Source of the DNA: Candidatus Campbelliibacteriota bacterium
GTDB lineage: Bacteria > Patescibacteriota > Minisyncoccia > Phycocordibacterales > CSBR16-193
Assembly: GCA_007117035.1 (NCBI GenBank)
Contig: SKHG01000071.1
Span: forward strand, 1-34,150
Direction: 5' to 3'
Length of the DNA: 34,150 nucleotides
In this document: one piece after another, positions 1-34,150 of the stretch
How positions within the stretch are numbered: position 1 is the first letter of the stretch
Layout of the letters: the number at the start of each line of letters is the position of its first letter
Position numbers and translations under genes: made by a program
The notes under the pieces: generated by a model
Told to the model about the DNA's origin: nothing
Databases searched by the model: none
The model's input: the letters and a program-made list of their open reading frames with translations, nothing else

Positions 1-25
1 CTCAGTGCGTTGTGTCCGCTAGTAT
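1..25 (+). repeat. 3' end of a DGR variable repeat (VR/IMH), C-terminus of an off-window target gene (...SVRCVR*)
   Basis: ctcagtgcgttgtgtccgctagtat (1-25) is identical to 706-730 at the end of the template repeat; in the same frame both encode S-V-R-C-V-R-stop (tag at 20-22). Confidence 0.85.
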
Positions 26-56
26 TTCGGCGCTACTTTAAACTTTAATCCTTTTT

Positions 57-78
57 CCAAAACACGGTAGTGTTTTGG
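57..78 (+). promoter_or_regulatory. Hairpin downstream of VR, 9-bp perfect stem with GGTA loop (GRNA type), candidate DGR target-recognition hairpin/cruciform
   Basis: ccaaaacac-ggta-gtgttttgg; perfect stem 57-65/70-78. No equivalent hairpin follows the TR at 731 onward. Confidence 0.7.
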
Positions 79-100
79 TGTTGAAGAAAAAATTATCAAA

Positions 101-466
101 ATGGCAAAAAATTCTGAACTTAGAATATATAATTCAGCACTGTTTTTGCTAAAAGATATGTATGAGAGAATTCCAAAATTTAGCAAACAATACAAATATA
201 TATTGGGGGCGAGGATGATAGATTGCAATGTGGAATTAATCAAGGAAATTTCGGCCGCCAATCGGGCACGTCAAAAATCGATTAGATTAGAACATATTAA
301 TAAACTAATTAACATAACTGATGAAATGTTTGTCTATATAAGAATTGCCGAAGAATTAAAACAATTCAAATCAACTTCGGCATATCCGTATCTAATAGAG
401 AAATTAGCAGAAATTTCAAGGCAAGGAACGGGATGGAGAAAAATATATCTTCCCCAGAGTCGTTAA
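101..466 (+). CDS. avd: DGR accessory variability determinant (Avd-like, four-helix-bundle protein)
   Basis: 121-aa helical ORF between VR and TR; N-terminal pattern YNSALFLLKDMYERIPKFSKQYKYILGARM resembles Avd/S23-like helical bundles; position in a DGR cassette. Confidence 0.75.
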   Translation: MAKNSELRIYNSALFLLKDMYERIPKFSKQYKYILGARMIDCNVELIKEISAANRARQKSIRLEHINKLINITDEMFVYIRIAEELKQFKSTSAYPYLIEKLAEISRQGTGWRKIYLPQSR

Positions 467-577
467 TTTGCCTAATTAAAGAGTGTGGGAAAAGAAATAC
501 CACTATCTGCTCTCATGTAATATGTTTTATATTGTGTGAGGATAGCCGGTTATCAAGGAATAGTCAGATAGAATTAA

Positions 578-730
578 AATCGTTTCGCGAACAACACGAA
601 TTATTGGTCAGGTACTGAGAACAGTGCTACCAATGCGTGGAACGCGGAATGGAACGACAACAACGGCAACCTGAATACCAACAACAACGATAAGACTAAC
701 ACCAACTCAGTGCGTTGTGTCCGCTAGTAT
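578..730 (+). repeat. DGR template repeat (TR)
   Basis: In the VR frame 578-727 reads NRFANNTNYWSGTENSATNAWNAEWNDNNGNLNTNNNDKTNTNSVRCVR*, with 17 of 49 codons AAY (13 AAC). It ends in the 25-bp match to the VR end. The 5' boundary is uncertain (in-frame stop at 575-577). Confidence 0.85.
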
Positions 731-794
731 CTCTTTCCATCTCGTTTCTTGTTCTGAAGTTTTTGCTATCTCACCTCTGTTCCTAAATTATGAA

Positions 795-1880
795 ATGAAT
801 ACCATATTTACCTTTGAAAAACTATTCAGGGCCTATAAACAATGTCTAAAACACAAGAAAAATACTGCCAATGCTCTAAAATTTGAAATTGATAGGGAGA
901 AAAATTTGTCAAAATTGTTATATGAATTGCAAACTGGAAAATATAGAATTTCCCGACATATTTGTTTTGTTGTCACCCGTCCTGCTCCTCGTGAAATATT
1001 TGCCGCTGATTTCCGCGATAGAATAGTTCACCATCTCCTGTGCAATGAATTACAACAAATTTTTGAACGACAATTTTCTAATAATTCCTATGCCAACAGA
1101 AAAAATTTCGGTACCCATAAAGCCGTTAAAAAATTACAGTGGAATGTGTCCAGAGGAGGTGTTGATGGAAAAACGCTGTATTACCTAAAGATGGATATCA
1201 AGAATTTTTTTAGGAGTATTGATAAAAACATTTTATGGCGATTGGTTAAAAACAAAATTGAGATAGAGGACAGATCAATGTCGTGGAAAAATGAAGTATC
1301 GTGGCTTGCCCGAATGATAATTTTTCACAATCCAACCGACAATTATATTTTCAAAGGCAAAATTGCCACTAAAAAATTAATTCCGACCGAAAAATCCCTT
1401 CTATATGGCGACCGCTCAAAAGGGTTGCCCATCGGCAATTTAACAAGTCAATTTTTTGCCAATGTATACATGAACGAATTAGATTGGTTTGTGTTGAATA
1501 ATCTATGGACTGATAGATATTTTCGTTATGTAGATGACTTTATTTTATTAGATGAAAATAAAGAGAAAATTAAATTATGCGCCAAACAAATTTCTGTTTT
1601 CTGCCATAATTCCTTGAGTCTAAAAATATGCCCCACCAAAACAGTTTTGCGTGATGTTTGCCAAGGTGTTGATTTTCTTGGTTATTTCGTCAAACCAACC
1701 CATACCATAATTCGCCAAAAAGTTATAAAAAGATTTAAAATAAAATTCTCAAAAATTATAGATTCCGAAACTGGTTTTGTTGACACTAGAAATTTACCTA
1801 CAATTAAATCTTATTTCGGACATTTTTCGCATGCGAGCAGTTATAATTTGTGCTTGAAGTATGGGCTTATATTGGATTGA
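795..1880 (+). CDS. DGR reverse transcriptase (retron/group II-like RT family)
   Basis: RT motifs RYVDDFILL (catalytic YVDD) and GLPIGNLTSQFFANVYMNELD (DGR-like IGNLTSQ), also DIKNFFRSIDK. The likely start is ATG 795 (MNTIFTFEKLF); the track start at 717 is a GTG inside the TR. Confidence 0.92.
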   Translation: MNTIFTFEKLFRAYKQCLKHKKNTANALKFEIDREKNLSKLLYELQTGKYRISRHICFVVTRPAPREIFAADFRDRIVHHLLCNELQQIFERQFSNNSYANRKNFGTHKAVKKLQWNVSRGGVDGKTLYYLKMDIKNFFRSIDKNILWRLVKNKIEIEDRSMSWKNEVSWLARMIIFHNPTDNYIFKGKIATKKLIPTEKSLLYGDRSKGLPIGNLTSQFFANVYMNELDWFVLNNLWTDRYFRYVDDFILLDENKEKIKLCAKQISVFCHNSLSLKICPTKTVLRDVCQGVDFLGYFVKPTHTIIRQKVIKRFKIKFSKIIDSETGFVDTRNLPTIKSYFGHFSHASSYNLCLKYGLILD

Positions 1881-1897
1881 TACCGGATTTGGAAAAT

Positions 1898-1926
1898 TTG
1901 CCCATTTTCCACACACAATGTATATT
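1898..1926 (+). promoter_or_regulatory. Predicted promoter of uvrB (TTGCCC-17-TATATT), start codon 6 nt after the -10
   Basis: ttgccc 1898-1903, 17-nt spacer, tatatt 1921-1926, GTG at 1933. Confidence 0.6.
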
Positions 1927-1932
1927 GCTTAG

Positions 1933-3960
1933 GTGAATAAATTCAATCTAAAATCTGAATATGCACCTGCAGGGGATCAACCTAAAGCTATTAAATCACT
2001 AACAAATGGCATAAATAATGGCTTAAAACACCAAACTCTTTTGGGTGTAACTGGTTCAGGAAAAACTTTTACTGTTGCAAATATTATCCAAGAAGTTCAA
2101 AAACCAACTCTTGTAATTGCTCATAATAAAACCTTAGCTGCACAGCTGGCTCAGGAGTATCAGGAATTTTTTCCAGAAAATGCTGTTCATTATTTCGTTT
2201 CATATTACGACTATTATCAGCCTGAAGCATATATGCCAGTTAGTGATACTTATATTGAAAAAGAAGCTCAGATAAATAAAGAAATAGAGCGTTTGCGTCA
2301 CGCTTCAACCCAAGCATTACTTACCAGAAAGGATTGCATAATTGTAGCTTCAGTATCCTGTATCTATGGTTTAGGTAGTCCAATTGAATATGAAAAGGTA
2401 AATCTTAAGGTAGAGAAATTCGGTAACCTTGGTCGGAAAGAGCTACTCACTCGCCTAATAGATATATATTTTGAAAGAACTAACGCTGATCTTTCTCCTG
2501 GTAAATTTAGGATGATTGGTAACACTCTTGAAGTTATGCCAGTTAACGAAAAGAAAATATACCGAGTTATTCTTTCAGAGCAGACAGTTTCTAGGATTGA
2601 TACCGTTGATCCAATTTCGCGTGAGTTTATTGATGAGGATTTGAATAGTTTTTTCTTGTTTCCAGCCAGACATTTTGTGACACCCAAAGAAGAGGTGAAA
2701 AGAGTAACGTCTGATATTGAAAAAGAATTAAAGATTCGCTTAAAAGAATTAGAAAAATCAGGTAAAATTTTGGAGGCCGAAAGATTAAGGCGTCGAACCA
2801 AATATGACCTTGCTATGATCAGAGAGGTTGGTTACTGTAACGGGATTGAAAATTATTCCAGGCATTTTTCGGGTCGAAGTGAAGGGGAGGCTCCAGACAC
2901 ATTACTATCATATTTTCCGCACAAAAAAGATGGAACTCCAGATTTTTTAACAGTAATTGATGAGTCGCATGTTACCGTGTCTCAGATTGGTGGAATGTAT
3001 GCTGGTGATCGTTCACGAAAAGAAACGTTGGTTGAGCATGGTTTTCGTTTACCATCTGCTAAAGACAACAGACCATTAAAATTTGATGAATTTGAAAAAA
3101 GAGTTGGTCAAAGAGTTTATACTTCTGCTACACCAGGAAAGTATGAATACGAAAAAAGTGAAAAAATTGTAGAACAGATAATCCGACCGACAGGTTTGGT
3201 TGATCCAAAGATTAAAATAAAAGGAATTTTTGAGAAAGGAAAATACCCTGGACAGATTAAGGATTTAATTTTAGAGACTGAAAAAGCGATCAGTAAAGGT
3301 GGTAGGGTTTTGGTTACAACCTTAACTAAAAAAATGGCTGAAGACCTTTCGTTGTACCTAAAAGAAAGGTCGATTGAAAGTCGTTATTTGCACAGCGATA
3401 TTAAAACAATTGATCGAATCGAAACACTAACTGCATTCCGTCGTGGTGAATTTGATTGCTTGGTTGGAGTCAATCTGTTGCGTGAAGGTTTGGATTTACC
3501 AGAAGTAACACTGATTGGTATATTAGACGCTGACAAAGAAGGTTTCTTACGTTCTGAGACTTCTTTAATTCAGACGATTGGTCGAGCTGCAAGAAATGTC
3601 AAAGGTCGAGTTATTCTGTATGCCGAGAAGGAGACTAACTCAATGAAAAAAGCGATTGATGAGACTAATCGTCGCCGTGCTGTTCAAATAGAATATAATA
3701 AAAAAAATGGAATCACTCCCAAGACAATCAAGAAAGAAATTCACGATATAACAGAAAGATTAGATCGTGAATCAGAAAAAAGAGGTAGTTTTTTGGCAGA
3801 GTTAGATTCCGCGGTTAGTGGTAAAAAAATCAAAGACCTTATTAAATTGAAGGAACGTCAGATGAATGATGCAGTCAAAGTTCTTGATTTTGAGACGGCC
3901 TCAATTTTGCGAGACGAACTTAAGGAGTTGTTTAGGCTTAGTTCCAAGGATAGAAGTTGA
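1933..3960 (+). CDS. uvrB: Excinuclease ABC subunit B
   Basis: 675 aa; GVTGSGKTFTVANII, YYDYYQPEAYMP, TSATPGKYE, QTIGRAARN, C-terminal UVR motif LKERQMNDAVKVLDFETASILRDEL; GTG start. Confidence 0.98.
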   Translation: MNKFNLKSEYAPAGDQPKAIKSLTNGINNGLKHQTLLGVTGSGKTFTVANIIQEVQKPTLVIAHNKTLAAQLAQEYQEFFPENAVHYFVSYYDYYQPEAYMPVSDTYIEKEAQINKEIERLRHASTQALLTRKDCIIVASVSCIYGLGSPIEYEKVNLKVEKFGNLGRKELLTRLIDIYFERTNADLSPGKFRMIGNTLEVMPVNEKKIYRVILSEQTVSRIDTVDPISREFIDEDLNSFFLFPARHFVTPKEEVKRVTSDIEKELKIRLKELEKSGKILEAERLRRRTKYDLAMIREVGYCNGIENYSRHFSGRSEGEAPDTLLSYFPHKKDGTPDFLTVIDESHVTVSQIGGMYAGDRSRKETLVEHGFRLPSAKDNRPLKFDEFEKRVGQRVYTSATPGKYEYEKSEKIVEQIIRPTGLVDPKIKIKGIFEKGKYPGQIKDLILETEKAISKGGRVLVTTLTKKMAEDLSLYLKERSIESRYLHSDIKTIDRIETLTAFRRGEFDCLVGVNLLREGLDLPEVTLIGILDADKEGFLRSETSLIQTIGRAARNVKGRVILYAEKETNSMKKAIDETNRRRAVQIEYNKKNGITPKTIKKEIHDITERLDRESEKRGSFLAELDSAVSGKKIKDLIKLKERQMNDAVKVLDFETASILRDELKELFRLSSKDRS

Positions 3961-3975
3961 TTGTGTATAACTTAT

Positions 3976-4005
3976 TTGCCCTATGTGATGTAAAAAAGAT
4001 ATACT
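3976..4005 (+). promoter_or_regulatory. Predicted promoter (TTGCCC-18-TATACT)
   Basis: ttgccc 3976-3981 and tatact 4000-4005 upstream of the receiver gene at 4034. Confidence 0.45.
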
Positions 4006-4033
4006 GTATGGGTATCAGTAATTTCATACTATT

Positions 4034-4465
4034 ATGGACGAATTAAGTAAAGATGAAAAGAATATTGTTCCTAGCGATCTTTCAGGTGTTAAAATAATGT
4101 GGGTAGAGGACGATACAGCACTTAACACTATAATGGAGAAGTGGTTGTCCCAATATGACGCTACTTTAACACACACCACTCATGGTGAAAAAGCTTTGGA
4201 AATGCTTCGACAAAACAAACCCGATATTTTACTACTAGACATTCTCTTGCCTGATATTAATGGTTTTGAGGTATTGAAAGAGATGAAAGCTGACGAAAAC
4301 CTAAAAGATATACCAGTAATACTATTTTCTAATCTAAATCATCAAGAAGATATGGATCAAGGATACAAGTTGGGCGCTGTAAGATTCATGGTTAAGTCGA
4401 CTGTATTCCTTGAAGGTTTGGCTGATGAGATAAAGAAGGTTTTGGAAGAACATAAGAGCGCCTAG
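4034..4465 (+). CDS. Single-domain response regulator (CheY-like receiver)
   Basis: WVEDDTALN, LLLDILLPDINGFEVL, VILFSNLNHQEDMDQGYKLGAVRFMVKS; no output domain. Confidence 0.92.
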   Translation: MDELSKDEKNIVPSDLSGVKIMWVEDDTALNTIMEKWLSQYDATLTHTTHGEKALEMLRQNKPDILLLDILLPDINGFEVLKEMKADENLKDIPVILFSNLNHQEDMDQGYKLGAVRFMVKSTVFLEGLADEIKKVLEEHKSA

Positions 4466-4473
4466 TTAATTTT

Positions 4474-5649
4474 ATGTCTGTTGTAATATTATCTGGTTTT
4501 GCAAAAGGAAAAAATGCGCACGATTCAGGTTCTAAAGCGTGCAAGGAAGCTCTCCATAATCAAAACACTGAAAACATCAGTGCTGTAATGGTGTTTGCAC
4601 CAGAATGTTTTAGTCTCTCGGAGGTTTGTGAGGGTGTGCGTTCGGAACTGTCTGGGATAGAGGTTGGTTCAATGATTGGTGTTACAAACACTGCTGAGAT
4701 TGTTAAAAATTCGGGTAGTTCAGAAGATAAGGTCTTGGTGGTGTTTTTTTCGTCTAAGGATTTAAAATTTTCTTCCTATCATCAACCTGTTGAATCTTTG
4801 TCTGCAGAAGCAGGTCAAAAGTGGAGTAAGGGTTTTGTTGATAAGATGACTTTAAAACCTAGTGTAATGTTTTTGTTTTCTGTTGATAATCTTGGAGTAC
4901 CTGAGTTTTTTATAGACTCTTTATCAGAGAATTTACCCGAGGCTGAATTTATAGGGGGATCCATTCCTCGCAAGGAAGATGGAAATTTTGTTCAGTTTGT
5001 TGATTGGGAAGGTTGTTCTGACGGTGTTCTAGCTTTAGCTGTTTATGGAGATATTAGTACACAGTCTGGAGTTACATCTGATTGGGTACCGATTGGTAAA
5101 AATTATAAAGTAACTCGCTCAAACGAGGAAGTTGTTTTTTCTATCGAAAATCAACCCGCAGTAAACTTTTACAAGGACTATTTTGGAGATTCTATTAACC
5201 AAGATATTGGAAAAAATATTCAGGATTTTACTGTTATGTATCCATTACAAGTAATGCGTGGATTAGAACAAAGTGAAAAAGTGATCCGTAGACCGGTTAC
5301 GGTCAACTACGATGGTTCTGTAAGTTTTGACGGTTCTGTGCCGAATGATTCTGAGATTCAGATAATGATAAAAGATAGCGAAAAAAATTTAACAGAGACT
5401 GAAAAATTATTTTCATCAGTTTCTAAAAATTATTTTGAAGCACCATTTGTTTTTGTTATTAACGATGTGTCCAATAAGGTGTATAATGGAACAATTCTAA
5501 ATTCTATGGTCAGTAAGTTTGCTGGCTCTACAACCGTTTTTGGGATATCTTCAAAATATCAATATTTAAAAAGTAGAGAAGGTAACATAAGTAATAAACC
5601 TAAATCATCTTTTTATACAGGTAGTTTAGCTGTTTGTGCTTTTAAATAA
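4474..5649 (+). CDS. FIST N/C domain sensory protein
   Basis: 391 aa with FIST-like layout: N-terminal VVILSGFAKGKNAHDSG..., middle EFIGGSIPRKEDGNFVQF, C-terminal AGSTTVFGISSKYQYLKSREGN...FYTGSLAVCAFK. Confidence 0.75.
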   Translation: MSVVILSGFAKGKNAHDSGSKACKEALHNQNTENISAVMVFAPECFSLSEVCEGVRSELSGIEVGSMIGVTNTAEIVKNSGSSEDKVLVVFFSSKDLKFSSYHQPVESLSAEAGQKWSKGFVDKMTLKPSVMFLFSVDNLGVPEFFIDSLSENLPEAEFIGGSIPRKEDGNFVQFVDWEGCSDGVLALAVYGDISTQSGVTSDWVPIGKNYKVTRSNEEVVFSIENQPAVNFYKDYFGDSINQDIGKNIQDFTVMYPLQVMRGLEQSEKVIRRPVTVNYDGSVSFDGSVPNDSEIQIMIKDSEKNLTETEKLFSSVSKNYFEAPFVFVINDVSNKVYNGTILNSMVSKFAGSTTVFGISSKYQYLKSREGNISNKPKSSFYTGSLAVCAFK

Positions 5650-5656
5650 TTAAAAT

Positions 5657-6664
5657 ATGAAAAAAAATCACGAAAAAAATTCACCAACATTTCAAATTAT
5701 TTTATCATTCCTGTCTCTGTATATAGCAATTATGCTTGCTTTGTTTCCAACTGAGATTGTTAATGATATTTGGGTACAATGGTCATTGATAACTGTTTTG
5801 TTTTTGATTGTGTTCATGTTTCAATTTTATGTTTTAAACGAGAAAGTTAAAAGTGAAAGAGAGTATAACAAAAAACTTGAAAAAGTGGTTAAAGAACAGG
5901 AAGAAAGCGCCAAACTTTTAATCAGAAGGGATACTGAGTTAACACAGGCTAACATAAGATTAAAGGAGTTGGACAAAACTAAATCAGAGTTTGTTTCAGT
6001 AGCTGCTCATCAGCTACGAACACCATTAGTTGGTGTTAAATGGGGGCTTGATTCTGTGTTAGATAATGAATCAGACCACCTGACTGATAAACAAAAAAAG
6101 ATATTAGAAAATATAAAAAAAAGTAACGACATAATGATTAGGTTAGTTGCTGATCTTTTGAAATCTGAAAGTATGGAAATAGGGGCGCAGAAAATGCGCA
6201 GGGATCAGGTTGATGTGAAAAATTTAGTTGAAGACGCTGTTTCATACTTAGTTGGTAGAGCAAAAGAAAAGAATATAAATATTTCAGTCGAGAATATTAG
6301 TCTACCAGATATTTTTATAGATCCAGAAAGAATACGCGAAGTTTTTCAAAACCTATTAGAAAACTCGATAAACTATACCCCAGAAGGTGGGGAGGTTCTT
6401 GTTGGTTTTGAAAGAAACGAAGACTCTGTCACTATAAAAATAACAGATACTGGCATAGGTATACCAGAAGACAGACACAATGAAGTCTTTAGTAAATTTT
6501 TCAGAAGTGATGGAGCAATAAAAATGGAAACCCAAGGTACTGGTTTAGGTTTATTCGTATCAAAAGGTATTGTTGAAAAGCACAACGGAAAGATTTGGTT
6601 CGAGAGTACTAAAGGGCTCGGTACTAAATTTTATGTTCAGTTACCAATTGAAGTCGCTAAATAA
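5657..6664 (+). CDS. Membrane sensor histidine kinase (two TM, HisKA + HATPase_c)
   Basis: FVSVAAHQLRTPL (H-box), QNLLENSINYTPEGG (N-box), ITDTGIGIPEDR, GTGLGLFVSKGIVEKHNGKIWFES. Confidence 0.93.
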   Translation: MKKNHEKNSPTFQIILSFLSLYIAIMLALFPTEIVNDIWVQWSLITVLFLIVFMFQFYVLNEKVKSEREYNKKLEKVVKEQEESAKLLIRRDTELTQANIRLKELDKTKSEFVSVAAHQLRTPLVGVKWGLDSVLDNESDHLTDKQKKILENIKKSNDIMIRLVADLLKSESMEIGAQKMRRDQVDVKNLVEDAVSYLVGRAKEKNINISVENISLPDIFIDPERIREVFQNLLENSINYTPEGGEVLVGFERNEDSVTIKITDTGIGIPEDRHNEVFSKFFRSDGAIKMETQGTGLGLFVSKGIVEKHNGKIWFESTKGLGTKFYVQLPIEVAK

Positions 6665-6673
6665 TAAATTTAT

Positions 6674-7111
6674 ATGACTGATGAAGAAAAAAAACTGAGC
6701 GAAGATAACAAAACTAATTCCAATCAGTATAGTTCTAAGCAAATACTACTCGTAGAAGATGATGATTTCTTGGGTGAACTTTTAGAAAAAAAACTTTCTA
6801 ATTCTAATCTTATGGTATCTAGAGTTAAGAGTGGAGGTGAGGCTTTTTCATTCCTCAAGAATAATCAGGCAAGTTTAATTGTTCTAGATATAGTTTTACC
6901 TCAAATGGATGGTTATGAAATATTGAGTAAATTAAAATCTGATGAGGATATCAAGGATATCCCGGTAATATTTTTGTCCAATCTAGGCCAAAGATATAAC
7001 ATTGAAAAAGGTGAGTCCTTAGGCGCTGAGGAGTTTTTGGTAAAATCAGAAGTTTCACTTGATGAAATTGTTTTAAAAATAAAGAAGGTTTTAGATAAAT
7101 TTAGTTTATAA
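6674..7111 (+). CDS. Single-domain response regulator receiver
   Basis: LLVEDDDFLG, IVLDIVLPQMDGYEIL, VIFLSNLGQ...LGAEEFLVKS. Confidence 0.9.
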   Translation: MTDEEKKLSEDNKTNSNQYSSKQILLVEDDDFLGELLEKKLSNSNLMVSRVKSGGEAFSFLKNNQASLIVLDIVLPQMDGYEILSKLKSDEDIKDIPVIFLSNLGQRYNIEKGESLGAEEFLVKSEVSLDEIVLKIKKVLDKFSL

Positions 7112-7129
7112 GTATAAGATTTTATTAAC

Positions 7130-7158
7130 TTGGCACAAAGACAGATGTAGTATATTAT
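7130..7158 (+). promoter_or_regulatory. Predicted promoter TTGGCA-17-TATTAT, ATG 6 nt downstream
   Basis: ttggca 7130-7135, 17-nt spacer, tattat 7153-7158, ATG 7165. Confidence 0.65.
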
Positions 7159-7164
7159 ATAAAT

Positions 7165-7566
7165 ATGGATACAGAAGAAAAAAATACTAAAGGTGAGGTT
7201 AAAATTTTGTGGGTAGAAGACGATAGTTTTTTGGGTAGTTTGATTGCAAAAAAGCTTTCTGGTAATGGTTATGATGTAACTTATGTTGCTACTGGTGAGG
7301 ATGCTCTTGAGCATGTAAAAAACAATAAACCAAATTTAGTTTTGTCTGATATTATGTTACCTGGTATAGATGGATTTGAAATTTTAAAGACTCTAAAATC
7401 AAATGATGAGACTAAGGATATTCCTGTTATACTTTTTTCTAATCTAAACCAAGAAGATGACATGAAAAAAGGTAAGGATCTCGGGGCAGAGTTTTTTCTC
7501 GTTAAATCTAATGTCGTTCCAGATCAGATAGTTAGTAAAATCCAGGAACTTTTGTCTTCTAGGTAA
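7165..7566 (+). CDS. Single-domain response regulator receiver
   Basis: ILWVEDDSFLGSL, LVLSDIMLPGIDGFEIL, VILFSNLNQEDDMKKGKDLGAEFFLVKS. Confidence 0.92.
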   Translation: MDTEEKNTKGEVKILWVEDDSFLGSLIAKKLSGNGYDVTYVATGEDALEHVKNNKPNLVLSDIMLPGIDGFEILKTLKSNDETKDIPVILFSNLNQEDDMKKGKDLGAEFFLVKSNVVPDQIVSKIQELLSSR

Positions 7567-7619
7567 TTAAAATTACTAATCTTGATTCCACGAATCATTT
7601 TAGTCGGTTAATTCCGATT

Positions 7620-7645
7620 ATTAAGTGTTTCTACGCTTAATTTTT
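7620..7645 (+). terminator. Rho-independent terminator-like hairpin abutting the uvrA -10 box
   Basis: attaagtg-tttcta-cgcttaat (8-bp stem, one G-U) followed by a T run (7641-7645); uvrA tataat begins at 7647. Confidence 0.5.
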
Positions 7646-7646
7646 G

Positions 7647-7652
7647 TATAAT
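7647..7652 (+). promoter_or_regulatory. uvrA -10 box (TATAAT), ATG 5 nt downstream
   Basis: tataat 7647-7652 and ATG 7658. Confidence 0.6.
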
Positions 7653-7657
7653 ATATT

Positions 7658-10270
7658 ATGAAGAAAAATAAAAATGAAAATCAAAATTCTCGTTTTTTGG
7701 AGTGGATAGAAGTAAAAGGAGCCAAGACACACAATTTAAAGAATTTATCTGTGTCATTACCAAGAAATAAGATGGTTGTTTTTACTGGACTATCAGGGTC
7801 TGGTAAGTCTTCACTAGCTTTCGATACTATTTTTGCTGAGGGCCAGAGACGTTATGTGGAGTCGTTATCTTCATATGCAAGGCAGTTCTTAAGACAGATG
7901 CAGAAACCACCTGTTGAGGAGATTACAGGCCTTTCTCCGGCCATCTCAATTGATCAAAAGTCTCGATCTAATAACCCTAGATCAACAGTTGCCACAATTA
8001 CTGAAATATATGATTATCTTAGAATATTATTTGCTAGAATCGGGCGACCTTTTTGTCTGGAGTGTGGTAGGGAGATAGAACGCCTCACTAACGAAGAGAT
8101 AAAAAATTTAGTATTAAAAAAAATAGCCCAAAATTTTTCGGGTAACAAAAAGACAGACCCCGAGCACTCAGTCGAGATTTATTCTCCAGTTGTTCGTGGT
8201 AGAAAAGGGGAGTATTATCAACTCCTTTACGATTTACTCGGTAAGGGCTTTGAAGAGGTTTTGATTGATGGGACGCAGAAAAAATTACGTGAAAGGATTA
8301 TTTTAGCTAAACAAAAAAGGCACTCTATCTCAGTTTTAGTCGACAGATTAAAAAGTTCTGAGGTTAGTAAGTTAAGTAAGGAATCTAAAGAAAGATTAAG
8401 TGAGTCAATCGAGCGTGCGTTAGTCGAATCTGATGGATTGGTTGAGGTTCTTTTTACTGAACAAAATGGTTTGGTTAAGGAGAAATTTTTATTGTCTGTT
8501 AATTATTCTTGCCCACACGACAGCTACTCATATCCAGAAATTGAACCAAGGTTGTTCTCTTTTAATTCGCCTTATGGTGCCTGTCCAGAGTGTAATGGTT
8601 TGGGTACAAAATTTATGTTTGGACGTGACGTCTGCGAGGTCTGTAAAGGAGCAAGACTTCGTCCTGAGGCTTTAAATGTTCGAATAAATGGAATGAATGT
8701 AGTTGACCTAACAAGTATAACTATAAAACAAGCAGCTGATTTTTTTGATAAGGTTTCCTTAAATGAAAGAGAGCAAAGTATCTCAGCTGTTGTTATAAAA
8801 GAAATAAAAGACAGACTCGAATTTATGATTAAGGTTGGAATTGAATACCTCTCTCTCGATCGTAGAGCCCACACTCTCTCAGGTGGTGAATCACAAAGAA
8901 TACGTTTAGCATCTCAACTTGGTTCTGGTCTAGTTGGTGCGTTGTATGTTTTAGATGAACCAACTATAGGTTTACATCCACGAGACAACGATCGATTGAT
9001 TGAGACACTACTCCGTCTGCGCGATCTAGGAAATACGATTATTGTTGTTGAGCATGATGAAGATACTGTCTTAGCTTCCGATTATTTGGTGGACATAGGT
9101 CCTGGGCCTGGAATTCATGGTGGTGAAGTGGTTGTCGCTGATCATCTAGATAAACTTCTTTTAGATGAAGAACAGATAGAGAAATCTGTAACCTTACAGT
9201 ACCTAACTGGAAACAAGGAGATACTAGTACCTAGAAAAAGAAGATCTGAGCCTCGTGGAAAAATAGCTGTGCGTGGTGGAAAAGTTTTTAATCTGAAGGA
9301 TATAAATGTCGATATTCCACTTGGTCGATTTGTAGCAGTCACTGGTGTTTCTGGGTCTGGTAAATCTTCATTTGTTTATGAAATTTTATACAAAAATCTA
9401 CAGGCTCGACTTTTGCGACGCCATCGTTCTCCAAAGACACATAATTGCAGGGAGTTTAAAGGGTCAGAATACTTAAGTCGGGTGATCTCAATCGATCAGT
9501 CTCCTATTGGCCGGACACCACGATCAAACCCTGCAACATATACTGGGGCGTTTACGTTCATAAGAGAGTTGTTCTCTGAAACATCAGAAGCTAAGGCTAG
9601 AGGTTGGAAACCAGGTAGATTTTCTTTTAATGTTCCTACTAAAGCTGGTCGAGGTGGTCGTTGTGAGGTTTGTAAGGGTAGTGGTTCAATCGAGGTTGAA
9701 ATGCATTTCCTGCCTACTGTATATGTTTCTTGTGATGTGTGTAAGGGACGAAGGTTTACCAAAGAAACTCTTGAAGTGAAATACAAAAAAAGAAATATTT
9801 ACGACGTCTTAAGGATGACCGTCGAAGAATCTCTGAATTTCTTTGTTGATATACCAGCTATTCATGATCGGCTAAAAACTCTTTCTGATGTAGGTTTGGG
9901 ATATTTAGAGTTAGGTCAATCAGCCACAACTCTATCTGGTGGTGAGGCTCAGAGAGTTAAGATATCGTCAGAACTCTACAGACCACATGTTCAAAAAACC
10001 TTATATATTCTAGATGAACCAACTATAGGATTACACTATGAAGATGTTCAGAAGCTTTTGGATGTAGTTCAAATTTTAGTCGATAAAGGAAATACTGTTA
10101 TAGTTATTGAGCATAATTTGGACCTTATTAAGTGCGCTGATCATATTATTGATATCGGACCTGAAGGAGGTGTTGGTGGGGGATACATTGTTGTTAAGGG
10201 TACTCCTGAACAAGTTGCTAAAGAACCCGGTTCGCATACAGGAAAATACCTTAAACGAAAACTCAAGTAG
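7658..10270 (+). CDS. uvrA: Excinuclease ABC subunit A (compact form)
   Basis: 870 aa; GLSGSGKSSLAFDTIFAEGQRRYVESLSSYARQFL, two LSGGE signatures, CEVCKGSGSIEVEMHFLPTVYVSCDVCKG zinc finger, DEPTIGLH twice. Confidence 0.98.
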   Translation: MKKNKNENQNSRFLEWIEVKGAKTHNLKNLSVSLPRNKMVVFTGLSGSGKSSLAFDTIFAEGQRRYVESLSSYARQFLRQMQKPPVEEITGLSPAISIDQKSRSNNPRSTVATITEIYDYLRILFARIGRPFCLECGREIERLTNEEIKNLVLKKIAQNFSGNKKTDPEHSVEIYSPVVRGRKGEYYQLLYDLLGKGFEEVLIDGTQKKLRERIILAKQKRHSISVLVDRLKSSEVSKLSKESKERLSESIERALVESDGLVEVLFTEQNGLVKEKFLLSVNYSCPHDSYSYPEIEPRLFSFNSPYGACPECNGLGTKFMFGRDVCEVCKGARLRPEALNVRINGMNVVDLTSITIKQAADFFDKVSLNEREQSISAVVIKEIKDRLEFMIKVGIEYLSLDRRAHTLSGGESQRIRLASQLGSGLVGALYVLDEPTIGLHPRDNDRLIETLLRLRDLGNTIIVVEHDEDTVLASDYLVDIGPGPGIHGGEVVVADHLDKLLLDEEQIEKSVTLQYLTGNKEILVPRKRRSEPRGKIAVRGGKVFNLKDINVDIPLGRFVAVTGVSGSGKSSFVYEILYKNLQARLLRRHRSPKTHNCREFKGSEYLSRVISIDQSPIGRTPRSNPATYTGAFTFIRELFSETSEAKARGWKPGRFSFNVPTKAGRGGRCEVCKGSGSIEVEMHFLPTVYVSCDVCKGRRFTKETLEVKYKKRNIYDVLRMTVEESLNFFVDIPAIHDRLKTLSDVGLGYLELGQSATTLSGGEAQRVKISSELYRPHVQKTLYILDEPTIGLHYEDVQKLLDVVQILVDKGNTVIVIEHNLDLIKCADHIIDIGPEGGVGGGYIVVKGTPEQVAKEPGSHTGKYLKRKLK

Positions 10271-10371
10271 TTTTTGACTTACAGTTTGTTAAACCTTTTT
10301 GTAAGGATTGGATTCTTTTATGTACTCGTTAGAATATGGTAATATTTATTTAAAGCTAAACCTATTGAGCA

Positions 10372-11055
10372 ATGATAAACTTTTTTAAATACCTCGAAAT
10401 AAACAAAAACTGGTCTCTGTTTAAAAAAACATGGAGGTTTCTGGTTTCTACCACAGCATTATTTTTGGCTATATTTTTAACCCTGATCTATGTAGACGTG
10501 GTGGTTCTGTCTGAGATATATGAATCCTTCAATATAATTTATTTGTTGTTTACCCTGGTTTCTTTTTTAATTGTATTGTTATTAATATTAGGCTTTACTA
10601 GGATTGTTCTAGATTTATTGTCAGATAAAAAAGTTCAAAGAGATGATTTGTTTTCCCAGTCATCAAATCTCCCAGACTTTTTCGTAGCTACTTCTGTTTA
10701 TGTTGTTCTAGGTATTATTGGAATTTTTCTTTTGATTGTACCAGGTGTTTATTTTATAACGCGTTACTATTTTTATGGAATTGTTTTGATAGATAAGGGT
10801 TATGGTCCGATAGAGTCCTTAAAATACGCAAGTCGTTTATCTAAAGGTTTTCGTTGGCAAATTTTTGTTCTATTGCTTCTTTTGATTTCAATAAACATTT
10901 TCGGTGTTCTTCTTTTAGGTCTTGGTATTTTGGTCTCACTACCAATCTCAATTTTAGTGTCTGTAAATTTATACAAAAAACTTTCTGATCGAATAAATAA
11001 GGAAGATGATGGGACTTTAATTCGTGATGGATACGACAAGATTTATAAAAAATAA
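10372..11055 (+). CDS. Multi-pass membrane protein of unknown function
   Basis: 227 aa with several hydrophobic segments; convergent with csp. Confidence 0.7.
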   Translation: MINFFKYLEINKNWSLFKKTWRFLVSTTALFLAIFLTLIYVDVVVLSEIYESFNIIYLLFTLVSFLIVLLLILGFTRIVLDLLSDKKVQRDDLFSQSSNLPDFFVATSVYVVLGIIGIFLLIVPGVYFITRYYFYGIVLIDKGYGPIESLKYASRLSKGFRWQIFVLLLLLISINIFGVLLLGLGILVSLPISILVSVNLYKKLSDRINKEDDGTLIRDGYDKIYKK

Positions 11056-11069
11056 TTTAATTTTTAGAC

Positions 11070-11106
11070 AAACAAAAACACCGCAATAATTGCGGTGTTT
11101 TTGTTT
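11070..11106. terminator. Bidirectional intrinsic terminator
   Basis: aaacaaaaacaccgcaa-taa-ttgcggtgtttttgttt, 17-bp perfect stem and 3-nt loop between convergent genes. Confidence 0.92.
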
Positions 11107-11115
11107 TAATTTAGA

Positions 11116-11331
11116 CTACTCTGCTGAGCCGTCTGCTCGATTGACATTGACAGCATTCAATCCTTTTGGACCTTCTGCAACTTCAAATGTCACTTTGTCT
11201 CCTTCTCGAAGGTCGTTGAACTGCACGTTCTGCAATTCATTAGAGTGGAAAAAGATGTCTTTGTCCTCTCCTTCGGGTGTAATAAACCCAAAACCTCGAT
11301 CAGTTAACCGAGCAATTGTTCCTTGTTTCAT
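11116..11331 (-). CDS. csp: Cold shock protein (CspA family)
   Basis: MKQGTIARLTDRGFGFITPEGEDKDIFFHSNEL: RNP1 (GFGFI) and RNP2 (DIFFHS). Track start at 11337 also possible. Confidence 0.95.
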   Translation of the reverse strand: MKQGTIARLTDRGFGFITPEGEDKDIFFHSNELQNVQFNDLREGDKVTFEVAEGPKGLNAVNVNRADGSAE

Positions 11332-11470
11332 TAACAATTGTAAATGACCAATAAATTACCAAACGAAAAAGCTGACTAAACCCCGACCTTGTTTCTTCTT
11401 AACTTCACTATTTAAAATACTGAAGTTTGTGTGCTGACCGTTTGATGTGTATATAATACTCCGTATATAT

Positions 11471-11503
11471 AAATTAGTCAATCTGTATTAGATTGACTAA
11501 TTT
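11471..11503. repeat. Inverted repeat, 14-bp perfect stem and 5-nt loop
   Basis: aaattagtcaatct-gtatt-agattgactaattt, upstream of csp and downstream of the GerMN gene. Confidence 0.85.
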
Positions 11504-11555
11504 AGAGGTGTGCTATGTTGTTAAAACTACCTCAAACAGTATTTAGTGTGGATAT

Positions 11556-12131
11556 CTAGGGTTGTAGGACTTCTTCTGATTCTCCATCAACTGATATTAT
11601 TACTGAGTTTATGGTGCTAAACTGAAGCAGTGTTTTTTCTATTTGTTCTCGAATAGCAGAAACTTGAGCAGAGCCTGAGACACCAGAGTGTAGAGTCTGG
11701 TTGAAGTCAGCTTCTGCCGTACCATTAGGTAGAATTAATAAACTTTTTAAAACAGTATTTTTGGGAATAGCTGTCTCTAAGTTTAGACCTTCATCAGATT
11801 TTGGACCCTTCAGTAGCTCATTAAGGGCTGTCAGTTCTGCTCCGTCTTCAGTCCTAGCAGAAACTGATCGACTAACTCTAACAACGCTTTCCTGACTTTT
11901 CTCATAAACTATGAAATAAAGACCAAAACTCATTGATTGCATCTCTGGTGGAGGGGGTGGCGCTGGTACAGGCTCTGGTTCTGGCTCTTCAACCTCTTCT
12001 ACTGGGTCGTCAGTTGGTTCAGTGACTTGTTCTGGTTCAGGTGTGCTTCTCTGAGTTAAATAGTAGAAAACACCACCTACTATTGAAAGGATTAATATTA
12101 AACTTAAAGTAATTGCTATAAATTTTGCCAT
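11556..12131 (-). CDS. GerMN-domain membrane-anchored protein
   Basis: N-terminal TM, Pro/Glu-rich linker, then ALNELLKGPKSDEGLNLETAIPKNTVLKSLLILPNGTAEADFNQTL typical of GerMN. Confidence 0.82.
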   Translation of the reverse strand: MAKFIAITLSLILILSIVGGVFYYLTQRSTPEPEQVTEPTDDPVEEVEEPEPEPVPAPPPPPEMQSMSFGLYFIVYEKSQESVVRVSRSVSARTEDGAELTALNELLKGPKSDEGLNLETAIPKNTVLKSLLILPNGTAEADFNQTLHSGVSGSAQVSAIREQIEKTLLQFSTINSVIISVDGESEEVLQP

Positions 12132-12204
12132 AATATTTGCTTATTAATAATATTTTAATAAAATTATAACACTTTTATCCTAATTATAGAATTACGAATA
12201 ATAT

Positions 12205-13065
12205 CTATAATTCTAGACACTTGTTATAGATTGTAATCTGTTTATTGAATTCTTTTATAACGTTTTCTGTCTTTCTAATTAGTTCGTTATATTGATCTAC
12301 AAAAAAGTTATACTCATCAACCTTTTGTTCATACGTGGAGTGCCGTCTTCCAGGCCTGTTACTCTCTAGAGCTTCTTTTTTATCTAAAATTTCTTCCTCT
12401 ATTTTTTCTAATACTAATTTATTATCTACAATCATCTGTCCCAAATCTTCATCTGGTGGGGTGCAGTCGCTTGCTGGGCGACCAAAGAACTGGACAGCCA
12501 TCCAGACATTTTTTCCTTGATAAGTACCTTTTTTAACTGCAACACCAATTTCAGTATATTGATCCCTTAGTATATTCTCTCGATGACCAGGAGAATCCAT
12601 CCAGGCTTGAACCAAAACTTGATCGTCTAGAAAGTTACCTAGAGCCAGATTCTCACCAACTATGATGTATTTGTAACCTGCTTTTTCTGATATCCCAGAA
12701 GGCCCAACTCCATCAGGAGAGATGTGTGCAAAATATTGATTTTGAAACATGTCTTCCACTTTCATTTCAGCTGAGAGGTTCAATAACGGGTTAATATTTA
12801 AAGATTCTTTTTTATACAGCTCGCGTTGGAGATTAGTTTCTAGGACAACACCAGACACAGTTAGGTACGATTTGGTTTCTTTGGTGGGACCAAGAAGGGG
12901 ATTGGATGTAAAAAATTCACTTTCAGTGATTGTTTGTTTTATTTCATTACTCAGAGTCTGTATTCCGGTCAGTTCAAGCCAGTCAGTTATTTCATAACGA
13001 AAGTGATAAGCAATTCCTACAAGAATCAATATAAATATAAATATAGATAGTAGTATTTTTTTCAT
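12205..13065 (-). CDS. CAP (SCP/PR1-like) domain extracellular protein
   Basis: LNINPLLNLSAEMKVEDMFQNQYFAHISPDG...VGENLA...AWMDSPGHRENILRDQYTEIGVAV. Confidence 0.93.
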   Translation of the reverse strand: MKKILLSIFIFILILVGIAYHFRYEITDWLELTGIQTLSNEIKQTITESEFFTSNPLLGPTKETKSYLTVSGVVLETNLQRELYKKESLNINPLLNLSAEMKVEDMFQNQYFAHISPDGVGPSGISEKAGYKYIIVGENLALGNFLDDQVLVQAWMDSPGHRENILRDQYTEIGVAVKKGTYQGKNVWMAVQFFGRPASDCTPPDEDLGQMIVDNKLVLEKIEEEILDKKEALESNRPGRRHSTYEQKVDEYNFFVDQYNELIRKTENVIKEFNKQITIYNKCLEL

Positions 13066-13156
13066 AACAAGAACCTAATTATAACACTTATTATGGTTTT
13101 TTGAGACTGAAATTAAATTTTCAAAAATAGTATTATTATATTTTTTTGTAAAAAAG

Positions 13157-13207
13157 AAAACCCACCATCTAATGACGGGGGTTTCCCGTTTTAGATTGAT
13201 GGGTTTT
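13157..13207 (-). terminator. Intrinsic terminator with nested inner stem
   Basis: aaaacccaccatctaa...ttagattgatgggtttt outer stem plus inner acggg/cccgt; reaches the stop codon of the 13207 gene. Confidence 0.7.
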
Positions 13208-14010
13208 TAGGACTGAACACGCTTCAGGGCGTTATTCCAATCCTTTGATCCGTCAACGTTGATTCCTGCGTGGAGCATTTTAACCTTCGCACCCTCAATT
13301 TTGTATGAGAACTGCGAGTAGTGATCAAATGCTGCAGAGAATGGATCTGAGTGGTGATTTAGATCAGTGACCACTGCCACAAACTTGGCACCGTTACGAG
13401 CAGCCTCAATCATGAGGAGAATACCGTAAGGTACGAGCTCCCCAAGTTTAAATGCTTCGTCACTTAGGGTTTGAGAGCTCATAGGTAGATGCAGGTCTGT
13501 AAGAACTACATCGAATTTTTTTTCTCCCATAATCCTCAATGCTTCTTGGTAACCGGTGGCTGTTGTGAGACGCTCTCCAGCCAAACCCTCCAGCGCACTT
13601 TTAATGTTCAAATTGTTGTCGTCAACAACCAGAATACTAAGAGCGTCAGGACGGATGCAAGTTTCTTTTTCAGGAACCTCGACTTCTTCCCTTGGTTTCA
13701 TGTTTGCTTTTACATTTGTAACAGCTTCAATAAAACCAGGAATGATTTTGAAAGCATCAATCACAACGCATTTGTCAGGTAGATTAATGCGTGGTGAGTA
13801 TCCTTTGTCTAAGTAGGCGTATGACCTACTTTCATCAAATATGGATTCAATATTGCGAATCTCATCAAAAATGACAAGATCTGATTCAGATGCTGAATCA
13901 GCAAATATGTGAGAGTCCATATTGAGTATTCCCAGAAAAACCTTTTTGATAGCCTTCGTGAGAGGGCCTTCTTCCATAGCTAAAAATATTTTTATAGGCT
14001 GATCTGTCAT
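13207..14010 (-). CDS. Response-regulator receiver protein with an extra N-terminal domain
   Basis: ILVVDDNNLNIKSALEGL...FDVVLTDLHLPMSSQ receiver motifs after a ~100-aa N-terminal region. Confidence 0.75.
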   Translation of the reverse strand: MTDQPIKIFLAMEEGPLTKAIKKVFLGILNMDSHIFADSASESDLVIFDEIRNIESIFDESRSYAYLDKGYSPRINLPDKCVVIDAFKIIPGFIEAVTNVKANMKPREEVEVPEKETCIRPDALSILVVDDNNLNIKSALEGLAGERLTTATGYQEALRIMGEKKFDVVLTDLHLPMSSQTLSDEAFKLGELVPYGILLMIEAARNGAKFVAVVTDLNHHSDPFSAAFDHYSQFSYKIEGAKVKMLHAGINVDGSKDWNNALKRVQS

Positions 14011-14144
14011 GTCTTTATATTTGATTTTGATAGAACATTTTCCAGAGTGGAAACAAATCTATATAATATAATATTTTAGAAATATGTCAAGAGTAAGTAA
14101 AAGACAAAAATACCTACATTTTCGTCGTATTTTAATTTATAAAA

Positions 14145-14169
14145 AAAGACACCTTAGATAGGTGTCTTT
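14145..14169 (-). terminator. Intrinsic terminator
   Basis: aaagacacct-tagat-aggtgtcttt, flanked by an A run on + (T run on -). Confidence 0.75.
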
Positions 14170-14180
14170 GAATTTATTTC

Positions 14181-14213
14181 TCTATCAAAATATTTTCGTA
14201 ATATTTTGATAGA
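14181..14213. repeat. Inverted repeat overlapping the 3' end of the small membrane ORF
   Basis: tctatcaaaatatt-ttcgt-aatattttgataga, 14-bp perfect stem. Confidence 0.85.
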
Positions 14214-14418
14214 AAATTATACATGATCCAAGGAATACAACCAAAAAAGTTGTTGAAAAAAAGAGGTACATATTCCTCATGTTTCTTTTTTCGGTTTCCA
14301 TTGATTTTTCGTAGTATTCCACACTCATCATTATGGACATAATGACAAAAATTAGTGCGGTGACTGCTAGTACTAGGTGTATTTGTGGTGACATAAAGAT
14401 CAAATTCATTAATACCAT
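14185..14418 (-). CDS. Small two-TM membrane protein
   Basis: 77 aa, two hydrophobic segments (MNLIFMSPQIHLVLAVTALIFVIMSIMM; MYLFFSTTFLVVFLGSCIIFY). Confidence 0.6.
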   Translation of the reverse strand: MVLMNLIFMSPQIHLVLAVTALIFVIMSIMMSVEYYEKSMETEKRNMRNMYLFFSTTFLVVFLGSCIIFYQNITKIF

Positions 14419-14453
14419 ATATTATAATTACACAAATGTCAACATCTTTATTA

Positions 14454-14481
14454 AGTTAATTAAAATTAATTTTAATTAACT
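14454..14481. promoter_or_regulatory. 28-bp perfect spacerless palindrome in a divergent promoter region, candidate operator
   Basis: agttaattaaaatt|aattttaattaact is exactly self-complementary. Confidence 0.75.
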
Positions 14482-14521
14482 ATAAAGGCTGTAAATTTGT
14501 TTTTTTTAAAAACACCTGTGG

Positions 14522-14527
14522 TATAAT
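14522..14527 (+). promoter_or_regulatory. -10 box (TATAAT), ATG 6 nt downstream
   Basis: tataat 14522-14527, ATG 14534. Confidence 0.6.
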
Positions 14528-14533
14528 TTATTG

Positions 14534-14923
14534 ATGATTAATGATTCAGGTAAAAAGGACAAAAAGATATTAATTGCAGAAGATGAGGTGGCATATTCTC
14601 GATCGCTTAAATTTAAATTAGAGCGTGAAGGTTATGATGTGACTGATGTTATAAACGGTGAGTTAGCGTTAGATAAATTAAAGAAAGATAGTTTTGATCT
14701 TTTGATAATTGATTTAATAATGCCAAAAGTTAATGGTTTTGAGGTCCTAGAAGAACTAAAGAATTTAAATATAAAATTACCAATCATTGTCCTTTCAAAT
14801 TTAAATCAGGAAGAGGACAGAAAGAGAGTAAGTGATTCGGGTTCTGTTATGTTTTTAGATAAGTCAGATATCTCGGTAGTTGATGTAATAAATAATGTAA
14901 AAGATATTTTAAAAAAATTATAA
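14534..14923 (+). CDS. Single-domain response regulator heading the type IV pilus operon
   Basis: ILIAEDEVAYSRSLKF...LLIIDLIMPKVNGFEVL...IIVLSNLNQEEDRKR. Track start 14531 is TTG; ATG follows at 14534. Confidence 0.9.
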   Translation: MINDSGKKDKKILIAEDEVAYSRSLKFKLEREGYDVTDVINGELALDKLKKDSFDLLIIDLIMPKVNGFEVLEELKNLNIKLPIIVLSNLNQEEDRKRVSDSGSVMFLDKSDISVVDVINNVKDILKKL

Positions 14924-14932
14924 TAATCAAAA

Positions 14933-16579
14933 ATGAAATTAACAGATAGTAAAATTAAAAACATACTATTAGAAGGTAATTATATTACAGAGGAGGATTT
15001 ATCTAGAGCAGAAAAGAGTGCTGAAAAACAAAAAAATTCAGTACTCGATTACTTGCTTTTCAACGATTTAATTACTAAGGATATTGTTGGTCAGGCTATA
15101 TCTGAATATTATAATATACCTTATTCAGATCTAAACTCATTTGTTCCAGCAAAAGATCAAGTTCTAATTATTCCTAAAGATCAAGCCAAAAACTTAAGAA
15201 TAGTTTTATTTAATGAAGACAAATCTCAGGTAACTATCACAACTGATAACCCTACACAAGAAGATTTAAAGATTAAATTAAAAGATTTGTTCCCTGGAAA
15301 GAAAATAAAAATTTCTTATTCATTACCTGAAGACATTGATTCAATTTTGTCTTTTTATCAAACAGAGTTGAATACTAGATTTGTTGAAATAATAGAAAAT
15401 CAAAAAAAAGTAGCTCCAGAAATAATTGACCAAATTATTGAGGACGCATTAAATTTAAAGGTTTCTGATATTCATTGTGAGCCTCAGGATTCTTACGCTG
15501 TTGTTAGATTTAGAATTGATGGCATCTTGCATGATGTTGGAGAAATTCCTATAGAATATTTTGGCAATATTATTAACAGGATTAAGGTTCAAGCTAAGTT
15601 AAGAATAGACGTACATAATGTGCCTCAAGATGGTGCGATCCGTTACCAGATTCAAGACAATGACAGGCCTGTGGATATTAGAGTATCTGTTATCCCAACC
15701 TTAAATGGAGAAAAGGTAGTGTTGAGAGTTTTGTCTTCATATATTGGGTCATTAAATCTAGGTGAGATCGGACTATCTAAGGATCTTCAAGATAAGATTG
15801 TAAACAGTACTAAAAAACCTTTTGGAATGATTTTGGTTACGGGTCCAACTGGTAGTGGAAAAACTACTACATTATATTCAATATTAAGAAATCTTAATAC
15901 TAGAGAAGTTAACATTACTACTATCGAAGATCCAGTGGAATATAAGATTAAGGGTATAAATCAGATACAAACTAATCAGCAAACAGGCCTGACGTTTGCT
16001 AGGGGACTTAGGGCTATTGCCCGGCAAGATCCGAATATTATTTTGGTAGGAGAAATTCGAGATTCTGAAACAGCAGACATATCTGTTAATGCAGCCTTAA
16101 CTGGACATTTGCTACTTACAACCTTCCACGCAAATAATGCTCTCTCAGCAATTCCTCGTTTTATAGATATGGGTGTTGAACCTTTTTTACTCAGTTCTAC
16201 TCTAGAATTAATAGTTTCTCAAAGGCTTGTTCGTAGAATTTGTGACTCATGTAAAGTGAGTTATACAGTTAGCAAATCTGAAATTGATAAAATAAAAACA
16301 GGTCTCTCTAAACAATTTGGAAGTGGAGAAATTACTTTATATCGTGGTAAGGGTTGTGGTAGTTGTGCTGGCACAGGCTACAGAGGCCAAATTGGTATTT
16401 TTGAATTTTTGAGTATCAGTCCTGAAATTCAAGATCTTATTTCTAAGAATCCATCAACAATAGAAATCACAAAGCTCGCTGAGTCTGAGGGTTATAAAAA
16501 TATGTTTGAGGACGGAATAAGTAAAGTAAAGATAGGAATTACAAGTCTAGATGAGTTGTTGCGAGTTACTAATATATAG
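14933..16579 (+). CDS. pilB: Type IV pilus assembly/GspE-family ATPase
   Basis: GPTGSGKTTTLYSILRNLNTREVNITTIEDPVEY, RQDPNIILVGEIRDSETA, CDSC...CGSC zinc motif. Confidence 0.96.
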   Translation: MKLTDSKIKNILLEGNYITEEDLSRAEKSAEKQKNSVLDYLLFNDLITKDIVGQAISEYYNIPYSDLNSFVPAKDQVLIIPKDQAKNLRIVLFNEDKSQVTITTDNPTQEDLKIKLKDLFPGKKIKISYSLPEDIDSILSFYQTELNTRFVEIIENQKKVAPEIIDQIIEDALNLKVSDIHCEPQDSYAVVRFRIDGILHDVGEIPIEYFGNIINRIKVQAKLRIDVHNVPQDGAIRYQIQDNDRPVDIRVSVIPTLNGEKVVLRVLSSYIGSLNLGEIGLSKDLQDKIVNSTKKPFGMILVTGPTGSGKTTTLYSILRNLNTREVNITTIEDPVEYKIKGINQIQTNQQTGLTFARGLRAIARQDPNIILVGEIRDSETADISVNAALTGHLLLTTFHANNALSAIPRFIDMGVEPFLLSSTLELIVSQRLVRRICDSCKVSYTVSKSEIDKIKTGLSKQFGSGEITLYRGKGCGSCAGTGYRGQIGIFEFLSISPEIQDLISKNPSTIEITKLAESEGYKNMFEDGISKVKIGITSLDELLRVTNI

Positions 16580-16582
16580 TGT

Positions 16583-17710
16583 ATGTCTAAAATAAAGGTC
16601 AGAAAATCAGATCAAAATGAGGGTTTTAAATACCCAGTTTTTGACTATCGTCCTGATTGGCCGTATATAAGTATAGGTTTTGGTGATGAGAAAGACTACT
16701 TTATTGAAAACCTATCCTTACTTTTGGCTTCAGGTATGAGTATTTTGTCTGCACTAGATTCTATTGGGGAGTCAGTGAAGTCAAAAAAAATGAAAAAGGT
16801 AACAAAATTTATTACCGAGTCAATTAATGACGGCTTACCATTTTGGAAGTCTGTTGATAGTGCTAGAATTTTTCCTAAAAGAATTATTGCTCTAATTCAA
16901 TCTGGTGAAGAGGCTGGTAGGTTACCAGATCATTTAAATTTAGCTACTGCGCAGTTACATAAAGAAAAAGTTTTTAAGTCTCGTCTAAAATCTGCTCTAA
17001 TTTATCCAGGAATTGTTTTAACTCTGGCATTTATAATTGCTTTGGGTGCTTTTTGGTATATTTTACCCAATCTAGTTTTTCTATTTGATATAACAGAAAA
17101 AACACTACCTTTCAGTACACAGGTTTTGCTTTGGGTTGGTGTTTTCTTTGAGTCTTATGGATACATTTTTATTCCAAGTTTGATTCTGACTTTATTTATC
17201 ATAATTTATGTATTTTTCTTTAACAAAAGAACTAAATTTTTAGGTGATTTTTTCTTATTGCGACTTCCGGGAATAAAGAGATTAATTCAGGGTGTGGAGA
17301 TGGCTCGTTTCGGTTACACCTTTGGCGCACTTTTACAGTCGGGATTTCAGATTAATGAGTCTCTCGAATTAGTTAAATCAGGTACTGATTACGTAAGCTA
17401 TCAAAGATTCTATTCTCATCTACAAGAAAAGATAAATCAGGGTAATAGTTTTAAAAAGTCCTTGGATTCATATCCCAAGTCAGATCGATATATTAAAATA
17501 CCTATTCAGCAACTTATTATGGCTGCTGAAAGATCTGGAAGACTACCTGAAACATTAATCAAGATAGGAGTTATTTTTGAGGAGAAAACAGATGCTATGT
17601 CTAAAGACTTGGGAACTATAATAGAACCTGTAATACTAATAATTGTTGGTTTCGTGGTCGGATTTGTAGTTCTTGGAATAATTAGTCCGATTTATGACGT
17701 CTCATTTTAA
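16583..17710 (+). CDS. pilC: Type IV pilus inner-membrane protein (PilC/GspF)
   Basis: LSLLLASGMSILSALDSI...IQSGEEAGRLPDHL...GFQINESLELV...AAERSGRLPETL duplicated T2SSF pattern and three TM. Confidence 0.93.
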   Translation: MSKIKVRKSDQNEGFKYPVFDYRPDWPYISIGFGDEKDYFIENLSLLLASGMSILSALDSIGESVKSKKMKKVTKFITESINDGLPFWKSVDSARIFPKRIIALIQSGEEAGRLPDHLNLATAQLHKEKVFKSRLKSALIYPGIVLTLAFIIALGAFWYILPNLVFLFDITEKTLPFSTQVLLWVGVFFESYGYIFIPSLILTLFIIIYVFFFNKRTKFLGDFFLLRLPGIKRLIQGVEMARFGYTFGALLQSGFQINESLELVKSGTDYVSYQRFYSHLQEKINQGNSFKKSLDSYPKSDRYIKIPIQQLIMAAERSGRLPETLIKIGVIFEEKTDAMSKDLGTIIEPVILIIVGFVVGFVVLGIISPIYDVSF

Positions 17711-18152
17711 TTACAATAAACATAATCGCGGATTTTCACTAGCGGAGCTTGTAATCGTTATAGGAATTATAATTCTAATATTAGGAACATCTGTTTTTTC
17801 ATACAATAGTTTTCGTTCTTATAATAATTTGGAGATTGCTTCAGCAACAGTAGTAGAATCAATTCGTTATGCTCAAAATAACGCTAGGCAGGTCAATGGT
17901 GATTCAATGTGGGGTGTTAAAATAAATGCTACCGAGGTTGTTATTTTTAAAGGAGAAAATTATGAATCTAGAAATTTAAATAACGACAAGGTTTTGGTAC
18001 TTCCGCCGGGTATAACTGTTGGGAGTTTTAATGAAATTGTTTTCGAGAAGGTTAGTGGATCTACAGGAACCACAGGCTTGATAAATATTTCTAATAATAA
18101 TGACGAATTAGGTTTAAACGTTAATAGTTGGGGAACTATAATTTATGAATAA
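17694..18152 (+). CDS. Type IV pilin-like/pseudopilin protein (prepilin N-terminus)
   Basis: RGFSLAELVIVIGIIILILGTSVFSY. Confidence 0.88.
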   Translation: MTSHFNYNKHNRGFSLAELVIVIGIIILILGTSVFSYNSFRSYNNLEIASATVVESIRYAQNNARQVNGDSMWGVKINATEVVIFKGENYESRNLNNDKVLVLPPGITVGSFNEIVFEKVSGSTGTTGLINISNNNDELGLNVNSWGTIIYE

Positions 18153-18936
18153 TAAAGGATTTTCATTAGTTGAAATTTTAGTTGCAGTGTCCGTTTTTTT
18201 GGTGTTTTTTTTGTCATTAACAAATGTAATTTTTAGTTCTAGTAAAAAAATTGAGTATGCTACAAATAATGAGGTGGCTATATTTCTTGCTGAATCGGGT
18301 TTAGAGATAGTTAAGAACATTAAGGACGAGGATTTTAATAATCTACAAGAAGGGGTCTATGGTCTGGAAAGAAATTTAAATCAGTTTGAATTTATTAGTA
18401 GCCCCGAGGACATAGACATCTTTAGTCGTAGTATTATCATTTCCAATATTGATGAATTTGAAAAAAAAGTCGAATCAACAGTCAGTTGGGTTGATAGTTT
18501 TTCTGATCATAATTCCATTACTCTGACTACTTATTTTACAAACTGGGTTCAGGTATCAGATGCTGTATGTCTTGACCAGCAAGATTTTTTAGAGGTTTAT
18601 TTAACAGAGATACAAATAGCGGGTAACAGTAAATTAAATGGTATTTTGGTTGGTAGTTCGGCAATTGATTGTGAAATTATAATAGAACAAATGCAGGTGA
18701 GCTGGACTAGTTCAGGAAGAAGATTAAGGCATATAATTTTTGATGGTCTAGAAGTGTGGAGTGGAAATGTTAATTCTGGCACAGTAAAGAATATTGAATC
18801 TTATAGTATTAAAGAAGATCAGAATAATTTAATTGTTGACCTTGATTTTTCTGGAAATATCTCAAATGATACTTTCAGTATAACCTTCTTTATGTCTGAT
18901 GGAACGAGTAAAACAATAACTGATATTAAACCTTAA
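18145..18936 (+). CDS. Prepilin-like protein
   Basis: NKGFSLVEILVAVSVFLVFFLSLTNVIFSSSKKIEYATNNEVAIFLAESGLE. Confidence 0.88.
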   Translation: MNNKGFSLVEILVAVSVFLVFFLSLTNVIFSSSKKIEYATNNEVAIFLAESGLEIVKNIKDEDFNNLQEGVYGLERNLNQFEFISSPEDIDIFSRSIIISNIDEFEKKVESTVSWVDSFSDHNSITLTTYFTNWVQVSDAVCLDQQDFLEVYLTEIQIAGNSKLNGILVGSSAIDCEIIIEQMQVSWTSSGRRLRHIIFDGLEVWSGNVNSGTVKNIESYSIKEDQNNLIVDLDFSGNISNDTFSITFFMSDGTSKTITDIKP

Positions 18937-18941
18937 TAAAT

Positions 18942-19463
18942 ATGAAAAAGCATAAATTCAAAATTATAAATAATGATTCAGGTTTTACACTCGTAGAAAT
19001 TTTAATCTATATCTCAATTTTTAGTTTAATGGTTACAGGTTTAGCATCTTTAACCTTACTCATTAATCAATCAATGTCAGTTGCACAAAATAGAATAGAA
19101 GTTGATAGTCAGTATGTGGGAGCGATCAAGATAATGTCTCAGACTATTAGAGATAGTAAAGGTATAAACTCTCCATCGGTAGGTGCTCAATCTGATTCAT
19201 TAAGTCTAAAAACTATTGATTCATCTAAAAATCCAACAGTCTTTTTTGTAGATGAGGGGGTTTTGTATATCTCGGAAGGATTAGGTTCGCCCACACCTCT
19301 AACTAATAATCGTGTTTTAGTAGCTGACCTAGGATTTTATAATTTAAGCAGACCAAACACTCATGGATTAATTCAGATTGATATGACTGTAAATCAATTT
19401 GATTCTATACGTACTATGAATTTTAATTCAGTTTCTGCTGTTAGGAATAATGATGATAATTAG
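18942..19463 (+). CDS. Prepilin-like protein
   Basis: DSGFTLVEILIYISIFSLMVTGLASL. Confidence 0.88.
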   Translation: MKKHKFKIINNDSGFTLVEILIYISIFSLMVTGLASLTLLINQSMSVAQNRIEVDSQYVGAIKIMSQTIRDSKGINSPSVGAQSDSLSLKTIDSSKNPTVFFVDEGVLYISEGLGSPTPLTNNRVLVADLGFYNLSRPNTHGLIQIDMTVNQFDSIRTMNFNSVSAVRNNDDN

Positions 19464-19908
19464 AAAAAACATGACTAAAAAACTAAAAAAACACATAAAA
19501 GATATAAATTCTCAAATAATGTATTCAGGACATAAATCTGGTTTTGGTGTTTTGTATATTGTTATTATTATCGGTAGCATTTCACTTGGTTTAAGTTTAT
19601 GGCTATCAAGCAGTAGTTATTTTTCTGTAAATTCAGCTTTTAATAACCGTGATTCTGCTCAAGCTCGCTCTTTAATTAATGGTTGCGCAGAAATAACGCT
19701 TGATCGTATACGTCAAAACCAATCATACTCTGGTTTAGATGTAATAAATCTTTTAGACAACAGTTGTCAGATTGAGGTAATCCACGTTGACACCACTAGT
19801 AGAATAATTAAAGCCTATGTCGAGGTTGGTAGTAGTGTGCGAAAGCTTGAAATTTTGACTGATGGTTTTAATCCTATAAATATAGATTCTTGGATTGAGA
19901 TACCATAA
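19450..19908 (+). CDS. PilX-like minor pilin-like protein
   Basis: KSGFGVLYIVIIIGSISLGLSLWL followed by a pilus accessory-like body; lacks the canonical Glu5. Confidence 0.65.
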   Translation: MMIIRKNMTKKLKKHIKDINSQIMYSGHKSGFGVLYIVIIIGSISLGLSLWLSSSSYFSVNSAFNNRDSAQARSLINGCAEITLDRIRQNQSYSGLDVINLLDNSCQIEVIHVDTTSRIIKAYVEVGSSVRKLEILTDGFNPINIDSWIEIP

Positions 19909-19924
19909 TTACTATAAAATTTGT

Positions 19925-19930
19925 TATAAT
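19925..19930 (+). promoter_or_regulatory. -10 box (TATAAT), ATG 6 nt downstream
   Basis: tataat 19925-19930, ATG 19937. Confidence 0.6.
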
Positions 19931-19936
19931 TTATTT

Positions 19937-21979
19937 ATGAAAAAAGCACCAATACCAAAGAACGAAAACGAGCGTCTCGAAGCCTTACGAAAATTAGGTG
20001 TTCTTGATACCCCTACAGAGGAAAAGTTTGATCGCATAACAGATCTAGCTTCTAAGATTTTTAAAACACCGATCTCTACTTTAACCTTAATTGATTCAGA
20101 GAGGGAGTGGTTTAAATCAGTCTGTGGGGTTGAGGAATCTGAGGGAGATCGAGCGATTTCATTTTGCGGTCACGCTTTGCTGGATGACGAAATATTGGTA
20201 GTTCCTGATACAAAAGAAGATTCGCGTTTTAAGGACAATCCGATGGTAGTTGGTAGCCCCTACATCCGTTTCTACGCTGGAGTACCGATTTTATCTGCTG
20301 ACAGTTATCGTATTGGAGTTTTTTGTATTAAGGACACGAAGCCTAGGAAATTTAAAGACGAAGATAAATTTTTGCTAATTGCTTTAGCACGTTGGTCTGA
20401 GTCAGAATTAAATTTAAATAATTTATCTAAATCATTAAATACTATTAGAGGTTTTGAGATTGAAAGAGTTAAACAGGAAAAAAAATTAAAAGAAAGTAAT
20501 GAAAAAATTAGTGCCACTCTTAGATCAATTGGCGATGGTGTTATAGTTGTTGATAATTTAGGTTTAGTCACTAACCTAAATAGAGTTGCTGAGAAATTAA
20601 CTGGTTGGAATCTTTCAGAAGCTAAAGGTAAGTCAATTGAGGAGGTTTTTAATATAGTAGATGGTAAAAATTACGAGACTCAACTCAATCCTGTGTTTCG
20701 AGCTATGGAAAAAGGAGAAATTATGGAGATGTCTAACAGTGTTGTTCTAATTGCTCGAGACAAACGTAAGAAATATCAAATAGCAGATAGTTGTGCACCA
20801 ATTAAAGTTGATGACGATAAAATCATAGGAGCTGTTTTAGTTTTCAGAGATGTTACGTTCGATTACAAACAACGTGAATTACTCAGAGAAAGTGAACAAA
20901 AGTTAATAGAAGCTCAAAAGTTAGCATTAATGGGAAGATGGGACTACTATCATGCTGATAGCAGGTTTGAATGGTCTGAGTCAACTTTCGACATTTTTGA
21001 GAAGGATCTCGAATCATTCAGTCCCAACATTGATGATTTTCTTAGTATGATTCATTCTGATGATCAGGAAATGGTAAAAAAGGCGTGGGAAAATTCATTG
21101 CAAAATAAAGTTGATTGCCAGATCGAGTATAGAATTGTAATGGATGACGATAGGGTAAAGTGGATTGGTGAAGAATGCCGAACTTTTTTCGACGAAAATT
21201 CTAAGCCAATCCGATCAGTTGGAGTTGTTCAAGATATAACCAGACAGAAAGAAGTAAATCAAGCTAAAACAGAATTCGTCTCACTGGCGTCTCATCAACT
21301 CAAGACACCTGTTGGAGCAGTTAAGTGGAATATAGAGATGCTTCTGAGTGGTGATTACGGAGATCTTAAACCAAAACAAAAAGAGGTTCTGTCTGATGTG
21401 TATAATTTAAATGAAAGAATGGGGGAGTTAGTAAAAGGTTTTTTAAATGTCTCACGAGTTGATTTGGGAATCTTTTCAATTGAGCCTGTTGTGGTTAATT
21501 ATTCTGATGTTTCAGATGAAGTTTTGTCTGAGTTAAAAAATAAGATAGAGACTAAAAAAATAAATGTTAATGTTGAATATCAAAAAAACCTACCTGAAAC
21601 AATTGCAGACACCAAATTACTTAGAATCATATTTCAAAATCTCTTATCTAACGCAGTAAAATATACATCAAATAAAGGTAATGTTACTGTGAAGATAGGT
21701 GCTGATGATAAGGAGATAAAAATAACTGTTAGTGACGATGGTGTAGGTATTTCGGCTGATGAAAAAGAATGTATATATTCAAAATTATACAGAGCAAGTA
21801 ATGCTCAAGAAATAGATCCTGATGGTAATGGTTTAGGGCTATATCTTCTAAAAGAAATAACAGAAAGGGCGGGAGGGCGTACTTGGTTTGAATCAGAATT
21901 GAATGTTGGAACAACTTTTTACGTTACATTTCCTTTACCAGGAATGCAGAAAAAGAAAGGAGAAAAAAAATTAAGTTAA
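19937..21979 (+). CDS. Soluble hybrid-sensor histidine kinase (GAF-PAS-PAS-HisKA-HATPase)
   Basis: GAF-like N-terminus (ERLEALRKLGVLDTPTEEKFDRITDLASKIF), PAS segments, FVSLASHQLKTPVGAVKWNIEMLL, QNLLSNAVKYTSNKG, GNGLGLYLLKEI. ATG 19937 preferred over track start 19895. Confidence 0.92.
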   Translation: MKKAPIPKNENERLEALRKLGVLDTPTEEKFDRITDLASKIFKTPISTLTLIDSEREWFKSVCGVEESEGDRAISFCGHALLDDEILVVPDTKEDSRFKDNPMVVGSPYIRFYAGVPILSADSYRIGVFCIKDTKPRKFKDEDKFLLIALARWSESELNLNNLSKSLNTIRGFEIERVKQEKKLKESNEKISATLRSIGDGVIVVDNLGLVTNLNRVAEKLTGWNLSEAKGKSIEEVFNIVDGKNYETQLNPVFRAMEKGEIMEMSNSVVLIARDKRKKYQIADSCAPIKVDDDKIIGAVLVFRDVTFDYKQRELLRESEQKLIEAQKLALMGRWDYYHADSRFEWSESTFDIFEKDLESFSPNIDDFLSMIHSDDQEMVKKAWENSLQNKVDCQIEYRIVMDDDRVKWIGEECRTFFDENSKPIRSVGVVQDITRQKEVNQAKTEFVSLASHQLKTPVGAVKWNIEMLLSGDYGDLKPKQKEVLSDVYNLNERMGELVKGFLNVSRVDLGIFSIEPVVVNYSDVSDEVLSELKNKIETKKINVNVEYQKNLPETIADTKLLRIIFQNLLSNAVKYTSNKGNVTVKIGADDKEIKITVSDDGVGISADEKECIYSKLYRASNAQEIDPDGNGLGLYLLKEITERAGGRTWFESELNVGTTFYVTFPLPGMQKKKGEKKLS

Positions 21980-21997
21980 AATTTAATAGATTAATAA

Positions 21998-22793
21998 ATG
22001 GAGAAAATATCAATAGAAAATCAAGAAAGCGAAAAAAACCTTCAGTTACCATTGGATCAGATAATACCTAGTGTATCAATGGATGGTTTAGAAATTGATA
22101 AGTTTGGTTCGTATACTGGAAAGATTATAGAAAACTCTGGAGAAGGTTTGTCTAGAGAATTTGCGCGTACAATTACTGCAACAGTACGAGAATTATAATT
22201 CCTTTGTGTCTGATAATCTAAGTATACTTGATGATGATATGTATGATCGTTCAACAGAATTATTCGAAATTGTTAAGGAAGGTAGTGAGTTTTTGAAAGA
22301 ACTTAAGGAAAGATTTTCAGGTAAAGTATTGGTTGATTTAGGTTGCGGTCAGTCATCCTCAGGGTATAAACTAGCGTGCATTCTTGGTTCAAAAGGTTAT
22401 GTTGGGATAGATTCTAACGGCGTTGATATTTATGGAATAAAACATTTAGTAAATTCTAAATTAGACAAAGAAAAACCAGAGAAGGAAACATCAGATTGGC
22501 AACCTATTCCATACAGTCTTGTTATTGAAGATGCTTTGTCTTTCTTGCGTAGAGTTCCAGACAATAGAGTTTGCGTATCCACTTTTGGGATTGATGGTAT
22601 GGTAATGTATGAAGCATCTCGGGAATATGTAGATCAGTCCTGCGATGAAATTACTAGGGTTATTGATCCAGACGGAGCTCAGATTGCAAATGATACTGGT
22701 TCCGTATTAATCGGATCTGACCTAGAAGATATTAGAGATAATGATTTTTATACTAAAAGCCGTTTGGTATTTAGTGTTCATAAAAAAGGATAA
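21998..22793 (+). pseudogene. SAM-dependent methyltransferase-like gene split by a frameshift (paralog of 32815..33594)
   Basis: 21998..22198 (frame 2) matches the N-terminus and 22161..22793 (frame 3) the remainder of the intact paralog, including VLVDLGCGQSSSGYKLACILGSKGYVGID. Confidence 0.75.
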
Positions 22794-22839
22794 TTTTCTA
22801 TAATGAAGAATACTGTACTAATATAGATGATGAACAGTC

Positions 22840-23565
22840 CTACTCTTCAAGATATTCTAGGTTCATAATTTCTACGATATCTCCCTGAACAAATCCTGTA
22901 ATTTTAACGCGCGAACCAACCTCTAAATCAATTGTCTCACACTCGACTTCGACACCAGCTATAGCACAGGTGCTACTGGGGGCGAAAATGACCTCCTTGG
23001 TCATAGCAGGAGCTCCTGGTTCCTCATAGACCAAGATCCAAGTCTCGGATAGTGATCCAGGGTTACCCTTTGTCAGATTACCGCTTTTTGAAAAAGAAGG
23101 CTGTGGGCTAGTTGTTATATTATCTACTTTCCAAGACTCATTTTCATAAACTAAATGTATAATCCTGGTGGTTGGAGTACTAGAATATTTGAGTTGAACA
23201 GTTAAAAGAACTGTCCCGATGTCGTTCATCTTAATATCAACAAACTCGATTCCTTCGTCTGGTACATCTTGAATTCCAATAAATAAGGCTAGGTCTCGAA
23301 TCAAACTTTCACTACCTATTTCTTCTAATGCTTTTTCTGAGAGTGTTTTAAGTATTCTGTTTTCAATCTCAATGTTGTTTGCTGGAGGAGCAACACTAAT
23401 GAAATCTTCGAAAAAATTCATACCAACATCCTTTGCGACCTCAATCTCAATCGTATCTTTATCACTTACAACGTTTAGTTCTTTTTGGTCATCTAAAAGC
23501 ATAAGAATGCCCCAGCCCCAAATCACTATAAAAATTATTAAACCTATAAGTATCATTTTTTTCAT
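22840..23565 (-). CDS. Membrane-anchored/exported protein of unknown function
   Basis: 241 aa; N-terminal TM MILIGLIIFIVIWGWGILMLL; C-terminal OB-like GSRVKITGFVQGDIVEIMNLEYL. Confidence 0.7.
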   Translation of the reverse strand: MKKMILIGLIIFIVIWGWGILMLLDDQKELNVVSDKDTIEIEVAKDVGMNFFEDFISVAPPANNIEIENRILKTLSEKALEEIGSESLIRDLALFIGIQDVPDEGIEFVDIKMNDIGTVLLTVQLKYSSTPTTRIIHLVYENESWKVDNITTSPQPSFSKSGNLTKGNPGSLSETWILVYEEPGAPAMTKEVIFAPSSTCAIAGVEVECETIDLEVGSRVKITGFVQGDIVEIMNLEYLEE

Positions 23566-23608
23566 ATAATTATTGTTATAAACTCGCTCTTAAATTAATA
23601 AACACTCT

Positions 23609-24412
23609 TTAAATAAAGGCTCCTAATATAACCAGAATAGCGAATCCTAATGTAAAGTAGGCAAAGTTTATTTTTTTCGCAACCTTTAGTAGAAGGTGAA
23701 TCGTTAAAAGACCTGCTAAGAATGAAGCTACTAAAGCGATTATTATTTCTGATGTTATACCTTCTTGAAACATACCCATATTTAAAACAATGTTACCAGC
23801 TAACACTATTGGTAGGCTCATAAGGAAACTTAACTTTAGTGCGAGCACGTCGTTAAAATTTCGTAAGAGTAGGGTAGATACAGTAAGACCAGATCTCGAT
23901 AGTCCGGGGATAACTGCAAATCCTTGAACCACTCCTAAAAGTATACTGTCTTTGAGTCTAATCTCAGTAGATCCTTTGGGTTGTTTAGTCCTAGCAGGGC
24001 GCATCTGAAGAAAGGCCGTGATTAAGAGCATGAGCCCAATTAAAATATTTATATAGACACTACCAGCAACTAAAACTTCTTCAAATCCTTTGAGGATTGT
24101 AAGAAGGCTAAAACCCAGTGCGCCACTGATTGGTGTAGATATAATAAGAAACCATAAAATTTTTCTGTTTTCTGGGTCTTTTTCTCGTGGCTGGAATATG
24201 TTTTTAATGAGCTTCAAAACCTCTTTTTTGAAGTAAATAAGAGCTGCAAAAAAAGTACCCAAATGCAGGAAGAGTGAAAGCTGAATTAAGTCGTTCAGTG
24301 ATTGCTCATCCGGAAAGAAAATATTTTTTACAGCAATTGTTGCTCCCTCAGAGCTAAGTGGTAGCCATTCAATAATTCCCTGAACTATACCGAGTATAAA
24401 TACTTCTATCAT
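23609..24412 (-). CDS. uppP: Undecaprenyl-diphosphate phosphatase (BacA/UppP family)
   Basis: ILGIVQGIIEWLPLSSEG and PGLSRSGLTVSTLLLRNF; multi-TM. Confidence 0.92.
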   Translation of the reverse strand: MIEVFILGIVQGIIEWLPLSSEGATIAVKNIFFPDEQSLNDLIQLSLFLHLGTFFAALIYFKKEVLKLIKNIFQPREKDPENRKILWFLIISTPISGALGFSLLTILKGFEEVLVAGSVYINILIGLMLLITAFLQMRPARTKQPKGSTEIRLKDSILLGVVQGFAVIPGLSRSGLTVSTLLLRNFNDVLALKLSFLMSLPIVLAGNIVLNMGMFQEGITSEIIIALVASFLAGLLTIHLLLKVAKKINFAYFTLGFAILVILGAFI

Positions 24413-24418
24413 TTCATA

Positions 24419-24447
24419 AGTATATCAAATCACAAAAGAACTAACAA
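24419..24447 (-). promoter_or_regulatory. uppP promoter (TTGTTA-17-TATACT), ATG 6 nt downstream
   Basis: On the - strand: ttgtta (24447-24442), 17-nt spacer, tatact (24424-24419), ATG at 24412. Confidence 0.6.
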
Positions 24448-24641
24448 AAATACTTATTAAAATTTTGCCTTGAATTAAGTTTATTAATCAAATTAATACT
24501 AAAAGATCAAAATAATGAATAAAAAAAAGTCCATCGATATTATCTCAGGACTTTTGGTTTTAATTGTTGTTTATACTATACAATGAAATAATATTTGTGT
24601 TTAGTTTATTAATTATTATTAGAGTATTGAACAACTAGTCT

Positions 24642-24827
24642 TTATGCTGGAACAACGCCACGACCGTTGCATGTACAACACCGAACCTTACCTCTAGTCG
24701 CTCCTTTGGCGCAACAAGTAAATTCAGTATAGTTCCATCCGTCACCCTTGCAATGTGCGCATTTGATTAAATTATCGCCTTCACGCTCACTCTCGTGTTC
24801 AAATCTATCATAATCTCTGGAACTCAT
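24642..24827 (-). CDS. Small DnaJ-type zinc-finger-like protein
   Basis: 61 aa with CAHCKGDG and CCTCNGRG (CxxCxGxG) motifs; AAGGGGG Shine-Dalgarno upstream. Confidence 0.65.
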   Translation of the reverse strand: MSSRDYDRFEHESEREGDNLIKCAHCKGDGWNYTEFTCCAKGATRGKVRCCTCNGRGVVPA

Positions 24828-24940
24828 AAATACCCCCTTGGTTTATTGTTGTTTTAGAACATTAGTAAATTTATTTTACTAACTAAAGAAAATCTATATT
24901 TTTTTGTGGTATTTGTCAAGATAATCTTATAATCCAAATT

Positions 24941-25192
24941 TTATTTATCTAAGCCACTAATACCAAAAAGTAATTTAAATTTGTTATGGGTTTTATTTTC
25001 TATCTTAAAACCTTCTTTGAATGAAAATATATATACTTTTTTTATTATCCATATTCTTATATAGTAGTCATCAATTTTTTTGGCTAGTATAAAGCCTTTT
25101 TTTCTGTATTCTTTCTGTGTTTTTTTGTTTTCGAATTCTGTTGATAGAAAAGTTTCATTTCCAAAGCCTATTTCTGCAAATATTTCTGTCAT
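24941..25192 (-). CDS. Hypothetical protein
   Basis: 83-aa ORF MTEIFAEIGFGNETFLSTEFENKKTQKEYRKKGF.... Confidence 0.5.
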   Translation of the reverse strand: MTEIFAEIGFGNETFLSTEFENKKTQKEYRKKGFILAKKIDDYYIRIWIIKKVYIFSFKEGFKIENKTHNKFKLLFGISGLDK

Positions 25193-25263
25193 TTTTAAGT
25201 TATCTTGGGTTATTTATTATACCAAAAGTGATAACAAAAACTCTTAGTTAAAAATATTAGAAA

Positions 25264-25797
25264 CTACTTTAGTAATTTAGATAGAGAGTTTATAAACGGA
25301 GCGTAACCATCATCTGTTAAATGAACACCATCTTCCTTATGAAATTTATCGAAATTAGGTTCATTTCTATAATTCCCAAATGAATCGATAAACAAAACCT
25401 CACCAAGAAATACTTTTTGAAGTTCGGTGTAATAATCTTTAATTTTATCATTAAATTTAATTGTTCCTTCTGCATCATTTCTATCGTCAACAGGAGGATT
25501 AAGCCAGATAATAATATCTGAGTTATTCAATGATTGAATAATCTCTACCATGTTATCTATGTATTCCTTGATATCTAGATTGTCCTTAAAGATATCGTTG
25601 GTACCCAGAGATATGACTGTGTAGTCGTGTTTTATTTCTGACAATAAATCAACTCTCTCTAAGGCATCTTTTGTTGTCATTCCTCCTGTTGCGCAGTTTA
25701 GAATAACAACATTACCAGATTTTTTTTCTATTTCCTTAATTAGTCGAATGTTCATTTTCCCAAGTAGACTGTCTCCAAATAGTATTACTTTTTTCAT
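25264..25797 (-). CDS. SGNH/GDSL hydrolase
   Basis: ILFGDSLLG (block I), VISLGTNDIF (block III), DGVHLTDDGYAPF (block V). Confidence 0.9.
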   Translation of the reverse strand: MKKVILFGDSLLGKMNIRLIKEIEKKSGNVVILNCATGGMTTKDALERVDLLSEIKHDYTVISLGTNDIFKDNLDIKEYIDNMVEIIQSLNNSDIIIWLNPPVDDRNDAEGTIKFNDKIKDYYTELQKVFLGEVLFIDSFGNYRNEPNFDKFHKEDGVHLTDDGYAPFINSLSKLLK

Positions 25798-25803
25798 ATA
25801 AAA

Positions 25804-25809
25804 ATTATA
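25804..25809 (-). promoter_or_regulatory. -10 box (TATAAT) of the SGNH gene, ATG 6 nt downstream
   Basis: attata on + at 25804-25809; ATG at 25797 on -. Confidence 0.55.
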
Positions 25810-26001
25810 TCAAGGTTCGTTTGTTAAAGGAATGGTTCGGAACGTATTCAACGATACTTAATTACAGAGGTCTGTACTGTGGTTGAGACTTACGGCCTTC
25901 ACAGCCAGCAAAGTATGTTGTGTCAGAAGTTGGAAAGACAAATTAAAGAGACTTAATTTAGTAGGAATAATATAACTAACAATAATTCATTACTCTTAAT
26001 C

Positions 26002-27315
26002 TTATTCAGTATCTGTGGAATTATTATCCAAAACTTCTTTCCTGTGTCTTGGATGTAGAATAGTAAAATAGACAATAATAGCTGAGATCACAACAACAAC
26101 TATTAAAATAAGATTTAGTAAAAATCCATACCGTTCAGTAAAAGGAGGATCTTTTTCGACTGGTGTCTTGTAATAAGGATTTATCTCAGATTCAGCCAGC
26201 TCTGCTTTTAGGATATCCGACAGATCAAGATAGTGGAAGAATCGTGTAATGTCATAACGAGTTTCTTTAGCTTTACTGTTACCATAAAGTAATTGATATT
26301 CATCTCCTGAGTTGGCTTGAAATATAATTGCACGGGCTACGCTTTTAAGAACCACATTGTTTTCTATTGTTAGCGGGGGATTATCATAATTAAAAATAAC
26401 TAGTCTAAGATACTGATCGCTAAACTCATGAAAGGATAAATTTAAACGTTCACCTGAAAAAGCTGGAGTGTCTATACGAAAAATTGAATCACGAGACACT
26501 GTACGCCACCGGACTCCATCTGAACTTCTTTGCATCACTACATCTCTGTGAAAAACAGCGTCTTGTATTTTAAGTTCAATATTCTGAATCGGTATACTAT
26601 TTCGTTGCATATCAATCACAACCTCTGTGGTCCGTTCTTTTTCATTGTTTGTGATGGTTGTGTTGCGGTATATTTCTGTTTCTACAGCCTCTCTAACACT
26701 GTGTTGCTCTAGTGAAACAGACCGAACATTTAATAGGTCACCTTCACCAGAATCTACTACTATTCGAAGATACTTCGCTGAACTTTCAGGATATCTAATA
26801 TGGTTACCTTCTATGTGAACCCCAGCTCTTTTGTCTAGAAAGGAAAAAACGTAGCCCTCGTTTGTCAGTAATCTCCATCTTTCATCTGTTAATGGGTGCC
26901 GTACATCAGAAGCGTAAACAGAAACATTACGACGAAACTCGGCAGATTCAAATATAATATTTAATGAATTATGTAGTTCATCATCTTTCTCGACTTCAAT
27001 TATAAACATTACTGACCCATCTGCGTTAGTTGAAAGATCTGAGATTGAAGGGGACTGGACAGTCCGATTTCTTTCTTCATCTTCAACTAGAAGCTGATAT
27101 GGAATTTCCTTACCTAAATCATTCACAACTCTCAAATCCCTAAAATTAAATCTACCTATACTAGAATCAGCTGGTAATGGTACATAAACATATTCCGCGT
27201 TAGCAATTTCCGGAATATTAATATCACGTTTTGTTTCCCATGATGAATAATCTCCAGTAGCATAAACAGTAAGGGCTGGTATAAACAAGATAGCAAAAAA
27301 GATAATGTATCGCAT
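26002..27315 (-). CDS. DUF3999-like exported/anchored protein
   Basis: Signal peptide, discoidin-like repeats (RRNVSVYASDVR, WRTVSRDSIFRID, YLRLVIFNYDNPPLTIENNVV), C-terminal TM; adjacent to a DUF2339-like gene. Confidence 0.65.
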   Translation of the reverse strand: MRYIIFFAILFIPALTVYATGDYSSWETKRDINIPEIANAEYVYVPLPADSSIGRFNFRDLRVVNDLGKEIPYQLLVEDEERNRTVQSPSISDLSTNADGSVMFIIEVEKDDELHNSLNIIFESAEFRRNVSVYASDVRHPLTDERWRLLTNEGYVFSFLDKRAGVHIEGNHIRYPESSAKYLRIVVDSGEGDLLNVRSVSLEQHSVREAVETEIYRNTTITNNEKERTTEVVIDMQRNSIPIQNIELKIQDAVFHRDVVMQRSSDGVRWRTVSRDSIFRIDTPAFSGERLNLSFHEFSDQYLRLVIFNYDNPPLTIENNVVLKSVARAIIFQANSGDEYQLLYGNSKAKETRYDITRFFHYLDLSDILKAELAESEINPYYKTPVEKDPPFTERYGFLLNLILIVVVVISAIIVYFTILHPRHRKEVLDNNSTDTE

Positions 27316-27318
27316 AAA

Positions 27319-29721
27319 TTAAAATATATTTTTCTTAATATAACTTTTATATTTTGCATATAAAAATGATATAAGCAAAGCTAAGCCACCAAAAACAATA
27401 GATGTTATTATTCGATAAATCCCTTCACCTAGTTGCCAAATATCAATAAACACCTTAAACGCTGTAATAAGTAAAAATAATGAACCGAGCATTCGAGAAA
27501 TCTTGATATTCCAAATAAATCCAACAATAATTAATATCAATGAATATAATGCCCACAAAACAGATACAACCATACCTCTTTGGTTTTTCAACTCATTAGT
27601 ACTTTCTCGAGTACTATTTTGGATTTCGTATACTCTATCTCTTAATTCAAGTTCTTGGTACTCAGCAATAAGTGGGGCAGCATCTTTTTGTACAGCAACA
27701 ACCTTTTGGTCGTACAAGCGAACTGTCTCATATGTGAGAGTTCCAACAGCTAGTATGTTTGCAAACACTGCCATAAAAGTCACAACTCCAACAGTAACAG
27801 ACAAGACTTTCCACACCTCAGTTTTTCGATACAGGAATAAAGCAGACCAAGCAAATACAGTAGCTAGTATAACTAGTAGGAAAAACTGGCTGTTTAAAAT
27901 TGGTGTGAATGAATCAATTGAATAATGTTGTGCGTCGATAAATATAATTCTCAGTGTTGCTAAAATTAAGGTCAGACTAAAAAAAGTGAAAATTCCTCTA
28001 CTCTGTGCCTTAACTGAAATATAGAGAACAACAGTTGCTAGAATAGTCCATGACAATGAAATCCATGCACCAGAGAGTTGAAGTGGGATTGCAACACCTA
28101 GTGTTACTAAACCTAATCCCAAAGATGTCAAAAACAATACAGAATTATTTTGGCCCAAACTATTAACAATAATTGTTAAAGCAAAGTAGAAACAAGAAAT
28201 GAAAAATACAAAGTAGCCACCAAACATGCTTAACTCAAAAGAGTTTAGAAGAAGTAATCCTCCACCAACAAAGAGTCCAGCTGTCAAAAAAGAAAGTATT
28301 ACGTCTGCAGTTTCCATCGATCTTTTTTTAATAATAGATGGAGCAAAGGAAGCTAGGGTAAAAATTAAAAAGTAAGCACCTAGAAACGCAAACTGAACAT
28401 AGAGCATAATCGAACCACCTTCACCGTTAATAAGGATAAATGATAGCAGAGATACACCAGCAAGAGCTATGTAATCCAACCTTCGCCATAAATTTTTGTA
28501 TGATATTATTATTGCTCCAATTGAAACAGCTAAGATATAAGTATAGGTTGATATTAAAGGAAATTCTAAATTTGAATTAATAAGCAAAAGAACAGGAACA
28601 AGAACTGCACCCGAGAAAGTAATAAACATCAAATCACTCGAGGTGTTTTTTAAGCCGGACACGGCTCCTGATAGTGTAACCGCACCAAGAAAGATTAACA
28701 GCACTAGTGGTGATACATTTATCCCATTAATTAGAACTAAAAATACTATTGCAAAGCCACCAAAAACTCCGATCATTGGTAGTGATTTGCTTTTTAAGTA
28801 TTGACCAACAATGATCCCAAAAAGGGTAATAATTAAAAGATATACAAGAAACACCTGAGATGAAATTTCAGAGACTATCAAAAGTGGTATTAAAAATCCA
28901 CCTAAGCTGGAAATAATTGCAAGGATTTCAGCAGAATTAAAATAACTTGTAACCATTCCCAGAGCTGTAATTATTAAAATATAAGTAAGTAGTAGAATAA
29001 ATGACGAATCAATAACTCCACCGTCCATAAAAAGTGGAACTACAAAACCACCAATGACACTCAAGTAAGCTAATGATTTAGCATTGTTAAATACACTCAA
29101 CACTGCACCCAAAACAGTTACCGCAAGAATAGAGATCGTTGCTACAACTGGACTTATTAAGGCGTAGAATGAAAAGGATGAATAGATACTAAGAAATAGT
29201 ATTACAATACCAAGTGCAGAAATAATTTGAGCGTAACTATGATAACGACTGAACAAATATTGACTGACTCCAACAGCTGAAACACCAAACAACAAACCAA
29301 GGGCAACTCGGCCAGTCTCACCAATCCAATTATTTTGAAATGCGTATTGAATAAAAAATCCGAATCCAATTACAACAGCAACTAATCCAACAATACCAAT
29401 CCATTTACCCACTCGCTCCTCACCCCACTCATTTTTCTGAGAGTCCTCTTCTTTAATTTCTTTCTTTGGGATTACGTATTCCTCAGTTGATGTTTTGTGG
29501 GGTGTCGCCTCATAAACAGAAGAAGTATTATTAAATAAAGCAGAACGACTATCAAGGGTCTGCTCCTCTTTAGATTGATTTGGTTTACTAAGCGTATCTA
29601 TTTCTGGAACTGTTTCTTTTGAATACCTTTTTTCTAAACTCTCAATCCTCTTGTTGAGTTTATTAATCTTTGATGAAAATACAAAATAAAGTACTAAAAC
29701 AACAATTATAAAAAATATCAT
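27319..29721 (-). CDS. Large polytopic DUF2339-like membrane protein
   Basis: 800 aa; N-terminal coiled coil, then WGEERVGKWIGIVGLVAVVIGFGFFIQYAFQNNWIGETGRVALGLLFG, many TM helices. Confidence 0.8.
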   Translation of the reverse strand: MIFFIIVVLVLYFVFSSKINKLNKRIESLEKRYSKETVPEIDTLSKPNQSKEEQTLDSRSALFNNTSSVYEATPHKTSTEEYVIPKKEIKEEDSQKNEWGEERVGKWIGIVGLVAVVIGFGFFIQYAFQNNWIGETGRVALGLLFGVSAVGVSQYLFSRYHSYAQIISALGIVILFLSIYSSFSFYALISPVVATISILAVTVLGAVLSVFNNAKSLAYLSVIGGFVVPLFMDGGVIDSSFILLLTYILIITALGMVTSYFNSAEILAIISSLGGFLIPLLIVSEISSQVFLVYLLIITLFGIIVGQYLKSKSLPMIGVFGGFAIVFLVLINGINVSPLVLLIFLGAVTLSGAVSGLKNTSSDLMFITFSGAVLVPVLLLINSNLEFPLISTYTYILAVSIGAIIISYKNLWRRLDYIALAGVSLLSFILINGEGGSIMLYVQFAFLGAYFLIFTLASFAPSIIKKRSMETADVILSFLTAGLFVGGGLLLLNSFELSMFGGYFVFFISCFYFALTIIVNSLGQNNSVLFLTSLGLGLVTLGVAIPLQLSGAWISLSWTILATVVLYISVKAQSRGIFTFFSLTLILATLRIIFIDAQHYSIDSFTPILNSQFFLLVILATVFAWSALFLYRKTEVWKVLSVTVGVVTFMAVFANILAVGTLTYETVRLYDQKVVAVQKDAAPLIAEYQELELRDRVYEIQNSTRESTNELKNQRGMVVSVLWALYSLILIIVGFIWNIKISRMLGSLFLLITAFKVFIDIWQLGEGIYRIITSIVFGGLALLISFLYAKYKSYIKKNIF

Positions 29722-29838
29722 ATGCTAATAAATATATCTCTGATATTAGGTAAAGTAAATAATACTTATCCCCAAATACTTTTATTATGAAACTCAATCT
29801 GTGTCATCTTCTCAACTTTTTTAAAACAAGTTAAAGTA

Positions 29839-29973
29839 TTACAAATAGTTTGCATCCGAATACAAAATAGCTGTTAAATACTTATCAACCTTGGACAATG
29901 TGAGAATTAAAAAAGGGATTTCTTCTCCTTCCGAATTTATGTATTTTGAAACATAGGGATAGTGATAACTCAT
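29839..29973 (-). CDS. Short ORF (44 aa), possible C-terminal gene remnant
   Basis: ATG-initiated MSYHYPYVSKYINSEGEEIPFLILTLSKVDKYLTAILYSDANYL*; below the ORF-track cutoff. Confidence 0.3.
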   Translation of the reverse strand: MSYHYPYVSKYINSEGEEIPFLILTLSKVDKYLTAILYSDANYL

Positions 29974-29996
29974 TAAATATTTTAAATATTTAAGAA

Positions 29997-30032
29997 AAGT
30001 CAAAGGCGTACCTGTTGGTACGCCTTTGACTT
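29997..30032 (-). terminator. Strong intrinsic terminator hairpin
   Basis: aagtcaaaggcgtacc-tgtt-ggtacgcctttgactt, 16-bp perfect stem. Confidence 0.85.
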
Positions 30033-30056
30033 GTAATAATGAGAGAAGTTCTCTTT

Positions 30057-30335
30057 TTATTTAGCAAATCTTCCTCCCCTCATTTGCATTTTACTTTCCA
30101 ATTCTTGAGGATCAAGACAATCCCTTTCTATAGCATCCATTAGACGAGCTTTTCTCTCCTCCAGTCTAGCCTCTCTGTGGGCCTCTCTAGAGACGTTTCT
30201 TAGCTTAAGGAAGTCCTCTTTATCTAGATCCATCTCCTTTGCACTTTCCGTCTCAGAAGCATATACAGCTCCTGCTAGTGGAACTGTGATAAGTCCTAAG
30301 ACAAATATTCCGCACAACATCTCTGATGTTTTCAT
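30057..30335 (-). CDS. Small exported charged helical protein
   Basis: MKTSEMLCGIFVLGLITVPLAGAVYASE signal peptide, then SREAHREARLEERKARLMDAIERDC; start at 30335 preferred over 30359. Confidence 0.6.
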   Translation of the reverse strand: MKTSEMLCGIFVLGLITVPLAGAVYASETESAKEMDLDKEDFLKLRNVSREAHREARLEERKARLMDAIERDCLDPQELESKMQMRGGRFAK

Positions 30336-30480
30336 AGTCAAATAAGAACATTCTTCCATATCTTAATAGCTTGTTTTCATACCTGTCAACCAAAGCACCA
30401 TAAGCTACTGAATTACCCTCCTGAGTAAATTTTGCCAACTCTTCGTCAGTTTTGTCCTTCATAATATCTTCATAATACAC
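30253..30480 (-). pseudogene. Truncated sigma-70 (ECF-like) region 2 fragment
   Basis: TDEELAKFTQEGNSVAYGALVDRYENKLLRYGRMFLFDYENIRDVVRNICLRTYHS then a short non-sigma tail and stop; regions 3/4 absent. Confidence 0.65.
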
Positions 30481-30742
30481 CTTGTAATATTTGATACAAT
30501 TTCAGTTATGATTTATTTCATTTTAAGAAATTACCTTATAGGTAATTTGCTAGCACGCTATGCATATTGAAAGAAGTTCAGAACTTTAAGTGGCTAAAAT
30601 TAGAAGGGAAGTTGAGGAAACTAGGATTTTAGAAATGTTTAAGACTTCAGTACTTTATAACTAGGTATAAAAAAGCCCCTTGATGTTAATCGCGGGGCTT
30701 GCGCCAGTTTAGTTTACAAAACTGAGCAGAAATCATTAATGT

Positions 30743-30901
30743 TTATTTAATCTTCGTATCACTGCGGTTTGCACCTCTTGGGCTAGCTAGTTTCATCGAA
30801 GTCAGGTAATTCCAGCCCTCAAGTCGTTTTACAACAAAATAATACTTTGTGTCATCAAGAAAAATTACTTCCTTAATAGTTTTGTGCCATTTCTTGATCA
30901 G
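30743..30901 (-). other. Open segment in the frame of the upstream oxidoreductase gene, beyond TAA-TAT-TAA; no canonical start
   Basis: LIKKWHKTIKEVIFLDDTKYYFVVKRLEGWNYLTSMKLASPRGANRSDTKIK*; phase identical to 30908..32293. Confidence 0.45.
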
Positions 30902-30907
30902 TTAATA

Positions 30908-32293
30908 TTATCCTTGAAGATAATTTATAGCGTCTTTTACGCTATATGAACTACTTGAATTTGCCATTAGATGTTTAAGAAAACTAACATCATCTCCAAG
31001 TGTCACGAGATAAGGTTCTTTTTCATCACCTACTCCTGCTGTTGACATCAGTCCATTACAAATACAGCCGACACCCTCTGTGTCTCCCATTTTTCCACCC
31101 TTGCGGATAAAATTTTTTATGGGTTCACCTGGGCATCTGTATCCAACCATACCGTCTTCCTTTTCATATAGAGAAACAAGAGCACATTTATTGCATTTAC
31201 GAACCCTTGCTTCATATATGTCTCGGTCTGATATTGTTCCGTCTAGAATTACCAGCTTGAATGGAAATCCAGTTGGCGAAATGCACATATCTGTCTGTAC
31301 TTGCAATGTTCCCTCAAACCCACGTTTGCGAGATTCTATACGGATTTTTGGATCCATTCCGGATTCTTCTGACAGAGCAAAGATAGAACCAGCTTGGATT
31401 CCTTTTGCACCCACAGAAAGCGCCCACGCTAGTTCCTCTGGAGAAGCTTTTGTACCACCAATCCAGAATGGCAAACCAAGTTGAGCAATTCCTTTATAGT
31501 CAACTTTATCCTTTAGACCATAGACACCATCTTTTCTAGGTAAAGCATTGTGCCCACCTGCCGTTGGTTCTTCTATGACGAATCCAGAAATGCTTCCAAT
31601 AGGTAACTTTTTCACCAAGATAGAAGCGAGTAGATTTGAGGCAATAATAGGGATGAACCCCGGTTTTTTCTTTATTGAAATCTTTTCTCCAAAGAAGCTT
31701 TCGGGATTAAAACTCATATCGTAACTAGTGACTTTTTTTCCGATTACAGGAACTCGATAGGTGGCAGTTCTATTTTCATATAGAGCATTGATCACTTCGG
31801 GGATCTGAATTGGTATTCCAGCTCCGATAGTAATGAAGTCTACGTCAGCAAGCATAGCCCCGGTTATTGCGTAAACATGAGGCATTGCTATTTTTTCAAG
31901 ATAGTTTATGCTGACCGGATTTTCATGACCTTCCTTTGCTAACCAGACAAACGCAAAATTTGCGCAGACTGTAAGCGAAATCAATAAGTCAGAAGGTTTG
32001 ATGCTAAAAGCAGGTACTCCTTTGAAGGGAACACCTTGAGGAATTCCATTTTCCACATAATAGGTATCTAAAACTTTTTTAGCTACTTGTGAAAAAGGAA
32101 AATGTGAAAGGGCTCGTCTAAAGTAACCACCCTCATCACCCATTTGAAGGATGCGAGGCATGACTATTTCTAAAGCCACACCCGATACTGTGCCATAGTG
32201 TCCGTGCAAACAGACTTCGCGAGCCAATTCCCAGTTAGAGATATTAACTCCCATACCGCCTTGGCGGATTTTTGGATATTTGATGATGTTCAT
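30908..32293 (-). CDS. FMN-dependent nitronate monooxygenase/FabK-like oxidoreductase with Cys-rich C-terminus
   Basis: IRQGGMGVNISNWELA, ADVDFITIGAGIP, EEPTAGGHN, PFWIGGTKASPEELAWALSVGAKGIQAGSIFALSEESG; C-terminal CNKC...GYRCPGEP...CICNGL. SD aaaggag upstream. Confidence 0.88.
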   Translation of the reverse strand: MNIIKYPKIRQGGMGVNISNWELAREVCLHGHYGTVSGVALEIVMPRILQMGDEGGYFRRALSHFPFSQVAKKVLDTYYVENGIPQGVPFKGVPAFSIKPSDLLISLTVCANFAFVWLAKEGHENPVSINYLEKIAMPHVYAITGAMLADVDFITIGAGIPIQIPEVINALYENRTATYRVPVIGKKVTSYDMSFNPESFFGEKISIKKKPGFIPIIASNLLASILVKKLPIGSISGFVIEEPTAGGHNALPRKDGVYGLKDKVDYKGIAQLGLPFWIGGTKASPEELAWALSVGAKGIQAGSIFALSEESGMDPKIRIESRKRGFEGTLQVQTDMCISPTGFPFKLVILDGTISDRDIYEARVRKCNKCALVSLYEKEDGMVGYRCPGEPIKNFIRKGGKMGDTEGVGCICNGLMSTAGVGDEKEPYLVTLGDDVSFLKHLMANSSSSYSVKDAINYLQG

Positions 32294-32621
32294 AGTATGT
32301 CTCCTTTTGTTAAATAACAGTTTATCTTACTTTAAGATATCTAATAAAAGGCGGAATGTAAAGATAACCAAAGTATTAGTAGGTAAAAATAATGCTTTAC
32401 TATTCACTGTGAATTAGAAGAGAATTAAAATAGAAATTGAAGAAAGTTCGATTTTTAAGATATTTATGAAGTTGTTAACTCAGAAAGAAAATAAATTAGA
32501 AATAGTATTAGTTCCTGATGAAAAGAAATATTCCGCATTGCTCAAAAAACTCAGTAAACCAAACAAAAATATATTTGAATTCTTGAATAGAAAAAGAAGT
32601 AAATTGGAATTAAAGTAAGAG

Positions 32622-32661
32622 AAAAGGCTCTGAAAGGGACGGAACCCAAACAGAACCTTTT
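32622..32661 (+). terminator. Terminator-like hairpin
   Basis: aaaaggctctg...cagaacctttt imperfect stem with inner ggg/ccc. Confidence 0.45.
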
Positions 32662-32814
32662 CGTCGTGATATATGCATTGTATTACATTGCATTATTAAT
32701 TGCAAGTAAAAATAATACTTTACTTTTATTTACAAATTTTCTGTGTAGAGTGGTAGTTTCTAACTTATATGAGTAGAATTTGTTAATATATATGTTAATA
32801 TATTAATATTATAT

Positions 32815-33594
32815 ATGGAAAAAATACCCGAACACGAATCTGAAATAAATGAAGAATCAAAAGAAAAATTTACCGGACTTTCTCCAGACCATCTTATTCC
32901 CGGTATTAAAATGGAAGGTTTAAAAAAAGATGAATATGGTAGTTATGTTGGAAATATTATTCCAGAATCTGGTAATTCATACGATACTAGTTTTTCTAAT
33001 GTTCCTCTTAAATATTTTAAAGATTTATCCAAAGATCCAGAGAGATATACTGATTCTCAAAAAGAATATTTAAAAGAAGGTAAAAAACTATTCTCTGGGG
33101 TTACAGTAGTCGACTTAGGTTGTGGAAATTCTGCTAATTCTTATGAATTAGCTTGTATTTTAGGTGCTAAAGGATATATAGGTATAGACTCATATAATGC
33201 AGATGTTGGATGTTTAGATTTTATAGCTAATGATCCATCAAATACTGATCATATACACGAAGATGCACTTGTTGATGGAAAATGGAAAAGAGACTGGAAA
33301 CCAATTCCTTATTCTATTATCAAAGAAGATATAGTTTCGTTTTTAAAAAGAGTGCCCGATGAAAGTGTCGGTATTTTTTGCTTTGGTTTGGATAATTGGA
33401 TTATTGGTGAGGTTTCAGATGAATACTTTGAAAAATGTGGAAGTGAGATTTCGAGAGTAATAAAAGAAGGGAGTGGTGAATTTACTGAAATTAACACTAT
33501 CTTAAGAGGTAACGGTTTGAAAGATATTAGAGATAAGGATTTTTACAAAGAAAATTTTTCTATAGTTATTAGATTTTTAAAAAAAGAACAATAA
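32815..33594 (+). CDS. SAM-dependent methyltransferase-like protein (intact paralog)
   Basis: TVVDLGCGNSANSYELACILGAKGYIGID motif I; colinear with 21998..22793. Confidence 0.7.
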   Translation: MEKIPEHESEINEESKEKFTGLSPDHLIPGIKMEGLKKDEYGSYVGNIIPESGNSYDTSFSNVPLKYFKDLSKDPERYTDSQKEYLKEGKKLFSGVTVVDLGCGNSANSYELACILGAKGYIGIDSYNADVGCLDFIANDPSNTDHIHEDALVDGKWKRDWKPIPYSIIKEDIVSFLKRVPDESVGIFCFGLDNWIIGEVSDEYFEKCGSEISRVIKEGSGEFTEINTILRGNGLKDIRDKDFYKENFSIVIRFLKKEQ

Positions 33595-33685
33595 GTTCTG
33601 CTAGAATATTTTTTTATTTTAATTATATTGGCTCCGTCAACTTAAACGGGTTCGAACTTATATTATGGATATGGTATAAAAGATA

Positions 33686-33851
33686 CTACTTTTTTCTAGG
33701 TAGACGATATTTAAGAAAAGCCACGAACCAAACTAACCAGACAATCCACAAAGCTTCCATCCAGTTTTGATTTATAATTCCTGCTATTCCTCTAAAGCCC
33801 ATGAACCCAAGAAAACCTAGGTACCAGAATTCATTTTCTATTTTTTTTCAT
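33686..33851 (-). pseudogene. Small membrane protein gene frameshifted at an A8 tract
   Basis: With one A removed: MKKIENEFWYLGFLGFMGFRGIAGIINQNWMEALWIVWLVWFVAFLKYRLPRKK*. As written, ATG-A8 gives MKKNRK*. Confidence 0.6.
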
Positions 33852-33870
33852 ACAATTTAATGTTACATAA

Positions 33871-34059
33871 ATTGCATTTCAAAAGATAATTTTCACACTA
33901 CAACAATATTTAATCAGTAATGGTTACTCCATCCCCGCTGGAGCCACCGGCTTCTTTGGACCACAAACTCAATCTGCCTTGATTCAATTTCAGTTAGACA
34001 ACAACATCAGTCCGGCAGTTGGATACTTTGGACCGATTACTCGTGGGTTTGTGAGGTAA
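33871..34059 (+). pseudogene. Remnant of a peptidoglycan-binding (PG_binding_1-like) domain gene
   Basis: LQQYLISNGYSIPAGATGFFGPQTQSALIQFQLDNNISPAVGYFGPITRGFVR* with no start codon and an in-frame stop just upstream (33868-33870). Confidence 0.75.
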
Positions 34060-34122
34060 AAACATGTTAGAATTTGTAGCATGACTCGCGAAACTACAAA
34101 TTTAAAAATTAAAAATTTTTTG

Positions 34123-34128
34123 TATAAT
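34123..34128 (+). promoter_or_regulatory. -10 box (TATAAT) of the right-edge ORF, ATG at 34136
   Basis: tgtataatataatatATG. Confidence 0.5.
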
Positions 34129-34135
34129 ATAATAT

Positions 34136-34150
34136 ATGAAAAAAATAGAA
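34136..34150 (+). CDS. Start of an ORF truncated by the window edge (MKKIE...)
   Basis: ATG right after a strong -10; only 5 codons visible. Confidence 0.35.

Follow-up and report, generated by a model that had tools for sequence, protein, structure and literature searches.

At the left end of contig C45 of a Candidatus Campbelliibacteriota genome, a small ORF is found between two copies of a short repeat, and a gene for a reverse transcriptase (RT) follows them, ahead of the host gene uvrB. This arrangement raises the questions of whether these parts make up a diversity-generating retroelement (DGR) and which gene such an element would rewrite. An earlier note, prepared from the sequence alone, had proposed a DGR whose hypervariable target lies just beyond the contig edge. 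In the whole stretch of DNA that was analysed (34,150 nucleotides, herein called the window, which is contig C45), positions 1-1880 carry a DGR, with every component that could be tested present in the canonical order of variable repeat (VR) end, GRNA-loop hairpin, avd, template repeat (TR) and RT. The parts and the order that had been proposed thus both stand. The features are as follows.

1-25, plus strand: 3′ end of the VR, recognised by its exact match to 706-730
57-78, plus strand: hairpin or cruciform, from DNA folding
101-466, plus strand: avd, accessory variability determinant (121 aa), from a match to PF22296
578-730, plus strand: TR, from its AAY codons, its fit to Lcl_C and similar TRs in related loci
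795-1880, plus strand: DGR RT (361 aa), from RVT_1, a PDB match, motifs and a tree
1933-3960, plus strand: uvrB, the host gene to the right of the cassette and a synteny anchor outside the DGR, from its UvrB domains

The full reading that we consider very probable is of a chromosomal DGR, located between tgt and uvrB, that rewrites a target gene upstream of it at the 3′ end. The parts, how they are ordered and what they are homologous to, the join by synteny and, in relatives, exchange specific to adenines are demonstrated, and we infer that the DGR is active in this genome. The mechanism holds nothing new. DGRs are already established in CPR bacteria (PMC8144416; PMC10221324), and this is another of the well-known Patescibacteria sort.

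Components of the cassette

The copies at 1-25 and 706-730 are identical over 25 bp and then diverge, and about 6e-6 such repeat pairs are expected by chance. They share a reading frame and a stop codon: the TR reads NSVRCVR-stop, and in the VR remnant the target gene closes with the invariant SVRCVR-stop, its TAG being at 20-22. Position 1 is the genuine left end of C45 (one of 81 contigs in an assembly of 812,790 bases), and because the window starts there, all of the VR except its last 25 bp is missing. This remnant is identical to the TR, without any mutated position. Searches of all 812,790 assembled bases for a VR, using DNA, the invariant end or an A-masked template pattern, returned the window copies only. 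Since the assembly lacks the VR body, adenine substitution is invisible in this genome.

The TR has an approximate 5′ boundary (578), the VR being missing. Seventeen of its 51 in-frame codons are AAY, which is the highest value in the window; stretches elsewhere on both strands average 2.8 and reach at most 13 per 51, in keeping with the AAY-dense template described previously. Adenines account for 51 of 147 bases, the reading frame is open, and if all TR adenines were mutable, 30 of 49 codons would vary to give about 10^28 proteins. The translation fits the Lcl_C profile (PF07603) through its last column, with an E value of 3.5e-4.

A hairpin between the VR end and avd, which the earlier note had also listed, is indeed predicted by DNA folding as a 9-bp stem capped by a GGTA loop (CCAAAACAC-GGTA-GTGTTTTGG). 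Published DGR hairpins carry a GRNA loop on a GC-rich stem of 7-10 bp and are located 4-34 bp from the VR (PMC3240598). The loop in the window and its distance of 31 nt beyond the VR end fit this pattern, whereas the stem is AT-rich (GC in four of nine pairs), unlike those of the phage examples. Hairpins of at least 8 bp are present no more than 150 nt from the VR end at 8 of 15 related loci, compared with 9% of random stretches, and VR-end hairpins in related DGRs are frequent but not universal.

The small helical ORF at 101-466 can be identified as avd, as had been suggested: it matches Pfam PF22296 (bAvd) with an E value of 1.3e-11, over the gathering score, and NF033474 (Avd) with an E value of 1.7e-10, under the cut-off. 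It also aligns to the Avd ORFs of related DGRs, the closest four at 24-33%, and is too divergent from the Avd of BPP-1 for BLASTP, which returned no match between the two.

Reverse transcriptase, and adenine-specific exchange in relatives

The RT matches RVT_1 with an E value of 6.7e-16 and carries both motifs noted earlier, YVDD and IGNLTSQ, the latter within GLPIGNLTSQ. Its start is most likely the ATG at 795; a mechanical ORF call placed the start at GTG 717, which falls inside the template, and was set aside. The best PDB match is 8ub7 (E value of 1.5e-41), and entries 8ub7-8ube, named ‘Reverse transcriptase’, are structures of the BPP-1 DGR RT. Direct comparison of the RT with BPP-1 brt shows 31% identity over 352 aligned positions. 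In a tree of 39 rows, the window RT groups with DGR RTs and apart from three group II intron RTs with support of 100/100. Its position is inside a clade of 23 rows, mostly RTs of the same class, and its sister is the RT of genome G251 with support of just 90/95. The closest RT found is that of locus L036 (G251:C25), at 48%. Elsewhere among the relatives, a DGR RT match at L009:387-1448 (G303:C10) contains one internal TAA and is perhaps decayed or misassembled, and genome G091 has three DGR RTs (L042, L052 and L053, on G091:C11, C7 and C6), of which L052 and L053 are accompanied by VR-bearing ORFs.

Evidence that the machinery acts on adenines comes from the relatives. TR/VR pairs beside related RTs were found by a scan that allowed TR-A mismatches, and 15 related loci were then re-extended with symmetric scoring before the differences were counted. 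In these 15 DGRs, TR and VR differ at 252 of 630 adenines and at 25 of 1,629 other bases, and therefore the class of machinery to which the window RT belongs carries out adenine-specific exchange. The TR at L039, L040 and L041 is located downstream of the RT on the opposite strand, and at L040 and L041 TR and VR are moreover on opposite strands; cassette order therefore differs widely among kin.

The RT with Avd would copy the template transcript (578-730) into cDNA while placing random bases opposite adenines, and this cDNA would replace the 3′ end of the target gene upstream, with the shared 25-bp end (1-25) and the 57-78 hairpin as guides. The BPP-1 DGR has the same one-strand order (mtd-VR, avd, TR, brt) and likewise a hairpin with a GRNA loop after the VR, although the window stem is AT-richer. 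It differs in being phage-borne, whereas the window DGR is apparently chromosomal, and in having Mtd rather than an Lcl_C-type protein as its target. Viral contigs yielded no near relative of the window RT or TR, and therefore a phage origin is unsupported; a wider scan of genome contigs gave distant matches only, and neither Rfam nor a tRNA scan gave a hit in the window. Other parallels are the Patescibacteria (CPR) DGRs of clade 2, which share with the window a cellular location, a small genome, an Avd-type accessory gene and a C-type-lectin-like VR domain (PMC8144416). The DGR at L036 agrees with the window in the order of VR, TR and RT and in having an Lcl_C VR, but its Avd is between TR and RT, whereas the avd of the window is between VR and TR, and its target, unlike that of the window, is a type IV pilin-like protein.

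It is extremely improbable that the RT belongs to some other class (retron, DRT or group II intron) and that the 25-bp repeat is fortuitous or an assembly repeat. Generic RT models of those classes do score against the protein, but NCBIfam matches for them are far under their cut-offs, the top PDB match is the BPP-1 DGR RT, and both Avd and an AAY template adjoin the gene. For group II introns in particular, the reading is already refuted by the tree, which splits off the three group II RTs at 100/100, and by the motif, as the window RT has SQ (GLPIGNLTSQ) in place of the PQGG...SP found in those RTs. A less remote but still quite unlikely alternative is that the parts are homologous to those of a DGR while the element has decayed, either through loss of retargeting or because its target has no VR body. 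The absence of the VR body from the assembly is compatible with such decay, as is the stop inside the RT match at L009 of a related genome, so that decay may occur in the group. However, the RT and avd are intact and the catalytic YVDD is present, the TR retains an open frame, the SVRCVR-stop end and its richness in adenine, and both the hairpin and the 25-bp end have been kept.

The probable target gene across the contig gap

Extending the contig to the left, as the earlier note had recommended, had to proceed by synteny as C45 ends at position 1. In two relatives of the same family (G002 and G003), the genes LOG(−), tgt(+) and uvrB(+) are consecutive, and in a third (G001) LOG is followed by uvrB. 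In the present genome, uvrB comes directly after the DGR on C45 and the LOG gene is on contig C9, whose right end carries LOG(−), tgt(+), a gene for a peptidoglycan-binding protein of 357 aa, and finally an ORF that is truncated by the contig end. The search to the left thus leads to the right end of C9, and we infer that C9 and C45 abut.

The truncated ORF comprises 48 codons with a probably exported N-terminus (MKNTIQ...VYATGTLTPTGEPGDATHYSLKD). Against a profile of the N-termini of five relatives’ DGR targets, which contains no sequence from this genome, it scores with an E value of 1.9e-5 (next unrelated ORF, 0.22) and ranks sixth of 3,074, directly behind the five members; the ORF was chosen via synteny ahead of scoring, and the profile regions were picked once the resemblance was seen. 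One member, L045, yielded no TR/VR pair when scanned; it was admitted to the profile since it adjoins a DGR RT and has SVRCVR at its end. A four-copy motif profile could not separate the ORF from noise, whereas the longer five-target profile did. Used alone, the 48-aa N-terminus had no significant match across 384 genomes belonging to the class, and the resemblance thus depends on the five-target profile; a search of this genome with a relative’s full target returned nothing, and the Lcl_C profile gave nothing above the cut-off in the family and nothing in this genome.

Because of the LOG-tgt-uvrB synteny and the profile match of the C9 ORF, the cassette and its neighbour most likely sit between tgt and uvrB, with a predicted target that straddles the C9|C45 gap. 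Its first 48 codons would close C9, and its last seven codons, including the stop, would open the window and extend to position 22; targets in relatives are roughly 250-550 aa long. Synteny and the N-terminus that closes C9, which resembles those of DGR targets, thus both support the proposal of a target gene just left of the window.

A related possibility, which we judge to be quite unlikely, is that the DGR is real but that it targets one of two pilins cut off by the ends of other contigs, the target in G251 being an N-methyl pilin fused to Lcl_C. The closest RT relative (L036, 48%) does have a pilin-Lcl_C target, and pilin ORFs run off contigs C22 (G000:C22:1-171, L059) and C66 (G000:C66:2-205, L060). 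Nevertheless, synteny with G002 and G003 sets C9, rather than C22 or C66, beside uvrB, and it is the C9 ORF that fits the five-target profile. We thus retain the C9 ORF as the probable start of the target.

The place where C45 begins may itself be informative. The contig starts one base past the final adenine that precedes the shared end (TR positions 705/706), as would be expected if the VR were diverse in the sample. In addition, 14 of 29 related DGR RTs are no more than 2 kb from a contig end, where chance would give 6.2. Both observations are suggestive only, as C9 ends well short of the VR and some other cause must also have broken the assembly. The case shows that an assembly gap can remove a DGR target from a MAG and that synteny can bring part of it back.

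Probable target anchoring and neighbouring genes

The target is predicted to end in an Lcl_C (C-type-lectin-like) domain, and it presumably binds a host cell or a surface. The older name of Lcl_C is DUF1566. In human microbiomes, DUF1566 is the commonest domain of DGR targets (PMC4159848). DGRs are known in ultrasmall bacteria. Targets of clade 2 usually have no recognisable transmembrane segment, and Roux et al. (2021) did not settle whether the targets in CPR bacteria are membrane proteins (PMC8144416). In contrast, every target N-terminus inspected in the current study carries a hydrophobic leader, and one of them belongs to a pilin. Hydrophobicity is strong in the leader segments of the putative target of this genome and of six targets from relatives, and these proteins are therefore likely to be exported or membrane-anchored. 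An N-terminal leader together with a PA..YT(L/I)..IY motif is common to six targets.

We tentatively propose, while holding the idea to be somewhat doubtful, that the cellular DGRs of this class diversify exported, leader-anchored surface proteins (with leader plus PA..YT(L/I)..IY, or a pilin), sometimes beside an AWSENAGWI-repeat protein, as a host- or substrate-attachment module. If true, the leader-anchored target family would answer the published doubt as to the membrane nature of CPR DGR targets. The leader and motif in six targets, along with the pilin-fused target in the closest relative, make the membrane question testable.

At L036:220-912, Lcl_C is fused to an N-methyl (type IV pilin-like) protein to form the DGR target, a candidate hypervariable pilin. 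Repeat proteins of the AWSENAGWINF type adjoin the DGR in three genomes (L076:6581-7654, on C9; L037:1473-2811; L038:919-3310) and are possibly a recurring surface-protein neighbour of DGRs. Finally, the contig that carries the DGR also includes a type IV pilus-like operon at 14933-19908 of the window, in which a PilB/GspE-like ATPase, a PilC-like protein and several N-methyl pilins were recognised by eye.
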